The notes under the pieces: model-generated
What the model saw: the letters and a program-made list of their open reading frames with translations, nothing else
What the model was told of the DNA's origin: nothing
Database searches by the model: none
Part shown: positions 1 through 64,000 of the stretch, in pieces
Position numbering within the stretch: the stretch's first letter is position 1
Layout: every line of letters starts with the position of its first letter
Made by a program: the position numbers and the translations under genes
Source of the DNA: Paenibacillus sp. MMS20-IR301
Lineage (GTDB): Bacteria > Bacillota > Bacilli > Paenibacillales > Paenibacillaceae
Assembly: GCF_032302195.1 (NCBI RefSeq)
Contig: NZ_CP135275.1
Coordinates: forward strand, 6,167,501 to 6,231,500
DNA length: 64,000 nt
Direction: 5' to 3'

Positions 1-319
1 TCTCGCGGTTTAGCTCATTGCAGTATTTGAGCCGGTCCATGTCGCGGACATGGGTGGTATAGCCCTTAATTTCGATGAGCAGCTTCACATATCCGGGCAG
101 CCAGGCGAAGTCGGCGAAATAGGATCTTCCCCGCCAGTCCAGCACCTCATATTCCGGATGCAGCCCGTCCAGCTGCCCCCGCAGCGGCCACCAGACATTA
201 CGCAGGAACAGAATTTCTGCATGGCGGTGCCCCCGCTCCAGCCGGCCGCGGCGTTCTCCCTCTGGTCTGCTGTCCAAGTGCCCGTTGATGAACGCCAAAT
301 GTGCTTCTTCAAATAACAT
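1..319 (-). CDS. Endonuclease-like (PD-(D/E)xK / DUF559-type) protein, partial
   Basis: The minus frame opens with ATG at 319-317 behind an AGGGGGGA ribosome binding site and is still open at the left edge, so 106 residues are visible and the C-terminus is missing. The visible part has an Asp at about residue 70 in FADFAW and a Glu-x-Lys at residues 83-85 in LIEIKGY. This spacing fits the PD-(D/E)xK nuclease core seen in DUF559-like proteins. No signal peptide or membrane segment is seen. The family assignment is an inference from the motif spacing; the function is unknown. A terminator-like hairpin sits immediately upstream of its ribosome binding site. Confidence 0.6.
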   Translation of the reverse strand, partial: MLFEEAHLAFINGHLDSRPEGERRGRLERGHRHAEILFLRNVWWPLRGQLDGLHPEYEVLDWRGRSYFADFAWLPGYVKLLIEIKGYTTHVRDMDRLKYCNELNRE

Positions 320-339
320 ATTCGCTCAATCCCCCCTGT

Positions 340-386
340 AAAATAGAAAACGCCCCGGAAGCCCTCTTAAGGGCAACCGGGACGTT
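340..386 (-). terminator. Rho-independent terminator or leader attenuator
   Basis: On the minus strand a long stem (AACGTCCCGG pairing with CCGGGGCGTT, inner GCCCTTAAGAGGGC) is followed by TTTTCTATTTT. It ends the methyltransferase transcript. The U-tract also runs almost directly into the ribosome binding site of the next gene at about 331-337, so it may act as an attenuator for that gene. Confidence 0.75.
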
Positions 387-477
387 CTTCGTCTCGCTGT
401 TATTAAGTATAGGCCGGATACTTCAGGAAGGCCAGAGTGCTTTTTATTTACGTATTAGCATTCACACATTCGCACAT

Positions 478-1302
478 CTACTTCACTCCGATCCGCATCC
501 GGTAGCTGATCGGCACCTGCAGGGTCCGGCCTTGGAAATAATCCTGGACCGCTGCCGAGAAACCGGCGATGTCCGTCTCGAGCAGAGCGGGATCCAGCTT
601 CAGGACGGACTGGATTCCGCCTTGGCTGAGAGTCAGGCCGATGTACCGCTCAGCATTGCAGGCCTCCATATTATGAAAAACAACCTCCCGGGCGTAGGTA
701 AACAGCCCGCTTGCTTTGATCCGGGCGAGGTGTCCTTCCTTATCCCACTTGCGGGCCTGCTCTGCGGCCGGCTGCCGCTCAGCAAGCAGGGCATCAGCAG
801 AGGCAATCAGCCCGTTATAGCGGGCTTCAACCGCCGGGTGCAGCATCAGGGGCCAGTCGCAGTCATAGGCGGCAAAGATACCGCCGGTTCGCAGACAGCG
901 GGAGATTTCCTGCAGGGTGCTGGACGGGTCCATCCAGTGGAAGGACTGCGAGCAGGTAACGATATCGACAGTGCCCGAGGGGAACGGCAGCTCATTGGAA
1001 TAGCCTTGAACAAAGGATAAAGCGCTGCTTCCGGCGTGCAGAGCGGCAAGCTTCTCTTGTGCTTTGCCCAGCATATCGGGATTAGGCTCCACTCCTGTTA
1101 CCTGATCCGCAGCGTCCTTCCACAGGAAGGTGGAGAGACCGGTACCGCAGCCGATGTCAGCCACCAGGGCCGGGCGGCGGCCGAGATAGGTACTCAGCAG
1201 CCCGGTAACCAGCGGCGGCGCTTCGGGCCTGTAGCGGTCGTAATTGTCCTGATAGCCCAGGAACCGGTCAATATTTGCCTTGCTGTTGCCTGATGGAATC
1301 AT
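478..1302 (-). CDS. Class I SAM-dependent methyltransferase
   Basis: The 274-residue protein has the class I motif I DIGCGTG at residues 49-55, an acidic residue after strand 2 (VEPNPDML) for the SAM ribose, and a later FPSGTVDIVTCSQSFHW stretch typical of methyltransferase domain 11. ATG at 1302 has GAGGAGG eight bases upstream. The fold and SAM binding are clear, but the substrate cannot be told from sequence. It is a soluble cytoplasmic protein. It lies downstream of mqnD on the same strand, but a 139-base gap makes co-transcription uncertain. A role in quinone methylation is possible but not supported by any specific motif. Confidence 0.85.
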   Translation of the reverse strand: MIPSGNSKANIDRFLGYQDNYDRYRPEAPPLVTGLLSTYLGRRPALVADIGCGTGLSTFLWKDAADQVTGVEPNPDMLGKAQEKLAALHAGSSALSFVQGYSNELPFPSGTVDIVTCSQSFHWMDPSSTLQEISRCLRTGGIFAAYDCDWPLMLHPAVEARYNGLIASADALLAERQPAAEQARKWDKEGHLARIKASGLFTYAREVVFHNMEACNAERYIGLTLSQGGIQSVLKLDPALLETDIAGFSAAVQDYFQGRTLQVPISYRMRIGVK

Positions 1303-1441
1303 AAGATGAGCCTCCTCACGGATTGTAGATAGGGTAAGGGTTGGAAAGCCTGGTGGCTACCAGGATTATTCAATTATCTGACTCCGGAGCGGCGGGGCCG
1401 CCTGGCTACCGGCAGAATGGTCCAGAACTCCGGTAATGCAG

Positions 1442-2293
1442 CTACCGCAGCAGTGCCGGATTTATGGCCGGAACGAGACCTTCGGCTGCAGCCCGGTTCA
1501 GCAAAGCAGAGATTGCACCATAACCGTCATCTCCCAGATTCATGGAGAATTCATTGACGTACAAATCGATGTGCGATTTGGCTACCTCAGGGGAGAGCTC
1601 CTGGGCGTGGCTCAGAACATATTCCTGAGTATCGAGCGGATGGTCCCAGGCATGCTGCAGCGAGCTGCGGATCCAGCCGGTAATGGCTTCATGGTCCAGA
1701 TCCCGGCGGGCAATGATGGCCCCGAGCGGAATCGGCAGACCGGTATCGCTCTCCCACCAGCTGCCCAGATCGGCGAGCAGTTGGAGATTATAGGAAGGGT
1801 AGGTGAACCGTGCCTCGTGAATCACCAGACCGGCATCGATTGCCCCGCTCTGCACCGCAGGCATAATCTCATCAAACGGCATGACGATAATCTCGGCAGG
1901 GTCGCCCGATACCTGCTGCGCTGCCCACAGGCGGAACAGCAGGTAGGCTGTGGAGCGCTCGCTCGGAACAGCGATTTTCCGTCCGGACAGCTCACGCGGG
2001 TGCTTGATGGCACCTGCTCCTTTACGGCTCAGCACCAGCGGGCCGCAGCCCCGTCCGAGTGCGCCTCCGCAGGGCAGCAGCCTGTAGTTATCCAGTACCC
2101 AGGGGAGGGCGGCGTAGGAGATTTTCAGCACCTCGGGCCCGCGGCCCTCTGCGGCCAGTTCATTGGTAATGTTAATATCGGCATAGGTAATATTCAGCGC
2201 CGGCGCATCCGGCACCAGCCCGTGCGCCCAGGCATGAAAGACAAAGGTATCGTTAGGGCAAGGGGAAAACGCAATATTAAGCTCAGCTGTCAT
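1442..2293 (-). CDS. mqnD: 1,4-dihydroxy-6-naphthoate synthase (futalosine pathway)
   Basis: This 283-residue protein matches MqnD: a periplasmic-binding-protein-like fold beginning with FSPCPNDTFVFHA near the N-terminus and GPLVLSRKG further in. In the futalosine route to menaquinone, MqnD cleaves cyclic dehypoxanthinyl futalosine to 1,4-dihydroxy-6-naphthoate. The ATG at 2293-2291 follows directly after the mqnB stop codon at 2296-2294, so the two genes are translationally coupled. Length and lack of a signal peptide agree with the cytoplasmic enzyme. Other pathway genes (mqnA, mqnC, mqnE) are not in this window. Confidence 0.9.
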   Translation of the reverse strand: MTAELNIAFSPCPNDTFVFHAWAHGLVPDAPALNITYADINITNELAAEGRGPEVLKISYAALPWVLDNYRLLPCGGALGRGCGPLVLSRKGAGAIKHPRELSGRKIAVPSERSTAYLLFRLWAAQQVSGDPAEIIVMPFDEIMPAVQSGAIDAGLVIHEARFTYPSYNLQLLADLGSWWESDTGLPIPLGAIIARRDLDHEAITGWIRSSLQHAWDHPLDTQEYVLSHAQELSPEVAKSHIDLYVNEFSMNLGDDGYGAISALLNRAAAEGLVPAINPALLR

Positions 2294-3004
2294 CTATAGC
2301 ACCTCCACTAAAATAGCCGCTGCTGCGCTCAAGGCATCCAGCGCTTCATTGATCTTCCACGCGGCCCGGTCGCGCGGGCCGACCGGGTTCGAGATCGCGC
2401 GCAGCTCAAGCGCCGCGATCCCCAGCCTTTGCGCGGCCACGGCAACCCCGTGGCCTTCCATCGCCTCCGCCGCCGCCTGCGGGTGGCGGGCGGCCAGGGC
2501 CGCGGCCGTACCGGCGGTGCCGGTCGCGGTGGACACGGTAAGCACGGTGCCCGTGCTTACCGGTAGCCCGGCCGCAGCCAGCGCGGCCGCAAGGGCCTGT
2601 ACCGTGCCGCCGGGCGCCGGCACGGACACGCTGCCGAAGCCGAGCTCGGCAGCGCTGCGGAAGCCCTCCGGCGTCTCCGCGCCGAGGGCCGCGTCAAGCA
2701 TCTCGCTGGCGACAACCAGCGAGCCTACAGGGGCGCGGCCCGGGAAGCCGCCGCCGATCCCGGCGCTGACGGCCCAGCCGTAGGAGCCGGCTGCCAGAGC
2801 GGCGGCGGTGCCCGCCGCAGCCGCAGCGGTACCGGCGCCCGCTGCAATGACATGGAACCTGCGGTCGCCCCGCAGGCCGCGCAGGACGGCATCCCGCTCA
2901 GCCGCGACTGCCGTCACAATCAGCACCTCCGCGTGTGCCGCTGCGGGCAGGGATTCACCAGCGGATGCATCCCGTTCCGGTCTGTCTGTTGATGTTGATT
3001 CCAT
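2294..3004 (-). CDS. mqnB: Futalosine hydrolase
   Basis: The protein belongs to the nucleoside phosphorylase/MTAN superfamily: an early VLIVTAVAAERDAV strand, SAGIGGGFPG for nucleoside binding, and AMEGHGVA near the C-terminus containing the conserved Met-Glu. MqnB removes hypoxanthine from futalosine. I choose ATG 3004, giving 236 residues, because AGGAGG lies ten bases upstream; an in-frame start at 3088 would add 28 residues without a comparable site. The gene is exceptionally rich in Ala, Gly and GC compared with its neighbours. It abuts mqnD directly, forming a two-gene menaquinone unit. Confidence 0.9.
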   Translation of the reverse strand: MESTSTDRPERDASAGESLPAAAHAEVLIVTAVAAERDAVLRGLRGDRRFHVIAAGAGTAAAAAGTAAALAAGSYGWAVSAGIGGGFPGRAPVGSLVVASEMLDAALGAETPEGFRSAAELGFGSVSVPAPGGTVQALAAALAAAGLPVSTGTVLTVSTATGTAGTAAALAARHPQAAAEAMEGHGVAVAAQRLGIAALELRAISNPVGPRDRAAWKINEALDALSAAAAILVEVL

Positions 3005-3340
3005 TCGGGTGAAGCCTCCTCTATATGAACTGGACTTGCTTCTATTATTCGCACCCAAAAGGATACGCCGATTTAACGGTGAGGTCAAACCGGCTGCAAG
3101 TTCTGGCAGTTTCTATTGAGCTGACTGTAGGGTGGGGAAGAATACTCCATTACATTCAGTCAGGTGCTTTTCATACCATTTTATCTTTACTGTACGCGTG
3201 CCAAATGAAAAAATAAGCGGGAAAATATCAGCTAATAACGGAGAGCTCTTGAAAAGTACGAATGATATAGCTTGATCTGGAACCTTCCAATTTATTAGCG
3301 CTAAGAGGATGTCCATAACAAAGGCGCAACAAAGGAGCGA

Positions 3341-3532
3341 AAGTGCAATTGTATTTTATACTGTAGATCTCTTGCAAAACGCTCCAAATATTCATTCTAT
3401 TGTATTTTGTACAATGCATTTCAGGTAAATGAGCTTTAAATGCCTAAATCAGAAGAAGCTAGTGTACAAAATACAATAGATTCTGTTTTTAGGCGCTTTT
3501 AACCGTAATCTGCTGTACAAAGTGCAATAGAA
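3341..3532. repeat. Intergenic repeat copies of TGTACAAAATACAATAGA type
   Basis: The 655-base gap between mqnB and mhqR carries no credible gene. It holds an 18-base element at 3463-3480 (TGTACAAAATACAATAGA), its exact reverse complement at 3396-3413, a variant copy at 3514-3531 (TGTACAAAGTGCAATAGA), and a degenerate related stretch at 3341-3360. The first two form an inverted pair with a 49-base spacer. No transposase or long terminal structure is seen. Confidence 0.65.
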
Positions 3533-3572
3533 CTCCCCGCGCCCCCCGGTCAAACAACTTTATTGCAAACAG

Positions 3573-3620
3573 TTGACAACGGCTGAAGCATGCTGTATAT
3601 TTATCTTAACTTAAAGATAA
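3573..3620 (+). promoter_or_regulatory. mhqR promoter with MhqR-type operator
   Basis: TTGACA at 3573-3578 and TATATT at 3596-3601 are separated by 17 bases, an excellent SigA promoter. The 18-base imperfect palindrome TATCTTAACTTAAAGATA at 3602-3619 begins just after the -10 box, and a further AACTTAAAGATAA half-site follows. It resembles the operator before doxX, so autorepression by the MarR-family product is likely. Confidence 0.75.
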
Positions 3621-3659
3621 TTAACTTAAAGATAAATACAAAAGACAGGAGGTGCACAT

Positions 3660-4133
3660 ATGAGCGACAACAAGGAGACCCTTAACGCGGCAGCAGGCAG
3701 TCAGAGTGACCAGGATGAGGCAGTATCGCTGAAATTGTTCGTAGTTTTGTCTAAGGCGTATAAGAGCCTGATGGATCTGGCCGTGAAGGATATGAAGAGC
3801 CACGGGCTGGCTTCGGCGGAGTTCATGGTGCTGGAGGTCCTGTATCATAGAACGCGGATTCCGCTGCAGCAGATCGGCGAGAAGATTCTTGTGACCAGCG
3901 GCAGCATCACCTACAACATCGACAAGCTGGAGAAGCGCGGACTGCTGAAGCGTGTTCCATGCAGCGACGACCGGCGCGTGACCTATGCTGAGATTACGGA
4001 AGCGGGGCGGGAGCTGTTCGATGATATTTTCCCCCGTCATATCCAGTCTATACACAGCCTGATGGGCGGACTGAGCAGTGAAGAGAAGGCCCAGGCAACC
4101 CTGCTGCTGAAGAAGCTGGGCAAGGGAGTATAG
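3660..4133 (+). CDS. mhqR: MarR-family repressor, MhqR-like
   Basis: This 157-residue winged-helix protein contains the MarR core LQQIGEKILVTSGSITYNIDKLEKRG followed by the wing DDRRVTYAEITEAG (shown as separate segments, about residues 77-120). It closely resembles Bacillus MhqR in layout. MhqR represses genes for detoxifying methylhydroquinone, catechol and other quinone-like electrophiles. ATG 3660 has AGGAGGTG upstream. The next three genes are the expected regulon members, and a matching palindromic operator lies before them and before this gene. The inducer is inferred from the family, not shown. Confidence 0.85.
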   Translation: MSDNKETLNAAAGSQSDQDEAVSLKLFVVLSKAYKSLMDLAVKDMKSHGLASAEFMVLEVLYHRTRIPLQQIGEKILVTSGSITYNIDKLEKRGLLKRVPCSDDRRVTYAEITEAGRELFDDIFPRHIQSIHSLMGGLSSEEKAQATLLLKKLGKGV

Positions 4134-4447
4134 AAGCGCAGGGCCGCCGCTCCCAGGTGCCGCCTGATTAGAAGTTCAGCCGGCAGCCGGCGTTATATGG
4201 TAAACTGCAGCCCGTCCGGGCACATCATGCAGCCATATTAACATCATTCAGTATTAATGCATGCATGGTCGTTATATTAATCCGCAGGAAGACTAGGCGA
4301 TCATATGCAGCAGTAATGTTACCGAAGTTACCTGGGCAAGAACGCATGACTTAGAGTTCAGCAGAAGCAAATAGAGAGAATCAAAAATTTTTAGTCAATA
4401 TCTTAACGTTAAGATAATTAAAATCGAGAGAATGAGGAGTGTTTAAA
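4134..4447. other. Intergenic region mhqR-doxX
   Basis: This 314-base gap contains no convincing ORF. Its only clear content is the operator/promoter near its right end, listed separately. No strong terminator for mhqR was recognised. Confidence 0.6.
4391..4418 (+). promoter_or_regulatory. Perfect 18-bp MhqR-type operator over the mhq operon promoter
   Basis: TATCTTAACGTTAAGATA at 4399-4416 is a perfect palindrome. It overlaps a plausible promoter (TTAGTC at 4391-4396, GATAAT at 4413-4418, spacer 16). Its outer arms match the ATCT...AGAT ends of the B. subtilis MhqR operator, so repressor binding would occlude RNA polymerase. Confidence 0.75.
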
Positions 4448-4849
4448 ATGGTTAGTGTAGGTTTATTGTTGATCAGATTGGTAATTGGTGTAGCGTTTAT
4501 CGGGCATGGTGCACAGAAGCTGTTCGGCTGGTTCGGCGGCTACGGTCCCAAAGGCACAGGCGGCTGGATGGAGTCCATCGGCATTAAGCCGGGCGTGCGC
4601 ATGGCGGTACTGGCAGGGCTGATGGAGCTGGTTGGCGGGTTGCTGTTCACACTCGGCCTGCTGACACCGGTGGCTGCTGTCCTGATTGCTGCAACTATGC
4701 TTGGCGCGATTGTCAAAGTGCATGCTCCGAACGGCTTCTGGTCTACAGCTAACGGTATTGAATTTCCGCTGACACTGCTGGTGGTTGCGGTAGCGGTAGC
4801 ATTGACCGGAGCAGGATCGATCTCTCTGGATGCCATCTTCTTTAATTAA
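4448..4849 (+). CDS. mhqP: DoxX family membrane protein, MhqP-like
   Basis: The 133-residue protein has four predicted membrane helices and the DoxX hallmark GHGAQKLFGWFGG near residues 18-30. ATG 4448 has GAGGAG eight bases upstream; a GTG at 4439 overlaps that site and is rejected. In B. subtilis, MhqP is the DoxX partner in the quinone-inducible mhqNOP operon, and this gene stands in the same setting, directly after a palindromic operator and before a ring-cleaving dioxygenase. The biochemical role of DoxX proteins in this context is not settled. Confidence 0.8.
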   Translation: MVSVGLLLIRLVIGVAFIGHGAQKLFGWFGGYGPKGTGGWMESIGIKPGVRMAVLAGLMELVGGLLFTLGLLTPVAAVLIAATMLGAIVKVHAPNGFWSTANGIEFPLTLLVVAVAVALTGAGSISLDAIFFN

Positions 4850-4896
4850 TCGAAACTAATGAAATATCATAAACTCAAATTCAGGAGGGCTTACTC

Positions 4897-5847
4897 ATGA
4901 CTATGCAAACTGCAGGAATTCATCATATTACCGCTTTTGTAGGGGATGCACAGCGTAACGCTGACTTTTATGCCGGAATTCTCGGGCTGCGGCTCGTTAA
5001 AAAAACGATCAACTTCGACGCTCCCGAGGTCTATCACCTCTACTTCGGCAATGAGCAGGGTGCGCCGGGCACAATCATCACCTTCTTCCCGTGGTCTACC
5101 GGACGCAAGGGCAGAATCGGCGGCGGGCAGGTGGGCGTAACTACTTATGCGGTACCTGCCGGCTCCCTTGGGTTCTGGGAGCAGAGGCTGGCTGCCTATC
5201 AGATTCCCGTTACCAAGGTTACCCGGATCGGCGAGTCCTATCTCTCCTTCGCGGATTTCGACGGGCTGCGGATTGAACTGGCAGAGCGTGAGGAAGGGGC
5301 GCTTAGCACCTGGTCCTTCGGCGGAGTCCCTGTTGAACATGCAATCAAAGGCTTCGGCGGCGCCGTACTCTACAGCACGGCACCGGATAAGACGGCAGAT
5401 ACGCTCTCCCGGACAATGGGCATGGAGCAGATTGCCGAAGGCGACGGCTACATCCGGTATAGAGCAGCTGGTGATATCGGGAATATCATCGATCTGAAGT
5501 CGGCTCCGGTACCGCAGGGGGCAGGCGGCACAGGAACTGTCCACCATATCGCCTGGCGGGCGGCAGATGATGCCGATCAGCTGGAATGGGGCCGCCGCGT
5601 ACAGAGTCACGGCTATCAGCCGACTCCGGTACAGGACCGCCAGTACTTCAACGCCATCTACTTCCGTGAAGAGGGGGGAATCCTGTTCGAGATTGCTACT
5701 GATCCTCCGGGCTTCGCCCGTGACGAAGCTCCGGATGCGCTGGGACAGAAGCTGATGCTTCCGGCATGGTTTGAGCCGCACCGCAGCACGATCGAGGAGA
5801 ACTTAAGCCCGTTTGAAATCCGCGAAATCGGGGTGAAGCAGGTATGA
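4897..5847 (+). CDS. mhqO: Ring-cleaving dioxygenase (vicinal oxygen chelate family), MhqO-like
   Basis: The 316-residue protein has two vicinal-oxygen-chelate halves, beginning at HHITAFVGD (about residue 9) and HHIAWRAAD (about residue 216). The likely metal ligands His10, His217 and Glu265 (GILFEIATD) are all present. Such proteins are thought to open hydroquinone or catechol rings, and MhqO homologs are induced by quinones in Bacillus. ATG 4897 follows AGGAGG. It lies 47 bases after doxX and overlaps the following esterase by four bases, so the three genes form an operon. Its natural substrate is not identifiable from sequence. Confidence 0.85.
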   Translation: MTMQTAGIHHITAFVGDAQRNADFYAGILGLRLVKKTINFDAPEVYHLYFGNEQGAPGTIITFFPWSTGRKGRIGGGQVGVTTYAVPAGSLGFWEQRLAAYQIPVTKVTRIGESYLSFADFDGLRIELAEREEGALSTWSFGGVPVEHAIKGFGGAVLYSTAPDKTADTLSRTMGMEQIAEGDGYIRYRAAGDIGNIIDLKSAPVPQGAGGTGTVHHIAWRAADDADQLEWGRRVQSHGYQPTPVQDRQYFNAIYFREEGGILFEIATDPPGFARDEAPDALGQKLMLPAWFEPHRSTIEENLSPFEIREIGVKQV

Positions 5848-6467
5848 TCCATATCTATAAGCAAGGTACAGATGCAAGTCTGCCGACACTTGTATTATTC
5901 CACGGTACCGGCGGCAGCGAGCAGGATCTGCTGCCGCTGGCCGGGCTGCTGGCCCCGGGCGCCCCGGTGCTCGGCATCCGCGGCAATGTGCTGGAGAATG
6001 GAATGCCGCGCTTCTTCCGGCGGCTGGCTGAAGGGATATTCGATGAGGAGGATCTGATCTTCCGCACCCGTGAAGTGAAGGGATTTCTGGAGGAGGCTGC
6101 GCTGAAATACGGATTCGATGCTGACAATCTTGTTGCTGTCGGCTACTCGAACGGGGCGAATATCGCCGGCAGCCTGCTCTTCCATTACGGGAACATCTTC
6201 CGGGCAGCGGTGCTGCTGCACCCGATGGTCCCGCTGCGCGGGCTTGAACTGCCGCCGCTGCAAGGTGTTCCCATCTTTATCGGTGCCGGGACTAACGATC
6301 CGATTATCCGCTCTGAAGAGACCAGGGAGCTGGAGGCACTCCTGAGCGGTGCAGGGGCAGAGGTTACCGCACACTGGGGCAATCAGGGACACCGCCTGAG
6401 CGCCGCTGAAGCTGAGGCGGCCAGAGATTGGCTGGCTAAACTCATAGCGGCGGATCAAAGCAAATAA
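5844..6467 (+). CDS. mhqD: Alpha/beta-hydrolase (phospholipase/carboxylesterase type), MhqD-like
   Basis: This 207-residue alpha/beta-hydrolase has the nucleophile elbow GYSNG (Ser102), a likely acid in GTNDP (Asp152) and the catalytic His in NQGHR (His183). HGTGGSEQD near the N-terminus supplies the oxyanion region. It matches the MhqD class of carboxylesterases found beside MhqE/MhqO dioxygenases. Its ATG overlaps the dioxygenase stop by four bases (ATGA), so translation is coupled. It is the last gene of the mhq operon and is followed by a strong terminator. Confidence 0.85.
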   Translation: MIHIYKQGTDASLPTLVLFHGTGGSEQDLLPLAGLLAPGAPVLGIRGNVLENGMPRFFRRLAEGIFDEEDLIFRTREVKGFLEEAALKYGFDADNLVAVGYSNGANIAGSLLFHYGNIFRAAVLLHPMVPLRGLELPPLQGVPIFIGAGTNDPIIRSEETRELEALLSGAGAEVTAHWGNQGHRLSAAEAEAARDWLAKLIAADQSK

Positions 6468-6481
6468 ATGAGTACCCGGAC

Positions 6482-6547
6482 AACCGTCTGCGGGGCTGCT
6501 GACCAGTGACTTCATTGTCAACTGTAAGCCCCTGCAGGCGGTTTTTT
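6482..6547 (+). terminator. Terminator of the mhq operon
   Basis: AACCGTCTGCGGGGCT pairs with AGCCCCTGCAGGCGGTT (one bulged base) around a longer loop, followed by TTTTTT. It lies directly after the esterase stop. Confidence 0.8.
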
Positions 6548-6698
6548 ATTGAAATAAATAGGAATTGATGTGTTTGCGCATAGAATTGCCCGTATCTATT
6601 TCCCGTTAATGCATAAAAGCATTGAACAATCCGGCTGCGATCAGGTAGTATGGGGAAATACAAAAATCGGGCCTGCTTAATAATCAAGGAGGTTGCCA

Positions 6699-6725
6699 GT
6701 GAAAGGTTGCGTCGTTAAATCATGA
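6699..6725 (+). CDS. Eight-codon leader ORF upstream of the MFS efflux gene
   Basis: GTG at 6699 has a consensus AAGGAGGT five bases upstream and reads MKGCVVKS before a TGA that overlaps the ATG of the transporter (ATGA at 6722-6725). The transporter itself lacks a well-spaced ribosome binding site. This suggests a translated leader coupled to the efflux gene, as in translation-controlled resistance genes. Whether the peptide has a sensing role is unknown. Confidence 0.5.
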   Translation: MKGCVVKS

Positions 6726-7951
6726 TTAAGCAAAACCATCTTACAAGCCTGGCGGCTGACGGGCCGTCCAAGAAACAGCGGCTGCAGCTTGCAGTCATCC
6801 TGGGAGCCATTGCTACAATCGGCCCTCTGTCCATTGATATGTACCTGCCGGCACTGCCCGCGCTGAGCACACATTTCTCGACCAGTGCGGCTATGGTCCA
6901 GCTCAGCCTGACCTTCTTCCTGCTGGGGCTGGCCTCGGGCCAGCTGGTGGCAGGACCGCTCAGTGATATGCACGGCCGGCGTCTGCCGCTGTTTATCGGC
7001 ATGGTTATTTATGCAGCTTCCTCGCTGCTCTGCGCGTTCAGTCCCTCCATCGGTCTGCTGATTCTGCTGCGTTTCATCCAGGGGCTGGCCGGCTCGGTCG
7101 GTGTAGTCATCTCCCGGGCTGCTGTCCGTGATATGTACAGCGGTCCGGAGCTGACGAAGTTCTTCTCGCTGCTGATGATTGTCAACGGACTGGGACCGAT
7201 CTTCGCCCCCGTGATCGGCGGACAGCTCCTGAGAGTGACCACCTGGCAGGGTGTGTTTGTCGTGCTCTTCTTCTGCGGCCTGCTCTTTGCGGCGACTATT
7301 CTGCTGCGTCTGCCGGAGACCCTGCCGAAGGAGCGGCGTGTCAAAAGCGGTCTTAAAGGCACCTTGCACACCTTCCTTATTCTGCTCCGTAATATGAAAT
7401 TTATGGGATATGCCCTCTCCCAGGGATTCGTTACGGCGGCCATGTTCGCTTATATCTCTGGTTCTTCCTTCGTACTGCAGATTATTTACGGGGTGACCCC
7501 GCAAATGTACAGCCTGATCTTCGCGGTTAACGGCATCGGCATTATTATTACCGGTCAGATTGCCGGCAGGCTGGCTGGCAGAGTCGGTGAACGGAAGCTG
7601 CTGGTCAGCGGCCTTCTGCTCTGTACGCTTGGCGGAGCCGCCCTGCTGGTTACACTGCTTGCCGGCGGAGGCCTGCCGGTGGTTCTGCTCTGCCTGTTCG
7701 CTGTTGTCTCCAGTGTAGGACTGGTATCAACCACCAGCTTCTCACTGGCGATGCAGGATCAGGGGGAAACCGCAGGCAGTGCCTCGGCACTCCTCGGGCT
7801 GCTTCCGCTGCTTCTGGGGAGCTGCGCCGCGCCGCTGGTCGGACTTGGCGGCAGCGGTTCTGCAGTGCCGATGGCACTGGTTATCGCTTCAGCCGGTGTC
7901 CTGTCTATCCTGTCTTATCTGCTGCTCTGCCGCAGGGAGGAGAGATCATGA
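6722..7951 (+). CDS. Bcr/CflA-type multidrug MFS transporter
   Basis: The 409-residue protein has 12 predicted transmembrane helices. It carries the Bcr/CflA N-terminal signature IDMYLPALP and the MFS motif A between helices 2 and 3 (GPLSDMHGRR, about residues 78-87). Members are drug:proton antiporters of the DHA1 12-TMS group. The ATG has no good ribosome binding site of its own; the site at 6687-6693 instead serves a tiny leader ORF whose stop overlaps this start. The gene overlaps the next transporter by four bases. Substrate is unknown. Confidence 0.85.
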   Translation: MIKQNHLTSLAADGPSKKQRLQLAVILGAIATIGPLSIDMYLPALPALSTHFSTSAAMVQLSLTFFLLGLASGQLVAGPLSDMHGRRLPLFIGMVIYAASSLLCAFSPSIGLLILLRFIQGLAGSVGVVISRAAVRDMYSGPELTKFFSLLMIVNGLGPIFAPVIGGQLLRVTTWQGVFVVLFFCGLLFAATILLRLPETLPKERRVKSGLKGTLHTFLILLRNMKFMGYALSQGFVTAAMFAYISGSSFVLQIIYGVTPQMYSLIFAVNGIGIIITGQIAGRLAGRVGERKLLVSGLLLCTLGGAALLVTLLAGGGLPVVLLCLFAVVSSVGLVSTTSFSLAMQDQGETAGSASALLGLLPLLLGSCAAPLVGLGGSGSAVPMALVIASAGVLSILSYLLLCRREERS

Positions 7952-8814
7952 GCCGCAAGGATTTCGCTACGCTGCTGTTGTTGGCTTTTGCCTGGGGCGC
8001 CTCCTTCCTGTTCATGCGCATTGCTTCGCCTGAACTCGGCCCGGTCTTCACAACCGAGCTGCGGGTTACGCTGGCCGCAGTAGCTCTGCTGCTCTATGCG
8101 CTGCTGACCCGGCGTAAGCTGGGGATTCTGAGGTACTGGAAGCAGTTCCTTATGCTTGGTGCGGTTAATGCCGCGCTTCCCTTCACCCTGATCTGCATGG
8201 CTGAGCTGCATCTGAGTGCTTCGCTGGCGGCAATCCTTAATACTACCACCCCGATGTTTGCGGCATTGGCCGCCTGGGGGACGCGCCAGGAGAAGCCGGG
8301 ACTGGCCAAGTCAGCCGGGCTAATCATGGGTATGCTGGGCGTGGGCGTTCTGGTCGGCTGGAGTCCTGTACCGTTAACGGGTACCGTCCTCTTGTCCGTA
8401 GGCTTCTCGCTTGGTGCCGCCTTATCGTATGCCTTCGGAGGCCTGTATGCTTCACGCGTGGGGAAGGGGCTGACGCCGCTCGCGCTTGCCGCCGGACAAC
8501 AGCTGGGGGCAAGCGTAGTCCTGCTGCCGCTGGCCGTTATTTTCGCCCCGCAGCATATGCCGTCTGCAGCAGCCGTATACTCCGTACTCGGCTTGTCGCT
8601 GATCTGTACATCGGTGGCCTATCTGCTGTATTTCCGCCTGATTGCCAGTGTCGGACCCGTGAAGACCGTCAGCGTAACGTTTCTGGTACCGGTATTCGGA
8701 CTGCTGTGGGGAGCGCTCTTCCTCCATGAACCGGTCTATGCCAATACCATTGCCGGCTTAATCATCATTCTGCTCAGCCTGACGCTGGTTAACCGGAAGA
8801 CCCGGAGGCCCTAA
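7948..8814 (+). CDS. EamA/DMT-family transporter
   Basis: This 288-residue protein has about ten hydrophobic helices in two EamA repeats. The first begins LLAFAWGASFLFMRIASPELGP and the second follows a central linker near residue 150. The family exports metabolites or amino-acid-like compounds. Its ATG overlaps the MFS stop by four bases, so both transporters are made from one message. No substrate can be inferred. Confidence 0.85.
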   Translation: MSRKDFATLLLLAFAWGASFLFMRIASPELGPVFTTELRVTLAAVALLLYALLTRRKLGILRYWKQFLMLGAVNAALPFTLICMAELHLSASLAAILNTTTPMFAALAAWGTRQEKPGLAKSAGLIMGMLGVGVLVGWSPVPLTGTVLLSVGFSLGAALSYAFGGLYASRVGKGLTPLALAAGQQLGASVVLLPLAVIFAPQHMPSAAAVYSVLGLSLICTSVAYLLYFRLIASVGPVKTVSVTFLVPVFGLLWGALFLHEPVYANTIAGLIIILLSLTLVNRKTRRP

Positions 8815-8902
8815 GCGGCAGACATTCAGCAAACTTTCAGCGCATTTTAACGTTATCTTTGGCTTAAAGGACTATATTGAAGGAATGAAAGGAGGGACAA
8901 GC

Positions 8903-9262
8903 ATGAACATTTCATCTGTATCATCTTCAACTTCGGCTTCGTATACGTCCTCTAGCGCAAGCGACACAGCCGCACTTGAGAAGCAGAAGGCTAAGCTGGA
9001 AGCCGATCTGGAGAAGGTGAACTCAAGCAAGGACAACGAGAAGACCAAAGAGACCAAAACCAAGCAAATTGAGCAGCAAATCAAGCAGATCGAAGCGCAG
9101 ATTGCCCAGAAGTCACAGAGTACAGGCAGTGCTTCTTCCGCGCAGGGTGCTGGTGCACCGCCGGAGAAGCCCGCTGACAGCAATAAGCTCGCAGCCGCAT
9201 CGGCACAGCAGATTGCAACCGCAACAACGGATAGCGAAGGCAGATTCGATATCCGGGTTTAG
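8903..9262 (+). CDS. FlxA-like coiled-coil protein
   Basis: The product of 119 residues has a Ser/Thr-rich N-terminus, a charged coiled coil at about residues 20-75 (EKQKAKLEADLEKV, then IEQQIKQIEAQIAQ), and a disordered Ala/Gly/Pro tail. This layout fits the FlxA-like family. ATG 8903 has AGGAGGG upstream; an in-frame start at 8885 would overlap that site. There is no signal peptide. FlxA in E. coli is flagellum-associated, but there is no flagellar gene nearby, so function is open. A terminator follows. Confidence 0.7.
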   Translation: MNISSVSSSTSASYTSSSASDTAALEKQKAKLEADLEKVNSSKDNEKTKETKTKQIEQQIKQIEAQIAQKSQSTGSASSAQGAGAPPEKPADSNKLAAASAQQIATATTDSEGRFDIRV

Positions 9263-9358
9263 TTTCAGACGTTTCAGATGAACAGCATGCTGCAGGACAG
9301 CTCCGTTATTGCCGTGGTAGCGGTGCCCGTTTGCAGCCGGCAACCCGTGTACAGCAGG

Positions 9359-9402
9359 AAGCAGGCTCCCGGACCTTATACCGTCCGGAGGCCTGCTTTT
9401 TG
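9359..9402 (+). terminator. Terminator after the FlxA-like gene
   Basis: AAGCAGGCTCCCGGAC pairs with GTCCGGAGGCCTGCTT around CTTATACC-like loop sequence and is followed by TTTTT. Confidence 0.8.
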
Positions 9403-9489
9403 CTGTGTAAGGAGCCTTGCTGTACAGCAGACACACAAAATTTGGTATTCGATATACATGCTGTATGCTATGATACTGGGAAGTTAGGT

Positions 9490-9518
9490 TTGTGATTTTG
9501 TTAACTAATTAATAGTAT
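9490..9518 (+). promoter_or_regulatory. Probable SigA promoter of the nucleotidyltransferase gene
   Basis: TTGTGA at 9490-9495 and TAGTAT at 9513-9518 are spaced by 17 bases, about 25 bases before the start codon at 9543. The 280-base gap contains this promoter and the preceding terminator and nothing else recognised. Confidence 0.5.
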
Positions 9519-9542
9519 TATAAACTTAAAGGGGGATAACGC

Positions 9543-10328
9543 TTGTATCAGCATCATCAGAAGGCTATTGAAGCCATAACCGGCAAGTTGCGGGCCAGGG
9601 AAGATGTGCTTGGAGTAATTATCGGCGGTTCCATAGCGCACGGGTATGCCAGTGAAACCTCGGATCTTGATTGTATGCTTGTGCTCTCTGAGGAGGATTA
9701 CCGGAAGGCGCTTCAGACCGGAGACATCGGTTTTTTTGAGACGGAATCCACTCCGTATGAGGGCGGTTATGTGGACGGAAAATGCATAACGCAAGACTAT
9801 CTCAGAAAGGTGGCGGAGCATGGGACGGAGCCTGCGAGGTATGCATTCAAAGATGCCTTTGTAGCCTATTCCCGGATAGAAGGTCTTGAGGAGCTGGTCC
9901 ATGCGGCTTCCCGCTATCCGGCGGAGCACAAGGAGGAGAATATTCAGAAATTCTACGCCCAGCTGGAAACGTGGAAATGGTATTTTTACGAAGGGCTTAA
10001 ACGAAACGACCGGCTGCTGATGGATTATTCCCGCACAAACTATGTTATGTTCGCCGGGAGACTGATCCTGGCCCACAATGAGCGGCTGTTCCCCTCCTAT
10101 AAATGGCTGCTCAAGGAGCTGGAGAAGGCAGAGGCTAAGCCGGATAACTTCATGCAGCTGATGGACGAGGTGATCAGGCTGCAGACGCCGGAATCCATTG
10201 AGTGCCTGTACGGCAGCATCACGCAGTTTCATGACTGGTATACCTCGGCAGAGCACTGGACTGTCAGGTTCATGCTTGACAGCCAGCTGAACTGGCTTGA
10301 AGGCATCGTGCCCGTTCTGGACCTATAA
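9543..10328 (+). CDS. Nucleotidyltransferase-domain protein
   Basis: This 261-residue protein has the polymerase-beta-type nucleotidyltransferase motif at its N-terminus: GGS (residues 28-30) then SDLDC with Asp41 and Asp43 as metal ligands. The remainder is helical and resembles the C-terminal part of aminoglycoside-adenylyltransferase-like proteins. The start is TTG at 9543 behind AAAGGGGGAT; no in-frame ATG lies nearby upstream. It could modify a small molecule such as an aminoglycoside, but the family is broad and the substrate is not predictable. Confidence 0.75.
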   Translation: MYQHHQKAIEAITGKLRAREDVLGVIIGGSIAHGYASETSDLDCMLVLSEEDYRKALQTGDIGFFETESTPYEGGYVDGKCITQDYLRKVAEHGTEPARYAFKDAFVAYSRIEGLEELVHAASRYPAEHKEENIQKFYAQLETWKWYFYEGLKRNDRLLMDYSRTNYVMFAGRLILAHNERLFPSYKWLLKELEKAEAKPDNFMQLMDEVIRLQTPESIECLYGSITQFHDWYTSAEHWTVRFMLDSQLNWLEGIVPVLDL

Positions 10329-10525
10329 TGAGCCTGACTTGAAGCCGCCGGATGCCCAGTGTCCAGCGGCTTGTTCTAATCCTTGAAGGCAGTGTTGCCG
10401 TTTCTGCTTGGCATTGTGACCATTAAACGGGCCTTCTGCTCCCTGTGTTGCTATAATGGTGCATATGGAGAGTGCTGGATATTCCTGATTCGGGGATAAT
10501 GACAGCAGTAAGGACAGGTGAAGTC

Positions 10526-13177
10526 ATGCATTCTATGAAAGAAAGACTGGAACGTTTTAAAATTGTGCGGCTGCTTCTGTCGCTCTACCGGATCAAGGCG
10601 GTGCGGGCGCTTGTCCCGCTGATGATTATCGGCCTTGTCTACTGGGAAGGGCAGCATGAGCTGAAGCAGATTCATTTAGGACAGATTATTCATGAATTAA
10701 AGACGGTTCCCGCACCGGCGATTATGCAGATGCTGGGTATTTCCCTGCTCGCAGTTGCGGTGATGAGCGCTTATGATTACTTGATCCGCAGGCATTTCCG
10801 CCTGGAGACCGGACTCCTGGGCACCTTCCGCTATGCCTGGATTGCCAACACCTTTAACAATCTGATCGGGTTTGCCGGGCTGGCCGGAGCTGGCCTGCGG
10901 ACACTGTTATACAAGAAGAGCGGTGTGCCTTCGGCAGTGCTGGCGTCGGCCATCGTATTCCTGTCGCCGCTTATGATAACGGGGTTATCCCTGTTGTCCT
11001 GGGGCAGCATTACCGGCCTTCTTCCGGCTGACGGGCTGCTGCATGAGCATCACTGGCTGGTGTTCGCGGTTTGGGGCATGGGCCTTTATTTGCCGTTTTT
11101 TGTGCTGCTTCAACGCTCCTCACTATTCGCCAAGTGGATCAACCGGGGGCAGGGCAGAACCCCCTGGCTTACGGTCGCTGCTTCTGTGGGGGCTTCTTTT
11201 ATGGAGTGGGCGTTTGCCGGACTGGCCTTCTGGGTCATCGCCGGCCAGCTGCTCGGGGGGATCGGCTTTACTCCGGTATTCAGTATTTTCGTGGTCGCCG
11301 CAGTAGCAGGCATACTCAGCATGGCTCCCGGAGGTATCGGTGCCTTCGATCTGATTGCCCTGCTCGGGCTTACCCAGCTCGGGATCAAAAGCGATCAGGC
11401 CATGGCGGTGCTCGTCATCTACAGATTATTCTATTATATTGTGCCCTGGCTGATCGGGCTGGCGCTGGCTGCGCTGGAAATCGGCCTGCCGGGCAAGAAG
11501 GGAGCCGGACGAAGCGGAGAGAGCATCGAAACTCCGCTTACGGTCTGGCAGAGAATCTGGGGCTGGCCGGGCCAATACACCTTCCTCAGTGATTTGGGCG
11601 TATGGGCGCTAGGCAAGCTGGTGCTGGCCAGCGGCCTGATTCTGCTGTTGTCTGCGGCTACACCCGAGCTGCTCTACCGGTTGAAGGTTACGGAGGAGCT
11701 GTTGTCATTGCCGGTTATGCGGATATCCCATCATCTGTCCGTGTTAATCGGCTTCATGCTGGTCCTGTTATCACGGGGGATCTCCCTGCGGATCTACAGG
11801 GCATATGTCTGGACTAGTCTGCTGCTCTTCGGCGGAGCAGTGTTCGCTTTTACCAAGGGATTGGATTATGAAGAGGCGCTGTTTCTGCTGTTAGTTGCTC
11901 TGATTCTCTGGATCTCGCGGACCCGCTTCTACCGGATCAGCGTTCCGGTCAGCACAAGAAGCACTATCTGGTGGCTGATTCTCACCTCGGTTATTGCCTT
12001 CAGCTACTATCTGCTGGGCAGCTATTCCCATCATGGCTTCCTGAAGCATCTGCCGGCCGGCATTCAGCCGGAATGGCTGCGCCAGCACAGCAATGTGGCG
12101 GTTACGGCTGTTTCCGGACTGATCTTCTCCTGGCTGCTGCTGACGATGTTCATCACCCTCCGGCCGCAGCGGAAGGCGGATCAAATCTTCGCGGATAAGG
12201 ATATGGCGCGGCTGGAGAAGTTCCTCTCGGAGGAATGGGGAAATGCTTTGAGTCATATGCTGTTTCTGGGTGACAAAAGCTTCTTCTGGGCACAGGAGGG
12301 CAAAGTGCTTTTTGCTTTTGCCAGAGTCCGGGACAAGCTTGTGGTGCTGGGCGATCCGCTCGGCCCGCTGAACCGGGTCAATGACGCAATCAGCGAATTC
12401 AGGCAGGCTGCTGATTTGTACGGGCTTACGGTAGTCTTCTACCAGGGGACACCGGCCTATCTGCCTGTATATCATGAGCAGGGCTACCGCTTCTTCAAGC
12501 TTGGCGAGGAGGCGCTGGTACCGCTGGAGAACTTTAAGCTGAGCGGGGCCAGAAACGGCAGTCTGCGGGGTGTGAAAAGCCGGTTTGAACGCGAGGGCTA
12601 CCTCTTCGAGATTGCCGAAGCGCCCCATGCTGATGAGCTGCTGCAGGAGCTTCGCTTAATCTCTGAGGAATGGCTGGCCGGACGGCTCGAAAAAGGATAT
12701 TCGCTCGGCTGGTTCAGCGGGCCTTACCTGCAGCAGGCTCCGCTGGCTGTGCTGCGCTCCGCCTGCGGGGAGGTGCTGGCCTTTGCTTCTATTGCCCCGG
12801 GGTATGACGGGCACAGGACGGTTTCGATTGACCTTATGCGCCACCGCAAGGAAACTCCCAACGGGACTATGGATTATCTGTTCCTCTGCCTGCTGGAGTG
12901 GGCGAAGTCGCGCGGCTTCCGCAGCTTCAATCTCGGCCATGCCCCGTTGTCTAGTGTCGGCCGAAATTCAGGAGCGCTGCGGGAGGAGAAAATCGCCCGG
13001 CTGGTGTTCGAGCGGGGCGGACACTGGTACGGATTCTCCGGTCTCAGACGGTATAAGGATAAATTCGGACCCGAATGGGAGCCAAGGTATCTGGCTTATC
13101 CGGCCTCGCTTACCTTGTCTGTCCTGACACTGGATCTGGTAAGGCTGGTCTCCCGTCATCCTGAGGGTAAAGGGTAG
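10526..13177 (+). CDS. mprF: Phosphatidylglycerol lysyltransferase/flippase
   Basis: The protein (about 883 residues from ATG 10526) has the two-part MprF layout. An N-terminal block of about 14 membrane helices (to roughly residue 550) includes the UPF0104-type flippase segment with MAPGGIGAFD. A soluble C-terminal DUF2156 domain transfers an aminoacyl group from aminoacyl-tRNA to phosphatidylglycerol. MprF reduces surface negative charge and gives resistance to cationic peptides. ATG 10526 has AGGTGA upstream; ATG 10499 is a possible longer start. Length matches Bacillus and Staphylococcus homologs. Whether lysine or another amino acid is used cannot be told. Confidence 0.9.
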   Translation: MHSMKERLERFKIVRLLLSLYRIKAVRALVPLMIIGLVYWEGQHELKQIHLGQIIHELKTVPAPAIMQMLGISLLAVAVMSAYDYLIRRHFRLETGLLGTFRYAWIANTFNNLIGFAGLAGAGLRTLLYKKSGVPSAVLASAIVFLSPLMITGLSLLSWGSITGLLPADGLLHEHHWLVFAVWGMGLYLPFFVLLQRSSLFAKWINRGQGRTPWLTVAASVGASFMEWAFAGLAFWVIAGQLLGGIGFTPVFSIFVVAAVAGILSMAPGGIGAFDLIALLGLTQLGIKSDQAMAVLVIYRLFYYIVPWLIGLALAALEIGLPGKKGAGRSGESIETPLTVWQRIWGWPGQYTFLSDLGVWALGKLVLASGLILLLSAATPELLYRLKVTEELLSLPVMRISHHLSVLIGFMLVLLSRGISLRIYRAYVWTSLLLFGGAVFAFTKGLDYEEALFLLLVALILWISRTRFYRISVPVSTRSTIWWLILTSVIAFSYYLLGSYSHHGFLKHLPAGIQPEWLRQHSNVAVTAVSGLIFSWLLLTMFITLRPQRKADQIFADKDMARLEKFLSEEWGNALSHMLFLGDKSFFWAQEGKVLFAFARVRDKLVVLGDPLGPLNRVNDAISEFRQAADLYGLTVVFYQGTPAYLPVYHEQGYRFFKLGEEALVPLENFKLSGARNGSLRGVKSRFEREGYLFEIAEAPHADELLQELRLISEEWLAGRLEKGYSLGWFSGPYLQQAPLAVLRSACGEVLAFASIAPGYDGHRTVSIDLMRHRKETPNGTMDYLFLCLLEWAKSRGFRSFNLGHAPLSSVGRNSGALREEKIARLVFERGGHWYGFSGLRRYKDKFGPEWEPRYLAYPASLTLSVLTLDLVRLVSRHPEGKG

Positions 13178-13242
13178 CCCGGCAGCGGCTTAAGCGGGCG
13201 GAACGGGGGTATGATCCCGAAATTACGAGGAGGCGGACGAAG

Positions 13243-14106
13243 ATGGTGAATGCTGTACTTGAAATTATGGAGAAACGTAAATCGGTACGTACTTATGAGG
13301 TTACGCCGATTGCTCCGGCAGCCCATGCCTCAATTATGGAATATCTGGCTGCGGAAGAGAATCTGCGCGGGCCATTTGGCGGAGTCCCGGGCATCGAATG
13401 GATCTGGGCCAAGAACGGGGCAGGCGAAGGGAAAGGCATGAAGCTGGGGGCTTACGGAATTATTGTTAATCCGCAGGCATACCTGGTAGGCTCCGTGCGG
13501 AATGAGAAGCTGGCGCTGCTGGAGTTCGGTTACACCTTTCAAAAGCTGATTCTGCATGCCACCGGGCTGGGGCTGGGAACCTGCTGGATCGGCGGAACCT
13601 TCAACCGCAAGTCCTTTGCCCGTGAGCTTGAGCTTGCCGAAGGGGAAATCATCCCCTGCATTACCCCGCTTGGATATGCGCGGGAGAAGCAGCGGCTGCT
13701 CGATACTACGATGCGTTATGTGGTTAAGGCGGACAATAAGAAGCCGTGGAAGGATCTGTTCTGCGACAGCAGGTTCGGCCAGCCGTTAAGTCCTGAAGCG
13801 GCAGGAGAGCTGGCCGTTCCCCTGGAGATGGTGCGGATCGGCCCGTCTGCCTCCAACAAGCAGCCATGGAGGCTCGTGATGTCTCCAGACCGCCGGCAGG
13901 TGCATTTCTATCTGCTGCATACGCCTAATTACAGCGGCAACAAGCTGGGATTCCAGATGCAGCGGATTGATATCGGCATTGCCGCCTGCAATTTCGAGCT
14001 GGCCTGCCGGGAGCTGGGGATTGCCGGCGCCTGGACCATGAATGATCCGGGCATCGAGGCAGACAGCCCGCATCTGGAATATATGCTCAGCTACACGCTC
14101 AGCTAA
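13243..14106 (+). CDS. Nitroreductase family protein (TM1586 type)
   Basis: The 287-residue protein starts with the nitroreductase FMN-binding pattern RKSVRTYE and has the GLGTCWIGGTFNR segment typical of the TM1586-like branch. A second half-domain carries GPSASNKQPWRL, again a nitroreductase FMN contact. Two such halves in one chain fit a pseudo-dimeric flavoprotein. ATG 13243 has AGGAGG upstream. It is probably cytoplasmic and uses NAD(P)H; the acceptor is unknown. It ends convergently against the ECF transporter gene, with an eight-base overlap. Confidence 0.8.
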   Translation: MVNAVLEIMEKRKSVRTYEVTPIAPAAHASIMEYLAAEENLRGPFGGVPGIEWIWAKNGAGEGKGMKLGAYGIIVNPQAYLVGSVRNEKLALLEFGYTFQKLILHATGLGLGTCWIGGTFNRKSFARELELAEGEIIPCITPLGYAREKQRLLDTTMRYVVKADNKKPWKDLFCDSRFGQPLSPEAAGELAVPLEMVRIGPSASNKQPWRLVMSPDRRQVHFYLLHTPNYSGNKLGFQMQRIDIGIAACNFELACRELGIAGAWTMNDPGIEADSPHLEYMLSYTLS

Positions 14107-15811
14107 GCTGCGCTATCCACCACAGCAGTGCCGCTGTGCCAAGAATGATCAGGGCAGCCAGTGTATCCCGTCTGCTCCATGACAGCTGGTAGGCTGGTGT
14201 ACGCTGCCTGGCTGGATCATATCCCCGTGATTCAATAGCTGTAGCCAGCTCATCCCCCATACCCAGGACAAGAATCAGCAGCGGCACAATAAGCAGGGCG
14301 ATCTGCCGCGGAGACCAGCGCCTTAAGCCGTGTGCAGGCCTTCCGCGTGAGCTCAGCGCAAGCTGCAGCTGGGCCAGCTTGCCGATAATCCAGGGGATAA
14401 ACTGGAGTGTCACGGAAACGACCAGCGACCAGTTGCGCGTCTTTATTCCAAGCGCCTTCAGCGGAGCAATGCCCCATTCCAGCCCTTCGCGCAAGGGCAT
14501 GCCGGTTGTGGTCTCGGTGAACAGGAAGCCGAGCGCGATAAGCAGCAGAAACCGCAGTACGCTGATTCCGCCGCTCAGCATTCCAGCTGTGCTGAAGCCG
14601 AGCGGCCCGACCGTGAAATCGGGCGCGCTCCAGCTGAGTGCGGACATCAGCCAGAGAAACAGAAACATGAGCAGGAACGGACGGAAGAAGCGCAGCGCCC
14701 TCCGCCGGGATATTCCTGCTGCACCGCCAAGCCCGGCCAACAGGCCTCCTGCCAGCAGCAGCGGCAGGAGGGTATCCATCCCGAGCACGGTCATTGAACC
14801 TGCCAGCATCCCCAGCCATTTGACGCGGGGGTCCAGCCCCTGCCAGCTCCACCAGCGAGGGGCTGTTTGCCGTGCTGATGCCCCGGCTCCCGGGGAGGGC
14901 AGGTCCGCTCCGGCGGATTCCTGCCGGTCCGGGTGATCCGCGCTGGCCGGCTCCGCCTGCACCTGTACTTGAACCCGGCCGTTGACCGGGAGGGGCAGGG
15001 GGTGCTTATCCAGACTATCAAGCAGCATCTCCAGACTGTCCGGCATGGTATGAAGATAACCGCGCTGCAGCAGGCTGCTTCCCAGCGAGGCGTAGGCCGG
15101 CGGCGTAAGACCGGCATCCGGGAGCAGCTGCGGATCGGCAGTCAGCGCTGGTGCGGGGCCGTCATAATGGACGGCTCCCTGCTTCATAACAATTACCCTG
15201 TCCGCAACCGGCAGGAAGCTGTCCAGATCATGCGTGCCGATGATCAGTGTCAGGCCGCTTCCCCGCAGTTCCTGCACCAGCGCAAGCAATGATTGGGCAG
15301 CCTGGGGGTCCAGTCCCGCGGTCGGCTCATCGAGAATCAGCAGCCCGGGCTGCAGGGCGAGAGCGCCGGCTATGCAGACCCGGCGCTTCTCCCCGCCGCT
15401 GAGCAGGAAAGGCGAGCGCCCGGCGTATTCCTCATACGGCAGCCCGGTTCCGGCCAGCGCCGAGCGGATCATATCACTGCGCTGTGCCTTGGGCACGCCA
15501 TGCTCCGCCAGGCCGTATTCGACATCTTTATGTACACTGCCTGCGAACAGCTGGGTCTCCGGCTGCTGGAACACCATGGATACGGCAGCTCCGGTCCGTT
15601 TGTCTGTACCTTCCACCTCCGTGAAGGTGATTGTGCCGGAGGCCGGCCGTTCCAGCCCGGCGAGCAGGCGCAGCAGTGTAGATTTGCCGCTGCCGTTAAC
15701 GCCGCAGAGAACGTTCAGCGTCCCTTCACGGATATTCAGGGAGATATCCTGCAGAACCTGCTTGCCGCCATCGTACTGGAAGAAGAGATGCTCCGCCTGG
15801 ATTCTCACCAT
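14099..15811 (-). CDS. Fused ECF transporter ATPase (EcfA) and transmembrane (EcfT) protein
   Basis: This 570-residue protein joins two components that are usually separate. Residues 1-260 are an ABC ATPase: Walker A GVNGSGKST (37-45), Q-loop FQQPETQ, signature LLSGGEKRR, Walker B LLILDEPTAGLD and switch GTHDLD. A Pro/Ala/Gln-rich linker (about 270-315) leads to an EcfT membrane domain with about five helices. Its two coupling motifs (SRG in ALSSRGRP and SRG in IESRGYD) match the X-R-G motifs that contact the ATPases. It overlaps the upstream ATPase gene by seven bases. With that ATPase and the divergent bioY it should form a biotin importer. Confidence 0.85.
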   Translation of the reverse strand: MVRIQAEHLFFQYDGGKQVLQDISLNIREGTLNVLCGVNGSGKSTLLRLLAGLERPASGTITFTEVEGTDKRTGAAVSMVFQQPETQLFAGSVHKDVEYGLAEHGVPKAQRSDMIRSALAGTGLPYEEYAGRSPFLLSGGEKRRVCIAGALALQPGLLILDEPTAGLDPQAAQSLLALVQELRGSGLTLIIGTHDLDSFLPVADRVIVMKQGAVHYDGPAPALTADPQLLPDAGLTPPAYASLGSSLLQRGYLHTMPDSLEMLLDSLDKHPLPLPVNGRVQVQVQAEPASADHPDRQESAGADLPSPGAGASARQTAPRWWSWQGLDPRVKWLGMLAGSMTVLGMDTLLPLLLAGGLLAGLGGAAGISRRRALRFFRPFLLMFLFLWLMSALSWSAPDFTVGPLGFSTAGMLSGGISVLRFLLLIALGFLFTETTTGMPLREGLEWGIAPLKALGIKTRNWSLVVSVTLQFIPWIIGKLAQLQLALSSRGRPAHGLRRWSPRQIALLIVPLLILVLGMGDELATAIESRGYDPARQRTPAYQLSWSRRDTLAALIILGTAALLWWIAQLS

Positions 15812-16623
15812 AGCCCCTCCAGCTCAGGCCCGGTAAGCGGCAGCTGCCGGAGCGGCCAGCCCTGTCCCTGCAGCAGCTTCCCGATCCGGACTGCCGGGGG
15901 CGGAGTCCAGCCTAGCTGCTCCGGCAGCTCCGAGGTGTAGAACAGATTGCGCGGGCTGCCGTCATAGAGCAGCTGTCCGCCGCCCAGAACCATGATCCGC
16001 GGGCTCTCTGCCAGCTCCTCCATCCGCTGGGTTACCCAGAGCACAGCGGTGCCCCTGCGCCATAATTCCCGGGCCAGCTCCAGAATATCCTGCCTTCCGG
16101 CAGGGTCCAGCATGGAGGTCGCTTCATCGAAGATAATCAGCTCAGCCTCCAGGGCCAGGCAGCTGCCTACAGCCAGGCGCTGGCGTTCCCCGCCGGACAG
16201 CGTGGCGACATCTGCCTCTGCTTTGTGGGCCAGCCCGATCTGCTGCAGAACCTCATTAATCCGCGTAATCATCACACTCCGCTCCAGTCCCCGGTTTTCC
16301 AGCCCGAAGGCGATATCCTCCCAGGGGGTAGTGCCTACCGTCTGCGACTCAGGATTCTGAAATACCAGCTGGACATACTGCTTGACCGCAGCGCGGTTCG
16401 CCGGGACACGCAGATCAAGCCCGGCTACAGACAGACTGCCCCCTGACGGCGTATTCAGGCCGTTGAAGGTACGGATTAACGAGGTTTTGCCGCAGCCGTT
16501 GGCGCCGGTGAGCGCAACCCATTCGCCCCGTCCGATATGTAAGCTAATCCCTTGCAGGACCGGCAGCCTGCGCTGTCCATCCCGCATAGACAAGGTTAAA
16601 TTATCCGCCCTGATCATCATCAT
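15805..16623 (-). CDS. ecfA: ECF transporter ATPase
   Basis: The 272-residue ABC ATPase has Walker A GANGCGKTS, Q-loop FQNPESQ, signature LSGGERQRL and Walker B LIIFDEATSMLD, with the FQNPE/ATSMLD variants typical of energy-coupling-factor ATPases. I start it at ATG 16623, the first of three tandem ATGs, behind AAGGAAAG; an upstream extension to 16653 has no site. It would pair with the ATPase half of the neighbouring fusion protein to make the heterodimer that drives vitamin import. Confidence 0.85.
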   Translation of the reverse strand: MMMIRADNLTLSMRDGQRRLPVLQGISLHIGRGEWVALTGANGCGKTSLIRTFNGLNTPSGGSLSVAGLDLRVPANRAAVKQYVQLVFQNPESQTVGTTPWEDIAFGLENRGLERSVMITRINEVLQQIGLAHKAEADVATLSGGERQRLAVGSCLALEAELIIFDEATSMLDPAGRQDILELARELWRRGTAVLWVTQRMEELAESPRIMVLGGGQLLYDGSPRNLFYTSELPEQLGWTPPPAVRIGKLLQGQGWPLRQLPLTGPELEGLW

Positions 16624-16662
16624 GCCTGCTTTCCTTAGAGCTCTAGTCAACAATCGCTACCC

Positions 16663-16713
16663 ATTATAGCAAAGAATTAAGGATTGATGTATCCGCAGGG
16701 ATGATGTTATAGT
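16663..16713. promoter_or_regulatory. Divergent promoters between the ECF ATPase genes and bioY
   Basis: On the minus strand TGCTATAAT (reverse complement of 16663-16671) is an extended -10 box for the ATPase operon. On the plus strand TTGATG at 16684-16689 and TTATAG at 16707-16712 (spacer 17) could serve bioY. I looked for a BirA operator (TTGTTAAC...GTTAACAA) and did not find a convincing one. Confidence 0.5.
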
Positions 16714-16742
16714 GATCCTAAAAAACGGGGGTAATCCTGCCA

Positions 16743-17351
16743 ATGAAGAAATGGACGACTCGCGGCCTGATATTCAGCGCCTTATTCGCCGCAGTTATGA
16801 TAGCCCTGAGCTATTTGAAGATCTCACTGCCCTTCTCCACTGTGCCTATTACGATGCAGACGCTGGCAGTCATGCTGGCCGGCTCTATCCTGGGTGCCCG
16901 CTACGGATCACTCTCGGTACTGATCGTAATTGGACTTACAGCAGCAGGCTTCCGGGCGATGGGCGGAAGCGGCGGGCTTTCCGTGCTGACCGGCCCGACG
17001 GCAGGTTATATTTTCTCCTGGCCGTTCGTGGCTTATCTGATCGGCTTCTTCGCCCAGCGCTTCAAGCATAATAAATATACCTTCGCTAAGCTGCTGATGG
17101 TCAATATCCTCTTCGGTGTATTGCTTGTTTACCCTGGAGGTGTATGGTGGCTGGCTCATTCTTTGGATATGAACTCGCTGGCAAAGGCGCTGACTGCAGG
17201 CATGTGGCCGTTCATTCCCGGAGATCTGCTTAAGGCGGTCTTATGCTCGGCGGTAGTAACCGCGGTCTGGAAGGTCTATCCGATCGAACGTATTCTGAAC
17301 AGTGATGCCGGGGGCTGGGCCGAAGGGGACAAATCCACGGTCAGCCGGTAA
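16743..17351 (+). CDS. bioY: Biotin transporter substrate-binding (S) component BioY
   Basis: This 202-residue membrane protein has about six helices and the BioY signatures LPFSTVPITMQTLAVMLAG (split at about residues 29-47) and GPTAGYIFSWPF. BioY binds biotin and either works alone or with an ECF module. The divergent neighbours encode two ATPase domains and a T component, so a complete biotin ECF transporter lies here. A strong hairpin terminator follows. The annotation as BioY is firm; the partnership is inferred from position. Confidence 0.9.
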   Translation: MKKWTTRGLIFSALFAAVMIALSYLKISLPFSTVPITMQTLAVMLAGSILGARYGSLSVLIVIGLTAAGFRAMGGSGGLSVLTGPTAGYIFSWPFVAYLIGFFAQRFKHNKYTFAKLLMVNILFGVLLVYPGGVWWLAHSLDMNSLAKALTAGMWPFIPGDLLKAVLCSAVVTAVWKVYPIERILNSDAGGWAEGDKSTVSR

Positions 17352-17367
17352 CTGCAATATACAGCAC

Positions 17368-17414
17368 AACAAGGCGATTCCCCGGCCGTGAGGCCTGCGG
17401 GAATCGCCTTGTTT
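17368..17414. terminator. Bidirectional terminator between bioY and amylase
   Basis: AACAAGGCGATTCCC pairs perfectly with GGGAATCGCCTTGTT. TTT-containing flanks on both sides serve the converging bioY and alpha-amylase genes. Confidence 0.8.
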
Positions 17415-17453
17415 GAAATATAAGACTCTCCATAAATCAGCTCTGTGTCTGCC

Positions 17454-18935
17454 TCAATCCGCGTCATCCGCTCCGGTCTCCGGGTCAGGCAAAGCCCAGA
17501 CTGAGACGCTTCCGCCATTCGCCGGGAATACCGCCCAGCCGTCTTCCCCTATCGTGACCGACTCTCCGCGGTTACGGGTGAGATCAGTCCAGTTTTCGCC
17601 GCCCCGCTGCTCACCGACGAACATCCGCTTCTCTCCGTTGTCTCCGTTCGAGATTACTACAGCGCAGCCAGAACCTTCAATCTCCGTGACGCCGCGCCGC
17701 ACCCACCCGATGGTGTTTGGATGATCGAAGTAGTCATCCTGATCACCGTAGGCTTTGCTGTGGCGTGCACAGAGCAGCGGATCGATAGCCTCCTTCTTGC
17801 CGTCTACCGGAGCAGGCCCGCCAATACCGTAATAATCCCCGTAGAAGACGACCGGATAGCCGTCCCGACGCAGCAGGATCAGCGCATAGGCACTTTGCTT
17901 GAACCAGTCGCCGACCCATGACTCCAGCGCTTCATGCGGCTGGGAATCATGGTTGTCTACGAAGGTCACGGCATTCAGGGGATGCGTCTGCACCAGCGTA
18001 TCCTCAAAAATATGCCGCAAATCAAAGTCCCTGCCCCCGAGGGCAGCGGAATACAGCTTGTAATGCAGCGATACATCGAACAGGTCGATCTGGTAATCAA
18101 CAGTGTTCAGAAACTCACGGCAGGCCTCCAGATTGGAATTCCAGAATTCACCGACGATGTAAAAGTCCTCGCCGCGCTTTTTCTTCATTTCCGCCGCGAA
18201 TTCCTTGATGAACTCATGGTTGATGTGTTTGATCGCATCCAGGCGGTAGCCGCTGCACTGCAGCGTATCAACCAGCCATTTGCCCCACGCCAGCATCTCA
18301 TTCTTGACTTCCTCATTGCTGTAGTCAATATTGGCGAACATCAGATAGTCGTAGTTGCCGAATTCATCATCGACATTCTGATTCCAGCCTTTATGGGTGC
18401 CGTCAATCCGGAATACGCCGGTACGGCTGCCTTTGGCATCGAAATCAGTGCCATTGAAGTGGGTGTGATTCCATTTGAAGGCGGAATGCTCATCGCCGCG
18501 TCCCGGGAAGTTAAATTTGGTCCAGCCTTCAATCTCGAACGGCTGGGAAATATCCTTATTGCGGTCATTCGGATCAACCTCAATGACCTCGAAGACCTCT
18601 GTCTCATCAGCCCCGGCCTTGTGATTCATGACCAGATCGACGTAGACGGCGATGCCGTTCTTCAGGCACTCGGCAATGGCGTCGACCAGTTCCTGCTTCG
18701 TTCCGTATTTCGTGCGTACAGTTCCTTTTTGATCGAATTCACCCAAGTCATACAGATCGTAGACACCATAGCCGGTATCCTCGGCAGAGACTGCCTTCGT
18801 CACCGGAGGGACCCATACAGAATCAATTCCCGCCGCCTTCAGCTCCGGGGCCATTTGGGCCAGCCGTTTCCAGTGCTCTCCGTCAGCCGCAACATGCCAT
18901 TCAAAAAACTGCATCATCGTATGGTTTCTCTTCAT
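17454..18935 (-). CDS. Cytoplasmic alpha-amylase (GH13)
   Basis: The 493-residue enzyme has all GH13 landmarks: DLVMNH, GYRLDAIKHI with nucleophile Asp233, GEFW with acid/base Glu263, and FVDNHD with Asp330. Length and motifs match the liquefying Bacillus-type alpha-amylases of subfamily GH13_5. There is no signal peptide; the protein starts directly with MKRNHTMMQFFEWH, so it is probably intracellular and acts on maltodextrins or stored glycans. A CcpA-like AAGCGCT core lies at 18961-18967, just upstream of its start, suggesting possible carbon-catabolite control. It follows the DUF72 gene by 49 bases, probably in one operon. Confidence 0.9.
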   Translation of the reverse strand: MKRNHTMMQFFEWHVAADGEHWKRLAQMAPELKAAGIDSVWVPPVTKAVSAEDTGYGVYDLYDLGEFDQKGTVRTKYGTKQELVDAIAECLKNGIAVYVDLVMNHKAGADETEVFEVIEVDPNDRNKDISQPFEIEGWTKFNFPGRGDEHSAFKWNHTHFNGTDFDAKGSRTGVFRIDGTHKGWNQNVDDEFGNYDYLMFANIDYSNEEVKNEMLAWGKWLVDTLQCSGYRLDAIKHINHEFIKEFAAEMKKKRGEDFYIVGEFWNSNLEACREFLNTVDYQIDLFDVSLHYKLYSAALGGRDFDLRHIFEDTLVQTHPLNAVTFVDNHDSQPHEALESWVGDWFKQSAYALILLRRDGYPVVFYGDYYGIGGPAPVDGKKEAIDPLLCARHSKAYGDQDDYFDHPNTIGWVRRGVTEIEGSGCAVVISNGDNGEKRMFVGEQRGGENWTDLTRNRGESVTIGEDGWAVFPANGGSVSVWALPDPETGADDAD

Positions 18936-18984
18936 CCGGTATGGCCTCCTTTATAGTTATAGCGCTTATGTAGATCTATGGAAT

Positions 18985-19830
18985 TCATGAGAACAAATCG
19001 AGCTGGCGCGGGGCGAGTCCGCCGTCAATGCCAAGCAGTGATTGCAGCTCCTTGGCGTTGGGGGTGGCATCCCCGGCAGAATTATTATTAAAAACGACGT
19101 AGATTTCCTTACAGCTCTGTTCCAGCGCAAGCAGCCGGGTACGCCATTCAGTCAGCTCTTCCGTGCTGTAGCGGTACAGATAGCGCAGTGCGCGCCAGTC
19201 GGGATGGCTGCTCTGGCTCCATCCGGCAACATTGCGGCCGTGCAGCCGGACATAGGTGATATCGGGCCGGGTAGCAACCGGAACAATTGGAATGGAGCCT
19301 GAACCGGCCTGTGGTTCATCGGCTACCGTATGAATCCAGCCCTCGTGTTCAAGAAACTGCAGGGTTCTGCTGCGCAGCTCCGGACTGTACCAGGAATCGT
19401 TGCGGAATTCAACCGCTGCAGGCACATCCCGCATCCGCTGCTTGGCCTCGCGCAGGAACGCGACATTGTCCTTGGTGCAGTCGAACCAGGGCGGGAATTG
19501 GAACAGCGTCATCGCCAGCTTGCCGGCATCGCGCACGGGGGCAATGGAGGTATGGAAGGCGCGGTACATTTCCTCCGTGGTATCGTAATAATTTTTGTTG
19601 CTGCGCAGGTGTCCGGTCATTCCCTGATAGGCCTTCACTATGAACCGGAACTGCGCGGGTGTCTGGTCTACCCATTTGATGTAATTCCTGACCGGCTGAA
19701 CTGCATAGAAGGAGCTGTCGATTTCAACGATGGAAAAATGTGCACTATATGCAGAGAGCCGGTCGGCCGGTTTGAGTTTGCCGTACAGCTCCTCATGATC
19801 GCCAAAGCCGGTCAGCCCGATCTTAATCAT
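18985..19830 (-). CDS. DUF72 (YecE-like) protein with C-terminal QLDLF
   Basis: The 281-residue protein shows the DUF72 pattern: KIGLTGFGD at the start, VEIDSSFYA, LFQFPPWF, VEFRNDSW and YVRLHGRN, on a predicted TIM-barrel-like fold. The function of the family is unknown. The last eight residues, PRQLDLFS, match the bacterial sliding-clamp-binding pentapeptide consensus QL(S/D)LF in an accessible tail position. Start ATG 19830 follows GGAGGG. It lies upstream of the amylase gene on the same strand. Confidence 0.8.
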   Translation of the reverse strand: MIKIGLTGFGDHEELYGKLKPADRLSAYSAHFSIVEIDSSFYAVQPVRNYIKWVDQTPAQFRFIVKAYQGMTGHLRSNKNYYDTTEEMYRAFHTSIAPVRDAGKLAMTLFQFPPWFDCTKDNVAFLREAKQRMRDVPAAVEFRNDSWYSPELRSRTLQFLEHEGWIHTVADEPQAGSGSIPIVPVATRPDITYVRLHGRNVAGWSQSSHPDWRALRYLYRYSTEELTEWRTRLLALEQSCKEIYVVFNNNSAGDATPNAKELQSLLGIDGGLAPRQLDLFS

Positions 19831-20003
19831 TGTAAGCCCTCCTTGTCTGCACAGGTTGTTCGGAAGATGTATAGCGGCTAACTCTTATTAAACTGAAAAC
19901 ATATCAGGACAAACAAGGGCGGTTAATGAATGCCGCAAATTCAGGGAGCTATGGGTGCTGTTATCACCAAAAGTGGAAAAGGATATACTTCGGCGGAATC
20001 ATT

Positions 20004-20059
20004 TAAAAAAAGAACAGCCCGCCTCTGCCGGCCTGAAGCCGGCTATGAGGGGGCTGTTT
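20004..20059 (-). terminator. Terminator of the diguanylate cyclase gene
   Basis: On the minus strand AACAGCCC and GGGCTGTT enclose an inner GCCGGC-based stem and are followed by CTTTTTTTAAA. Confidence 0.85.
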
Positions 20060-20096
20060 GTGTGCGTCCTGCAAAAATCAGCCGGCAGGCAGCTCT

Positions 20097-21689
20097 TTAC
20101 ACTGACGTGAAGTGGACAATAGAGGAGCCGCTGGATAAATGCACGGCATTGCGTCCGCCCCGCTTGGAAGCGTACAGGGCATGGTCGGCCTCAGAGAGCA
20201 ATTCCTCCAGTGAACCATTGCTGGGGCCGGCCTCGGTTACACCGAAGCTTGCCGTGATATTGACCGGTCCGGACAATGTGTAGAATACACTCCGCTCAAG
20301 GTCACTGCGGATAAGATCGGATATGCCGGCCGCCTGCTTCAGGCTGGTGCCGGGCAGGCTTAAGACGAACTCCTCACCTCCGTAACGCCCGAACACATCA
20401 CCTTCACGCAAATGCCGGCTGCATACATCCACCACATGCTGCAGAGCCATATCCCCGTATTGATGCCCGTACCGGTCATTAATACTCTTGAAGAAATCGA
20501 TATCGAGCAGAATGATGGAGAAAGGTGAAGCCTCTTCCGCTGCTTCCCGCAGTAACTGCCGGCTCAGCGCCATGAAATGTGTCCGGTTATAGATGCCGGT
20601 AAGACTATCGATGGTGGCAAGCTGCAGCAGCTTCTCCTGAAGCAGAGTCCGTTCTGTGACATCAATCAGCATAATCATCCGTCCCGCCAGGTGATCATCT
20701 TGCTTCTGGACCGGGGAGGAGCGGATCTGGTAATAACGGATCTCGCCGCCTGTATTCCAGGCCAGCTCCTGCTCCTCGGTGTCGTGCGGGCTGGAATTCA
20801 TGACATAATCAACAGCCTCCTGGCCGGCGGACAGAAACAGCTGGGCCAGCGGCCGGCCGATCGCAGCAGCACTGAGGTCCGGCAGCATCTCAGCCGCAGC
20901 CCGGTTATAGTCCACCAGCTTGTCCGCCAGGTCCATAACCAGCACACCGTCACGCATGCTCTCGAACAGATTCTCCCGGGCAATCGGGGCTGCGGTAAGC
21001 ATGCCGCGCGAGAGAATAGCCCAGATATACAGAGTCGAGGTGATGCTCATAATGACGGGCACGGGATCTATTCCGTAAGGAGTCAGGTCAACCAGATAGA
21101 GAAATGCGCCTAATGCGGGCAGGAACTGTCCAATGAAGATAATCAGCATCTGCCGGAAGTATACCCGGCGCATCCGGCTCCACCGCCATACAATCAGGCA
21201 CATACCGGTCAGCATACAGCCGAAGGTCAGGCTGCCCTGGACGATATACCAGGGGCCCATAACGACATCCACGAGAGGGGTAGGAGCACCTTCGCGGAAG
21301 TAAATCGACTGATAGAACAGATGATGATATTCGTTAGTCCATACAAGCAGGGTGGAGATTACGGGTACTGAATACAGAATGGTCAGCATTTTTTTGGAGA
21401 TCAGCCGCTCCAGACCTACGAAATGCATAATCATAAGCAGACTTGAGGGAGCTATATAGGGCATTCCAAGGTACTCCAGTTTGATCCACAGCCCGATTTC
21501 CCGCATGTTGCTTCCGGACAGCTCCAGGGCGAAGCCGAATGTATATATGGCGGAAGCGGCTGAGCTTACGATGAAGGCATTGAGGCCGGAAAATTCAGTC
21601 TTCCTGTAGTAGGCGAACAGCGCGAGTAATGTGCTCAGCACACCTGAAATAGAGACGATAATTATATAATTTGAAATCATGGATTGCAT
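20097..21689 (-). CDS. Membrane diguanylate cyclase (7TM-PAS-GGDEF)
   Basis: From ATG 21689 (GGAGG eight bases upstream) the product is 530 residues. About seven hydrophobic helices occupy residues 1-215, like the 7TM N-terminus of some histidine kinases. A PAS-like domain spans about 235-350, and a GGDEF domain the last 160 residues. The catalytic motif is GGEEF and an RxxD inhibitory site (REGD) sits five residues before it. It should make cyclic di-GMP from GTP with product feedback. The 7TM part probably senses a membrane-soluble or extracellular signal. It diverges from the pyrimidine ABC operon. Confidence 0.85.
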   Translation of the reverse strand: MQSMISNYIIIVSISGVLSTLLALFAYYRKTEFSGLNAFIVSSAASAIYTFGFALELSGSNMREIGLWIKLEYLGMPYIAPSSLLMIMHFVGLERLISKKMLTILYSVPVISTLLVWTNEYHHLFYQSIYFREGAPTPLVDVVMGPWYIVQGSLTFGCMLTGMCLIVWRWSRMRRVYFRQMLIIFIGQFLPALGAFLYLVDLTPYGIDPVPVIMSITSTLYIWAILSRGMLTAAPIARENLFESMRDGVLVMDLADKLVDYNRAAAEMLPDLSAAAIGRPLAQLFLSAGQEAVDYVMNSSPHDTEEQELAWNTGGEIRYYQIRSSPVQKQDDHLAGRMIMLIDVTERTLLQEKLLQLATIDSLTGIYNRTHFMALSRQLLREAAEEASPFSIILLDIDFFKSINDRYGHQYGDMALQHVVDVCSRHLREGDVFGRYGGEEFVLSLPGTSLKQAAGISDLIRSDLERSVFYTLSGPVNITASFGVTEAGPSNGSLEELLSEADHALYASKRGGRNAVHLSSGSSIVHFTSV

Positions 21690-22055
21690 AGATGGCGCCT
21701 CCATGTATTGAGATGGGCTATGAACATTGGTAACAGGTCTCCCGGGTAAGAATGGATACATTCAAATGATATCATATCAGCCGTACAGATGCAGATACCG
21801 CCCTGCAAGGAGCGATATAAGATAGATACTATCTTTATCGGCACAAAGTTCAATTATTAACAATGCAAAGGGCCCCCTAGACAAAGTGACGGAATTTCAC
21901 GGAGTCAATTTTACGAATTGTCTAATGTAGCTCTGAAGAGCAAAGTGTACCATGTTAATAAATCATACATGAAGTAATTAAGTAGACGTTTTTTAGGTAT
22001 TTTGTGTTATGTTAATTAACATTAAATGCATTCAGGGATGAAGGGGGAACCGGGA
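21690..22055. other. Divergent intergenic region, GGDEF gene - pyrimidine ABC operon
   Basis: This 366-base AT-rich gap holds TAGACAA at 21878-21884, its complement in TTGTCTAAT at 21918-21926, a TGTTAATAAAT -10-like segment near 21953-21963, and the palindrome ATGTTAATTAACAT at 22009-22022. No ORF is supported. Confidence 0.6.
21878..21926 (+). promoter_or_regulatory. Putative PucR-regulon site (spaced half-sites) before the ABC operon
   Basis: TAGACAA (21878-21884) and TTGTCTAAT (21918-21926) form inverted half-sites with a 33-base spacer. The segment TTGTCTAATGTA is identical to one upstream of preT at 30579-30590, where the two half-sites are fused into a tight palindrome. A TTAATA -10-like box lies 37 bases downstream. 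Confidence 0.5.
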
Positions 22056-22838
22056 ATGTCATTAGTTGCGACGAAGATTCCTGAAATACAGCTGGAAAAC
22101 GTTGAAATGCGTTACAGGGCCGAAACGGCCGATGTGCTTGCACTGCATCAGGTAAGCCTTAATATTGCCAAAGGGGAGTTTGTTTCTTTGCTGGGGCCTT
22201 CCGGATGCGGAAAAACTACACTGCTGAGATTGATGGCAGATCTTATAACACCAACCGCCGGGAATATTATGGTAGCAGGCAAAAGTGCAAAAGAGGCCCG
22301 GCTGGCCCGGAAGTACGGAATAGTATTCCAGAGTCCGGTGCTCTATGACTGGCGGAAGGTCAAACATAATATTATGCTGCCGCTTGAACTGATGGGCGTG
22401 AAGAAGTCCGAGCGTGAAGATAAGGCGCTGGAGCTGCTGGATCTTGTCGGTCTTCAGGGCTTCGCAGATAAATATCCCTGGCAGCTCAGCGGAGGGATGC
22501 AGCAGCGTGTAGCCATTGCCCGGGCGCTGTCGATGGAGCCGGAGATTCTGCTCATGGATGAACCGTTCTCTGCGCTGGATGAGTTTACCCGTGAGCGATT
22601 AAATGAAGAGCTTCTCTCTGTCTGGAGTAAAGTCCGGAGCACCGTTGTCTTCGTTACGCACAGCATCCCGGAATCGATCTTCCTGTCGGACAGGGTGTTT
22701 GTCCTGTCTCCGCATCCCGGGAGGCTGTCGGCGGTTGTTGATATTCCGCTGCCGCGTCCGCGTACAGCAGAGATGAGGAACAGCCCGCAGTTTTTTGAAC
22801 TGATCGCCCGCATCCGCGACAGCTTCGAAGGGGTGTAG
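22056..22838 (+). CDS. ABC transporter ATP-binding protein (NitT/TauT type) for pyrimidines
   Basis: The 260-residue ATPase has Walker A GPSGCGKTT, the FQSPVLYDWR segment, signature LSGGMQQRV and Walker B ILLMDEPFSALDEF, typical of the SsuB/TauB/ThiZ group. ATG 22056 has AAGGGGG upstream and is preferred to ATG 22026. It heads a four-gene transporter set followed by pyrimidine-degradation genes, so it likely energises uptake of uracil, thymine or a related base. The substrate is inferred from context. Confidence 0.85.
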   Translation: MSLVATKIPEIQLENVEMRYRAETADVLALHQVSLNIAKGEFVSLLGPSGCGKTTLLRLMADLITPTAGNIMVAGKSAKEARLARKYGIVFQSPVLYDWRKVKHNIMLPLELMGVKKSEREDKALELLDLVGLQGFADKYPWQLSGGMQQRVAIARALSMEPEILLMDEPFSALDEFTRERLNEELLSVWSKVRSTVVFVTHSIPESIFLSDRVFVLSPHPGRLSAVVDIPLPRPRTAEMRNSPQFFELIARIRDSFEGV

Positions 22839-22840
22839 CC

Positions 22841-23653
22841 ATGAAGCAGAACAATGCCTTTATGCGGGGACGTCTGCTGCCGCTCCTCGTCTGGATCTTC
22901 GGCCTGCTGGTAATCTGGGAGACTGTCTCCTGGTGGCTGCTTAACGTGGCCAGGACACCGCTGGCCCAGTCCAAGCTGCCGTATGTGCATGAAGTGGCTT
23001 CTACCCTGTGGAAGTACAGCGGTACTTTATTGAAGGAAGGGGGAGCGACCTTTGGCAATGCAGGTGTCGGGTTTCTGATTGGAGCGCTGGCAGGTGTACT
23101 GCTAGCTGTTCTGATGAGCCTGTCCCGGACCATTGAACAGCTAGCGTTCCCGTATGCCATTGCTTCGCAGATGATACCGGTCCTGGGGCTTGCGCCGATT
23201 ATCTACGGCATAGTACGCGATGAGCAGGTGTCGCGGATTATTATCTCCGGCTACATTACCTTCTTTCCGGTTGCGCTTAATATGCTGCGCGGTCTGCGGA
23301 GTGTTGATCCTTCGGCGCTGGAGCTGATGCACTCGTATGCTGCGAAGCCCTGGGCTGTATACTGGAAGCTGCGTTTCCCGGCGGCACTGCCGGGACTGTT
23401 CAGCGGGCTGAAGATTGCGGCCCCGCTGGCCGTAACGGGGGCTATCCTTGTTGAGCTGATGGGTGCGCAGCACGGCATCGGTGTCATCATGCTCCGTAAC
23501 CTTTATTACGGCCCGTCGCATACGTATATGTTCTGGTCCACTGTACTGGTCGGTGCGCTGCTCGGTATGGCCAGCTACTGGCTGATGAGTCTGGCAGAAC
23601 GTCTGGCGGCTCCCTGGCAGCCGGAATTCCGTCCGAAGGGAGGCGGCCAGTGA
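22841..23653 (+). CDS. ABC transporter permease, first subunit
   Basis: This 270-residue permease has about six helices and the BPD_transp_1 coupling region (MHSYAAKPWAVYWKLRFPAALPG, read as two parts near residues 162-185). It starts two bases after the ATPase gene. Its C-terminal end overlaps the next permease. The two permeases share the MHSYAA coupling segment and probably form a heterodimer. Confidence 0.85.
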   Translation: MKQNNAFMRGRLLPLLVWIFGLLVIWETVSWWLLNVARTPLAQSKLPYVHEVASTLWKYSGTLLKEGGATFGNAGVGFLIGALAGVLLAVLMSLSRTIEQLAFPYAIASQMIPVLGLAPIIYGIVRDEQVSRIIISGYITFFPVALNMLRGLRSVDPSALELMHSYAAKPWAVYWKLRFPAALPGLFSGLKIAAPLAVTGAILVELMGAQHGIGVIMLRNLYYGPSHTYMFWSTVLVGALLGMASYWLMSLAERLAAPWQPEFRPKGGGQ

Positions 23654-24573
23654 TGAAGAGCAGTCCTGTGCTGGATGCCGGACCCGCCGCTTCTGCCGGT
23701 AAAGGGGCTGATTCTATTCAGTTTTCTTCAGCCGAGCATCCTCAACATTCTCCTAACAACGTTAATCTGACAGAACCTCTACAGCAGAACAATCCACGAA
23801 GGTCTATGAAATTGCTGAACCGCGGTGTGTTTCTGCCTTTGCTGGCCGGAGTTGCATTCCTGCTCCTCTGGGAGTACCAGGTGTTCCATAAGATCTTTGA
23901 TTTGAAAAAGTATCAGCTGCCGCTGCCCTCAGCCATTGCGGAGGCGATGCGGGATAACTTCAGCCTGCTGATCTCCTACACCGGCTATACCCTTGCGGAG
24001 GCGGTTCTCGGCATGCTGATCGGTTCGGCCTGCGGCTTCCTGATTGCCCTGGCCGCAACCGCCTGGCCCCGCTGGGGCGGAGGCAGCCTGACGATGGTGG
24101 CCGCGCTGAATGCTGTGCCGATCGTGGCGCTTGCTCCGATCATGAATCTCTGGTTCGGCGACGGCATCGGCTCGCGGGCCGCTATTGTTACAGCGACCAC
24201 CATGGCGGCGATGGCGATCAACGCCTATAAGGGCATGGCGGCTGTAGATCCGCTGGCGCTCGATCTGATGCATTCCTATGCAGCAGGCAAGCCGGCGGTA
24301 TTCCGCTACCTGCGGATTCGCAGCAGCCTGCCTTATGTATTCACTGCCCTGAAGATCAATGCCACGGCAAGTATGATCGGAGCGATAGTCGGGGAGTTCT
24401 TCTTCTCCTCGCGGGGGCTTGGGTATCTGCTCTCCAACTCTATCAAGGTGGCGAAAATGCCGCTCGGCTGGTCCTGTATCGTGCTGGCAGCCATCGCCGG
24501 AGTTGTCTTTTATCTGGTTGTGGAGCGCCTGGAAAAGGTGTTCATCAGGTGGCATCCCTCCCGGCGGTCGTAG
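23653..24573 (+). CDS. ABC transporter permease, second subunit with N-terminal extension
   Basis: The 306-residue permease begins with a hydrophilic extension of about 50 residues rich in Ser, Gln, Asn and Pro before the first helix (FLPLLAGVAFLLLWEY). The coupling segment MHSYAAGKPAVFRYL is conserved. ATG 23653 overlaps the previous stop codon; GTG 23650 is the alternative. GGGAGG lies nine bases upstream. The extension is absent from the sister permease, and its role is unknown. Confidence 0.85.
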   Translation: MKSSPVLDAGPAASAGKGADSIQFSSAEHPQHSPNNVNLTEPLQQNNPRRSMKLLNRGVFLPLLAGVAFLLLWEYQVFHKIFDLKKYQLPLPSAIAEAMRDNFSLLISYTGYTLAEAVLGMLIGSACGFLIALAATAWPRWGGGSLTMVAALNAVPIVALAPIMNLWFGDGIGSRAAIVTATTMAAMAINAYKGMAAVDPLALDLMHSYAAGKPAVFRYLRIRSSLPYVFTALKINATASMIGAIVGEFFFSSRGLGYLLSNSIKVAKMPLGWSCIVLAAIAGVVFYLVVERLEKVFIRWHPSRRS

Positions 24574-24740
24574 CGGCAGTGCAAGTGATGAAGAACTCCC
24601 TGAATCTGTTACATCCGGCTGTGTGCTGACGGGATATAGAGAAGCTGTCAGCGCATGACCGTATGCATAGAGCAACAAGACGGCAGCCATGCTGTGTTTG
24701 GCCGGATTACTAATCTCAAACGGGTAGGGGGAGTTGCTGG

Positions 24741-25838
24741 ATGAAGGGTAAGAAGAGCAAATTTCACGGCGGGTTAATGGTGGCGGCGGTGATTACGATG
24801 GTTTCATTGCTGGCAGGCTGCGGAGGGAATAACAATGCTCCGGCAGCCGGGAGTGGCAGTGCGGCAGCCACAGCTTCGCCGGAAGCGGCGGCAACTGCTG
24901 CACCGGCGGCCGATCCGGTCACGGTGAAGCTGCAGCTCAAATGGGTGCCGCAGGCACAGTTTGCCGGGTACTTCCTGGCCCAGGACAAAGGCTATTATGC
25001 CGAAGAAGGGCTTAATGTGGAGATTCTGCCCGGCGGCCCGGATATCGTGCCTGAGCAGCAGGTTGCCGGCGGTTCGGCTGATATCGGCGTGGACTGGGTA
25101 GCGAGTCTGCTGACCAGCCAGGAGCAGGAAATGCCGCTGGTGCAGATCGCCCAGATCTTCCAGAAGAGCGGGCTGGTGCTGGTCTCGAAGAAGGATGCTG
25201 GGATCAGCACACCGGCAGATCTGAAGGGCAAGAAGGTCGGCAACTGGATGGGCGGCAATGAGTTTGAGATTCTGGCTCTCTTTGATAAGTACAAACTGGA
25301 TTCTAATAAGGATCTGAACTTCACCAAGCAAGGCTTCACGATGGACCAGTTCCTCGGTGGCGAAATTGATGCGGCATCAGCCATGACCTACAACGAATAT
25401 CAGGTTGTGCTGGAATCGGGCGTCAAAGCAGAGGAGCTGAATGTAATTGACATGAATGATGAAGGCGTGGCGATGCTTGAGGATAACCTGTTCGCCAACA
25501 AGGAATGGCTGGAGGCAAATAGGGAGACAGCAGCCAAATTCGTGCGGGCTTCCCTGAAGGGCTGGGCGGATGCTATTGCAGATCCGGAAGCGGCAGTCGA
25601 CAGTGTGATGAAGCTGGCGGAAGAAGGCAGTACGACCCGTGAGCACCAGCTGACCATGATGACCGAAGTGGCTAAGCTGATTCAGCCGGAGGGCTTTGAT
25701 GCTTCCAAAATGGGATATACAGATGCTGCCGCATTCCAGCAGACTGCTGATATCGCCCTCAAATTCGGGGTGATCAAAGCAGCAGCTGATGTGAATGCAG
25801 CGTACACGAATGAAATCGTAGAAATGGCAGCGCAATAG
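24741..25838 (+). CDS. Substrate-binding lipoprotein (NMT1/THI5-like)
   Basis: The 365-residue protein has a lipoprotein signal ([10 protein letters not shown]; lipid-modified Cys27) and an Ala-rich linker, then an NMT1/THI5-like binding domain beginning [18 protein letters not shown]. This domain class binds pyrimidine-type ligands such as thiamin precursors. [12 protein letters not shown] is the segment expected near the ligand. It is anchored outside the membrane and feeds the two permeases. The adjoining uracil-degradation genes point to a pyrimidine base or nucleoside as ligand. Confidence 0.85.
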
Positions 25839-25854
25839 AGTACTCTTCATAGCA

Positions 25855-25893
25855 ATAATAGATGGCCGCCCGGAACTGGCGGTCATCTATTAT
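25855..25893 (+). other. Strong intercistronic hairpin without U-tract
   Basis: ATAATAGATGGCCGCC and GGCGGTCATCTATTAT pair over 16 bases (one G-T) with a seven-base loop. No T-run follows. It lies between the binding protein gene and the dehydrogenase gene and may act as an mRNA stabiliser, processing site or weak terminator. Confidence 0.55.
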
Positions 25894-25929
25894 CATAAGC
25901 ATTCCAGAATATGGAAAGAGGTGCAGACG

Positions 25930-27393
25930 ATGTCTCTGCTTGCAGGTCAGGCCGTGAAAGTGAAGAACTATGTGGAGGGTGCTTGGATAGAATCTGCCTC
26001 CGGAACTGAAGAGGAGGTGTTCAATCCGGCGACAGGTGAAGTGATTGCGTACGTGCCGATCTCCAGCCGTGCAGAGCTGGAGGTGGCCGTCCAGGCGGCT
26101 TCAAAGGCCTATATGTCTTGGAAAAGAGTGGCCGTTCCGCGCCGGGCCCGCTACTTCTTCCAGTACCAGCAGCTGCTGGTGCAGCACTGGAATGAGCTGG
26201 CGGAGCTGATTACACTGGAGAACGGCAAAAGCCTGGATGAAGCACTGGGTGAAGTGCAGCGCGGTATTGAATGTGTGGAATTCGCCGCTGGCATTCCGAC
26301 GCTGATGATGGGCAGCCAGCTGCCGGATATTGCGACAGGCGTGGAGTCCGGGATGTACCGCTACCCGCTCGGCGTAATCGGCGGCATCGCCCCGTTCAAT
26401 TTCCCGATGATGGTGCCCTGCTGGATGTTCCCGCTGGCCATTGCCTGCGGCAATACCTTTGTGCTGAAGCCGTCTGAACGGACGCCGCTCCTGGTGAACC
26501 GGCTGGCGGAGCTGTTCGCGGAGGCGGGCTTCCCGCCGGGAGTGCTGAATGTGGTACATGGAGCTCGTGAGGTAGTGAATGGCTTGCTTGAGCATGAAGA
26601 GGTGAAGGCGGTTTCGTTCGTCGGCTCGCAGCCGGTGGCGGAATATGTATACAGACACGGCACGGCGCACGGCAAGCGGGTTCAGGCGCTGGCCGGAGCC
26701 AAGAATCATTCGATTGTACTGCCGGGTGCGGATCTCGACAATGCGGTGAAAAATATTATTTCCGCCGCCTTCGGTTCCGCCGGAGAACGCTGCATGGCCT
26801 GTGCTGTGGTCGCTGTGCATGAAGCGGTCGCCGATGAACTGGTAGGCCGGCTGGCCGCAGCGGCCGACGGCCTGAAGATCGGCGACGGCAAGGAGGAAGG
26901 CGTGTTCCTCGGCCCGGTAATCCGCCAATCGAACAAGGAGCGGACGATAGCCTACATTGAGGCCGGGCTGGCTGAGAAGGCGGTGCTGGTGCGTGACGGC
27001 AGGAAGGACGCTGCAGCGGCGGGGGCCGGATATTTCCTCGGACCGACGATCTTTGACCATGTGACGCCGGGCATGACGATCTGGCAGGATGAGATCTTCG
27101 CACCGCTGCTGTCCATCGTCCGCGTTAGGGATCTGGCCGAGGCGATAGCGGTTACGAATCAGTCGCCCTTTGCCAACGGGGCCTGTATCTATACCGACAG
27201 CGCCAAAGCCATCCGTGAGTTCCGCGAGGAGATTGATGCCGGAATGCTGGGGGTTAACTTGGGCGTACCTGCGCCGATGGCCTTCTTCCCGTTCTCGGGC
27301 TATAAGAAGTCATTCTATGGGGATTTGCATGCTAATGGAAGGGACGGCGTTGAATTCTATACCCGCAAGAAAATGGTTACGGCACGTTATTGA
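25930..27393 (+). CDS. Methylmalonate/malonate-semialdehyde dehydrogenase (acylating)
   Basis: The 487-residue protein is an aldehyde dehydrogenase of the MMSDH type: [19 protein letters not shown] near residues 156-174, [29 protein letters not shown], and catalytic Cys288 in GERCMACAV. These enzymes turn (methyl)malonate semialdehyde into propionyl- or acetyl-CoA with NAD and CoA. In this locus the expected substrate is malonate semialdehyde from beta-alanine, giving acetyl-CoA and CO2. ATG 25930 has AGAGGTG upstream; GTG 25921 overlaps it. Confidence 0.9.
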
Positions 27394-27452
27394 CTTATGA
27401 CTTATGAAACAAACTCAAACATCAAATGGGTTTTCCGGGAGGAGAGAGTGCC

Positions 27453-28820
27453 GTGCAGAGTCTGGGCAAAGAAAGCGAGCAGCTGCTGAAGAAGGATCAG
27501 CAATATTTATGGCATAATATCACGCCTTACAGTGAACAGAATCCGCCTATGATCGCTGCTTCTGCAAGCGGTTCGTGGGTTACGGATATCGACGGCAATA
27601 AGTTTCTGGACGGGATGTCCGGGCTGTGGTGCGTGAATGCCGGTTACGGGCGCAAAGAGCTGGCGGAAGCGGCCTACCAGCAGCTGCTGGCCCTGCCGTA
27701 TTTCCCGCTGACACAGAGTCATATGCCAGCTATCGCCCTGGCGGAGAAGCTGAATGAATGGCTGGAGGATGACTATGTCATCTTCTTCTCCAACAGCGGC
27801 TCGGAAGCGAATGAAGCTGCCTTTAAGATTGCCCGCCAGTACCAGCAGCAGACCGGCCAGCCGTACCGCCATAAATTCATAGCCCGCTACCGCGGGTATC
27901 ACGGAAGCTCGATGGGCTCCCTTGCGGCGACCGGACAGGCGCAGCGCAAATACAAATATGAGCCGCTCAGCGGCGGGTTCCTGCATGTGGCCCCGCCGGA
28001 CAGCTACCGCCGCCCTGAGGGGATGACGGAAGAGGCATTCAACCTCCAGTGCGCCCAGGCGATTGAGGACATGATCATCTGGGAAGGTGTAGAGTCCGTC
28101 GCGGCGGTCATTATGGAGCCGGTCATTACCGGCGGCGGCGTCATTGTGCCGCATCAGGTCTATATGGACCGGGTTCAGGAGATTTGCCGCGCGCATGGGG
28201 TGCTGCTGATCATCGACGAGGTCATCTGCGGCTTCGGGCGCTCCGGCCGTAAGTTCGGTCATCATAATTATGGGGTCAAGCCGGATATTGTCACGATGGC
28301 GAAGGGGCTGACGAGCGCCTATCTGCCGCTGTCGGCCACGGCGGTGCGCAAGGATATCTATGAAGCCTTCAAGGACAACAGCGATGAATACGGCCATTTC
28401 CGCCATGTGAATACTTTTGGCGGCAACCCGGCGGCTTGTGCGCTCGCGCTGCGTAATCTGGAGATTCTGGAGCAGGAGAAGCTGGTGGAACGTGCGGAGC
28501 TTCTGGGCCGCAGGCTGGCAGACGGATTCGCTGCTCTCCTGGATCACAGGCTGGTCGGCGACATCCGCAGCTTCGGGCTAATTACCGGCATTGAGCTGGT
28601 GGCGGACAAAGTTACCAGGCAGCCTGCCGGGCTCAGCATCGTCAAGGGTATTATTGCCGAATGTAAGTCAAAAGGGCTGATCATCGGCAAGAACGGGGAT
28701 ACCGTAGCAGGCTTCAATAACGTATTGACCTTCGCTCCGCCGTTATCGTCCACCGATGAGGATATTCAGTTTATCATTGATACGTTCACAGCTGTGCTGA
28801 ACGGGGGCTGGGCAGGGTGA
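27453..28820 (+). CDS. Class III omega-aminotransferase (probable beta-alanine aminotransferase)
   Basis: The 455-residue PLP enzyme carries SNSGSEANEAAFKIAR, RYRGYHGSSMGSLAATG, LIIDEVICGFGRSG and the PLP lysine Lys284 in TMAKGLTSAY. GTG 27453 has GGGAGGAGAG eight bases upstream; an ATG at 27426 would run through that site. With the preceding dehydrogenase it would convert beta-alanine to malonate semialdehyde and on to acetyl-CoA. Its 3' end overlaps the convergent PucR gene by 35 bases. Amino acceptor (pyruvate or 2-oxoglutarate) is unknown. Confidence 0.85.
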   Translation: MQSLGKESEQLLKKDQQYLWHNITPYSEQNPPMIAASASGSWVTDIDGNKFLDGMSGLWCVNAGYGRKELAEAAYQQLLALPYFPLTQSHMPAIALAEKLNEWLEDDYVIFFSNSGSEANEAAFKIARQYQQQTGQPYRHKFIARYRGYHGSSMGSLAATGQAQRKYKYEPLSGGFLHVAPPDSYRRPEGMTEEAFNLQCAQAIEDMIIWEGVESVAAVIMEPVITGGGVIVPHQVYMDRVQEICRAHGVLLIIDEVICGFGRSGRKFGHHNYGVKPDIVTMAKGLTSAYLPLSATAVRKDIYEAFKDNSDEYGHFRHVNTFGGNPAACALALRNLEILEQEKLVERAELLGRRLADGFAALLDHRLVGDIRSFGLITGIELVADKVTRQPAGLSIVKGIIAECKSKGLIIGKNGDTVAGFNNVLTFAPPLSSTDEDIQFIIDTFTAVLNGGWAG

Positions 28821-30474
28821 ATTTCTCCGGGTAGAGGAACTGGTAGGCACGCAGGGCGACCTGGATGGAGATCCGGTTCTCCGGCAGCATGAAGTCTTCA
28901 CCCAGCAGTTCGGTGATTTTGTCCAGCCGGTAGTAGAGCGACTGCCGGACAATGAACAGGTTCCGCGCAGCGATCTGCTTCGAGCCGTCATGGTCGAGAT
29001 ATACGCGAAGTGTCAGCATCAGCTCGCTGCCCTTGGCTTCGTCATGGTCAATCAGCGGGCCGATATAGCTGCGGATGAAATTTTCCAGTGTCTTGCCGTC
29101 GTTCAGATTCAGCAGCAGCTGAAAGACTCCGAGCTCTTCGTAGAACAGGATGGATTTCTGGTAGCAGGTATAGAGAGACAGCGCTTGTACGGCTTCCTGA
29201 TAACCGGCGTGGGCATGCTTCAGGCCTTTGTGGGACTTGCTGACTCCGATGACGAGCTGCAGGTCCTTCAGCTTCTCATCCGAGCGGATATGCTGCAGGG
29301 AGCCCAGCGCCTGCTGCAGGCGCAGCTTGCCGGGCAGCTTGGACTGGATATCCAGTGCGATGACGGTCAGCCGGTTGTTCTTCAGGGTAATCAGCGGCCG
29401 GAGGGAATACTTCTCGAAGATGGAGCGCAGGATGAGGGACAGATGGAAGGTGATTGATTCCCAGTCGTTCTCTGAGCTGTTCCATTTCACGTCACGCGGG
29501 TTCTCGATTTCAATCAGGCAGACCCGGTACGGCAGCTCGTTGACTGTGTTGAAGTCAGGACCGACCAGCCCCTTGAGCCGGGAGTCGTCCTGGCTGCGTC
29601 CGCCTACGAGTTCATCCACCCACAGGTTCTCGGAGAAAAGCTTGCGCTCCTCCATATAACGCGTACGCAGCAGCTCCTGGGCAATCGACAGGGAGGCTGA
29701 GTCGAGCAGCAGGCAGTCGAATTCCTGCGGCTTGTGATTGCAGACCATCAGAATATAAGCCCAGGTCTGATCCAGCGCGCCAACCGGCTTCAAGACAATG
29801 GATTTATGGCCATATTCGCGGATATGGGGAGCTGCGTCGGGCTGTGCGCCCTCCATCTCTTCTCTGAAGGCTGTGAAGAAGCTGAGCAGCGGGGCCTGCT
29901 CCTCGGGCGCAAGCGCCGGGAAGAACAGCGGTTTGCCCTGCAGCTGCATATAAACAATTTGCGTGCGCGTGCTTTTACATAAAAGCTGAAGGACCTTAAG
30001 GGTGCCTTGGGAAGTCAGTGTGAGCCGGTGGAATTCGCGGGAGATGCTCTCGAGCTCCTGCAGCATACGGTGATGGCGGTTGATGATGAGGGAATGCAGG
30101 TCAAGGGTGATGTCGACGAATCGTACGGTGCGGGTAAACTGGATCAGCGGGAAGTCGTGACGGTTAGCGAGATCAATCATCTCTTGCGGAATGGTGCTGA
30201 AGTAAGCTCCCAGCTCAATACACAGGCAAGCGGCGTTCTTATCAATCAGATTCTGCATGAAGGACAGGGCTGCGTCCAGATCAGCGCTTGCACCCATTCC
30301 GGTAGTCAAAATCATCTCTTCGCCATGAATAAGGCTCTCGAAGCTCGGACTCTCCAGCACATGCACCCAGCGGACTGCCCGGTTCAGGCCGGTTCTCCCT
30401 CCGACCAGCTCGGCCTCTGCGAACAACGGTCTCTTAAGCGCGCCCGAGATCGTAAATACAAGTTCCCAATCCAT
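28786..30474 (-). CDS. PucR-family transcriptional regulator
   Basis: The 562-residue protein has the PucR N-terminal ligand-sensing domain (LVGGRTGLNRAVRWVHVLESP, split near residues 23-43, then GEEMILTTG) and a C-terminal PucR-type helix-turn-helix (KQIAARNLFIVRQSLYYRLDK, two parts). PucR controls purine catabolism in B. subtilis; here it sits inside a pyrimidine catabolic locus and is the obvious local regulator, probably an activator. It is transcribed opposite to both flanking operons, sharing its promoter region with preT. ATG 30474 has GAGGGGG upstream. Confidence 0.9.
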   Translation of the reverse strand: MDWELVFTISGALKRPLFAEAELVGGRTGLNRAVRWVHVLESPSFESLIHGEEMILTTGMGASADLDAALSFMQNLIDKNAACLCIELGAYFSTIPQEMIDLANRHDFPLIQFTRTVRFVDITLDLHSLIINRHHRMLQELESISREFHRLTLTSQGTLKVLQLLCKSTRTQIVYMQLQGKPLFFPALAPEEQAPLLSFFTAFREEMEGAQPDAAPHIREYGHKSIVLKPVGALDQTWAYILMVCNHKPQEFDCLLLDSASLSIAQELLRTRYMEERKLFSENLWVDELVGGRSQDDSRLKGLVGPDFNTVNELPYRVCLIEIENPRDVKWNSSENDWESITFHLSLILRSIFEKYSLRPLITLKNNRLTVIALDIQSKLPGKLRLQQALGSLQHIRSDEKLKDLQLVIGVSKSHKGLKHAHAGYQEAVQALSLYTCYQKSILFYEELGVFQLLLNLNDGKTLENFIRSYIGPLIDHDEAKGSELMLTLRVYLDHDGSKQIAARNLFIVRQSLYYRLDKITELLGEDFMLPENRISIQVALRAYQFLYPEKFTLPSPRSAQL

Positions 30475-30568
30475 ATGCCTTCCCCCTCATTTGCGGATGT
30501 CATGAACGTATCTTTGACGCTCTCCCCATTTACGGGCTAATCTCACAGGTAAAAAATAGACTTTTGAA

Positions 30569-30625
30569 ATTAGACAATTTGTCTAATGTAACGAAATATG
30601 GAATTGACTATAGTTTGAATATAAT
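30569..30625 (+). promoter_or_regulatory. PucR-type palindromic operator and preT promoter
   Basis: ATTAGACAATTTGTCTAAT (30569-30587) is a perfect palindrome with nine-base arms. TATAAT lies at 30620-30625 with only a poor -35 (TATGGA at 30597-30602, spacer 17). The palindrome centre would be about -54, a common activator position. TTGTCTAATGTA is shared with the ABC operon promoter. Confidence 0.6.
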
Positions 30626-30741
30626 ATGTCAGGAAACATAACTTAAGTGGAAATGGAATCAGAACTGATATTGCTTTAAAGATCATTTTACTACAATAAT
30701 CCGTAATAGTAAGTAAAATATTAAGGCAATCATCGTAATAA

Positions 30742-30758
30742 TGTTATATTATATAACA
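30742..30758. promoter_or_regulatory. Second palindrome upstream of preT
   Basis: TGTTATATTATATAACA is a perfect 8-1-8 palindrome 50 bases before the preT start. A comparable TGTTAATTAACA core occurs at 22010-22021 before the ABC operon. It may be an operator; the binding protein is unknown. Confidence 0.4.
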
Positions 30759-30807
30759 CAAACCTGATTCAGATGCGGAAGCTACTCATACAGAGGAGGG
30801 ATAACCG

Positions 30808-32199
30808 ATGGAGCAAGGTTCACCGTTAACCACATTTACACCTGAACTGTTCATGCGTAATTTTGCCGAGGCTGAGCCGGGGTTAACCCGCAAAGGTGCA
30901 ATGGAGGAATCCAACCGCTGCCTGTACTGTTACGATGCCCCTTGTATTAAGGCCTGTCCGACCAGCATTAATATCCCCTCCTTCATTAAAAGAATCGCCA
31001 CTGACAATCTGAAGGGTTCAGCGATGGCCATCATGGACGCCAATCCTGTCGGCGCCAGCTGCGCCCGTGTCTGTCCTACCGAGGAGCTGTGCGAAGGGGC
31101 CTGCGTGCTGAATGATGCTTCCGCCCCGATTCAGATCGGTCTGCTGCAGCGCTACGCTACCGACTGGGCAATTAACAGCGGAGCTCAATTATTCAAGGCG
31201 GGTATTCCTAACGGTAAAAGAATCGCAGTCATCGGCAGCGGACCGGCAGGCTTATCGGCGGCAAGGGAGCTGGCGCGCGAAGGCTTCCGGGTTGTGGTCT
31301 ATGAGGCGAAGCAGCTGGCTGGCGGCCTCGACACACACGGAATCGTATCCTTCCGGCTTCCGCAGTCTGTTTCGCTCTGGGAAGTAGAACAGGTGGAGAA
31401 GCTGGGTGTGGAGATCCGCACCGGAACAAAGGTGGGTGTGGACGTTTCGGTAGAAGAACTGAAATCAGATTACGATGCTATTGTGCTGGCTGCCGGTATG
31501 GGGTATGTGCCTCCGCTGGGTATTGAGGGTGAGAAGCTGTCCGGTGTCTACGATGCGATCGAATTAGTGGAAACTACGAAGACGGGGATTCCGGCTCTGG
31601 AGCTGATGGGCCAGCGTGTTGCAGTCATCGGTGCCGGCAATACGGCAATAGATGCGGCAACCTGCTCAGTGCGGCTCGGTGCCGCGAATGTGAGGATGGT
31701 CTACCGCCGGACCCGCGGAGAGATGACGGCGTATGACTTTGAATATGAATTCGCCAAGCAGGAGGGGGTAGAATTCAGCTGGCTGACCCTGCCGAAGCGG
31801 ATTATCGGCGATGAGCTCGGCAATGTCACGGCGCTGGAATGTGTACAGATGAAGCTGACCGGCGAGACCGGCTCTGACGGACGCCTTGCTCCTGTGCCGG
31901 TGGAAGGCTCGGAATTCCTGCTGCCGGTGGATGCAGTGGTCATAGCCATCGGACAGAAACGGCGGATTGACCTCATTGAAGCCCTGGGTATTGAGCATAA
32001 CCGGGGTGTGGTGAAGATTGACGGGAAGACCGGCCGTACCTCTGATCCGCAGATCTATGCTGCCGGGGATATTGTCTTTGGTGCAGGCTCAGGCGAGGCG
32101 ATGGTTGTCTCCGCTGCCCAGCAGGGTAAAGATGCCGCTTATGCAATTATGAAGCAAATGCCGGGCCTTCAGGATCTTGCTGCCCGCTCTGCTGTATAA
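30808..32199 (+). CDS. preT: NAD-dependent dihydropyrimidine dehydrogenase subunit PreT
   Basis: The 463-residue protein begins with the Fer4_20 double iron-sulfur region (CLYCYDAPCIKACP from Cys38, then CARVCPTEELCEGAC). Two Rossmann motifs follow: IAVIGSGPAGLSAAREL near residue 139 for FAD and VAVIGAGNTAIDAA near 271 for NAD(P). PreT passes electrons from NADH to PreA, which reduces uracil or thymine to the dihydro form. It is 78 bases ahead of preA. Length and motif order match E. coli PreT and the N-terminal half of animal dihydropyrimidine dehydrogenase. Confidence 0.92.
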   Translation: MEQGSPLTTFTPELFMRNFAEAEPGLTRKGAMEESNRCLYCYDAPCIKACPTSINIPSFIKRIATDNLKGSAMAIMDANPVGASCARVCPTEELCEGACVLNDASAPIQIGLLQRYATDWAINSGAQLFKAGIPNGKRIAVIGSGPAGLSAARELAREGFRVVVYEAKQLAGGLDTHGIVSFRLPQSVSLWEVEQVEKLGVEIRTGTKVGVDVSVEELKSDYDAIVLAAGMGYVPPLGIEGEKLSGVYDAIELVETTKTGIPALELMGQRVAVIGAGNTAIDAATCSVRLGAANVRMVYRRTRGEMTAYDFEYEFAKQEGVEFSWLTLPKRIIGDELGNVTALECVQMKLTGETGSDGRLAPVPVEGSEFLLPVDAVVIAIGQKRRIDLIEALGIEHNRGVVKIDGKTGRTSDPQIYAAGDIVFGAGSGEAMVVSAAQQGKDAAYAIMKQMPGLQDLAARSAV

Positions 32200-32277
32200 A
32201 TTCTGTGCATGGACTAGTGTTGCATACGACAAGCCCGGCTGTTCCGGGCGGACTTCATATGACAGGGAGGTATATCA

Positions 32278-33567
32278 ATGGCAGATCTGAGTATTGATTT
32301 TGCGGGGATCAAGTCACCTAATCCGTTCTGGCTGGCCTCTGCGCCGCCGACCAATACAGGCTATCAAGTACAGCGTGCCTTCGAAGCGGGCTGGGGCGGC
32401 GCGGTGTGGAAGACGCTGGGCGAGCCGGTTATCAATACCTCTGCGCGGTTTGCTGCCGTTCATTTTGGCGGGCAGCGGGTCGCCGGGTTCAACAATATTG
32501 AACTGATTACCGACCGTCCGCTGGAGGTTAACCTGAAGGAAATCTATGAGACGAAGAAAAGATTCCCGGACCATACCATCATTGCCTCGCTGATGGTTGA
32601 GCCGAAGCGGGAGAAGTGGCATGAAATCGTCAAGCGTGTTGAAGCTATCGGTGTAGACGGCCTGGAGCTGAATTTCGGCTGTCCGCACGGGATGGCTGAA
32701 CGCGGAATGGGCGCAGCCTCCGGCCAGCAGCCGGATCTGGTGCAGGCACAGACAACCTGGGTCAAGGAAGTGGCGACGACTCCGGTGATTGTGAAGCTGA
32801 CGCCGAATATTACCGACATCACGGTTGTTGCCCGGCATGCGGTTAAAGGCGGCGCCGACGCAATCAGCCTGATCAATACGATCAACAGTCTGGCCGGAGT
32901 GGATATCCACAGCTGGAACACGATTCCTAATGTCGGCGGCCAAGGCGCACATGGCGGCTATTGCGGTCCTGCGGTGAAGCCGATTGCCCTTAGCATGGTG
33001 GCGGAATGTGCCCGTGACCGTGCGGTCGGCGTACCGATCTCCGGCATTGGCGGCATCTCCACCTGGCAGGATGTCGTTGAGTTCATGCTGATGGGCTCTA
33101 CCGGGATTCAGGTCTGTACGGCGGTAATGCACCATGGCTTCCGGATTGTCGGGGAGATGATTGACGGTCTGAACAATTATCTGGATGAGAAAGGTCTGGC
33201 TTCCGTGATGGAGCTGGTCGGGAAATCTGTGCCCAAGTATTCCAACTGGGGTGATCTCGATCTTAACTATAAGGTGGTTGCGCGGATCAATAATGATAAC
33301 TGCATCAACTGCAATAAATGCCATATTGCCTGTGAGGACGCCTCGCATCAATGTATAGATATGCTTACTAATGCTGAAGGCAAGGCTATTCTGGAGGTGC
33401 GTGAGGAAGACTGTGTGGGCTGCAATCTGTGTTCGATTGTCTGCCCGGCGGACGGGGCGATTGATATGGTTGCGCTGGACAGCGGAGCGGCTCCGCTGAC
33501 CTGGAATCAGCGTAATCAGGTAATCAGCGGAGTTAACGGTGCTTATTCTGAAGCGGAGGTGGTCTAA
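32278..33567 (+). CDS. preA: NAD-dependent dihydropyrimidine dehydrogenase subunit PreA
   Basis: The 429-residue protein has an FMN-binding dihydroorotate-dehydrogenase-like barrel (ELNFGCPHGMAERGMG near residues 130-145) and a C-terminal ferredoxin domain with CINCNKCHIAC from Cys342 and CVGCNLCSIVC from Cys379, giving two [4Fe-4S] clusters. It reduces the 5,6 double bond of uracil/thymine. In the active-site loop, GAASGQQPD has Ser148 where the animal enzyme has its catalytic Cys. ATG 32278 follows GGGAGG. Dihydropyrimidinase starts right after its stop. Confidence 0.92.
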   Translation: MADLSIDFAGIKSPNPFWLASAPPTNTGYQVQRAFEAGWGGAVWKTLGEPVINTSARFAAVHFGGQRVAGFNNIELITDRPLEVNLKEIYETKKRFPDHTIIASLMVEPKREKWHEIVKRVEAIGVDGLELNFGCPHGMAERGMGAASGQQPDLVQAQTTWVKEVATTPVIVKLTPNITDITVVARHAVKGGADAISLINTINSLAGVDIHSWNTIPNVGGQGAHGGYCGPAVKPIALSMVAECARDRAVGVPISGIGGISTWQDVVEFMLMGSTGIQVCTAVMHHGFRIVGEMIDGLNNYLDEKGLASVMELVGKSVPKYSNWGDLDLNYKVVARINNDNCINCNKCHIACEDASHQCIDMLTNAEGKAILEVREEDCVGCNLCSIVCPADGAIDMVALDSGAAPLTWNQRNQVISGVNGAYSEAEVV

Positions 33568-33568
33568 G

Positions 33569-34996
33569 GTGAAGAAGCTCATCAAGAACGGGGTTATCGT
33601 GACGGCAGCAGATACTTATACTGGGGATGTGCTGATCGAAGACGGGATGATTACCGGAATCGGCCTGGGTCTGGATGCGCAGGGAGCAGAGCTTGTCGAC
33701 GCTGCCGGCTGCTATGTATTTCCGGGAGGGATTGACCCGCATACCCATCTGGATATGCCCTTCGGCGGTACGGTGACTGCCGATGATTTCGAGACCGGTA
33801 CAATTGCTGCCGCTTTCGGCGGGACGACGACGGTTATCGATTTCTGCCTGACCACCAAGGGGCAGCCGCTGCAGCAGGCCGTTGACATCTGGCATAACAA
33901 ATCGCAGGATAAGGCGGTCATCGATTACAGCTTTCATCTGATGGTTTCAGAGCTGAACGACAAAGTGCTCGGCGAGCTGCCGCAGATTATTGAGAATGAA
34001 GGCATCACCTCACTGAAGGTGTTCATGGCCTACAAGAACACCTTCCAGGCTGATGATGGCGTATTATACAAGACGCTGCAGGCGGCTAAGCGCGAAGGGG
34101 CGCTTGTTATGGTGCATGCCGAGAACGGCGATGTCATCGAGTATCTGGTTGATCAGGCGCTGGCCGCCGGCAATACAGATCCGATCTATCATGCGCTGAC
34201 CCGTCCCCCTGAGCTTGAGGGTGAAGCTACCGGCCGGGCTGCATATTTGACCGGATTGGCCGATTCCCAGCTCTATGTAGTGCATGTGACCTGTGCCGAA
34301 GCCGCCTGGAAGATTGCCGAAGCGCGCAAGAAAGGGCTGCGTGTCTACGGAGAGACCTGCCCGCAGTATCTGGTGCTGGATCAGTCGGCACTTGAGAAGC
34401 CTGACTTCGAAGGTGCCAAGTATGTGTGGTCCCCGCCGCTGCGCGAACAGTGGAATCAGGACGTGCTGTGGGATGCTCTCTGGAGCGGAACATTGCAGAC
34501 GATCGGCTCCGACCAGTGTTCCTTTAACTTCAAGGGACAGAAAGATCTCGGGCTGGGTGATTTCTCCAAAATTCCGAATGGCGGGCCGACCATAGAAGAC
34601 CGGTTCAGCGTCCTCTTCTCCGAAGGTGTGCAGAAGGGCCGGATTTCCTTGAACAAATTCGTCGATATTATCGCGACCTCCAGTGCGAAGCTGTTTGGAC
34701 TGTTCCCGCAAAAAGGTACGATTGCCGTGGGCAGTGATGCGGATATCGTAATCTTCGATCCGGCTGCAGAAAGAACACTGTCTGCAGCGGCTCACCATAT
34801 GAATGTGGACTATAATCCGTTTGAAGGCCTGGAAGTTAAGGGTGAGCCGGTGTCTGTACTCAGCCGCGGTGAGTTCGTGATCCGCGACAAGGCATTTGTC
34901 GGCACGGCAGGTGCGGGTAAGTATCTGCACCGCAAGCGCTTCGAGGCGGAAGCGCCCCGTCCGGCCAAGGCGGAAATCAGCGGAGGGGTGATCTAG
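33569..34996 (+). CDS. hydA: Dihydropyrimidinase
   Basis: The 475-residue amidohydrolase has the binuclear metal site: His58 and His60 (DPHTHLD), carbamylated Lys150 (SLKVFMAYKN), His183 (MVHAENGD), a further His in VVHVTCAEA, and Asp315 (GSDQCSFNF). It opens 5,6-dihydrouracil to N-carbamoyl-beta-alanine. I use GTG 33569, two bases after the preA stop with GGAGGTGG seven bases upstream; a longer frame from 33539 would overlap preA. It belongs to the preT-preA operon. Confidence 0.92.
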   Translation: MKKLIKNGVIVTAADTYTGDVLIEDGMITGIGLGLDAQGAELVDAAGCYVFPGGIDPHTHLDMPFGGTVTADDFETGTIAAAFGGTTTVIDFCLTTKGQPLQQAVDIWHNKSQDKAVIDYSFHLMVSELNDKVLGELPQIIENEGITSLKVFMAYKNTFQADDGVLYKTLQAAKREGALVMVHAENGDVIEYLVDQALAAGNTDPIYHALTRPPELEGEATGRAAYLTGLADSQLYVVHVTCAEAAWKIAEARKKGLRVYGETCPQYLVLDQSALEKPDFEGAKYVWSPPLREQWNQDVLWDALWSGTLQTIGSDQCSFNFKGQKDLGLGDFSKIPNGGPTIEDRFSVLFSEGVQKGRISLNKFVDIIATSSAKLFGLFPQKGTIAVGSDADIVIFDPAAERTLSAAAHHMNVDYNPFEGLEVKGEPVSVLSRGEFVIRDKAFVGTAGAGKYLHRKRFEAEAPRPAKAEISGGVI

Positions 34997-34997
34997 G

Positions 34998-35243
34998 ATG
35001 TCGGCTTTCGGGGAGTTTGATAAAGAGCGGCAGGAAATTGACGGGCTCATCAGCCGGGGATACAGGGTTATACGGATTATTGAAGATCTGGACGGTACCA
35101 CAGTCAGATTCCGGCACCTTGAGCCGGGCGGAGCTCCGGTTGAACTGCAGCTGCTGACGGCGGATGCGCGTAAACATGTGACCACGCTGATGCTGGGCGG
35201 CAGCAAGTCTGCCGCTCCGAGCGGAGAGTCTTACGTCATCTAA
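34998..35243 (+). CDS. Small conserved-looking protein at the end of the pyrimidine operon
   Basis: I do not recognise this 81-residue product. It is acidic to neutral with alternating beta-like stretches (YRVIRIIEDLDGTTVRFRHLE) and no membrane helix or cysteine. ATG 34998 is one base after the dihydropyrimidinase stop, with GGAGGGG upstream, so it is very likely translated as part of the operon. It is far too short to be the missing beta-ureidopropionase. A regulatory or assembly role is possible; none is shown. Confidence 0.6.
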   Translation: MSAFGEFDKERQEIDGLISRGYRVIRIIEDLDGTTVRFRHLEPGGAPVELQLLTADARKHVTTLMLGGSKSAAPSGESYVI

Positions 35244-35313
35244 CATAACGAATAGAGAACGAGCGTCCCGGGAGTCAGGTAACGGCTGCCGGGGTATTTG
35301 TGTGAGTAAGCAT

Positions 35314-35360
35314 AAAAAAACAGCCGGCAGGCCCAAAGTCTCGTCTAACCGGCTGGCTGT
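35314..35360 (-). terminator. Terminator of the GNAT gene
   Basis: On the minus strand CAGCCGG pairs with CCGGCTG and is followed by TTTTTTTATG. It lies between the converging pyrimidine operon and the acetyltransferase gene. Confidence 0.7.
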
Positions 35361-35386
35361 GCGGCTGTCTGGATATGTGGCAATAC

Positions 35387-35887
35387 TCATCCATTCCCGT
35401 ATTCTTGGCGCAGGATGGACATAATCATCAGCGAATCGAATCCATCCTCTGTCCGGACGCATTCGCGCAGGGTGCCCTCCGGCTTGAAGCCGGCTTTGGC
35501 ATAGACATGCTGTGCCCTGGCGTTATGATCTTTAACGTCAAGCCATAGCCGGTGGGTATCGGTATATGTGAACACCCAGCTGCTCAGCATGGCCAGCAGC
35601 CTTGTTCCGTAGCCGCGGCCTTTAGCCTGAATGACAATCCGCTTGATGCAGACCGTGAGGTTAGGGTCCTGTAGTCCGGTAAGGATAACATAACCCGCAC
35701 GTTCCCCCGCTTTATTTAGAACAATCAGATGGACTGTATCCTTATCACTTAATGCACCGGCATGCTGTTCGCGGCTCCATTTACCGACATACCGGGAGTT
35801 AAGCCCGTCCCTTTCCGCAGCGAGCACAAAATCCAAGTCTTCTGCAGCAGTAGAGCGTACATCTATAATATCGGATTGCAGCAGCAT
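35387..35887 (-). CDS. GNAT family N-acetyltransferase
   Basis: The 166-residue protein has a GNAT layout: an N-terminal strand DVRSTAAEDLDFVL, the acetyl-CoA loop QAKGRGYGTRLL, and the late NARAQHVYAKAGFKPEGTLRE segment typical of RimJ/RimL-like members. ATG 35887 is the best start because the longer frame to 36037 overlaps the neighbouring gene; GGAGGCGGGTGG lies upstream. The acceptor is unknown. It follows the cohesin-like gene by 85 bases on the same strand. Confidence 0.8.
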   Translation of the reverse strand: MLLQSDIIDVRSTAAEDLDFVLAAERDGLNSRYVGKWSREQHAGALSDKDTVHLIVLNKAGERAGYVILTGLQDPNLTVCIKRIVIQAKGRGYGTRLLAMLSSWVFTYTDTHRLWLDVKDHNARAQHVYAKAGFKPEGTLRECVRTEDGFDSLMIMSILRQEYGNG

Positions 35888-35972
35888 ATTCTTCCACCCG
35901 CCTCCTAAGTATGTATAGAGACATCGTACAGGAAGAACCGCGGGCTGCCAAGCCGTGAGGGGATGTGAATTG

Positions 35973-36644
35973 TTATGCCAGGCGGTCGGCTTTCTCCAGC
36001 GAAAAAACAGAAACGGAAGGTGATTGGGATATGACAACAGATGCAGGAGGGATCACCGTAACATCGGGTGAATAAAGATAAAAGCTGTTGCCTGCGTCAG
36101 AAGTTCTAATTCTGGTGAATTCATTAGCAAGGGTAATTGAAGAGTTGAAGGCGAGTGTCTGTTCCTTGACCCGCAGCTTGAAGGTAACCAGTGTCTGGTC
36201 TACTGCCGGGATGCAGTTATGTTTGCTGCCCGCTTCAACCTGGATATCGATTCCGCGCATGGTGGTGTTCATTCCGAGATGAATGCTTCCGTCCACAGGA
36301 TTCTGGAAATTAAACTGAAAGATATTATTGACCTCATTACCGGCGGTGTAGTTGGCATCCTTATAAGTTGAATGCTGCAGGTACTCCGAATTATCAAAGA
36401 CCTGGCTGTCATATTGAACAATAAAATTAAGATAGCTGTAGCCGCGGTCGCTCGGTGTGAAATCTCCTAAGTGTACCGATACAATCACTTCTTCTCCCGG
36501 GAAGTAGGAAGCTTTATCGGTAGTTACCTCTACAGACATCGCAGGGGGCGTATTATCTACAGTCACTTCGCGAATCATCGACAACATCAGCGGCAGGAAT
36601 CGGGTGCGTTTGACAACATTTTTGAAACCGGTCCATTTACTCAT
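35973..36644 (-). CDS. Cohesin-like domain protein of unknown function
   Basis: The 223-residue product (ATG 36644, GGAGG seven bases upstream) contains one beta-rich domain beginning SVEVTTDKASYFPGEEVIVSV and YLNFIVQYDSQVFD. This resembles the cohesin/carbohydrate-binding-like sandwich found in surface proteins. It has no recognisable signal peptide, membrane anchor or dockerin; the N-terminus is KWTGFKNVVKRTRFLPLML, basic and amphipathic. Function and location are unclear. It could be exported by a non-classical route or be a cytoplasmic or spore-associated protein. Confidence 0.6.
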   Translation of the reverse strand: MSKWTGFKNVVKRTRFLPLMLSMIREVTVDNTPPAMSVEVTTDKASYFPGEEVIVSVHLGDFTPSDRGYSYLNFIVQYDSQVFDNSEYLQHSTYKDANYTAGNEVNNIFQFNFQNPVDGSIHLGMNTTMRGIDIQVEAGSKHNCIPAVDQTLVTFKLRVKEQTLAFNSSITLANEFTRIRTSDAGNSFYLYSPDVTVIPPASVVISQSPSVSVFSLEKADRLA

Positions 36645-36837
36645 CTTACAACCTCCATTGCTATAATGATGCATCCTGTGATCGAAACATTCTGTATAAG
36701 GCAATGGTAACAATTGTCACTGATAAAACGCTGATAAACGTCGAACTGTGGCATAAAATATCGAAATAATTTGCATAAAACATACATATTTCCTCGAAAA
36801 ATCATTTTGTCAGGAGTTTTTTCCTAAACCCAGACAG

Positions 36838-36887
36838 CCAAAAGACGACAAACATTCGCCGAATTGTGAATGAATGTCGTCTTTTGT
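36838..36887. terminator. Terminator of the SARP-type response regulator gene
   Basis: CAAAAGACGACA and TGTCGTCTTTTG pair, with inner AACATTC/GAATG pairing. The minus-strand exit is GTCGTCTTTTGG just after the regulator stop. Confidence 0.7.
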
Positions 36888-36933
36888 AGTATTGCATTTC
36901 CCTGGTAGTAGGAGAAAGGATGCGGTCCTGCTA

Positions 36934-38025
36934 CTATTTCCCCAGCCGCTGATAGACCTCAAGGAACCAGTCCGGCAGCCCGTCACCCATCTCGGCCTTG
37001 TAAGAGTCCCTGAATTGGGTGAATTTGCGCTGTGCCCGCAGAGGTTTGCCGATCTCATAGTAAAGGGAGATTAACTGCAGGGCATAGCTCTCCTCCAGCG
37101 GCTCCAGCTCAGTCAGGCGTACGGCATAATCCTCCGCCTCATAAGGGCGTCCGGCCTGAACCAGCCCAAGGGTAAGCTTCTCCAGCAGCTTCAGGTACAG
37201 CCGGCGGTACTTATCGCGTGTGGAATATACCCAGAGGCTATCCAGTGACTGGAGCAGATCGCCTTGGTACAGGGCTGCTGCTGCGCGCATATCTTCCAGC
37301 TGATTGTTCCCGAGCGCCCTTGTGGCGGTATCATTGAATTTCTCCGTATCGTCTTCAATCCCGCGCGATTCCAGCCGGTAGTTCTCCCGGTCAAAGCTCA
37401 GCTCGATGCTCTCCTCCAGTGCAGCCTTCTTCAAGGTTTTACGGATCTGATAGACGGTGGTGTGCAGATATTGCTTGCCCTTCTCATAATTCCACTGCGG
37501 AAAGACATCATTCAAAATTACGCTTACGCTGCCTTGTCTGTGCACCCACAGATAGGCAAACAGCTCCTCTGCCTTATGTGTATTCCACTTCACCGTCCCG
37601 TGCGGGCCGGTCAGCTCATAATCACCCAGCAGCCGGAAGGTCGTTACTGCTCTTGTTTCAGCGGTGCTGGACAGCATACGTTTCGTCAGCAGTTTGTTCC
37701 AGGTCTTCAGCAGGCGTGAAGGATCAACAGGCTTAAGCAGATAATCGACTGCGGACAGCTCGAAAGCCTCTACAGCATAATTACGGTAGGCAGTGACGAA
37801 GACGATATCCGTATCCGGCGAATAGGGCAGCAGCTTCTCGGCAAAAGCCAGCCCGGACAGCTCGGGCATCTGAATGTCGAGGAACAGAATATCCGGCTTC
37901 TGCTCTACGGCAGCTGTGAAAGCTTCACGCGGATTGTCATATACAAGTATAGAGGAAATACCCTCACACTGGAGCAGCAGCTCACGCATCTGCTCCAGTG
38001 CCGGCCATTCATCATCAATAACCAT
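36934..38025 (-). CDS. Response regulator with SARP/BTAD output domain
   Basis: The 363-residue protein has a receiver domain (phospho-Asp in ILFLDIQMPELSG, Lys in LLKPVD) and then a winged-helix/BTAD output like SARP activators (LLGDYELTGPHGTVKWNTHKA in two parts; TPR-like YEAEDYAVRLTELEPLEESYALQLI-type repeats). ATG 38025 leaves the first receiver strand short (MVIDDE) and has no ribosome site nearby. A CTG at 38040, overlapping the kinase stop and preceded by GAGGTCAA, would restore LSISVMVIDDE and may be the true start. It is coupled to the upstream kinase gene. Confidence 0.85.
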   Translation of the reverse strand: MVIDDEWPALEQMRELLLQCEGISSILVYDNPREAFTAAVEQKPDILFLDIQMPELSGLAFAEKLLPYSPDTDIVFVTAYRNYAVEAFELSAVDYLLKPVDPSRLLKTWNKLLTKRMLSSTAETRAVTTFRLLGDYELTGPHGTVKWNTHKAEELFAYLWVHRQGSVSVILNDVFPQWNYEKGKQYLHTTVYQIRKTLKKAALEESIELSFDRENYRLESRGIEDDTEKFNDTATRALGNNQLEDMRAAAALYQGDLLQSLDSLWVYSTRDKYRRLYLKLLEKLTLGLVQAGRPYEAEDYAVRLTELEPLEESYALQLISLYYEIGKPLRAQRKFTQFRDSYKAEMGDGLPDWFLEVYQRLGK

Positions 38026-38036
38026 TACAGAAATGC

Positions 38037-41000
38037 TCAGTTGACCTCATCCTTCCAGGGGATTGTTATAAGTACATCTACGCCGCCGCCGGCTCCATGT
38101 GTAAGGATCAGCGGGTAGCCAAACTGTGTCAGCAGCCGGCGGTTAATATTCCGCAGACCGATTCCTGTGCTTTCCCCGTGCGGGGAACGGTAATCCTCCT
38201 GCATCCAGGAGGCAAGCTGCTCATCGCTCATCCCTTTGCCGTTGTCGGAAACGGTAATAAGAATCGCATCGCTTTCCTGCCTGGTAGAGAGGGTGACGGT
38301 GCCGCCGCCGATTTTTTCCATCAGCCCGTGCCGGACGGCATTCTCTACAATCGGCTGTACAATCAGCGGCGGCAGCGAGAATTCACTCGCCTCAATATTG
38401 TACTGGACATTAAGCCGCTTGCCGAAGCGGGCCTGCTCCAGCGACAAATAGGCTTCGATCAGCTCCAGCTCTTTCTCGAACGGAATGGCTGTTTCCTGAT
38501 TGCTGAAGTCAAAGCTGCCGCGCAGGAAGTGGCTCAAATCATATAGCAGATGCCGGGTTTTCTCATTGTCGCGTGCACTCATCCAGATAATTGTATTGAT
38601 GGCATTGTAGAGAAAATGCGGTTTGATCTGTGCGCGCAGCATGGCAATCTCCGAGCTTAGCCGGTCAGAGACAGAACGTCTCAGCTGGACAAGCGTATTG
38701 ACGCGCCCCTTGAGATCGCTCCAGGCATACGGCTTATGGATAAAGTCATTTGCCCCGGCGCGGAAGGCCGCCTCGTTGAAGTGAAGCTGCTGTCCGGCGG
38801 TAGCCATCAGAATAGGCAGATCCAATGGAGTGTAGGTCTGGCGGATCAGCCTGCACAGCTCAAGGCCCGACATCTCCGGCATCATGACGTCGATAATACA
38901 GAGGTCGAAATTACGGTCCTCGGCGAGCAGCGCCAGTGCGTCCTTGCCGCTCCGCCGGCTGGAGATGGTGTACTTCTCCAGCGACAGCAGATTAGTCAAT
39001 GCTTTAAGGTTGGCGTAATCATCATCGACAATCAAGATGCGCGGAGCGTACAAGCCCGCTGTTCCGGCAGACTGCGGCGGAGCTACCGACCGGTATTTCC
39101 AGGCATCATCAAGCATCTCCGGCTGGAGCTGCTGCAAGCTGTGAAGCGGGGGGGTCTCCGCTTCATCTATGCCGGCGGCTTCGGCCTGCTTGAACGGCAG
39201 CGTGAAGGTGAAGGTGCTTCCCCGGCCAAGGCCGGAGGTCACGCTGATGGTGCCGCCGTGCAGCTCTACAAGCTTACGGCTGATCGCCAGGCTGAGGCCA
39301 AGGCCTCCGGTCTCCAGCGAGTCAGCTTCACTAATCTGCTCATAATCACGGAAGATGCTTTCGAGCTGGTCCTCGGGAATGCCCCGTCCGGTATCGGTAA
39401 CAGAGACCGAGACGAGTCCGTCCTGCTGGACCGCTTCAATCACCACACTGCCGCGGTCGGTGAATTTCAGCGCATTATCCAGCAGATTGTAGAGAATCTG
39501 CATCAGCCGCTGCTCGTCCGCTTCGACCAGGAAGGTTCCCGGCGGAATATGGTTCTTGATGCGGATCTCGCCTTTTTTATTCAGAAACTGGAAGACCTCA
39601 ATAACGATGCCGGCCACACCCTGGATATCAATGGTGCCCCAGTGCAGCGTGATACGCTGGCGCTTGATCTGTTCATAATCCAGGATATCCCTGACGAGAA
39701 AGGCCAGCCGCCTTCCGGTGCCCAGAATCAGCCGCATATCCTCCCGCTGGGACGAGCTGAGCGGTCCGCCGGCCCCTTCGTACATAGATAAGGCAATATT
39801 AATAATGGCATTCAGCGGCGTGCGCAGCTGGGTGGATGTCTTCAGCAGGAATTCATCCTTATCCCTGTCCTTGCGTTCGAGCTGGCGGGAGAGCTGCTTG
39901 ATGGTCTGATAGGCATGGGCATGGCGCGCGGAGAGGAATAATCCTTCGGCAATGATGAAGATGGGTCCGGAGACCGGCGGTACTGAATAGAACCCTGTGC
40001 CCAGAACCAGGTTGCTGGTCAGAGTAAGTGTGAACATAATTGCGGCAATGACCCCAATGAGCAGATAATAGGAGCCGGTCTCCCGCCTCCATGTTGCTTT
40101 GGCCATAACATAGAAGGTATAAATGACAGAGATTAAACTGAAAAACAGCAATATGCCGGAGACTCTGGAGTATACACGCATAGTAGTAGTAAGTGTAATC
40201 AGGCAAAAGCCTGCAGAGTATACAAAGGTGATCCGCCGGAAGATACGGGAATAAAGTGCAGGAAATAAGGAATAGGTGTAGCTGGAAACAAAATAGAATC
40301 CGACCAGGCCTGATATCATCTGCAGCTTGCTGAACCCTTCATAGGAGAGGGAAGGAAGATAGCCCAAGAGCAGCTTTTCGCTGTGTGTCAGCATATACAG
40401 GGCAATTGTGAAGCAATACAATGCCAGCTGAAGGGAAGCCTTGTCATCTTTGCGCTGAAATCCCTGTCCGAAAAGGTAGAGACCGATGAAGGCAAAGCCT
40501 GCTGTAAGCAATATATCGTAGGTGCTGTTCCGCTGGTTAAGGGCTCCGATGGCGGAAGGGGTTCCGATCAGGAGCGGCTCGGAGATGCCTCCGTTCGTAT
40601 AAATGAAATTGGAGGTATGAATCAGAATCTCCGCCTGATTGTCCTTTGCACTGAAAGTGAAGCTGTATGGGTTATTACGCGGTATGGTGCTTTCGGAGCT
40701 TGTCCCCGGTGTTCCGCTGCTGCCCAGAAGCTCCCCGTTCACAAATACCCGGCTGGCATTGCGGATATTGGTTACCTTAAGGGCATAGACAGGAATATCC
40801 GGCGGGAGCTGGACCAGCATACGGTAAGTGGCATAGCCGTAGCGGGAATAGCCGGTAACCGCAGACTTTGGACCCCAGGAGCCGGGTACAGCCATATAAG
40901 CAGGTAATTCAGCGGCCGCAGTGCGGCTGCCTTGTGCTTCCAGCAGCTGCTGCCAGTGGAATTCCCATTGCCCGTTTAATGGGAATACGGAATTATCATC

Positions 41001-41159
41001 AAAGGTACAGGCGGATAAATCGGTCACTCCGGGCTGGCGGGAGGTACAGGCAGAAGAGGACTTATCCAGCAGCGGCACCAAAGCCGCTGCGGCGAGCAGG
41101 CAGATACACAGCAGGGCGAGCGTTCTTTTGGCCAGCAGGCTATAATCAAATGTTTTCAT
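38037..41159 (-). CDS. Large hybrid sensor kinase (7TMR-DISM, two kinase cores, receiver)
   Basis: The 1040-residue protein contains a signal/anchor helix, an extracellular 7TMR-DISM beta domain (about 60-200), seven membrane helices (about 210-410), a HisKA/HATPase core (about 430-660, N-box LYNLLDNALKF and GLGLSLA), a receiver with Asp757 (IIDVMMPEMSG), and a LytS/YesM-type second kinase core with His848 in KPHFLYN and ATPase motifs to the end. In the first core the H-box reads TSTQLRTP, with Thr443 at the usual phospho-His position. It is coupled to the SARP-type regulator downstream. The stimulus is unknown. Confidence 0.88.
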   Translation of the reverse strand: MKTFDYSLLAKRTLALLCICLLAAAALVPLLDKSSSACTSRQPGVTDLSACTFDDNSVFPLNGQWEFHWQQLLEAQGSRTAAAELPAYMAVPGSWGPKSAVTGYSRYGYATYRMLVQLPPDIPVYALKVTNIRNASRVFVNGELLGSSGTPGTSSESTIPRNNPYSFTFSAKDNQAEILIHTSNFIYTNGGISEPLLIGTPSAIGALNQRNSTYDILLTAGFAFIGLYLFGQGFQRKDDKASLQLALYCFTIALYMLTHSEKLLLGYLPSLSYEGFSKLQMISGLVGFYFVSSYTYSLFPALYSRIFRRITFVYSAGFCLITLTTTMRVYSRVSGILLFFSLISVIYTFYVMAKATWRRETGSYYLLIGVIAAIMFTLTLTSNLVLGTGFYSVPPVSGPIFIIAEGLFLSARHAHAYQTIKQLSRQLERKDRDKDEFLLKTSTQLRTPLNAIINIALSMYEGAGGPLSSSQREDMRLILGTGRRLAFLVRDILDYEQIKRQRITLHWGTIDIQGVAGIVIEVFQFLNKKGEIRIKNHIPPGTFLVEADEQRLMQILYNLLDNALKFTDRGSVVIEAVQQDGLVSVSVTDTGRGIPEDQLESIFRDYEQISEADSLETGGLGLSLAISRKLVELHGGTISVTSGLGRGSTFTFTLPFKQAEAAGIDEAETPPLHSLQQLQPEMLDDAWKYRSVAPPQSAGTAGLYAPRILIVDDDYANLKALTNLLSLEKYTISSRRSGKDALALLAEDRNFDLCIIDVMMPEMSGLELCRLIRQTYTPLDLPILMATAGQQLHFNEAAFRAGANDFIHKPYAWSDLKGRVNTLVQLRRSVSDRLSSEIAMLRAQIKPHFLYNAINTIIWMSARDNEKTRHLLYDLSHFLRGSFDFSNQETAIPFEKELELIEAYLSLEQARFGKRLNVQYNIEASEFSLPPLIVQPIVENAVRHGLMEKIGGGTVTLSTRQESDAILITVSDNGKGMSDEQLASWMQEDYRSPHGESTGIGLRNINRRLLTQFGYPLILTHGAGGGVDVLITIPWKDEVN

Positions 41160-41274
41160 GAAGACCTCACTTCGGGCTGGCGGTTTACTGACATTGTACA
41201 GGAGCCTGTCCGGGTGTATACCGGCTCCGTAACCAGGTTATTTCATCATATCTCCGCCAGCTTGTGCTTGTCCA

Positions 41275-41321
41275 GTCAGCCTGACGTTTTAGCGTCAGGC
41301 TGACACAAAGTATTGTATAAT
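41275..41321 (+). promoter_or_regulatory. Perfect inverted repeat overlapping the VTT gene promoter
   Basis: GTCAGCCTGACG (41275-41286) and CGTCAGGCTGAC (41293-41304) are perfect 12-base inverted arms with a six-base loop. TATAAT lies at 41316-41321, so the right arm covers the -35 region. There is no T-run, which favours an operator over a terminator. Confidence 0.5.
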
Positions 41322-41383
41322 TGAAATTCATCACCCTAAATTTAAGGGCGTTAGTACACCAAGACATGAGGAGAGCTGAAGAA

Positions 41384-42028
41384 ATGTTCTTTTTAGATAC
41401 AATATCCTGGATGACCGAGGAGCGGCTGCTGGCTCTGCTGGAGCAATACCGCTCGCTGGGACCGCTGCCCGGTGTTCTGCTGACCTTCCTGAAATCGTTC
41501 GTGCCGCCGCTGCCGACTATTGCGATAGTAGGCCTTAACGGGGCCGTATACGGGTTATGGCTCGGGTTCCTGTATTCCTGGATCGGCCTTGTTGCCGGCT
41601 GCGTCACGACCTTCCTGATTATCCGCAAAATTGCCAGCCATCCTTTTTTGAGAAAATGGGCAGCGCGGCCCAAGGTAGCGAGAAGCATGACCTGGGTCCG
41701 CCAGAGCGGGTTCAGCTATGTGTTTCTGCTCAGCCTGTTTCCGGTAGGCCCGTTTGTAGTCATCAACATGGCTGCCGGCCTGGCCGGGATGCGGCTGCGT
41801 TCCTATCTGATTGCCCTTAGCGCCGGCAAAGCCATTATGGTATTCGCGGTCTCCTACATCGGTAATGATGTGCAGCGGTTTATGCGGCATCCGGGAGAGC
41901 TCATTTACGTCCTTTTGTTTATCGGGATTTCGCTCTGGGGCGTGAAGTCGATCGAGGCCAGATTCACCCGGCTGGCGCGGGAGCGTGAAGAGCGCCTTGC
42001 GGACGGTAAGGCGTTACAGGGTAAATAA
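41384..42028 (+). CDS. VTT-domain (TVP38/DedA-like) membrane protein
   Basis: The 214-residue protein has about five helices and the VTT/SNARE-associated signature: LKSFVPPLPTIAIVGLNG, then FPVGPFVVINMAAGL and SAGKAIMVFAVSYIG. ATG 41384 has GAGGAG upstream; the longer frame to 41321 has no site. Relatives include undecaprenyl-phosphate or phospholipid scramblase-like proteins, so lipid transport at the cytoplasmic membrane is a reasonable guess. Its end overlaps the convergent aminotransferase gene by 15 bases. Confidence 0.8.
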   Translation: MFFLDTISWMTEERLLALLEQYRSLGPLPGVLLTFLKSFVPPLPTIAIVGLNGAVYGLWLGFLYSWIGLVAGCVTTFLIIRKIASHPFLRKWAARPKVARSMTWVRQSGFSYVFLLSLFPVGPFVVINMAAGLAGMRLRSYLIALSAGKAIMVFAVSYIGNDVQRFMRHPGELIYVLLFIGISLWGVKSIEARFTRLAREREERLADGKALQGK

Positions 42029-43534
42029 TCTGCCGATGCTTGCGCCGGTTTCTCCGGCTTCACCTGCATTCCCTGTATACATCCAGCTGTTGGAGGCCGG
42101 GGAGTAACGGTAATCCTTCCGCCATTCTCCTATCCGGCTGACCAGCGTCTGCACGGCGGAGACGAGGTATTCCACTTCAGAGTCTGTCATGATCGGATGC
42201 AGCGACAGCCGTACCCAGCCCGGCTTCAGCGACTGATCCCCGGCATGAATCGCCTGGATGAAGTCTCGCGATTCCTGCGGGCCAAGCCCGAGCAGCTCGT
42301 GCCCGTACGGTCCGGCGCAGGAGCAGCCTCCGCGGGCCTGAATGCCGAAGCGGTCATTCAGCAGCCGTACGGCGAGGTTGTAATGGATCTCCTGCAGCGT
42401 GAAGGAGACAATGCCATGGCGCTCCGTGTGTGTGCCCGCCAGCACGGAGCAGCCGGGAATCTGCGCAAGGCCCGCCAGCAGCTTCCGGCACAGCTCCTGC
42501 TCCCGGACAGCCATATACTGTCCCGGCCCGTTCATCTCCTCCTTCAGCCGGATGCACAGGGCCGTCCGGATAGCCTGCAGGAACCCGGGCGTGCCGCCGT
42601 CCTCACGGACCTCTATGTCGGCTATGTAACGGCGCCCGCCCCAGCGGTTGACCCAGACTACTGTGCCGCCGCCCGGCTCATCCGGCAGGCTGCCGGTGCT
42701 TAGCGCCGTATCGAACAGCAGTACTCCGCCGGTGCCGGGGCCGCCAAGGAACTTATGCGGCGAGAAGAAGATGGCATCCAGCTTCTCCTGCGGGGATTCA
42801 GGATGCATGTTTATCGGCTCATAAGGCGCACTCGCGGCAAAATCAACAAAGCATAACCCGCCATGGCGGTGCATGGCGGCAGCCAGCTGGTGATAGGGTG
42901 TCTTGAGGCCAGTGACATTGGAGCAGGCAGTGAAGGAGCCGATTTTGAACCGGCGGTTCCGGTAGCGGCGGAGCAGCTCTTCCAGGTGCGGAAGCTCTAC
43001 TTGCCCGTCGGCTCCTGAAGGGACGGTGACCACATCGCAGACGGCCTCCTGCCAGGGCAGGAGGTTCGAATGATGCTCCATATGGGTGACGAAGACCACC
43101 GGGCGTTCCCCTGGAGGCCAGAGCTGATCCTGCTGCAACCAGCCCGGCAGCCTCAGGCCCATGATCCGCAGCAGCTTATTGACCGCGCCTGTAGTGCCGT
43201 TGCCGCAGAAGAGCAGGGCATCGCCGGAAGCGGCATTCACATGCTGTCTGATGATTCTCCGTGCTTCGTTATAAGCCAGGGTTATGGTAAGCCCTGTCGT
43301 ATTGGAATCCGTATGCGGGTTGCTGACATAAGGACCGAAGCTTTCCTGGATCCGGCGTTCAATCGGCTCATACAGCCGTCCGCTGGCAGTCCAGTCGGCA
43401 TACAGCAGCGGTATCTTGCCATAGGGGGTAGAAATCAGATGCCGCTCCCCGATGGTGTGCTCGCGAAAGGACGCGAAATGCTCTTGCAGTGAAGACGGCG
43501 CCTCTGCCGCAGCGGGGCGTTGGATACTCAGCAC
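42014..43534 (-). CDS. Class V aminotransferase / cysteine-desulfurase-like protein
   Basis: The 506-residue PLP protein has DWTASGRLYEPIE, VFVTHMEHHSNLLPW, the PLP lysine Lys261 in SPHKFLGG, and a Cys-containing loop GGCSC (about 402-406) where SufS/IscS-type enzymes keep their catalytic cysteine. GTG 43534 has GGAGGG seven bases upstream and is preferred to TTG 43540. It is about 100 residues longer than SufS. The DsrE-like gene lies upstream on the same strand, suggesting sulfur transfer. Desulfurase activity is inferred, not certain. Confidence 0.75.
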   Translation of the reverse strand: MLSIQRPAAAEAPSSLQEHFASFREHTIGERHLISTPYGKIPLLYADWTASGRLYEPIERRIQESFGPYVSNPHTDSNTTGLTITLAYNEARRIIRQHVNAASGDALLFCGNGTTGAVNKLLRIMGLRLPGWLQQDQLWPPGERPVVFVTHMEHHSNLLPWQEAVCDVVTVPSGADGQVELPHLEELLRRYRNRRFKIGSFTACSNVTGLKTPYHQLAAAMHRHGGLCFVDFAASAPYEPINMHPESPQEKLDAIFFSPHKFLGGPGTGGVLLFDTALSTGSLPDEPGGGTVVWVNRWGGRRYIADIEVREDGGTPGFLQAIRTALCIRLKEEMNGPGQYMAVREQELCRKLLAGLAQIPGCSVLAGTHTERHGIVSFTLQEIHYNLAVRLLNDRFGIQARGGCSCAGPYGHELLGLGPQESRDFIQAIHAGDQSLKPGWVRLSLHPIMTDSEVEYLVSAVQTLVSRIGEWRKDYRYSPASNSWMYTGNAGEAGETGASIGRLFTL

Positions 43535-43635
43535 GGGCAATCCCTCCAGGTAGTAGTAGCTTTGTCAATTCTGTCTGCCCTCAGTATATGCCGCTTGCGC
43601 GAATAGGTTAAAGCCCAGGCCTGTGGAATGCAGGC

Positions 43636-44118
43636 TTAGATGAAGAGCTGGATGTCGCTCTCCAGCGCATCCCGCAGATAGGCGGCGGCATCGATAATCT
43701 CCACTTCCGGCAGCAGTTCCTCCGGCTTGAAGCCCATGATCTCCACCGAAAGCTTGCAGGCGTAGAACTTGATGTTCTTTTTGCGCGCGCCCTTAAGGAA
43801 ATGAATCAGCTTCGGCGCGTTGTTGTCTTCCATCATCTCCTCCAGCATCCATTTGCCGAGACCGCTGAAATTCATGCGTGAGAGCGGCAGCTGCTCCGGC
43901 CCCTTGGGTGTGATGACATCCATCAGCTTCTCATAGATGGTCTTGTCCTCAAGTGTCATTGTCTCCGGATCACGGACCAGAAACAGCCCCCAGAACGAGA
44001 AGAACATCGTAACCTCAACCTCAATATCCCTTGCGGCATTCGCCAGAATCAGTCCCGCCATCGCTTTGTCATATTCCCCGCTGAACATCAGCAAATTCAG
44101 TTTTTTATTTGTATCCAT
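43636..44118 (-). CDS. DsrE/DsrF-like sulfur-relay family protein
   Basis: The 160-residue protein fits the DsrE/DsrF/DrsH-like family: LNLLMFSGEYDKAMAGLILANAA at the N-terminus, EVTMFFSFWGL, and a conserved late cysteine, Cys121 in FYACKLSVEIMG. Such proteins carry or transfer persulfides. It starts at ATG 44118 behind GGAGGG. It is 100 bases upstream of the desulfurase-like gene, so the pair may form a sulfur-trafficking unit. No membrane helix is present. Confidence 0.8.
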   Translation of the reverse strand: MDTNKKLNLLMFSGEYDKAMAGLILANAARDIEVEVTMFFSFWGLFLVRDPETMTLEDKTIYEKLMDVITPKGPEQLPLSRMNFSGLGKWMLEEMMEDNNAPKLIHFLKGARKKNIKFYACKLSVEIMGFKPEELLPEVEIIDAAAYLRDALESDIQLFI

Positions 44119-44288
44119 CCCTGTAACCCTCCATTATTCCATAGAATGTCATTAGTATGGTTGCAGGGAGGGAAAGTATGCTTGTGCGGCGGCTCAGAGG
44201 TATCTTGTTTGAAGGATATGTTAATGTTAGGGCGAATACAGCATAAAGGATTTTCTCTTCAAAATTTTGGATAAAGGCAGGGATAGGG

Positions 44289-45014
44289 TTGCAGGATGAA
44301 CGTATATTGCTGGTGGACGATGAAAAAGGGATATTAACAATGCTGGAGCTGCTGCTTTATAGAGAAGGCTTCAAGCATATTACAACAGCAGGTACAGGGA
44401 AGGAAGCATTGGATAAAGTTGCGGCAGCTCCATTTGATCTCATTGTGCTGGATATAATGCTTCCGGATATAGACGGGTTCGGGCTGTGTCAGCAGCTCCG
44501 CAGGCTTACAACAGTACCGATCCTATTTCTGAGTGCCCGTTCGGGTGATTATGATAAGTTAATGGGCCTTGGCATTGGAGGAGATGACTATATTACGAAG
44601 CCGTTCAATCCTCTGGAGGTAGTGGCCAGAATCCGGGCGCAATTGCGCCGGAAGAATCTGTACAGCATACCTGAAGAAGCAGCCCAGCAGCTTATGGATT
44701 ACGGTTTGTTTACTATTAACAAGAAGGCGGCAGTGCTGGCTGTAAATGGTGTAGAGATCCCTTGTCCGGCAAAAGAGTTCGAGCTGCTTGTCTTTCTGTG
44801 TGAGCATCCGAACCAGGTGTTTACCGCCCTGCAGTTATATGAACAGGTCTGGGGAACAGCACTGACAGGCGATGAGAAGACAGTGGTGATTCATATCTCC
44901 CGGCTCCGGAAAAGACTTGAGGCAGATCCCGCTGCCCCAAAATACATAGTGAATTTACGCGGCATCGGATACAAATTCATTCCCGCGGGGAAAGTGGCAG
45001 TCCATGAAGACTAA
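44289..45014 (+). CDS. OmpR-family response regulator
   Basis: The 241-residue protein has a receiver domain (Asp10, Asp11, phosphorylatable Asp55 in VLDIMLPD, Lys in ITKPFNP) and an OmpR/PhoB winged helix ending in VNLRGIGYKF. The start is TTG 44289 behind AGGGATAGGG; no ATG lies nearby in frame. It overlaps the kinase gene by 11 bases and heads an operon with an ABC exporter, which it probably controls. Confidence 0.9.
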   Translation: MQDERILLVDDEKGILTMLELLLYREGFKHITTAGTGKEALDKVAAAPFDLIVLDIMLPDIDGFGLCQQLRRLTTVPILFLSARSGDYDKLMGLGIGGDDYITKPFNPLEVVARIRAQLRRKNLYSIPEEAAQQLMDYGLFTINKKAAVLAVNGVEIPCPAKEFELLVFLCEHPNQVFTALQLYEQVWGTALTGDEKTVVIHISRLRKRLEADPAAPKYIVNLRGIGYKFIPAGKVAVHED

Positions 45015-46092
45015 TCTACGCCTGAGCCTTCGTCTTATCATCTATCTCATAATTATCCTGCTGCTGCTAGCCCTGGTTATAAGTGGTGTGCTGGCCCTCG
45101 TGACGGAGGTGATTCTGCCGCGGGAGGGGAATGAGCAGGATCTCGGGGTATTAATCAGTGTCCCTGCGATCTTCCTTGGCTTCATGATCTTCGCAGGCTG
45201 GTCATTAGGCAGGCCGTTATATTATATTATCCGCAGAATCGACCTGCTGGCGGGCGGAGTATACGCTGATCCGGCAGGTGACCGGAAGATTTATTCCGGT
45301 AAAGCAGCGAGGCTAAAGCGGCCATACCGCCTATTCAAAGAGTTGATTATCCAGCTGCAGGCACTATCTGACGTACTGGAGAACAGCAGTCAGGAACGGA
45401 GACGCCTGGATGCGATGAGAATGGACTGGGTTGCCGGAATCTCCCATGATCTTAAGACGCCGCTTACTTACATCAAAGGATACTCCTCGATGATGCTCTC
45501 GCCGCAATACGAATGGACGAAGGAGGAAACCACTCTGTTTCTGACAGAAATAGAACGGAAGGCTGATCATATGCAGGAACTTATCGGCGATTTGAATTTG
45601 TCGTTCCGGCTGGATGAGCAGCAGGCTCCTATACAGCTGGAACGGACCGATCTGGTTGAATTTGTACGGCGGATTGTAGCTGATATATCTAACGATCCCC
45701 GTGCGGGCCGGTATTCCCTGATCTTCGGAGCCGCGAAGCCCCATATGGAAACTGTGCTGGACCGAAGACTCCTGGGGCGGGCGCTGCATAACCTGATTCT
45801 CAACGCGGTCCTTCATAACCCTCCCGGCACCCGTGTTAAGGTTCACATCAGGCAAACTGCCCGGCTGGAGATTGATATTGCAGATGATGGAGCCGGGATG
45901 AGTGAGGAGAGCGTCGAGCGGTTGTTCGATAAATATTACCGAGGTACCTCTACCGATATCTTATCGGAGGGAACCGGACTTGGCATGGCGATAGCGCGGC
46001 AGCTGGTGCTGGCTCACGAAGGAGATATTAGTGTTGCCAGCCGTCTTAATGAAGGTACGGTAATTACCGTAGCCCTGCCGCTCTATAATTAA
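45004..46092 (+). CDS. Membrane histidine kinase
   Basis: The 362-residue kinase has two N-terminal helices (about 10-35 and 52-75) with only a short external loop, then a HisKA domain with His148 in GISHDLKTP and a HATPase with ADDGAGMSEESV and GTGLGMAIARQLV. The small sensory loop resembles intramembrane-sensing kinases that work with ABC exporters in cell-envelope stress responses. It is paired with the preceding regulator. The signal is not known. Confidence 0.88.
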   Translation: MKTNLRLSLRLIIYLIIILLLLALVISGVLALVTEVILPREGNEQDLGVLISVPAIFLGFMIFAGWSLGRPLYYIIRRIDLLAGGVYADPAGDRKIYSGKAARLKRPYRLFKELIIQLQALSDVLENSSQERRRLDAMRMDWVAGISHDLKTPLTYIKGYSSMMLSPQYEWTKEETTLFLTEIERKADHMQELIGDLNLSFRLDEQQAPIQLERTDLVEFVRRIVADISNDPRAGRYSLIFGAAKPHMETVLDRRLLGRALHNLILNAVLHNPPGTRVKVHIRQTARLEIDIADDGAGMSEESVERLFDKYYRGTSTDILSEGTGLGMAIARQLVLAHEGDISVASRLNEGTVITVALPLYN

Positions 46093-46165
46093 GCTGAATG
46101 TAGCCTGGTGTTTACTCCAATGTTACTTTGGGCCCCTACAATAAAAGCCATAGGGGGGAATGAAT

Positions 46166-47038
46166 ATGCTGGAGATAGATCAGGTCAGCAAGCAATACAA
46201 GAAAGGGGTCTGGGCGCTGCGGGAGAGCAGCCTGCAGCTTAGGCCAGGCATTATAGGTCTGCTAGGTCCTAACGGTGCAGGTAAATCAACGCTGATGCGG
46301 ATTATTGCAACAATTTCACGGCCGACGAGCGGAAAGGTTATCTGGAACGGTATGGATATTCACAGGAAGCCTGATGAGCTTCGCCGGGTTCTGGGATATT
46401 TGCCGCAGGACTTTGGCGTGTATCCGCATTTGAATCCGCTGGAGTTTCTCGAATACGCAGCTGCTTTGAAAGGTCTTGGCGGCCGTACGTTAAAAGCGCG
46501 TGTAACAGGACTCCTGGAACTACTGAACCTACAGCATGTCGCGAAGCGCCCCATCGGCAGCTTCTCCGGGGGGATGCGCCAGCGGATCGGTATTGCCCAG
46601 GCACTGCTGAACGACCCGAGCCTGCTGATTATTGACGAACCGACTGTAGGTCTGGACCCGGAGGAGCGGATGCGTTTCCGCAGTCTGCTTACAGAATTGT
46701 CCGGGGGGCGGACAATTCTATTCTCAACTCACGTGATTTCCGATATTGAGGCTGTCGCAGATCAGGTTGCCCTGCTGTCCCGGGGCCGGCTCATGGCCTA
46801 TTCTGATCCTGTCTCGCTACTCTGCAGTGTACAAGGTAAAGTGTGGTCGGTCCTCATTCCGGATGAAGAATTTCAGGAGAAGCGTGCCGGGTGGATTGTC
46901 AGCGGGACGATCCGGCAGCAAACAGGGCTGCTGGTCCGGATCATCTCGGAAGCCCGGCCGCTGCCACAGGCTATAGAAGTATCGCCAACCCTTGAAGAGG
47001 CCTACCTGTACACCAGGGCCATGCAGGAGGAAATCTGA
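46166..47038 (+). CDS. ABC exporter ATP-binding protein
   Basis: The 290-residue ATPase has Walker A GPNGAGKST, signature SFSGGMRQR and Walker B LLIIDEPTVGLDPE, in the group that pairs with ABC-2 permeases. ATG 46166 is better spaced from AGGGGGG than ATG 46160. It lies 73 bases after the kinase gene and is coupled to the permease gene. Antimicrobial peptide or lipid-linked substrate export is a common role of such loci but is not shown here. Confidence 0.88.
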   Translation: MLEIDQVSKQYKKGVWALRESSLQLRPGIIGLLGPNGAGKSTLMRIIATISRPTSGKVIWNGMDIHRKPDELRRVLGYLPQDFGVYPHLNPLEFLEYAAALKGLGGRTLKARVTGLLELLNLQHVAKRPIGSFSGGMRQRIGIAQALLNDPSLLIIDEPTVGLDPEERMRFRSLLTELSGGRTILFSTHVISDIEAVADQVALLSRGRLMAYSDPVSLLCSVQGKVWSVLIPDEEFQEKRAGWIVSGTIRQQTGLLVRIISEARPLPQAIEVSPTLEEAYLYTRAMQEEI

Positions 47039-47039
47039 A

Positions 47040-48626
47040 ATGGGTGCTATCCGTGCAGTCTATCATATTGCCCGGGCTGATTATCTCGAAAGAATCAGAC
47101 ATTACTCGTTTATGGTGATACTCGGAATAACCGTGCTGGCGGCGTATTACTTTGTTCCCCCGGCAGAGGCTGGTTATACGGTCCTTTATCTTGACGGGTA
47201 CCGCGGAATTTACAATTCGGCCTGGATTGGCGGCTCAGTCGCTGTGTCTACCACCTTATTGCTGTCCCTGCTGGGCTTTTATCTGGTTAAGAATAGCATC
47301 CGGCGGGATGAGATAACTGGAGTCGGGCAGATTATTGCCGCCTCCTCCGTGAAGAAGCTGTATTATCTGCTTGGGAAATCAATCAGCAACTTCGCCGTTC
47401 TGTCTTCTATTGTTGGGGCTGTTATGGCAGCATCGCTGATTATGCAGCAGGTCCGGGGAGAGGACTCATCGGTTCAATTCTGGCCGCTCGTATCCCCCTT
47501 TCTGTTCCTTGCACTTCCAATCCTGTTTGTGGTTGCTGCATTGGCCGTATGGTTTGAGACATGCCGTCTGCTCAGGGGAACGCTGGGGAATGTCCTCTAT
47601 TTCATTCTTTACCTGCTGTTCACTGCGGGCTCGAGTGTAATAGCAGTTGGGCCTAAGCTCATTATTTCAGCAATGCAGAAGGAGCTGCTTACACATCTTC
47701 CTGAATCATCCGGATCTTACGGAATGGGGATCCTTATACTGGAGGAGCCGCTCCGGCTGTTTGAATGGCAGGGGGTGAACTGGACCCGGGCGCTGGTGTC
47801 ACAGCAGTTGCTGCTGCTTCCGTTAGCACTGCTGCTCATTGCTGCAGCTGCTTTTAAGTTTCATGGATTCAGGGAGGGCGATGCAGCAGTAAGAAAAAAT
47901 TTGAATACGGATAAAGAGCAGTCTGCTACGGATAACAACGAAATTGAGCTGGATAGTTTCGGCGGAAATCCTGTCTCCGGCGTTTGCATATCAACACTCC
48001 CCGCTGTAGATGGTAAATATTCTTTTCCGGCCCTGGTACATGCAGAGTGGCGCCTGATGATGAAGAGCGCTTCACGGGGCTGGGCAATCATTGCCGGAAG
48101 CCTGTTTATTCTTTGTCTTGCTGTACCAGCATCAGTCTCGGCAGAATGGTTGATCTGGCCTGCTGTCTGGATCTGGCCGTTGACTTTCTGGTCCGGAATG
48201 GGCAGCCGGGAGACATGTTACCAGACAGAATATCTTGTAGCCTCCAGCCCGCGCTATGTTTACCGCCAGCTAACTGCGGTGTGGCTCTCCGGAGTAATGC
48301 TTGCCGGTATTTCAGGGGGAGGGATGATTCTGAGAATGATCCTTGAAGGAGATGCAGAACATCTGTTGTATACTGCGTCCGCGGTTATTCTGATTCCCAG
48401 CCTGGCTCTCGCATGCGGAGTATTGACCCGGACGGGCCGTACCTTTGAAGTAATATATCTGATCATCTGGTATTTGGGTCCGTTCAGTAAATTGCCGTAC
48501 ATTGATTTCCTGAGTATAGGGACAGCAGGAGGGGAAGCGGCGCCGGGAGTTCTGAGTTATATAATGATCAGTATAGCAATGTTATTTGTGGCCTACATGT
48601 TCAGAAGACGTCTGGACCAGGGCTAA
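47040..48626 (+). CDS. ABC-2 type permease
   Basis: The 528-residue integral membrane protein has about twelve hydrophobic helices in two blocks, separated by a hydrophilic stretch near residues 285-335 (NTDKEQSATDNNEIEL). The first block opens with ARADYLERIRHYSFMVILG, typical of ABC-2 permeases. ATG 47040 follows the ATPase stop after one base, with AGGAGG nine bases upstream. A longer frame from 46992 lies inside the ATPase gene and is rejected. Confidence 0.85.
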   Translation: MGAIRAVYHIARADYLERIRHYSFMVILGITVLAAYYFVPPAEAGYTVLYLDGYRGIYNSAWIGGSVAVSTTLLLSLLGFYLVKNSIRRDEITGVGQIIAASSVKKLYYLLGKSISNFAVLSSIVGAVMAASLIMQQVRGEDSSVQFWPLVSPFLFLALPILFVVAALAVWFETCRLLRGTLGNVLYFILYLLFTAGSSVIAVGPKLIISAMQKELLTHLPESSGSYGMGILILEEPLRLFEWQGVNWTRALVSQQLLLLPLALLLIAAAAFKFHGFREGDAAVRKNLNTDKEQSATDNNEIELDSFGGNPVSGVCISTLPAVDGKYSFPALVHAEWRLMMKSASRGWAIIAGSLFILCLAVPASVSAEWLIWPAVWIWPLTFWSGMGSRETCYQTEYLVASSPRYVYRQLTAVWLSGVMLAGISGGGMILRMILEGDAEHLLYTASAVILIPSLALACGVLTRTGRTFEVIYLIIWYLGPFSKLPYIDFLSIGTAGGEAAPGVLSYIMISIAMLFVAYMFRRRLDQG

Positions 48627-48663
48627 GCTTATTATTAAATAGAGAGATTATGGAGGAACTATC

Positions 48664-48888
48664 ATGAAATCAGTAACATTCTTTAGATATATCACCCCGA
48701 TAGCCTTATCGGGAGCGGGGCTTGGTCTGCTGCTGTTCATACTCACCCGGTCTGGAGTGTTTGAGCTGCCGATTGTAATCGGGACTACTTCTTATGAAGG
48801 AATGGGTTCCTCACTTCTGCTGCTTGTCAGCCCCCCTGTCCTGCTCACCCTGCTGGGCTGTGTCTTTTACTTATTCCGGAAGAGATAG
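48664..48888 (+). CDS. Small two-helix membrane protein
   Basis: The 74-residue product has two hydrophobic segments (about 10-28 and 50-70) and a basic tail (FRKR). ATG 48664 follows ATGGAGGAACTATC, a good ribosome site. It is 37 bases after the permease gene and probably belongs to the same operon, perhaps as an accessory subunit or immunity-like protein. I do not recognise its family. Confidence 0.65.
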   Translation: MKSVTFFRYITPIALSGAGLGLLLFILTRSGVFELPIVIGTTSYEGMGSSLLLLVSPPVLLTLLGCVFYLFRKR

Positions 48889-48911
48889 CATCTGGTATAG
48901 TCTGTGAAAAC

Positions 48912-48940
48912 TCAAAAAAAGCCCCCATACGGGAGCTTTA
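48912..48940 (-). terminator. Terminator of the three-helix membrane protein gene
   Basis: On the minus strand AAAGCTCCC and GGGGGCTTT form a compact hairpin followed by TTTTTTTGAG. Confidence 0.7.
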
Positions 48941-48990
48941 AGTAATAAACGTATTATAGTCCCGGCAATGCGGGTTGGACTTGAATCATG

Positions 48991-49317
48991 CTACTCTTCC
49001 CGGGAGCTGTCCTGCTGCTCTCCTCCTGCATCAGCCAGCCGGGCATTGTCATGGCGGCGGGCGGCCAGCCAGATGCTTCCGGTGAACAATACAACCAGGC
49101 CGAGAATAATTCCGAAACGCCAGTCGCCTGCCTTGAAATTCAGCTGGAGTACGGCCAGCACCAGGGCAACCTGGGTCCAGACCAGTGTCCGTTTGCGGAA
49201 AGCGGTGATATCTCCGGCCATCTTCGGCATGCCGCGGATGATGCGGTAGGCAAGGATTGCAAGAATCAGCGCAAAGATGGCTGTTCCGGCAATTTCACCT
49301 GTAGTTAATCCATTCAT
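48991..49317 (-). CDS. Three-helix membrane protein of unknown function
   Basis: The 108-residue protein (ATG 49317, AAAGGA upstream) has three hydrophobic helices at about residues 8-26, 44-60 and 68-85, and a polar Glu/Asp-rich tail. I do not recognise a family. It is transcribed alone, with its own promoter bearing an inverted repeat and its own terminator. Nothing nearby suggests its role. Confidence 0.65.
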   Translation of the reverse strand: MNGLTTGEIAGTAIFALILAILAYRIIRGMPKMAGDITAFRKRTLVWTQVALVLAVLQLNFKAGDWRFGIILGLVVLFTGSIWLAARRHDNARLADAGGEQQDSSREE

Positions 49318-49336
49318 GGTCTCAAAATCCTTTCGG

Positions 49337-49385
49337 GTTAACATCAGTGTTAACTACAGTATAACGGTCTGCGGATTATTTACAA
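49337..49385 (-). promoter_or_regulatory. Promoter with GTTAACA...TGTTAAC operator
   Basis: On the minus strand TTGTAA (49385-49380) and TATACT (49363-49358) are 16 bases apart. An inverted repeat, GTTAACA-N4-TGTTAAC (49337-49354), begins four bases after the -10 box, a position suited to repression. Confidence 0.5.
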
Positions 49386-49393
49386 AACCAGTC

Positions 49394-51535
49394 TTACGAA
49401 GCCAGCTTGCGGATTTCATCCGCCGGAAGCGGCGGGAAGAACAGGAAGCCCTGTATATGCGGGCAGTTATGCTCCACCAGGAAGGCAAGCTGCTCAGCCG
49501 TCTCCACCCCTTCGGCAATCAGGTCATAGCCCAGCTGTGAGGCCACAAAGACGATGGATTTGATAATGGTCTCATCAATGGAGCTGACGCCGATTCCGGT
49601 GATGAAGGTCCGGTCAATCTTGATTTTATTTACGGGAAAATGCTTCAGGTAATTCAAGGAAGAATATTTCGTGCCGAAATCATCAATGGACACGATGATT
49701 CCGTGATCACGCATCTGCTGCAGCAGCGGATAATGCTCCTCCAGCAATGCGGTGCTCTCGGTAATCTCGAATTCCAGCACGCCCGTATCCAGTCCGTATT
49801 GTTCCAGCACAGCGAACAGATTCTCAATCAGATTGCGGTTATAGAACCAGCTGTTCGAGATATTAATTGAAGTCCGCAGCAGCGGCATGCCCATGCCGCG
49901 CCATTCACAGAGCTGGCGGCATACCTCGCGGAGCACCCAGTCCGTAAGCTGGATCATCAGTCCGGCCTCCTCTACAGCGCTGATGAAGGTTCCGGGTCCG
50001 ATCAGCCCCTTCTCGGGGTGATTCCAGCGGATCAGCGCCTCCATGCCAACCATTTTTCCTGTAAGCGCATTGATCTGCGGCTGATAGTAGAGCACGAATT
50101 CCTCCCGCTCCAGTGCAGAGTGCAAATACTTGGCAATCATGGTCTTCTGCTCCAGCTTCTCGCGCAGCTCCCAGTCAAAGATGAAGAAATTCGTATGCTC
50201 CAGTGACTTGGCCTGATACATCGACATATCCGCAAATTTGAGGAGATCGTCAGTCTTCTGGGAATGCTCAGGGTACAGCGAGACCCCGATGCTGGTGGAT
50301 AAGCTGAGATGAGCTCCGGAGATCAGCAGTGTCTGTGAGATCAGCAGGCTGATCTCACCCGCAATGACCGGAATTTGCCCCGGCGGCAGATCGGGGAAGA
50401 CCATAACGAATTCATCCCCGCCGGTGCGGGCGAACAGCTTGAAGGGCAGGTCAGCCGATTTCAGCCGTCCGGCCAGGATTTTGATTACCTGGTCGCCGGT
50501 AGAATGACCCAGTGTATCGTTAATCTCCTTGAACCGGTTGAGGTCGAAGAAGAACAGGGTGTAGGTCTGGGTCGGTTCCGAGCTCTGCAGCAAACGCTCA
50601 AATTCATCCATGAAAAACCGCCGGTTCGGGATTTCCGTCAGGCTGTCATAATGCGCAAGCTTTTCGTACAGCCGTTTGGAAATGCGCAGATCCCGGGTCC
50701 GGATGCTGACCACCCGCTCCAGCTCATGGTTGAACCGGCTTTGATACCAGAACACATAGACAATAAAGGCAATTACAAGCAAACACGCAATATCAATCCA
50801 TAGCACACTGCGGAATACCTGCCATTTCTTATGGGCGGGCAGGGAAATACCCATCAGCCAGTGCTGATTGTAGGCCGTAACAGGAACCGTAAGCTGCGGG
50901 TCAGCAGAATGTGTTTTATTGCCGAAAAGGAAGGTGTGATCCCCGGCAGTCACATAAATATTGCTGTCCTCAAGGGTCAGCTGATTAACAATATTATCGA
51001 TTTTGACTGTGACAGAGACGATGCCCTCATAGGAATTGCCATTATAAATGGCTTGCCGGATCACCATGCCATAGCCGCCTTGGGCGAGCGTGCGGGGCCC
51101 GTCTACTGTAATGCCGCGGGAACGTATCGTTTCTTGGATCATGCCGGGAGTGGACAGGGAGGAATCCAGCAGGAGGCTTTTGCCCAGAATGGCTGTATTG
51201 CCTGCAAGTGGATAGAGATAGCGGATAAGCCCGTCAGGAGCAATCATGATATTCGTAATATTGCTGGAATTGTTGTATGCCGTTTCCAGATAGTTATGGA
51301 TCAGCAGCGGATCGGCATCGAAGCCAACCGTTTGAATGAAGGAGCTGACGCCTTTGACAATGGAAACCCGTTCCTCGATATTTGAGGTCAGCATGACTGC
51401 CTGTGAGGCGAGGTCAGCCTTTTCAGCCCGGTATTCGCGGCCTAGTGACACGGAATAATAATAGAAAAGCGAGAGCTGCAGCACGACTAAGAAGCCAATA
51501 ATAATAGTTAAAGGCTTTTTATTAATGAAAGCCAT
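49394..51535 (-). CDS. Membrane GGDEF-EAL cyclic di-GMP protein
   Basis: The 713-residue protein has an N-terminal helix, an extracellular Cache-like region (about 35-245), a second helix near 250-270, a GGDEF domain with intact GGDEF but no RxxD inhibitory site at the usual spacing, and an EAL domain with EALIRW and the later EGVET motif. Both cyclase and phosphodiesterase activities are possible. ATG 51535 has GGAGG upstream. It lies downstream of the acetate-transporter gene on the same strand. Confidence 0.88.
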   Translation of the reverse strand: MAFINKKPLTIIIGFLVVLQLSLFYYYSVSLGREYRAEKADLASQAVMLTSNIEERVSIVKGVSSFIQTVGFDADPLLIHNYLETAYNNSSNITNIMIAPDGLIRYLYPLAGNTAILGKSLLLDSSLSTPGMIQETIRSRGITVDGPRTLAQGGYGMVIRQAIYNGNSYEGIVSVTVKIDNIVNQLTLEDSNIYVTAGDHTFLFGNKTHSADPQLTVPVTAYNQHWLMGISLPAHKKWQVFRSVLWIDIACLLVIAFIVYVFWYQSRFNHELERVVSIRTRDLRISKRLYEKLAHYDSLTEIPNRRFFMDEFERLLQSSEPTQTYTLFFFDLNRFKEINDTLGHSTGDQVIKILAGRLKSADLPFKLFARTGGDEFVMVFPDLPPGQIPVIAGEISLLISQTLLISGAHLSLSTSIGVSLYPEHSQKTDDLLKFADMSMYQAKSLEHTNFFIFDWELREKLEQKTMIAKYLHSALEREEFVLYYQPQINALTGKMVGMEALIRWNHPEKGLIGPGTFISAVEEAGLMIQLTDWVLREVCRQLCEWRGMGMPLLRTSINISNSWFYNRNLIENLFAVLEQYGLDTGVLEFEITESTALLEEHYPLLQQMRDHGIIVSIDDFGTKYSSLNYLKHFPVNKIKIDRTFITGIGVSSIDETIIKSIVFVASQLGYDLIAEGVETAEQLAFLVEHNCPHIQGFLFFPPLPADEIRKLAS

Positions 51536-51699
51536 GGATTGCCTCCGATACCCGAAAAATTAAAGCAGTATATTGCGTATTCCCTAATAACAGTTCCTGC
51601 ACCGCAGAAAAATGTCGAGATATGTCGTAGGTGTCTCTATAGCATGTCATTTTTATCGCCTTTGCGCAAGGAAAAACGTAATAACCGGCTGTACAAATT

Positions 51700-51748
51700 T
51701 AAAACGGATAAAAACCGTCAGCCTAAGGGCGACAAGTATTTATCCGTT
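51700..51748 (-). terminator. Possible terminator after the acetate-uptake gene
   Basis: On the minus strand AACGGATAA pairs with TTATCCGTT over a long loop, followed by TTAAATTT. The 258-base gap around it has no supported ORF. Confidence 0.4.
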
Positions 51749-51793
51749 GCTCTTGAGATGTATATCATTTTCAATTCCGCAGGACAGCCGGAA

Positions 51794-52417
51794 CTACTTC
51801 TTGAAGATACGCAGCGGAGCTCCAACCGGCAGGAAGGTGCGTCCGAAATGGGCATTCAGCACAGATGCGCCGCAGCCGTAAAGCGATACGATTCCGATAG
51901 CCATTTCCGAGACAGCAGCCAGCTTATGGAAGAATTCTGCAGCTACGCCGAAGGAATCCATAGCCAGGCCAATGAACAGGAAGTCGATGAGGATGAAGAT
52001 CACCAGCAGCACGCGGTTTGCTTCAACGGCACCCAGAGTCATGAATAATGTAAATACAAGATATCCGACAAAAACAAATCCGAGCTGCTTGGGATCAACG
52101 CCTTCTGCCAGCACTGTACCGAATACACCGAGCTTGATCAGCCAGCTTGTACCCATGCCGAACCAGAAGAATGCATAGGCGCCGAAGGCAGTCATGCCGA
52201 AGGTGTTATTGTGCTTGGCATCCTGAATGGATGCGAACAGCTGGGCGAAGGCTCCGAGGAAGATAGCCCAAGGAATACAGTAGCTCAGACCTGTTGTAAT
52301 TTCGAGCTTTTGTGAAGAAGCGACCAAGGTGACGATAGCCAGTCCGAACAAGCCGATGGCGCTGGGGTCGGCGGTAACGATTTTGACGGATTGGGTTGTT
52401 TGCGGTTGCGCTGACAT
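51794..52417 (-). CDS. Acetate uptake transporter (GPR1/FUN34/YaaH family)
   Basis: The 207-residue protein has six helices and family landmarks: DPSAIGLFGLAIVT near the N-terminus, IFLGAFAQLFASI and NTFGMTAFGAYAFFW, corresponding to the SatP-type acetate/succinate channel. ATG 52417 is preceded by GGAGG eleven bases away; an in-frame TTG at 52435 is the alternative. It would take up acetate or related acids. It stands between two GGDEF-EAL genes on the same strand, and a perfect hairpin lies in its leader. Confidence 0.85.
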   Translation of the reverse strand: MSAQPQTTQSVKIVTADPSAIGLFGLAIVTLVASSQKLEITTGLSYCIPWAIFLGAFAQLFASIQDAKHNNTFGMTAFGAYAFFWFGMGTSWLIKLGVFGTVLAEGVDPKQLGFVFVGYLVFTLFMTLGAVEANRVLLVIFILIDFLFIGLAMDSFGVAAEFFHKLAAVSEMAIGIVSLYGCGASVLNAHFGRTFLPVGAPLRIFKK

Positions 52418-52456
52418 AACAATTAAAGCCTCCAATTTTCATAATTGTTCGCATAG

Positions 52457-52487
52457 GATAACAGCACCCGGAGCGGGTGCTGTTATC
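52457..52487. other. Perfect 14-bp hairpin upstream of the acetate-uptake gene
   Basis: GATAACAGCACCCG and CGGGTGCTGTTATC pair perfectly around GAG. It lies 40 bases before the acetate-transporter start and after the end of the GGDEF-EAL gene. No T-run follows, so it may be a weak terminator or a leader structure. Confidence 0.5.
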
Positions 52488-52537
52488 AGCTTGCCTATCA
52501 TATCATATTGCCCGTAACTTGCCTATAAAAGAAGTGC

Positions 52538-54904
52538 TTATTTTGACTTGTGAAAGTAATTTTCCTGCGCCAAAAAAGAATACAGCGCCGCGGTCTGGAG
52601 CGGCCTGCTGATATAGTATCCCTGCAGCTCGTCACTGCCCATGGCCCGCAGCATATCAAGCTGCTCCTCCTGCTCAATTCCCTCGGAAACTACCCGGAGT
52701 CCGAGGTTGTGGCTAAGCTCAATAATCGCTTTGACCAGCACATCAGCCTGCGGCGCAGGTGACAGCTCCGATACGAAGGAACGGTCGATCTTGATTATAT
52801 CAACGGGGAAGCGGCGGAGATAGCTTAAGGAGGAGAAGCCGGTGCCGAAATCATCCAGCGAGATGCGGAAGCCGTGGCATCTGAGCTGCTGCAGTGAGCG
52901 GAAGATGCTGTCGCCGGAGACCAGTACGCTCTCGGTAATCTCCAGCTCCAGGCTGGAGGCGGGCAGCTCGAATTCCTGGAGCAGCTCGAGCAGCAGCTCC
53001 AGTAGCCCGGGCTGCATCAGCTGCAGGGCGGAAATATTGACAGCGGCGGTAAGCTGCAGTCCGCGGCGGCGGAATTCACGCATATCGGAGCAGACCTGGC
53101 GCAGCACCCAGCCGCCGATGCCGATAATGGAGCCGCTGCTCTCCGCCAGCGGAATGAACTCGGCCGGTGAGACATGCCCGTACGAGCCGCTGTTCCAGCG
53201 CAGCAGCGCCTCTACCTTGGATACCTGCAGATTCTGCGCGCCGAGGATCGGCTGGTAATGCACCTCGAACTCGCCTGCGGCCGCTGCGGACAGCAGCAGC
53301 TGGGACAGCACTTTTTTGCGCCGGATGCCTGCCTCAAGCTCCTCGGAATAGCGGTAAACATTGTTACGGCCGGTCTCCTTGACATGGAACATAGCCAGAT
53401 CAGCCTGCTTGACCAGATCATCGGCATCTTCACCATTCTGCGGATAAATGCTGATGCCGATGCTGGCTGTATTGTATAGAAGATGCCCCTTGATGCGGTG
53501 CGGCATAGAGAGGGCTTCCTGAATCCGCGCCAGCTGTGCGTTAGTACTGGCGGTATCAGGAACATCGGAGAGCAGAATGGTGAACTCGTCCCCGCCAAGC
53601 CGGGAGACGATATCCTTCCGCCCGACCACCTGTGTGAGCCGGAAGGCTGTCTCCTTCAGGATGGCATCGCCGAAATCATGGCCCAGCGTGTCGTTCACCG
53701 TCTTGAAATGATCCAGGTCAATGAATACAAGCACCAGCTGCCGGCCCAGCCCCTGAACCGAGGCAATGGCATCATTCAGCTCCGCAAAAAAGAGCGAACG
53801 GTTAGGGAGCTGGGTCAGCGGGTCCAGCATCGACTGCTTCAGCAGCTCATTCTGAACCTGCTCCAGCGAATCAAGCATCCGGTTGAACTCAATCTCCACT
53901 TCGCTGAATTCATCCCTGCCGGAGCTTGCAATCCGGATGGAGAGATCCTTGCTGCTGCCGATGTCGCGGATATTGCTTACGAGTGAGGACATCCGGCGCA
54001 GAATGAAGCGGTTGACGAAGAGAAGGCTTGCTGCAAGCACCAGCAGCATAGCGGCAGAATAGAGCAGCCGGTAGATGCCAAGGGACTTCTGGGTATAGTT
54101 ATACATCTGGCGCGGTTCCTTCAGGGAGATGATGATTCCCGGATCACCGAACAGGTCGTCCACCAGCGTATGAGCCGACATCAGGCTGCCCGTGGCCGGA
54201 CCGCTCCAGACACGCTGGCCGTTGCTCTCGGCCAGAAGCGGCTGGGTGATACGGGAGATCCGGATACTGGAGAACGAATCATCCCAGATTTGTGTAATCT
54301 CATCCTGGTGCAGCATCCGTCCGGCAACGGCCAGGCCAATGACCGGTTTGTCTTTGCTGCGGTTGACTATGGGGGTGAGCGTAATCAGCATAGGCCCCTT
54401 ATCGAGATTCACAATTCCGCTCCTGCTGTCCCTGGCATCCTTCAGGGCAGGCAGACGGCTGTGTATCAGCCTGAAGAGAGACAGCTGTTCCTGTGTCGAT
54501 GGGGTAACGCTTCCTAATGAAGAATCGTAGCTGCCGCCGTAAAGGGCGTTGCCGTTCAGATCCAGCAGGGCAATCATATCAAAACGGTTGATCTCATAAG
54601 TGGCGGGGGTGAAGCTGCTGCGGATGAAGGCGGCGGCGCCGGAATCTGCGGCAGCTGAACCTGTGCCGGACTCGATGAACCGGTAGGTCTCGTCACGGAG
54701 CGAATAATTGAGCAGCCCCGTCCGCATCTCCTGCAGCTGCTTATTGTAGGATTCTACGGCCCTGTTCAGGTTACGCTGCAGCTGCTCCTTATCCAGATTA
54801 TCAAAACGGTTCAGCAGAATTATATGAAGCAAAAGGTATGTAGCGCCGATTCCCAGCACGGCAACGGCACCAATAAATATGATAATTTTTTTGCGGAGTT
54901 TCAT
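52538..54904 (-). CDS. Membrane GGDEF-EAL protein with CHASE4-like sensor
   Basis: The 788-residue protein has two membrane helices (about 7-30 and 280-300) enclosing a large external CHASE4-like region, then HAMP (about 300-355), GGDEF with intact GGDEF and no RxxD site at the usual spacing, and EAL with VEALLRW and EGIEQ. It probably senses an external signal and adjusts cyclic di-GMP. It is transcribed away from the Fur-controlled UbiA operon, whose promoter region it shares. Confidence 0.88.
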   Translation of the reverse strand: MKLRKKIIIFIGAVAVLGIGATYLLLHIILLNRFDNLDKEQLQRNLNRAVESYNKQLQEMRTGLLNYSLRDETYRFIESGTGSAAADSGAAAFIRSSFTPATYEINRFDMIALLDLNGNALYGGSYDSSLGSVTPSTQEQLSLFRLIHSRLPALKDARDSRSGIVNLDKGPMLITLTPIVNRSKDKPVIGLAVAGRMLHQDEITQIWDDSFSSIRISRITQPLLAESNGQRVWSGPATGSLMSAHTLVDDLFGDPGIIISLKEPRQMYNYTQKSLGIYRLLYSAAMLLVLAASLLFVNRFILRRMSSLVSNIRDIGSSKDLSIRIASSGRDEFSEVEIEFNRMLDSLEQVQNELLKQSMLDPLTQLPNRSLFFAELNDAIASVQGLGRQLVLVFIDLDHFKTVNDTLGHDFGDAILKETAFRLTQVVGRKDIVSRLGGDEFTILLSDVPDTASTNAQLARIQEALSMPHRIKGHLLYNTASIGISIYPQNGEDADDLVKQADLAMFHVKETGRNNVYRYSEELEAGIRRKKVLSQLLLSAAAAGEFEVHYQPILGAQNLQVSKVEALLRWNSGSYGHVSPAEFIPLAESSGSIIGIGGWVLRQVCSDMREFRRRGLQLTAAVNISALQLMQPGLLELLLELLQEFELPASSLELEITESVLVSGDSIFRSLQQLRCHGFRISLDDFGTGFSSLSYLRRFPVDIIKIDRSFVSELSPAPQADVLVKAIIELSHNLGLRVVSEGIEQEEQLDMLRAMGSDELQGYYISRPLQTAALYSFLAQENYFHKSK

Positions 54905-55020
54905 GATGTTCCCCTTTAATATTTTTAGACTGAATAGGAAATAAGTACCATCTATAGTAGTGTACCATGATTAGGGAATATTTTGCAGCGTAAATCTCCC
55001 CAAAGTGTCGAAATTTGATG

Positions 55021-55048
55021 TATAATAGTTTAATGATAATCATTATCA
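55021..55048 (+). promoter_or_regulatory. Fur box at the start of the UbiA operon
   Basis: TGATAATCATTATCA (55034-55048) is an exact match to the Bacillus 7-1-7 Fur consensus TGATAATNATTATCA. TATAAT lies just upstream at 55021-55026, so the box covers the expected transcription start. The first gene begins 29 bases later. Iron-dependent repression is therefore likely. Confidence 0.85.
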
Positions 55049-55077
55049 AATAATAATCGAAGGAGTTAAGCAGTGGC

Positions 55078-55998
55078 ATGATCGAAAAATGGAAGATTTT
55101 CAAGAAAGCCTCACGGTTTGGAGTTATTCCGGTTATGCTCATACCTGTTGTCCTGGGAACTGCCGGGGCCTATGTATGGGCGGGGGAATTCCATCCGTTT
55201 TTATTTGTTATAACCTTTGTCGGAGCGGCTGCAGCGCATTTATTCTCCAATATGGTGAATGATTTATGGGATTTCCGTAATGGAACCGATACAGAGGCAC
55301 ATAATACACCTGGAGTTATCTCTACGAACTCCGGTTTTCTGTCGGGAGGCATCATGCGGGAGTCGGTGTTTGCCCTGCTGACCTGGGGACTGCTTGTCAT
55401 CGCGGTCCTGTGCGGGGCCATTCTCAGCCTCTACAGCGGCTGGGAGATTCTCTGGTTCGTAGCGGGCGGTGCACTGATTGCATACTTTTATGTCGCTCCG
55501 CCGCTGCGCTTCGGCTACCGCGGCAAGGGCTACAGTGAGCTTGCCATCTTCCTTGCATTCGGGCTGATGCCTGTACTGGGGGCTTATTTCGTTCAGACCG
55601 GCGGGTTCAGCCTGAAGCCTGTGCTATTGTCCCTGCCGGTCGGGCTGCTGACAACGCTGCTGCTGTTCAATCATCATTTCCTGCACTGGAGAGCAGACCA
55701 GCAGGCGGGGAAACGCTCGCTTGTGGTCGTATGGGGCGAACGCAAGGCGCTCGTCTTCTCCCGTGTACTGCTCTATATCTCTTACGCTTCGCTGATTGTC
55801 TGTGTTCTGCTTGGTGTATTACCTGTGTATGCCCTGCTTGCCCTGCTGACGGTGATTTCACCGCTGCAGGTCTACCGCCGGCTGCAGCCGCAGAATGATT
55901 CAGCGGCCTATCTGCCGCTGATGGGTGCCTCGCAGCAGGCTTCCGTGCGCTGTGGTGTCATTATGGCTGCCGCTCTGCTGCTCCAGGGGCTGCTCTAA
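55078..55998 (+). CDS. UbiA-family prenyltransferase with altered second motif
   Basis: The 306-residue protein has about eight to nine helices and the first UbiA aspartate motif NDLWDFRNGTD (residues 61-71). The second region reads HHFLHWRADQQAGKRS: the last Asp and GKR are kept, but the Asp four residues earlier is His. UbiA enzymes attach polyprenyl chains to aromatic or other acceptors in the membrane. ATG 55078 is preceded by AAGGAG twelve bases away. It is the first gene of a Fur-box operon. It could serve menaquinone (the MqnP step) or a separate pathway. Confidence 0.8.
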   Translation: MIEKWKIFKKASRFGVIPVMLIPVVLGTAGAYVWAGEFHPFLFVITFVGAAAAHLFSNMVNDLWDFRNGTDTEAHNTPGVISTNSGFLSGGIMRESVFALLTWGLLVIAVLCGAILSLYSGWEILWFVAGGALIAYFYVAPPLRFGYRGKGYSELAIFLAFGLMPVLGAYFVQTGGFSLKPVLLSLPVGLLTTLLLFNHHFLHWRADQQAGKRSLVVVWGERKALVFSRVLLYISYASLIVCVLLGVLPVYALLALLTVISPLQVYRRLQPQNDSAAYLPLMGASQQASVRCGVIMAAALLLQGLL

Positions 55999-56037
55999 AT
56001 ATTGCTAATCAACTACATTACAGAAGGCGGGATAACG

Positions 56038-56823
56038 ATGGATAAGAATAAAGCTCTGCCGGAGGCTGAAGCTGTACAGGCTGCACAAGCTGCACCGGTC
56101 AAACAAACGGTTCTCGGAGACTTCCACACGATTCTGAATGAAGGCAAGGTATGGCAAACCGGCGGCTTCAAGCTGCCTGACGGCTCGTTCTGGGCATACC
56201 GCGAGCCCGAGGCGGTAGTGATTGTGCGCGGCGGTTATCTGTATGTACGGGCGCAGCTGAGCCGCCGGAATGATCATGTCCAGATTCTGGACAACGCGAA
56301 GCACATGTATTATTCGGCGCAGCCGGTAGAAGTGCCGGCGGAAGGGGAGATCAGCTTTGAGCTGCAGATCCGAGCCCGTACGCAGGGAACAGCACCGGGT
56401 GATCTGTATGACGGCTACGTTTCGCTGAATCTGCTTGATTTCACGACGGGCGCTGCGCTCGATTTCTTCGCCGGAAATGACATGTATGCCAGCGTATACG
56501 GGATCCTTCCGTTTCCCGGGGTAACGGTTCCCGAGACCGGCGGAACGAAATACTTCTGTATTTTCACGGAGGATACAGACTTCAAGCCGCGCGAATTCAA
56601 CACCTACAAGATTACCTACCACCGGGGCAATAATGAGGCTGTCTTCTATGTGAATGGCCGGGAAGTGCGCCGGGAGCAGAATGTGCCGGTTAAGTTCAAC
56701 AGCTTCACGGTAGCTCTGGGCATTATGACAGAGAAGGACCTGACCCCTGAAGGCAGCGTCTCCGCACACGGACAGACGGTCATCGCCGAATGGTCTCCGG
56801 TAACCATTACAACCTCTGTATAG
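56038..56823 (+). CDS. Lectin-like beta-sandwich protein (possibly DUF6081) between two UbiA genes
   Basis: The 261-residue product has a short polar Ala/Glu/Gln-rich start and then a beta-rich domain (GGYLYVRAQLS, EISFELQIRART, NTYKITYHRGNNEAVFYVNG) that resembles a concanavalin-like jelly roll. It has no signal peptide, so it is probably cytoplasmic. I suspect DUF6081, but this is from memory of the pattern. ATG 56038 has AGGCGGGA upstream, 39 bases after the first UbiA gene. It may bind the substrate or product of the two membrane enzymes; no activity is shown. Confidence 0.65.
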   Translation: MDKNKALPEAEAVQAAQAAPVKQTVLGDFHTILNEGKVWQTGGFKLPDGSFWAYREPEAVVIVRGGYLYVRAQLSRRNDHVQILDNAKHMYYSAQPVEVPAEGEISFELQIRARTQGTAPGDLYDGYVSLNLLDFTTGAALDFFAGNDMYASVYGILPFPGVTVPETGGTKYFCIFTEDTDFKPREFNTYKITYHRGNNEAVFYVNGREVRREQNVPVKFNSFTVALGIMTEKDLTPEGSVSAHGQTVIAEWSPVTITTSV

Positions 56824-56854
56824 CAAAGAGTATCCATATGACTGATAAGGACGA

Positions 56855-57820
56855 ATGGCTGTGAATCTAAAAACATTCTTGAGGTTTGTCGAGCTGCCGA
56901 CCAAGGTGGCCAGTATCCTGCCGCTGCTGCTGGGAACGCTGTATGCCCTGTACCGGTTCGAGGACTTCTATATTCTGCGCTTTGTGCTGATGTTCGTCTC
57001 GCTGCTGAGCTTCGATATGGCAACAACGGCGATCAACAACTATTATGATTTCAAAAAAGCGGCCAAAACCCACGGCTACGGCTATGAAACCCATAACGCC
57101 ATCGTTCATTACAAGCTGAAGGAGAGCACGGTGGTGGCGACGATATCCGTCCTGCTGGTGCTTGCGGTAGGTGGCGGTATTGCCCTGGTCGCAGAGACCG
57201 GACTGATTGTCTTTCTGCTGGGCGGACTGTCCTTCCTGATCGGTATCCTGTATTCCTTCGGACCGATTCCGATCTCGCGGATGCCGCTCGGTGAGCTGTT
57301 CTCCGGCCTGTTCATGGGCTTCGTTATTATCTTTATCTCCGCTTACATTCACTCGGATCAGACGGTGGTGACGCTGCTCTTCCAGGGAGACTGGATCAGC
57401 CTGCGGATTAATTATCTTGAGGTCCTGTATTTATTCTGGTTCTCCGTGCCGGCGATTCTCGGCATTGCCGGGATTATGCTGGCCAACAATATTTGCGATA
57501 TTGAAGAAGATGTGGAGAACCGCAGATATACGCTGCCGGTGTATATCGGGCGCAAGAATGCGCTGCTGCTGTTCAAGCTGCTGTATTATGTTTCCTTTGC
57601 AGATTTGATCGTGCTGATTCTGCTGGGAGTACATCCGGTGCTGGTACTCCTGCTGCTGCTGACACTGGTTCCGCTGCGCCGTAACATTGCCCGGTTCCAT
57701 CAGGAGCAGCATAAGGGCACGACCTTTATTTTATCTGTCCGGAATTTCGTGCTGATGAGTGCGGCGCGGATTGCCGTGCTGGGGATCGCCGTGATCTGGA
57801 GCAGCATTTGGCCCTCGTAG
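56855..57820 (+). CDS. UbiA-family prenyltransferase, MenA-like
   Basis: The 321-residue membrane protein has both UbiA motifs intact: INNYYDF near residues 57-63 and NNICDIEEDVENRRYTLP near 211-228. This pattern resembles 1,4-dihydroxy-2-naphthoate polyprenyltransferases of the MenA type. ATG 56855 sits three bases after AAGGA; GTG 56861 is better spaced and may be the true start. It is 31 bases after the lectin-like gene in the Fur-box operon. Because the window encodes the futalosine pathway, the acceptor could be 1,4-dihydroxy-6-naphthoate, or a different aromatic. Confidence 0.8.
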   Translation: MAVNLKTFLRFVELPTKVASILPLLLGTLYALYRFEDFYILRFVLMFVSLLSFDMATTAINNYYDFKKAAKTHGYGYETHNAIVHYKLKESTVVATISVLLVLAVGGGIALVAETGLIVFLLGGLSFLIGILYSFGPIPISRMPLGELFSGLFMGFVIIFISAYIHSDQTVVTLLFQGDWISLRINYLEVLYLFWFSVPAILGIAGIMLANNICDIEEDVENRRYTLPVYIGRKNALLLFKLLYYVSFADLIVLILLGVHPVLVLLLLLTLVPLRRNIARFHQEQHKGTTFILSVRNFVLMSAARIAVLGIAVIWSSIWPS

Positions 57821-57873
57821 AGATCTGCTGAATTCTGTGATATGGTGACAGTAAGGAAGGAAGGTGTATAACG

Positions 57874-58869
57874 ATGACACAGAAACTTCGCTGGGGAATT
57901 ATGAGCTGTGCACAGATTGCCACGGGCTCGGTAATGCCGGCGATTCAGGAGTCAGAGACCGGAATGATTCAGGCAATCGCCAGCCGTGAGCTGGAGAAAA
58001 GCAGGGCCGTAGCGGCTGAGTTCGGTATTGCGCAGGCATACGGCAGCTATGAAGAGCTGCTTGCTGACCCGGATGTGGATGCAGTCTATATTCCGCTGCC
58101 GAACCATCTGCACTGTGAATGGGTGATTCGGGCGGCTGAAGCAGGCAAGCATATCCTGTGTGAGAAGCCGATTGCGCTGAACAGCAGCGAAGCGGCGCAG
58201 ATGGTAGCCGCCTGCCGGACGGCGGGGGTTCATCTTGCGGAAGCTTATATGTACCGCCATCATCCAAGGATTGTAGAGCTCAGGGATATTATTGCAAGCG
58301 GAGAGATTGGTGCGCTGCGTTCCATCCGTGGAACCTTTACTTATAATGATGCCACCGACACCTCGAATATCCGCTTCAAGTCGGCCTGGGGCGGAGGCTC
58401 GTTGTATGATGTCGGCTGCTACCCGCTTACAGCCGCGCGGCTACTGTTCGGTACAGAGCCGGAGGCGGTAACTGTGCAGGCACTGTTCTCACCGGAGCAT
58501 GATAACGTGGACATGATGGCTTCCGGGCTGGTGGAGTTCCCGGGAGACCGCAATCTGATCTTCGACTGCGGCATGTGGGCATATAACCGCCAGCTGCTGG
58601 AGGTGCTCGGCACACTGGGACGGATTGAGATTCCGATGCCGTTCAATGCCAGATTCGATGATGCTGAATTCATTGTGTATACCGGAGGAGAGAGCCGGTG
58701 TGTGAAGCCTGTCGGCGCGAACCCTTATGTCCAGCAGGCGGATCATTTCGCGGCGGCTGTCTTCAGCGGCAAACGCTGGATTGCCGAAGAGGACCCGGTA
58801 CTCAATATGAAATTGATTGAGACCTGCCTGGAATCAGCACGCAAACGTGAAAGAATCAGCCTGGTCTGA
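57874..58869 (+). CDS. Gfo/Idh/MocA-family oxidoreductase
   Basis: The 331-residue protein has an N-terminal NAD(P)-binding domain (GIMSCAQIATGSVMPAI, then IPLPNHLH) and the family signature CEKPIAL with its catalytic Lys, followed by an AEAYMYRHHPR segment and a C-terminal beta-sheet domain. Members oxidise or reduce sugars, inositols or similar compounds. The ATG follows AAGGAAGGAAGG. It lies 53 bases after the second UbiA gene and could be part of that operon; a hairpin terminator follows. Its substrate is unknown. Confidence 0.85.
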   Translation: MTQKLRWGIMSCAQIATGSVMPAIQESETGMIQAIASRELEKSRAVAAEFGIAQAYGSYEELLADPDVDAVYIPLPNHLHCEWVIRAAEAGKHILCEKPIALNSSEAAQMVAACRTAGVHLAEAYMYRHHPRIVELRDIIASGEIGALRSIRGTFTYNDATDTSNIRFKSAWGGGSLYDVGCYPLTAARLLFGTEPEAVTVQALFSPEHDNVDMMASGLVEFPGDRNLIFDCGMWAYNRQLLEVLGTLGRIEIPMPFNARFDDAEFIVYTGGESRCVKPVGANPYVQQADHFAAAVFSGKRWIAEEDPVLNMKLIETCLESARKRERISLV

Positions 58870-58883
58870 ATTTTCTGCCCCAC

Positions 58884-58926
58884 TGCAAAACGGATACCGC
58901 CCCAGGGCAGTATCCGTTTTGCTTTT
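58884..58926. terminator. Bidirectional terminator
   Basis: GCAAAACGGATACCGCCC pairs with GGGCAGTATCCGTTTTGC and is flanked by T/A runs. It separates the converging oxidoreductase and symporter genes. Confidence 0.85.
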
Positions 58927-58957
58927 ACATATAGATGCTGAGCTTCCGGTTTCCGGC

Positions 58958-60325
58958 TTATACAGCATTCAGGAGAATTTCATCCTCATCGTCCTTGCGG
59001 TTGAAAGCTTCACGGTCAAACTCACCCTCTGAATTGGCAACCAGCAGAGCGGTGACGGCTGTTCCTGTAGCATTAACAGCAGTGCGGCCCATATCAATAA
59101 GCGCCTCGACCCCGGCTACAATCGCAATACCCTCAAGCGGCAGACCGAGTGCGGTCAGCACAACGGTGGTTGAGATGACAGCCGGCCCGGGCACGCCCGC
59201 TACCCCGATGGACGAGATAATGCTGACCAGCACGAGAGTGACATAGTCGGTACCTGTAAGCTGGATTCCATAGACTTGTGCTGTAAATACAGCCACGATG
59301 GCAGGCCATACACCGCCGCAGCCGTTGAAGTTGACCGAAGCGCCGAGCGGAGCAACAAAGCTGGCGATCCGCGGAGAGACATGCAGGCGTTTAGTAATGA
59401 CCTCCAGGTTCACCGGAAGGGTGGCATAGCTGCTTCGGGTTGTGAAGGCGACGGTGAGTGTCGGATACACCTTTTTGAAGAAGCGGAGCGGATTCACTTT
59501 GACCACAAGCAGCACCAGCCCGCCAAAGACCAGAACGAAATGCAGAATCAAAGCGACGTAGGAAGTGACAATAACGCTGCCGAGCTCCTGAAGCGTCTCC
59601 CAGCCGTAGCGGGCCGTAATTCCGGCAATCAGTGCAAATACGCCGTAAGGCGTCAGCCGGATCACGAACTTGACCACCTGATGCAGCACCTGGGTCAGCG
59701 ATTCAATCAGATCGCGTACGGGCTTGACTGCCTCCGGTTTCTTGGAGCCGATCTTAATAATCGCCACCGCGAGGAAAATAGCGAATATAAGCAGCGGCAC
59801 GACCTTGCCTGTAGCGGCCTCGTTGACGGGATTGGACGGAACGAGGTCAAGGATGACCTGGGAGAATGTAGGGATTTCGCGGGCAGTGAAGCCTTCCGGT
59901 ACAGCCTGCTGGATGCCCTTGCCGGGATTGAACAGCAGGGCTATCGACAGTCCGATGACTGAAGCGATTCCAGTTGTCCCGAGGAACCAGGCGAAGGTCT
60001 TGAAGCCGATCTTGCGCAGGTATTCAAGGTTGCTGAGGGAGGAGATGCTGTTCAGTACCAGGATGAATACCAGCGGCACGACGAGCATACGGATCAGGCT
60101 GACATAAATGCTGCCGAAGGTAGTAATGGCATTCGTTTCGAATTCGAAGTATTGAAAAAATATACCGGCGAGCAGACCGATTCCAAGTCCTATAAGCACT
60201 CTGGTACCGAAGCCGACCCGTTTGCGTGCCAGGAAATTCAGAATGGCAAATACGAAGATGGATACTACGAAGCCGTACCAGTTCGTCTCAATGGCTGACA
60301 ATAAGTTGTTGTCGATAGTGTTCAT
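58958..60325 (-). CDS. Dicarboxylate/amino acid:cation symporter (TcyP-like)
   Basis: The 455-residue protein has the DAACS fold: about eight helices, the serine-rich hairpin region TTRSSYATLPVNL, a GASVNFNGCGGVWPAI segment in the substrate site, and VAGVPGPAVISTT and MGRTAVNATG near the end. The NFNGCGG variant differs from the NMDGT of typical glutamate/C4-dicarboxylate carriers and resembles cystine carriers of the TcyP type. It imports an amino acid or acid with Na+ or H+. ATG 60325 lies twelve bases after AGGAGG. Confidence 0.82.
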   Translation of the reverse strand: MNTIDNNLLSAIETNWYGFVVSIFVFAILNFLARKRVGFGTRVLIGLGIGLLAGIFFQYFEFETNAITTFGSIYVSLIRMLVVPLVFILVLNSISSLSNLEYLRKIGFKTFAWFLGTTGIASVIGLSIALLFNPGKGIQQAVPEGFTAREIPTFSQVILDLVPSNPVNEAATGKVVPLLIFAIFLAVAIIKIGSKKPEAVKPVRDLIESLTQVLHQVVKFVIRLTPYGVFALIAGITARYGWETLQELGSVIVTSYVALILHFVLVFGGLVLLVVKVNPLRFFKKVYPTLTVAFTTRSSYATLPVNLEVITKRLHVSPRIASFVAPLGASVNFNGCGGVWPAIVAVFTAQVYGIQLTGTDYVTLVLVSIISSIGVAGVPGPAVISTTVVLTALGLPLEGIAIVAGVEALIDMGRTAVNATGTAVTALLVANSEGEFDREAFNRKDDEDEILLNAV

Positions 60326-60465
60326 TGCGGTTGAGGACCTCCTAAGCCTAGTTTTTTGATATGAATAATGAGATCAAATGTATAGGCAAATTTTATGAAA
60401 GTCAATGTATAAATATGTTAAATATTTTAATCCCGATAAAACTGATAAGAAAAATAAAATTTTAA

Positions 60466-60494
60466 TTGACAGATGGTGTCAGCATGAATAATAT
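60466..60494 (+). promoter_or_regulatory. Consensus SigA promoter of the small-RNA candidate
   Basis: TTGACA at 60466-60471 and TAATAT at 60489-60494 are spaced by exactly 17 bases. It is among the strongest promoters in the window. Confidence 0.75.
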
Positions 60495-60499
60495 GGAAC

Positions 60500-60590
60500 T
60501 TAATCCGCTAGGCCAAATACGAATCGACTGGACCGCCAGAGATTCAGCAGGAACGCATATTTATGCGCCTGTTGAGTCTCTTTTTTTATA
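60500..60590 (+). ncRNA. Candidate small RNA or terminated leader
   Basis: Transcription from the promoter at 60466-60494 would start near 60501. It would stop at the hairpin AGAGATTCAGCAGG...CCTGTTGAGTCTCT (60538-60581) followed by TTTTTTT. The RNA would be about 90 bases. A 43-codon frame from 60484 runs through the terminator and starts upstream of the expected transcript, so coding is unlikely. It could be a trans-acting RNA or a premature-termination leader for the gene at 60752. Confidence 0.55.
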
Positions 60591-60751
60591 TTCTGCCGGA
60601 GGGGGGGACGGATGACTGCGCTGCGGGAGCAGCTCATGGCAAGCTGAATGGACTGGACCAAGGGATGTAAAGCGGGGCGCGGACCATGTGTTCCGTTAGG
60701 CCTTTATATGATGAACAAAACTACAGACGAACGAAAGGAAGGGTACCCAAT

Positions 60752-61537
60752 ATGAAAAAGCTTACTGTATCCGTAATTGCAGCAGCAGCAGTCTTCTCCG
60801 CATTGACTTTTGCTGCGGTGTCCGCTAACAAGAAAACTGCTGAGGCTAATCCGCTTCAGGTAAATACCGCTGTTGCAGCCGCAGCTGCAAGTGAGCCGCA
60901 AACCGCCCCGGCTGCCCCGGCGCAAACGGCTGAGCCGGCGGCAGCCGCTCCGGCAGAGACAGCCGCCGCCGAAGCAGCAGCTCCGGAGGCTACCGAAGCG
61001 GCTGCCTCTCCGGCCGCTGCCGCTGGAGTGCAGCCGGCCGCCCAGGCTACAGCGACCCCGGCTGTCGCTGAGGCTCCGGCGGCAGCCGCAGCTCCGGCAG
61101 CGGCTACTGCAGCCGAGCCTAAGAGTGCCGCCGCCGTGAAGACGGCAGCCGCCCGTCCGGAGGCCAGCGCAGCGCCTGCTGTGCAGCCGGCCGCGGCCGC
61201 TGCTGTGAAGCCGCAGGCAACCCAGGCTCCCGCCGCAGTGCAAGTGAGCAGTGCACCGGCAGTCAAGCCGGCTGCAGCGGCCACGGCTGCTCCCGCAGCG
61301 AAGGCAGCAGCTCCGGAGCCTACTGCAGCACCTGCCGCGACCCAGGCTCCGGCGAGATCCGTTACTTTCTCGACAACTGAGGTTGTCAAAGCAAAAGCTA
61401 CCGCTGCACCTGCACCTGCGGCACAGACGAGCACGGCCAGCACTGCACCCCAGCAGTCCGTAAGTGCTCCAGAGCCGGCGGCAGCTGAAGCAGCCCCTGC
61501 CCCGGCGCCTGCAGCCGAGGAAGAGGTATGCCCTTAA
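60752..61537 (+). CDS. Secreted Ala/Pro-rich low-complexity protein
   Basis: The product of 261 residues starts with a signal peptide (MKKLTVSVIAAAAVFSALTF then AVSA). Almost all of the rest is Ala, Pro, Glu, Lys, Thr and Val, in irregular APA/PAA/EAA repeats. It ends in the acidic EEEVCP, with its only visible cysteine second to last. Such extended chains often span the cell wall. ATG 60752 has AAGGAAGGG upstream; the longer frame from 60686 has no signal peptide. It is 69 bases ahead of the thioredoxin-like surface protein gene and probably functions with it. I know of no family. Confidence 0.7.
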   Translation: MKKLTVSVIAAAAVFSALTFAAVSANKKTAEANPLQVNTAVAAAAASEPQTAPAAPAQTAEPAAAAPAETAAAEAAAPEATEAAASPAAAAGVQPAAQATATPAVAEAPAAAAAPAAATAAEPKSAAAVKTAAARPEASAAPAVQPAAAAAVKPQATQAPAAVQVSSAPAVKPAAAATAAPAAKAAAPEPTAAPAATQAPARSVTFSTTEVVKAKATAAPAPAAQTSTASTAPQQSVSAPEPAAAEAAPAPAPAAEEEVCP

Positions 61538-61606
61538 GTGCCGGCCTGACTCTGAAGCTCTGCAGCCGTATGAACCCATAAACCAATCTAAACCGAGGTG
61601 CACATA

Positions 61607-64000
61607 ATGACAAAACCGAACAAGCTAAAAAAACTGTTATCGCTATTTCTGGCAGCTTCCCTGGTAATCCTGCCCGTTCATGGCGCCAAAGCGGAAGCTG
61701 CGGTGCCGGAAACGGAAGCCTTCGTGAATACAGCTGCATCAGGCGGCGTCAGCCATTATAACTATTTCAACAATGTCTACGGGAATCTGCAGGATGAGAA
61801 TCATGTGTTCAAAACTGCGACCTACGAGGATATCGTCCATCTCTTTGAGAGCGAAGGAAATTACGCTGTTCTGGTGGGCGGGGCATGGAGCGAGGATACA
61901 CAGGCTGACATCGGCTTTATCAATGAGGTGGCCAAGAAATACGGCGTCTCCACCATCTACAACTTTGACACCAGGCTGGACGGTGCAGAGCTGAACATTG
62001 CCGACAGCAATAATAAGTATGCTTACAAATACGTGGATCTGGTCAATAAGTACTTAAAGAATCTTGCGCTGTATGACAAAAATGATCCGGCACATAACGT
62101 CAGCTATGTTAATAAAGCCGGAGAGACGGTTAGCGCGAACAAGATCGAAGCTCCGTTCCTGTTCGTCTACAATAAGGACCACAAGGACAGTGCAGGCAAC
62201 AGTGCTCCTGTCGTGGCCTATCTGAACGAGAGCAGAGCCTGGAGCGACTTCCAGACCGGCGGATCGCTTGATCCGGTCAAGGTAGCCGAATACAAGGCTT
62301 TACTGGAGCCGGTATTCAGCTCAGTGCCTGCTTTCAGCACGATTAACGAGTCGGAGTATATCAAAGCGGCCTTTAATACGAACTACCTGGGGGAGAATCC
62401 GGGAAAACCGGCGATCTTTACAGAAGGCGATGAAAGTCTTGTCTATGAGCATGTAACCTACCATCAGCTGAAGCAGATTCTTGCCAGTGAAGGCAGCTAT
62501 GCCATCCTGTTCGGCGGGTCCTGGTGCCCGAATACGCAAGCCATAATTAAATACATCAATGAGTATGCCAAGAAAAATAATGTAGACAAAATCTACTTCT
62601 TCGATACCAAGCTGGACTCCGGTGTGAATGTAGCCGAGCCGAAGAATAACAGCGGCGGTGTTTACCCTGCCAATCCGCACGGCACCGAAGAGCTGCAGAT
62701 CCGTTCGAACGATCATCTGTATACCAAGCTGTATGTGGATCTGGTAAAGACTTACCTGACCAATATCAAGACAGAAAATAACACAGCCGCAAAGCCTAAT
62801 GTGATCAGCTACACGGATGGGAGCGGTGTCAAGGTTACAGGTGACAGATTGCAGGTTCCTTATTTCTTCACTTATAACAAGAGCAATAAGGATGCCAGCG
62901 GCAACAGTGCCCCGATTCTGGGACATGTAGAGCTGATGTATTCCTGGACCAATATCCAGCCTGATTTCGTGGATACCAGATACCCGAATGTGTATCCGGT
63001 TGGCGTCAGATATACCAACGCTGTAACCGCACTGAACGCGATCTACTCCAGACTGGAGAGTGTACCGTCAGGGCTGTCCGGTGTGGCTCCGACTTCAGCA
63101 GAGGGCACTGACGGGCAGATTACCGGCACGGGAAACAAAACGTTAGAGTATAAAGCTCTGACAGATAACGCATATACGGCTGCAACAGGAGAGGCAATAA
63201 CCGGCCTGGCTCCGGGAACCTATAGTGTACGTTATGTGTCCAAGCCGGGATATCAGGGCCCGATTACTGCGACCGGCGGGGCAGCAGCAATTGCGTATGC
63301 TGCTGGTGAATCAGTAAATGTAGTGGTTCCTGAATATACCCGGTCCCAGCCGGCACCATCCGGGCTGCAGGGGATTGCGCCTACAACGGAGGCCAACCTT
63401 GACGGGCAGATTACAGGTGCCTCAGCAGGACAGGAGTATAAGCTGGCACAGGATACAACGTATCAGCCAGTTACCGGTCCAATTATTACCGGACTGATTC
63501 CAGGCATATATCAAGTACGCTACCCGGCTAAGGAAGGCTACAGCGTCAGCCCGGTAACGGAAATAGAGGTTCCTGCTTACGGGGAACAGGCGGCTCCAAC
63601 CGGACTTGCCGGCATCGCACCTACTACTCCGGAGAATAAGGACGGACGGATTACGGGGACTACTCCGGCCCTGGAATTCAAGCTGTCCACCGTCACGGAA
63701 TATGTCTATGCAACAGACATTGAGATTACCGGCCTCATACCCGGAACCTATGAGGTAAGATTCGCCGCCAAAGAAGGCTTCAATGCCGGGCGGATAACCA
63801 ATGTGGTAGTGCCGGCATTTACTGCAGAGCAGGCGGCTCCAACAGGCCTGGCCGGAATTGCCCCAACCTCGTCCGAGAACAACAACGGGCGGATTACAGG
63901 AACGACCACAGCGCAGGAATATAAGCCGGCAACGGCTACAAGCTATGTGTATGCACCGGACAAGGAGATTACCGGCCTGGCTCCGGGAACCTATCATGTA
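61607..64000 (+). CDS. Secreted protein with two thioredoxin-like domains and surface-type repeats, partial
   Basis: ATG 61607 (GAGGTG upstream) opens a frame that is still open at the right edge, giving 798 visible residues. It has a signal peptide (LLSLFLAASLVILPVHGAKA). Two related domains follow, at about 55-235 and 270-470, each with a thioredoxin-like pattern: YAVLVGGAWSEDTQ (Trp94, Ser95) and YAILFGGSWCPNTQ (Trp306, Cys307). The CxxC motif is absent in the first and reduced to one Cys in the second. From residue 486 come beta-type repeats of 97, 80 and 81 residues and a truncated fourth (APTGLAGIAPT...ITGLAPGTYEVR). The tail beyond the window may carry a wall anchor. Confidence 0.8.
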   Translation, partial: MTKPNKLKKLLSLFLAASLVILPVHGAKAEAAVPETEAFVNTAASGGVSHYNYFNNVYGNLQDENHVFKTATYEDIVHLFESEGNYAVLVGGAWSEDTQADIGFINEVAKKYGVSTIYNFDTRLDGAELNIADSNNKYAYKYVDLVNKYLKNLALYDKNDPAHNVSYVNKAGETVSANKIEAPFLFVYNKDHKDSAGNSAPVVAYLNESRAWSDFQTGGSLDPVKVAEYKALLEPVFSSVPAFSTINESEYIKAAFNTNYLGENPGKPAIFTEGDESLVYEHVTYHQLKQILASEGSYAILFGGSWCPNTQAIIKYINEYAKKNNVDKIYFFDTKLDSGVNVAEPKNNSGGVYPANPHGTEELQIRSNDHLYTKLYVDLVKTYLTNIKTENNTAAKPNVISYTDGSGVKVTGDRLQVPYFFTYNKSNKDASGNSAPILGHVELMYSWTNIQPDFVDTRYPNVYPVGVRYTNAVTALNAIYSRLESVPSGLSGVAPTSAEGTDGQITGTGNKTLEYKALTDNAYTAATGEAITGLAPGTYSVRYVSKPGYQGPITATGGAAAIAYAAGESVNVVVPEYTRSQPAPSGLQGIAPTTEANLDGQITGASAGQEYKLAQDTTYQPVTGPIITGLIPGIYQVRYPAKEGYSVSPVTEIEVPAYGEQAAPTGLAGIAPTTPENKDGRITGTTPALEFKLSTVTEYVYATDIEITGLIPGTYEVRFAAKEGFNAGRITNVVVPAFTAEQAAPTGLAGIAPTSSENNNGRITGTTTAQEYKPATATSYVYAPDKEITGLAPGTYHV
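63062..64000 (+). repeat. Tandem protein-coding repeats of about 81 codons
   Basis: Units begin at 63062, 63353, 63593 and 63836 and share the coding pattern for PTGLAGIAPT, DGxITG, EYKL, ITGLxPGTYxVRY and VVVPxY. Spacing is 291, 240 and 243 bases; the last unit is cut by the window edge. The first unit has an insertion of about 16 residues near its end. Confidence 0.85.

What the first reader, a model, noticed from the sequence alone, without database searches (positions are those of the whole stretch)
55021..57820. Fur-controlled operon of two UbiA prenyltransferases around a lectin-like protein
The sequence shows an exact 7-1-7 Fur box (TGATAATCATTATCA) over the expected transcription start. 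Three closely spaced genes follow: UbiA, a beta-sandwich protein without signal peptide, and a second UbiA. Known: UbiA enzymes prenylate aromatic acceptors and Fur represses iron-uptake or iron-sparing genes. I know of no described iron-regulated UbiA/lectin/UbiA system. Inference: the operon makes a prenylated compound, possibly a modified quinone or an iron-scavenging or signalling lipid, when iron is scarce.
Basis: partly seen in the sequence, partly recalled or inferred. Interest (0 to 1): 0.8.

Follow-up and report, generated by a model that had tools for sequence, protein, structure and literature searches.

The report
Iron-regulated naphthoquinone prenylation operon
A soil bacterium appears to switch on, when iron is scarce, a small set of enzymes that probably attach a lipid tail to a vitamin-K-like ring and oxidise it without metal, although the cell seems unable to make the usual ring by the usual route.

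Summary
The Fur box is exact (55034-55048) and lies 7 nt behind a conserved TATAAT; 6 of the 13 other exact boxes in the genome lie at the 5' end of iron-uptake genes. The operon has four genes, not three: UbiA1, a DUF6081 protein, UbiA2 (a standard MenA) and a Gfo/Idh/MocA dehydrogenase, then a terminator-like hairpin. Of 78 genus genomes examined, 58 carry MenA-Gfo; 26 of these 58 keep a perfect box, 0 of 20 lone menA genes do. The box stays with MenA-Gfo in some genomes where UbiA1-DUF6081 is missing. UbiA1-DUF6081 is a separable pair (adjacent in 78 of 80 loci), mostly without a box. The 'lectin' has a lectin/GH16-like fold but belongs to the family of NcnN, which with ActVA-3 is proposed in print to be a cofactor-free oxidase of naphthoquinol-type substrates. 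The genome has no MenD but has futalosine genes, so two MenA-class enzymes sit in a cell without an evident DHNA supply. Best reading: a Fur-derepressed branch that prenylates a scavenged or alternative dihydroxynaphthoate and oxidises the quinol without iron. Regulation, substrate and activity are inferred.

The parts
55021..55026 (+). -10 hexamer TATAAT of the operon promoter
   Evidence: Sequence; a TATAAT-type hexamer (TATGAT in one) lies within 25 nt before the box in 26 of 26 genus operons with a perfect box. The generic promoter scan did not list it; I see no clear -35.
55034..55048 (+). 7-1-7 Fur box TGATAATCATTATCA
   Evidence: 0 mismatches; one of 14 perfect sites in the genome; perfect in 26 of 58 genus MenA-Gfo operons
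55078..55998 (+). UbiA1: MenA/UBIAD1-like membrane prenyltransferase whose second motif reads NHHFLHWxxD
   Evidence: PF01040 1e-27; best NCBIfam TIGR02235, below cut-off; UBIAD1 1e-15; motif in 78 of 78 relatives examined
56038..56823 (+). DUF6081 protein (family of NcnN, proposed cofactor-free oxidases; beta-sandwich)
   Evidence: PF19559 2e-74; model mean pLDDT 73.8; GH16/lectin-like fold; family function from PMC10697411
56855..57820 (+). UbiA2: MenA, 1,4-dihydroxy-2-naphthoate polyprenyltransferase subfamily
   Evidence: NF004752 373.4 bits against cut-off 289
57874..58869 (+). Gfo/Idh/MocA-family NAD(P)-dependent dehydrogenase, fourth gene of the operon
   Evidence: PF01408 and PF22725; nearest solved chains 4had, sugar 3-ketoreductase, also dimeric dihydrodiol dehydrogenase; follows MenA in 58 of 78 genus genomes examined
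58885..58927 (+). terminator-like hairpin followed by CTTTT
   Evidence: RNA fold -27.1 kcal/mol, z -7.6; the T-run is only four long and the consensus scan did not list it

Best explanation
When iron is scarce, Fur leaves its site over the transcription start and the four-gene operon is expressed. MenA (UbiA2) and the MenA/UBIAD1-like UbiA1 attach polyprenyl chains to a dihydroxynaphthoate-type acid that this organism does not appear to make by the classical Men route: either DHNA taken from neighbours, or a related ring from its own futalosine pathway. The DUF6081 protein, of the NcnN/ActVA-3 family, oxidises the quinol or its keto tautomer with O2 and no metal or flavin. The Gfo/Idh/MocA enzyme does an NAD(P)-linked step on the ring or its precursor. 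The product is a menaquinone-like lipoquinone made without the iron-sulphur enzymes of the futalosine route (MqnC and MqnE, recalled). Shown: genes, box, -10, hairpin, conservation, no MenD match, presence of futalosine-type genes. Inferred: regulation in vivo, substrate, DUF6081 chemistry, role of Gfo, iron-sparing purpose.
For: Exact box behind a conserved -10. Among 78 of the 80 genus genomes with menA, the box is perfect in 26 of 58 MenA-Gfo operons and within 2 mismatches in 36 of 58; it is within 3 mismatches in 0 of 20 lone menA; letter-shuffled upstream regions give 0.03% perfect. Of 14 MenA-Gfo operons without the UbiA1-DUF6081 pair 5 have a perfect box, and 1 of 4 that lack only DUF6081. 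Of 13 other perfect boxes, 6 lie upstream of, or (L153, L158) within the first 50 nt of the longest frame of, siderophore-binding, AraC/binding-protein or FTR1 genes. UbiA2 passes the MenA cut-off. No MenD: best 65.8 bits against 244.2; in 197 family genomes MenD is in 2 (E up to 1e-60) and PF02621 in the other 195 (E up to 1e-30); neither MenD genome has UbiA1 or UbiA2. NcnN is listed as a DUF6081 family protein and, with ActVA-3, proposed as a cofactor-independent O2-using oxidase on naphthoquinol-type polyketides (PMC10697411, passages). In Cupriavidus a DUF6081 gene directly follows an NmrA gene, as NcnN works with the NmrA-type NcnM. All 45 DUF6081 genomes among 197 also have UbiA1, 44 of 45 side by side.
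Against: 22 of 58 MenA-Gfo operons have 3 or more mismatches in the best upstream site, and 94 of 107 UbiA1 loci do (some genomes are in it twice), so iron control is not general for the pair. Of 13 other perfect boxes, 4 are beside genes in which I recognised no iron role and 3 lie inside AraC/binding-protein genes. PMC10697411 itself words cofactor independence with caution. No DHNA uptake gene was searched for; MenB, MenC, MenE, MenF and MqnB, MqnC, MqnE were not searched. The genome already has an MqnP-like enzyme in its futalosine-type cluster and a second elsewhere. UbiA1 is below every NCBIfam cut-off and lacks the first Asp of the second motif.
Confidence: 0.4

Rival explanations
1. 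The operon makes a dedicated demethylmenaquinone pool for reducing ferric iron outside the cell, working like DmkA of the Listeria/Lactiplantibacillus flavin-based electron transfer system.
For: The genome has a PplA-like lipoprotein (NF041941, 72.5 bits) next to a pyridine-nucleotide oxidoreductase that reads like NDH-2 with a C-terminal membrane extension (my reading), and a polyprenyl synthase nearby. PMC9888254 (passages) describes DmkA in such loci and use of exogenous DHNA. A set of genes that in L082 is FecCD-FecCD-ATPase-binding protein lies downstream of UbiA1-DUF6081 in L059, L080, L082, L085 and L090 (family scan on L082 only; in L080 the binding-protein gene is not within the stretch).
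Against: The prenyltransferases are not in that locus. PplA is far below its curated cut-off of 325 bits and had no Pfam match at 1e-5. EetA and EetB were not searched. In L. plantarum deletion of dmkA caused a minor drop in DHNA-dependent iron reduction and none in flavin-dependent reduction.
Confidence: 0.2
2. The operon helps keep ordinary menaquinone supplied: MenA and UbiA1 act on the futalosine intermediate 1,4-dihydroxy-6-naphthoate as a back-up to MqnP when iron is short.
For: Two PF02621 (MqnA/MqnD-type) proteins, MenG, UbiX and an MqnP-like enzyme are present. PMC3914697 (passages) writes of MenA acting on either dihydroxynaphthoate.
Against: It does not explain DUF6081 or the Gfo gene. 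The futalosine-type cluster has its own prenyltransferase. 133 of 197 family genomes, 195 of which have PF02621, lack UbiA1.
Confidence: 0.15
3. The operon makes a prenylated secondary metabolite or chelating or signalling lipid, with DUF6081 tailoring the aromatic ring.
For: NcnN and ActVA-3 are tailoring enzymes of aromatic polyketides; the Gfo enzyme resembles sugar and ring oxidoreductases.
Against: There is no ring-making gene in the operon, and no neighbour is constant beside the pair: the commonest further protein cluster is in 25 of 80 loci, and its one member scanned is a GGDEF/EAL protein.
Confidence: 0.15
4. Fur controls only MenA-Gfo as a matter of function; UbiA1-DUF6081 has an iron-independent job and merely rides in the operon in this group.
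For: 94 of 107 UbiA1 loci have no site within 2 mismatches upstream; the box persists in some operons where the pair is missing.
Against: In this group the pair precedes MenA in 39 of 58 operons, 20 of them behind a perfect box (3 of the 39 have remnant or broken genes), and iron-transporter-like genes neighbour the pair in some other groups.
Confidence: 0.25

Closest known systems
MenA (1,4-dihydroxy-2-naphthoate polyprenyltransferase)
   Same: UbiA2 passes the curated NCBIfam subfamily cut-off
   Different: Found in a genome without a MenD match and under a Fur box
UBIAD1 / cyanobacterial-plant MenA (TIGR02235)
   Same: Closest solved relative and best profile of UbiA1
   Different: Below cut-off; the first Asp of the second motif is His in 78 of 78 relatives examined
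NcnN / ActVA-3 / Aln6, proposed cofactor-independent oxidases
   Same: NcnN is named a DUF6081 family protein in PMC10697411; the window protein is PF19559
   Different: Paired with a UbiA prenyltransferase, not with an NmrA reductase; no polyketide genes in the operon
DmkA in flavin-based extracellular electron transfer loci
   Same: An extra naphthoate-type prenyltransferase; a PplA-like gene exists in the genome
   Different: Separate locus, Fur box, extra DUF6081 and Gfo genes
GH16 glucanases and legume lectins
   Same: Beta-sandwich fold
   Different: No GH16 catalytic motif (0 of 33)

Membership tests
Fur regulon of Bacillales | 7-1-7 inverted repeat TGATAATnATTATCA at the promoter | tested here: met
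   0 mismatches, 7 nt after TATAAT
Fur regulon of Bacillales | box kept in orthologous operons | tested here: met
   26 of 58 perfect, 36 of 58 within 2 mismatches; 22 of 58 are not
Fur regulon of Bacillales | iron-dependent Fur binding and repression | not testable with these tools
   needs expression or binding data
UbiA prenyltransferases (PF01040) | profile above the gathering score | tested here: met
   UbiA1 97.4 and UbiA2 78.6 bits against 34.2
MenA (NF004752), UbiA2 | curated subfamily cut-off | tested here: met
   373.4 against 289 bits
MenA, UbiA2 | genome makes DHNA (MenD present) | tested here: not met
   best 65.8 bits against cut-off 244.2; other men genes not searched
MenA/UBIAD1 equivalogs, UbiA1 | above an equivalog cut-off | tested here: not met
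   best TIGR02235 127.9 against 225 bits
MenA/UBIAD1 equivalogs, UbiA1 | second Asp-rich motif NNxxDxxxD | tested here: not met
   NHHFLHWxxD in 78 of 78; UBIAD1 has NNTRDMESD in the alignment
DUF6081 (PF19559) | profile above the gathering score | tested here: met
   250.4 against 25.9 bits
NcnN/ActVA-3 oxidases | direct sequence match to NcnN or ActVA-3 | not tested
NcnN/ActVA-3 oxidases | NmrA-type reductase partner beside it | tested here: not met
   partner here is UbiA1; an NmrA pairing is seen for one of two Cupriavidus genes
NcnN/ActVA-3 oxidases | oxygen-dependent oxidation without cofactor | not testable with these tools
   enzymology needed
GH16 / ConA-like lectin | GH16 catalytic ExDx(x)E motif (recalled) | tested here: not met
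   0 of 33 rows
GH16 / ConA-like lectin | beta-sandwich fold | tested here: met
Flavin-based extracellular electron transfer locus (DmkA) | PplA beside Ndh2 in the genome | tested here: inconclusive
   PplA-like 72.5 bits against 325, no Pfam match; neighbour is a pyridine-nucleotide oxidoreductase
Flavin-based extracellular electron transfer locus (DmkA) | the prenyltransferase lies in that locus | tested here: not met
   UbiA1 and UbiA2 are about 0.96 Mb away

The most novel reading that the evidence does not exclude
An iron-starvation-specific lipoquinone branch: a bacterium that makes menaquinone by the futalosine route switches, under Fur control, to prenylating borrowed DHNA (or an unusual ring) with a MenA plus a His-motif UbiA, and oxidises the quinol with a metal-free DUF6081 oxidase. 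This would give that oxidase family a role in lipoquinones, outside the polyketide antibiotics where it has been studied.
Probability: 0.25. Interest if true: 0.8.

Novelty: new variant of a known kind. Interest (0 to 1): 0.6.

Why it matters
It would tie iron starvation to a change of respiratory or membrane quinone, explain why futalosine-pathway bacteria keep MenA, and give a function in Gram-positives to an oxidase family studied in antibiotic pathways. It also gives a direct test: add or withhold iron and DHNA and look for a new prenylated naphthoquinone.

Tried and rejected
Lectin or glycanase function of the middle protein: the fold matches, the GH16 motif is absent. 3-keto-disaccharide hydrolase: the Pfam match is 15.8 bits against a cut-off of 26.8, tempting with a Gfo/Idh/MocA neighbour but too weak. 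Constant third neighbour of UbiA1-DUF6081: none in the 80 loci, which are the best 80 of 129 confirmed. UbiA1 without DUF6081: 16 regions from 16 of the 19 such genomes (the other three are), plus two regions of G539 where the genes lie on different contigs; no partner shared by all was seen. Rfam at gathering score: nothing in 54000-60000. DUF6081 elsewhere: 3 of 299 phylum genomes, all of the same genus; 45 of 197 family genomes in 8 of 19 genera; plasmids: one Cupriavidus record with two genes. Actinomycete chromosomes could not be searched. Papers: Paenibacillus, Fur box, prenyltransferase, iron limitation (at least 3 of 4 terms): 0 papers; DUF6081: 1 paper; futalosine, Paenibacillus, menaquinone, menA (at least 3 of 4): 230 papers, 10 listed; oxidase names: 6 papers. 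'Not described before' rests on these searches of one open library only.

Papers seen: PMC10697411 abstract, outline, introduction and passages; PMC9888254, PMC3914697 and PMC3817097 passages; others as listings. Recalled, from no call: MqnC/MqnE as radical-SAM enzymes, the GH16 motif, the label NDH-2, Fur against Zur/PerR box types.

Rows dropped: L110 from the alignments (stop codon); the Cupriavidus row from the structure alignment; G062 and G099 not fetched, so 78 of 80 menA genomes were examined. The recount shows that among the 39 'full' operons G026 has only remnants of UbiA1 and DUF6081, G044 and G064 have DUF6081 in two pieces, and G089 ends inside Gfo at a contig edge; the counts are left as they were.
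Full report
What is there. The window holds four genes read on the + strand: UbiA1 55078-55998, DUF6081 56038-56823, UbiA2 56855-57820 and a Gfo/Idh/MocA dehydrogenase 57874-58869. Gaps are 39, 31 and 53 nt. A strong hairpin with a short T-run follows. A divergent gene lies upstream (52538-54904); a relative of it in L080 carries GGDEF and EAL domains.

The Fur box. TGATAATCATTATCA is exact. The genome has 14 perfect sites; at up to one mismatch there are 35 on each strand against 2 for the pattern read backwards. Of the 13 others, 6 lie at the 5' end of iron-uptake genes: siderophore-binding proteins in L154, L157, L158; AraC/binding-protein regulators in L153, L160; FTR1 in L156 (in L153 and L158 the site falls within the first 50 nt of the longest frame, whose true start is probably later). 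Three lie inside AraC/binding-protein genes (L150-L152), and 4 are beside other genes (L148, L149, L155, L159; those of L155 were not scanned). In 26 of 26 genus operons with a perfect box a TATAAT-type hexamer stands just before it, so the box would cover the transcription start. The generic promoter scan did not list this promoter.

Conservation. UbiA2 is in 80 of 100 genus genomes. I examined 78 (76 fetched, the window, and one contig already held). Operon types: UbiA1-DUF6081-MenA-Gfo 39, MenA-Gfo 14, UbiA1-MenA-Gfo 4, DUF6081-MenA-Gfo 1 (near a contig end), menA without Gfo 20. Of the 39, one has only remnants of UbiA1 and DUF6081 and two have DUF6081 in two pieces. Perfect boxes: 20 of 39, 5 of 14, 1 of 4, 0 of 1, 0 of 20. 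Within two mismatches: 36 of 58 against 0 of 20. Letter-shuffled upstream regions reach 0 mismatches in 0.03% and 2 in 0.3%. So the box goes with the MenA-Gfo operon, and 22 of 58 lack a good one. These species share descent, so the counts are not independent events.

The separable pair. In the best 80 of 129 named loci with a DUF6081 relative, UbiA1 is adjacent in 78; in 77 of 78 the aligned part of DUF6081 begins within 100 nt of the UbiA1 stop. Outside the close group MenA and Gfo are often not beside it. Over 107 loci (named and unnamed, some genomes twice) the best site upstream of UbiA1 is within 2 mismatches in 13. Among 197 family genomes, 45 have DUF6081, 64 UbiA1 and 64 UbiA2; all 45 DUF6081 genomes have UbiA1, 44 side by side, and 19 UbiA1 genomes lack DUF6081; 28 have both UbiA1 and UbiA2. 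In L059, L080, L082, L085 and L090 related genes lie downstream that in L082 are FecCD-FecCD-ATPase-binding protein.

What the family does. The one paper in the library that names DUF6081 is PMC10697411. It lists NcnN as a DUF6081 family protein, reports that loss of ncnN stops formation of alpha-naphthocyclinone acid and that loss of actVA-3 leaves about 8% of actinorhodin, and proposes that the family are cofactor-independent oxidases that use O2 (passages). NcnN is thought to work with an NmrA-type reductase. On the Cupriavidus plasmid pBB2 one DUF6081 gene directly follows an NmrA gene, and the other lies among genes annotated as homogentisate 1,2-dioxygenase, fumarylacetoacetate hydrolase and FAD-dependent monooxygenase. 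So ring substrates of hydroquinone type are plausible in both non-Paenibacillus settings seen.

The quinone context. The genome has no MenD (65.8 bits against 244.2). It has two full PF02621 proteins (MqnA/MqnD type): one in a cluster with MenG, an MqnP-like UbiA, UbiX and a polyprenyl synthase, one in this window at 1487-2281. In 197 family genomes MenD is in 2 and PF02621 in the other 195. Both MenA-class enzymes therefore sit in a cell that appears to lack its own DHNA. L. plantarum uses exogenous DHNA (PMC9888254), which makes scavenging plausible. MenB, MenC, MenE, MenF, MqnB, MqnC and MqnE were not searched.

Mechanism. I favour a Fur-derepressed branch that prenylates a dihydroxynaphthoate and oxidises the product without metal. 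Iron-sparing logic fits, because two futalosine enzymes need iron-sulphur clusters (recalled), and neither a UbiA enzyme nor a cofactor-free oxidase is expected to need iron. A dedicated pool for ferric reduction is the strongest functional rival. That UbiA1-DUF6081 simply rides in the operon is the strongest structural rival.

Noticed in passing
L150 1827, L151 1818, L152 1823 (own genome): Three perfect Fur boxes lie inside AraC/periplasmic-binding-protein regulator genes; in L150 the site falls between the DNA-binding and the binding-protein part.
   Followed up: partly
L300 10782-13623 and L163 2328-5045 (own genome): A PplA-like lipoprotein (below cut-off), a pyridine-nucleotide oxidoreductase with a long C-terminal extension, a polyprenyl synthase and a second MqnP-like prenyltransferase lie near each other; possibly an extracellular electron transfer locus.
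   Followed up: partly
L110 6001-6744: The DUF6081 frame has a stop codon and no UbiA1 is found in the locus, consistent with loss of both.
   Followed up: no
G017 MenA-Gfo operon (L270): Promoter and perfect box are followed by a short start resembling the UbiA1 N-terminus well before MenA, as if UbiA1-DUF6081 had been deleted (by eye).
   Followed up: no
window 1487-2281, - strand: PF02621 (MqnA/MqnD-type) protein of the futalosine menaquinone pathway.
   Followed up: partly
window 60686-61537, + strand: Alanine-rich low-complexity ORF that looks secreted (by eye).
   Followed up: no
L316-L318: UbiA1 without DUF6081 is followed, after one gene, by a protein that reads like a Fur/PerR-family regulator (by eye).
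   Followed up: no
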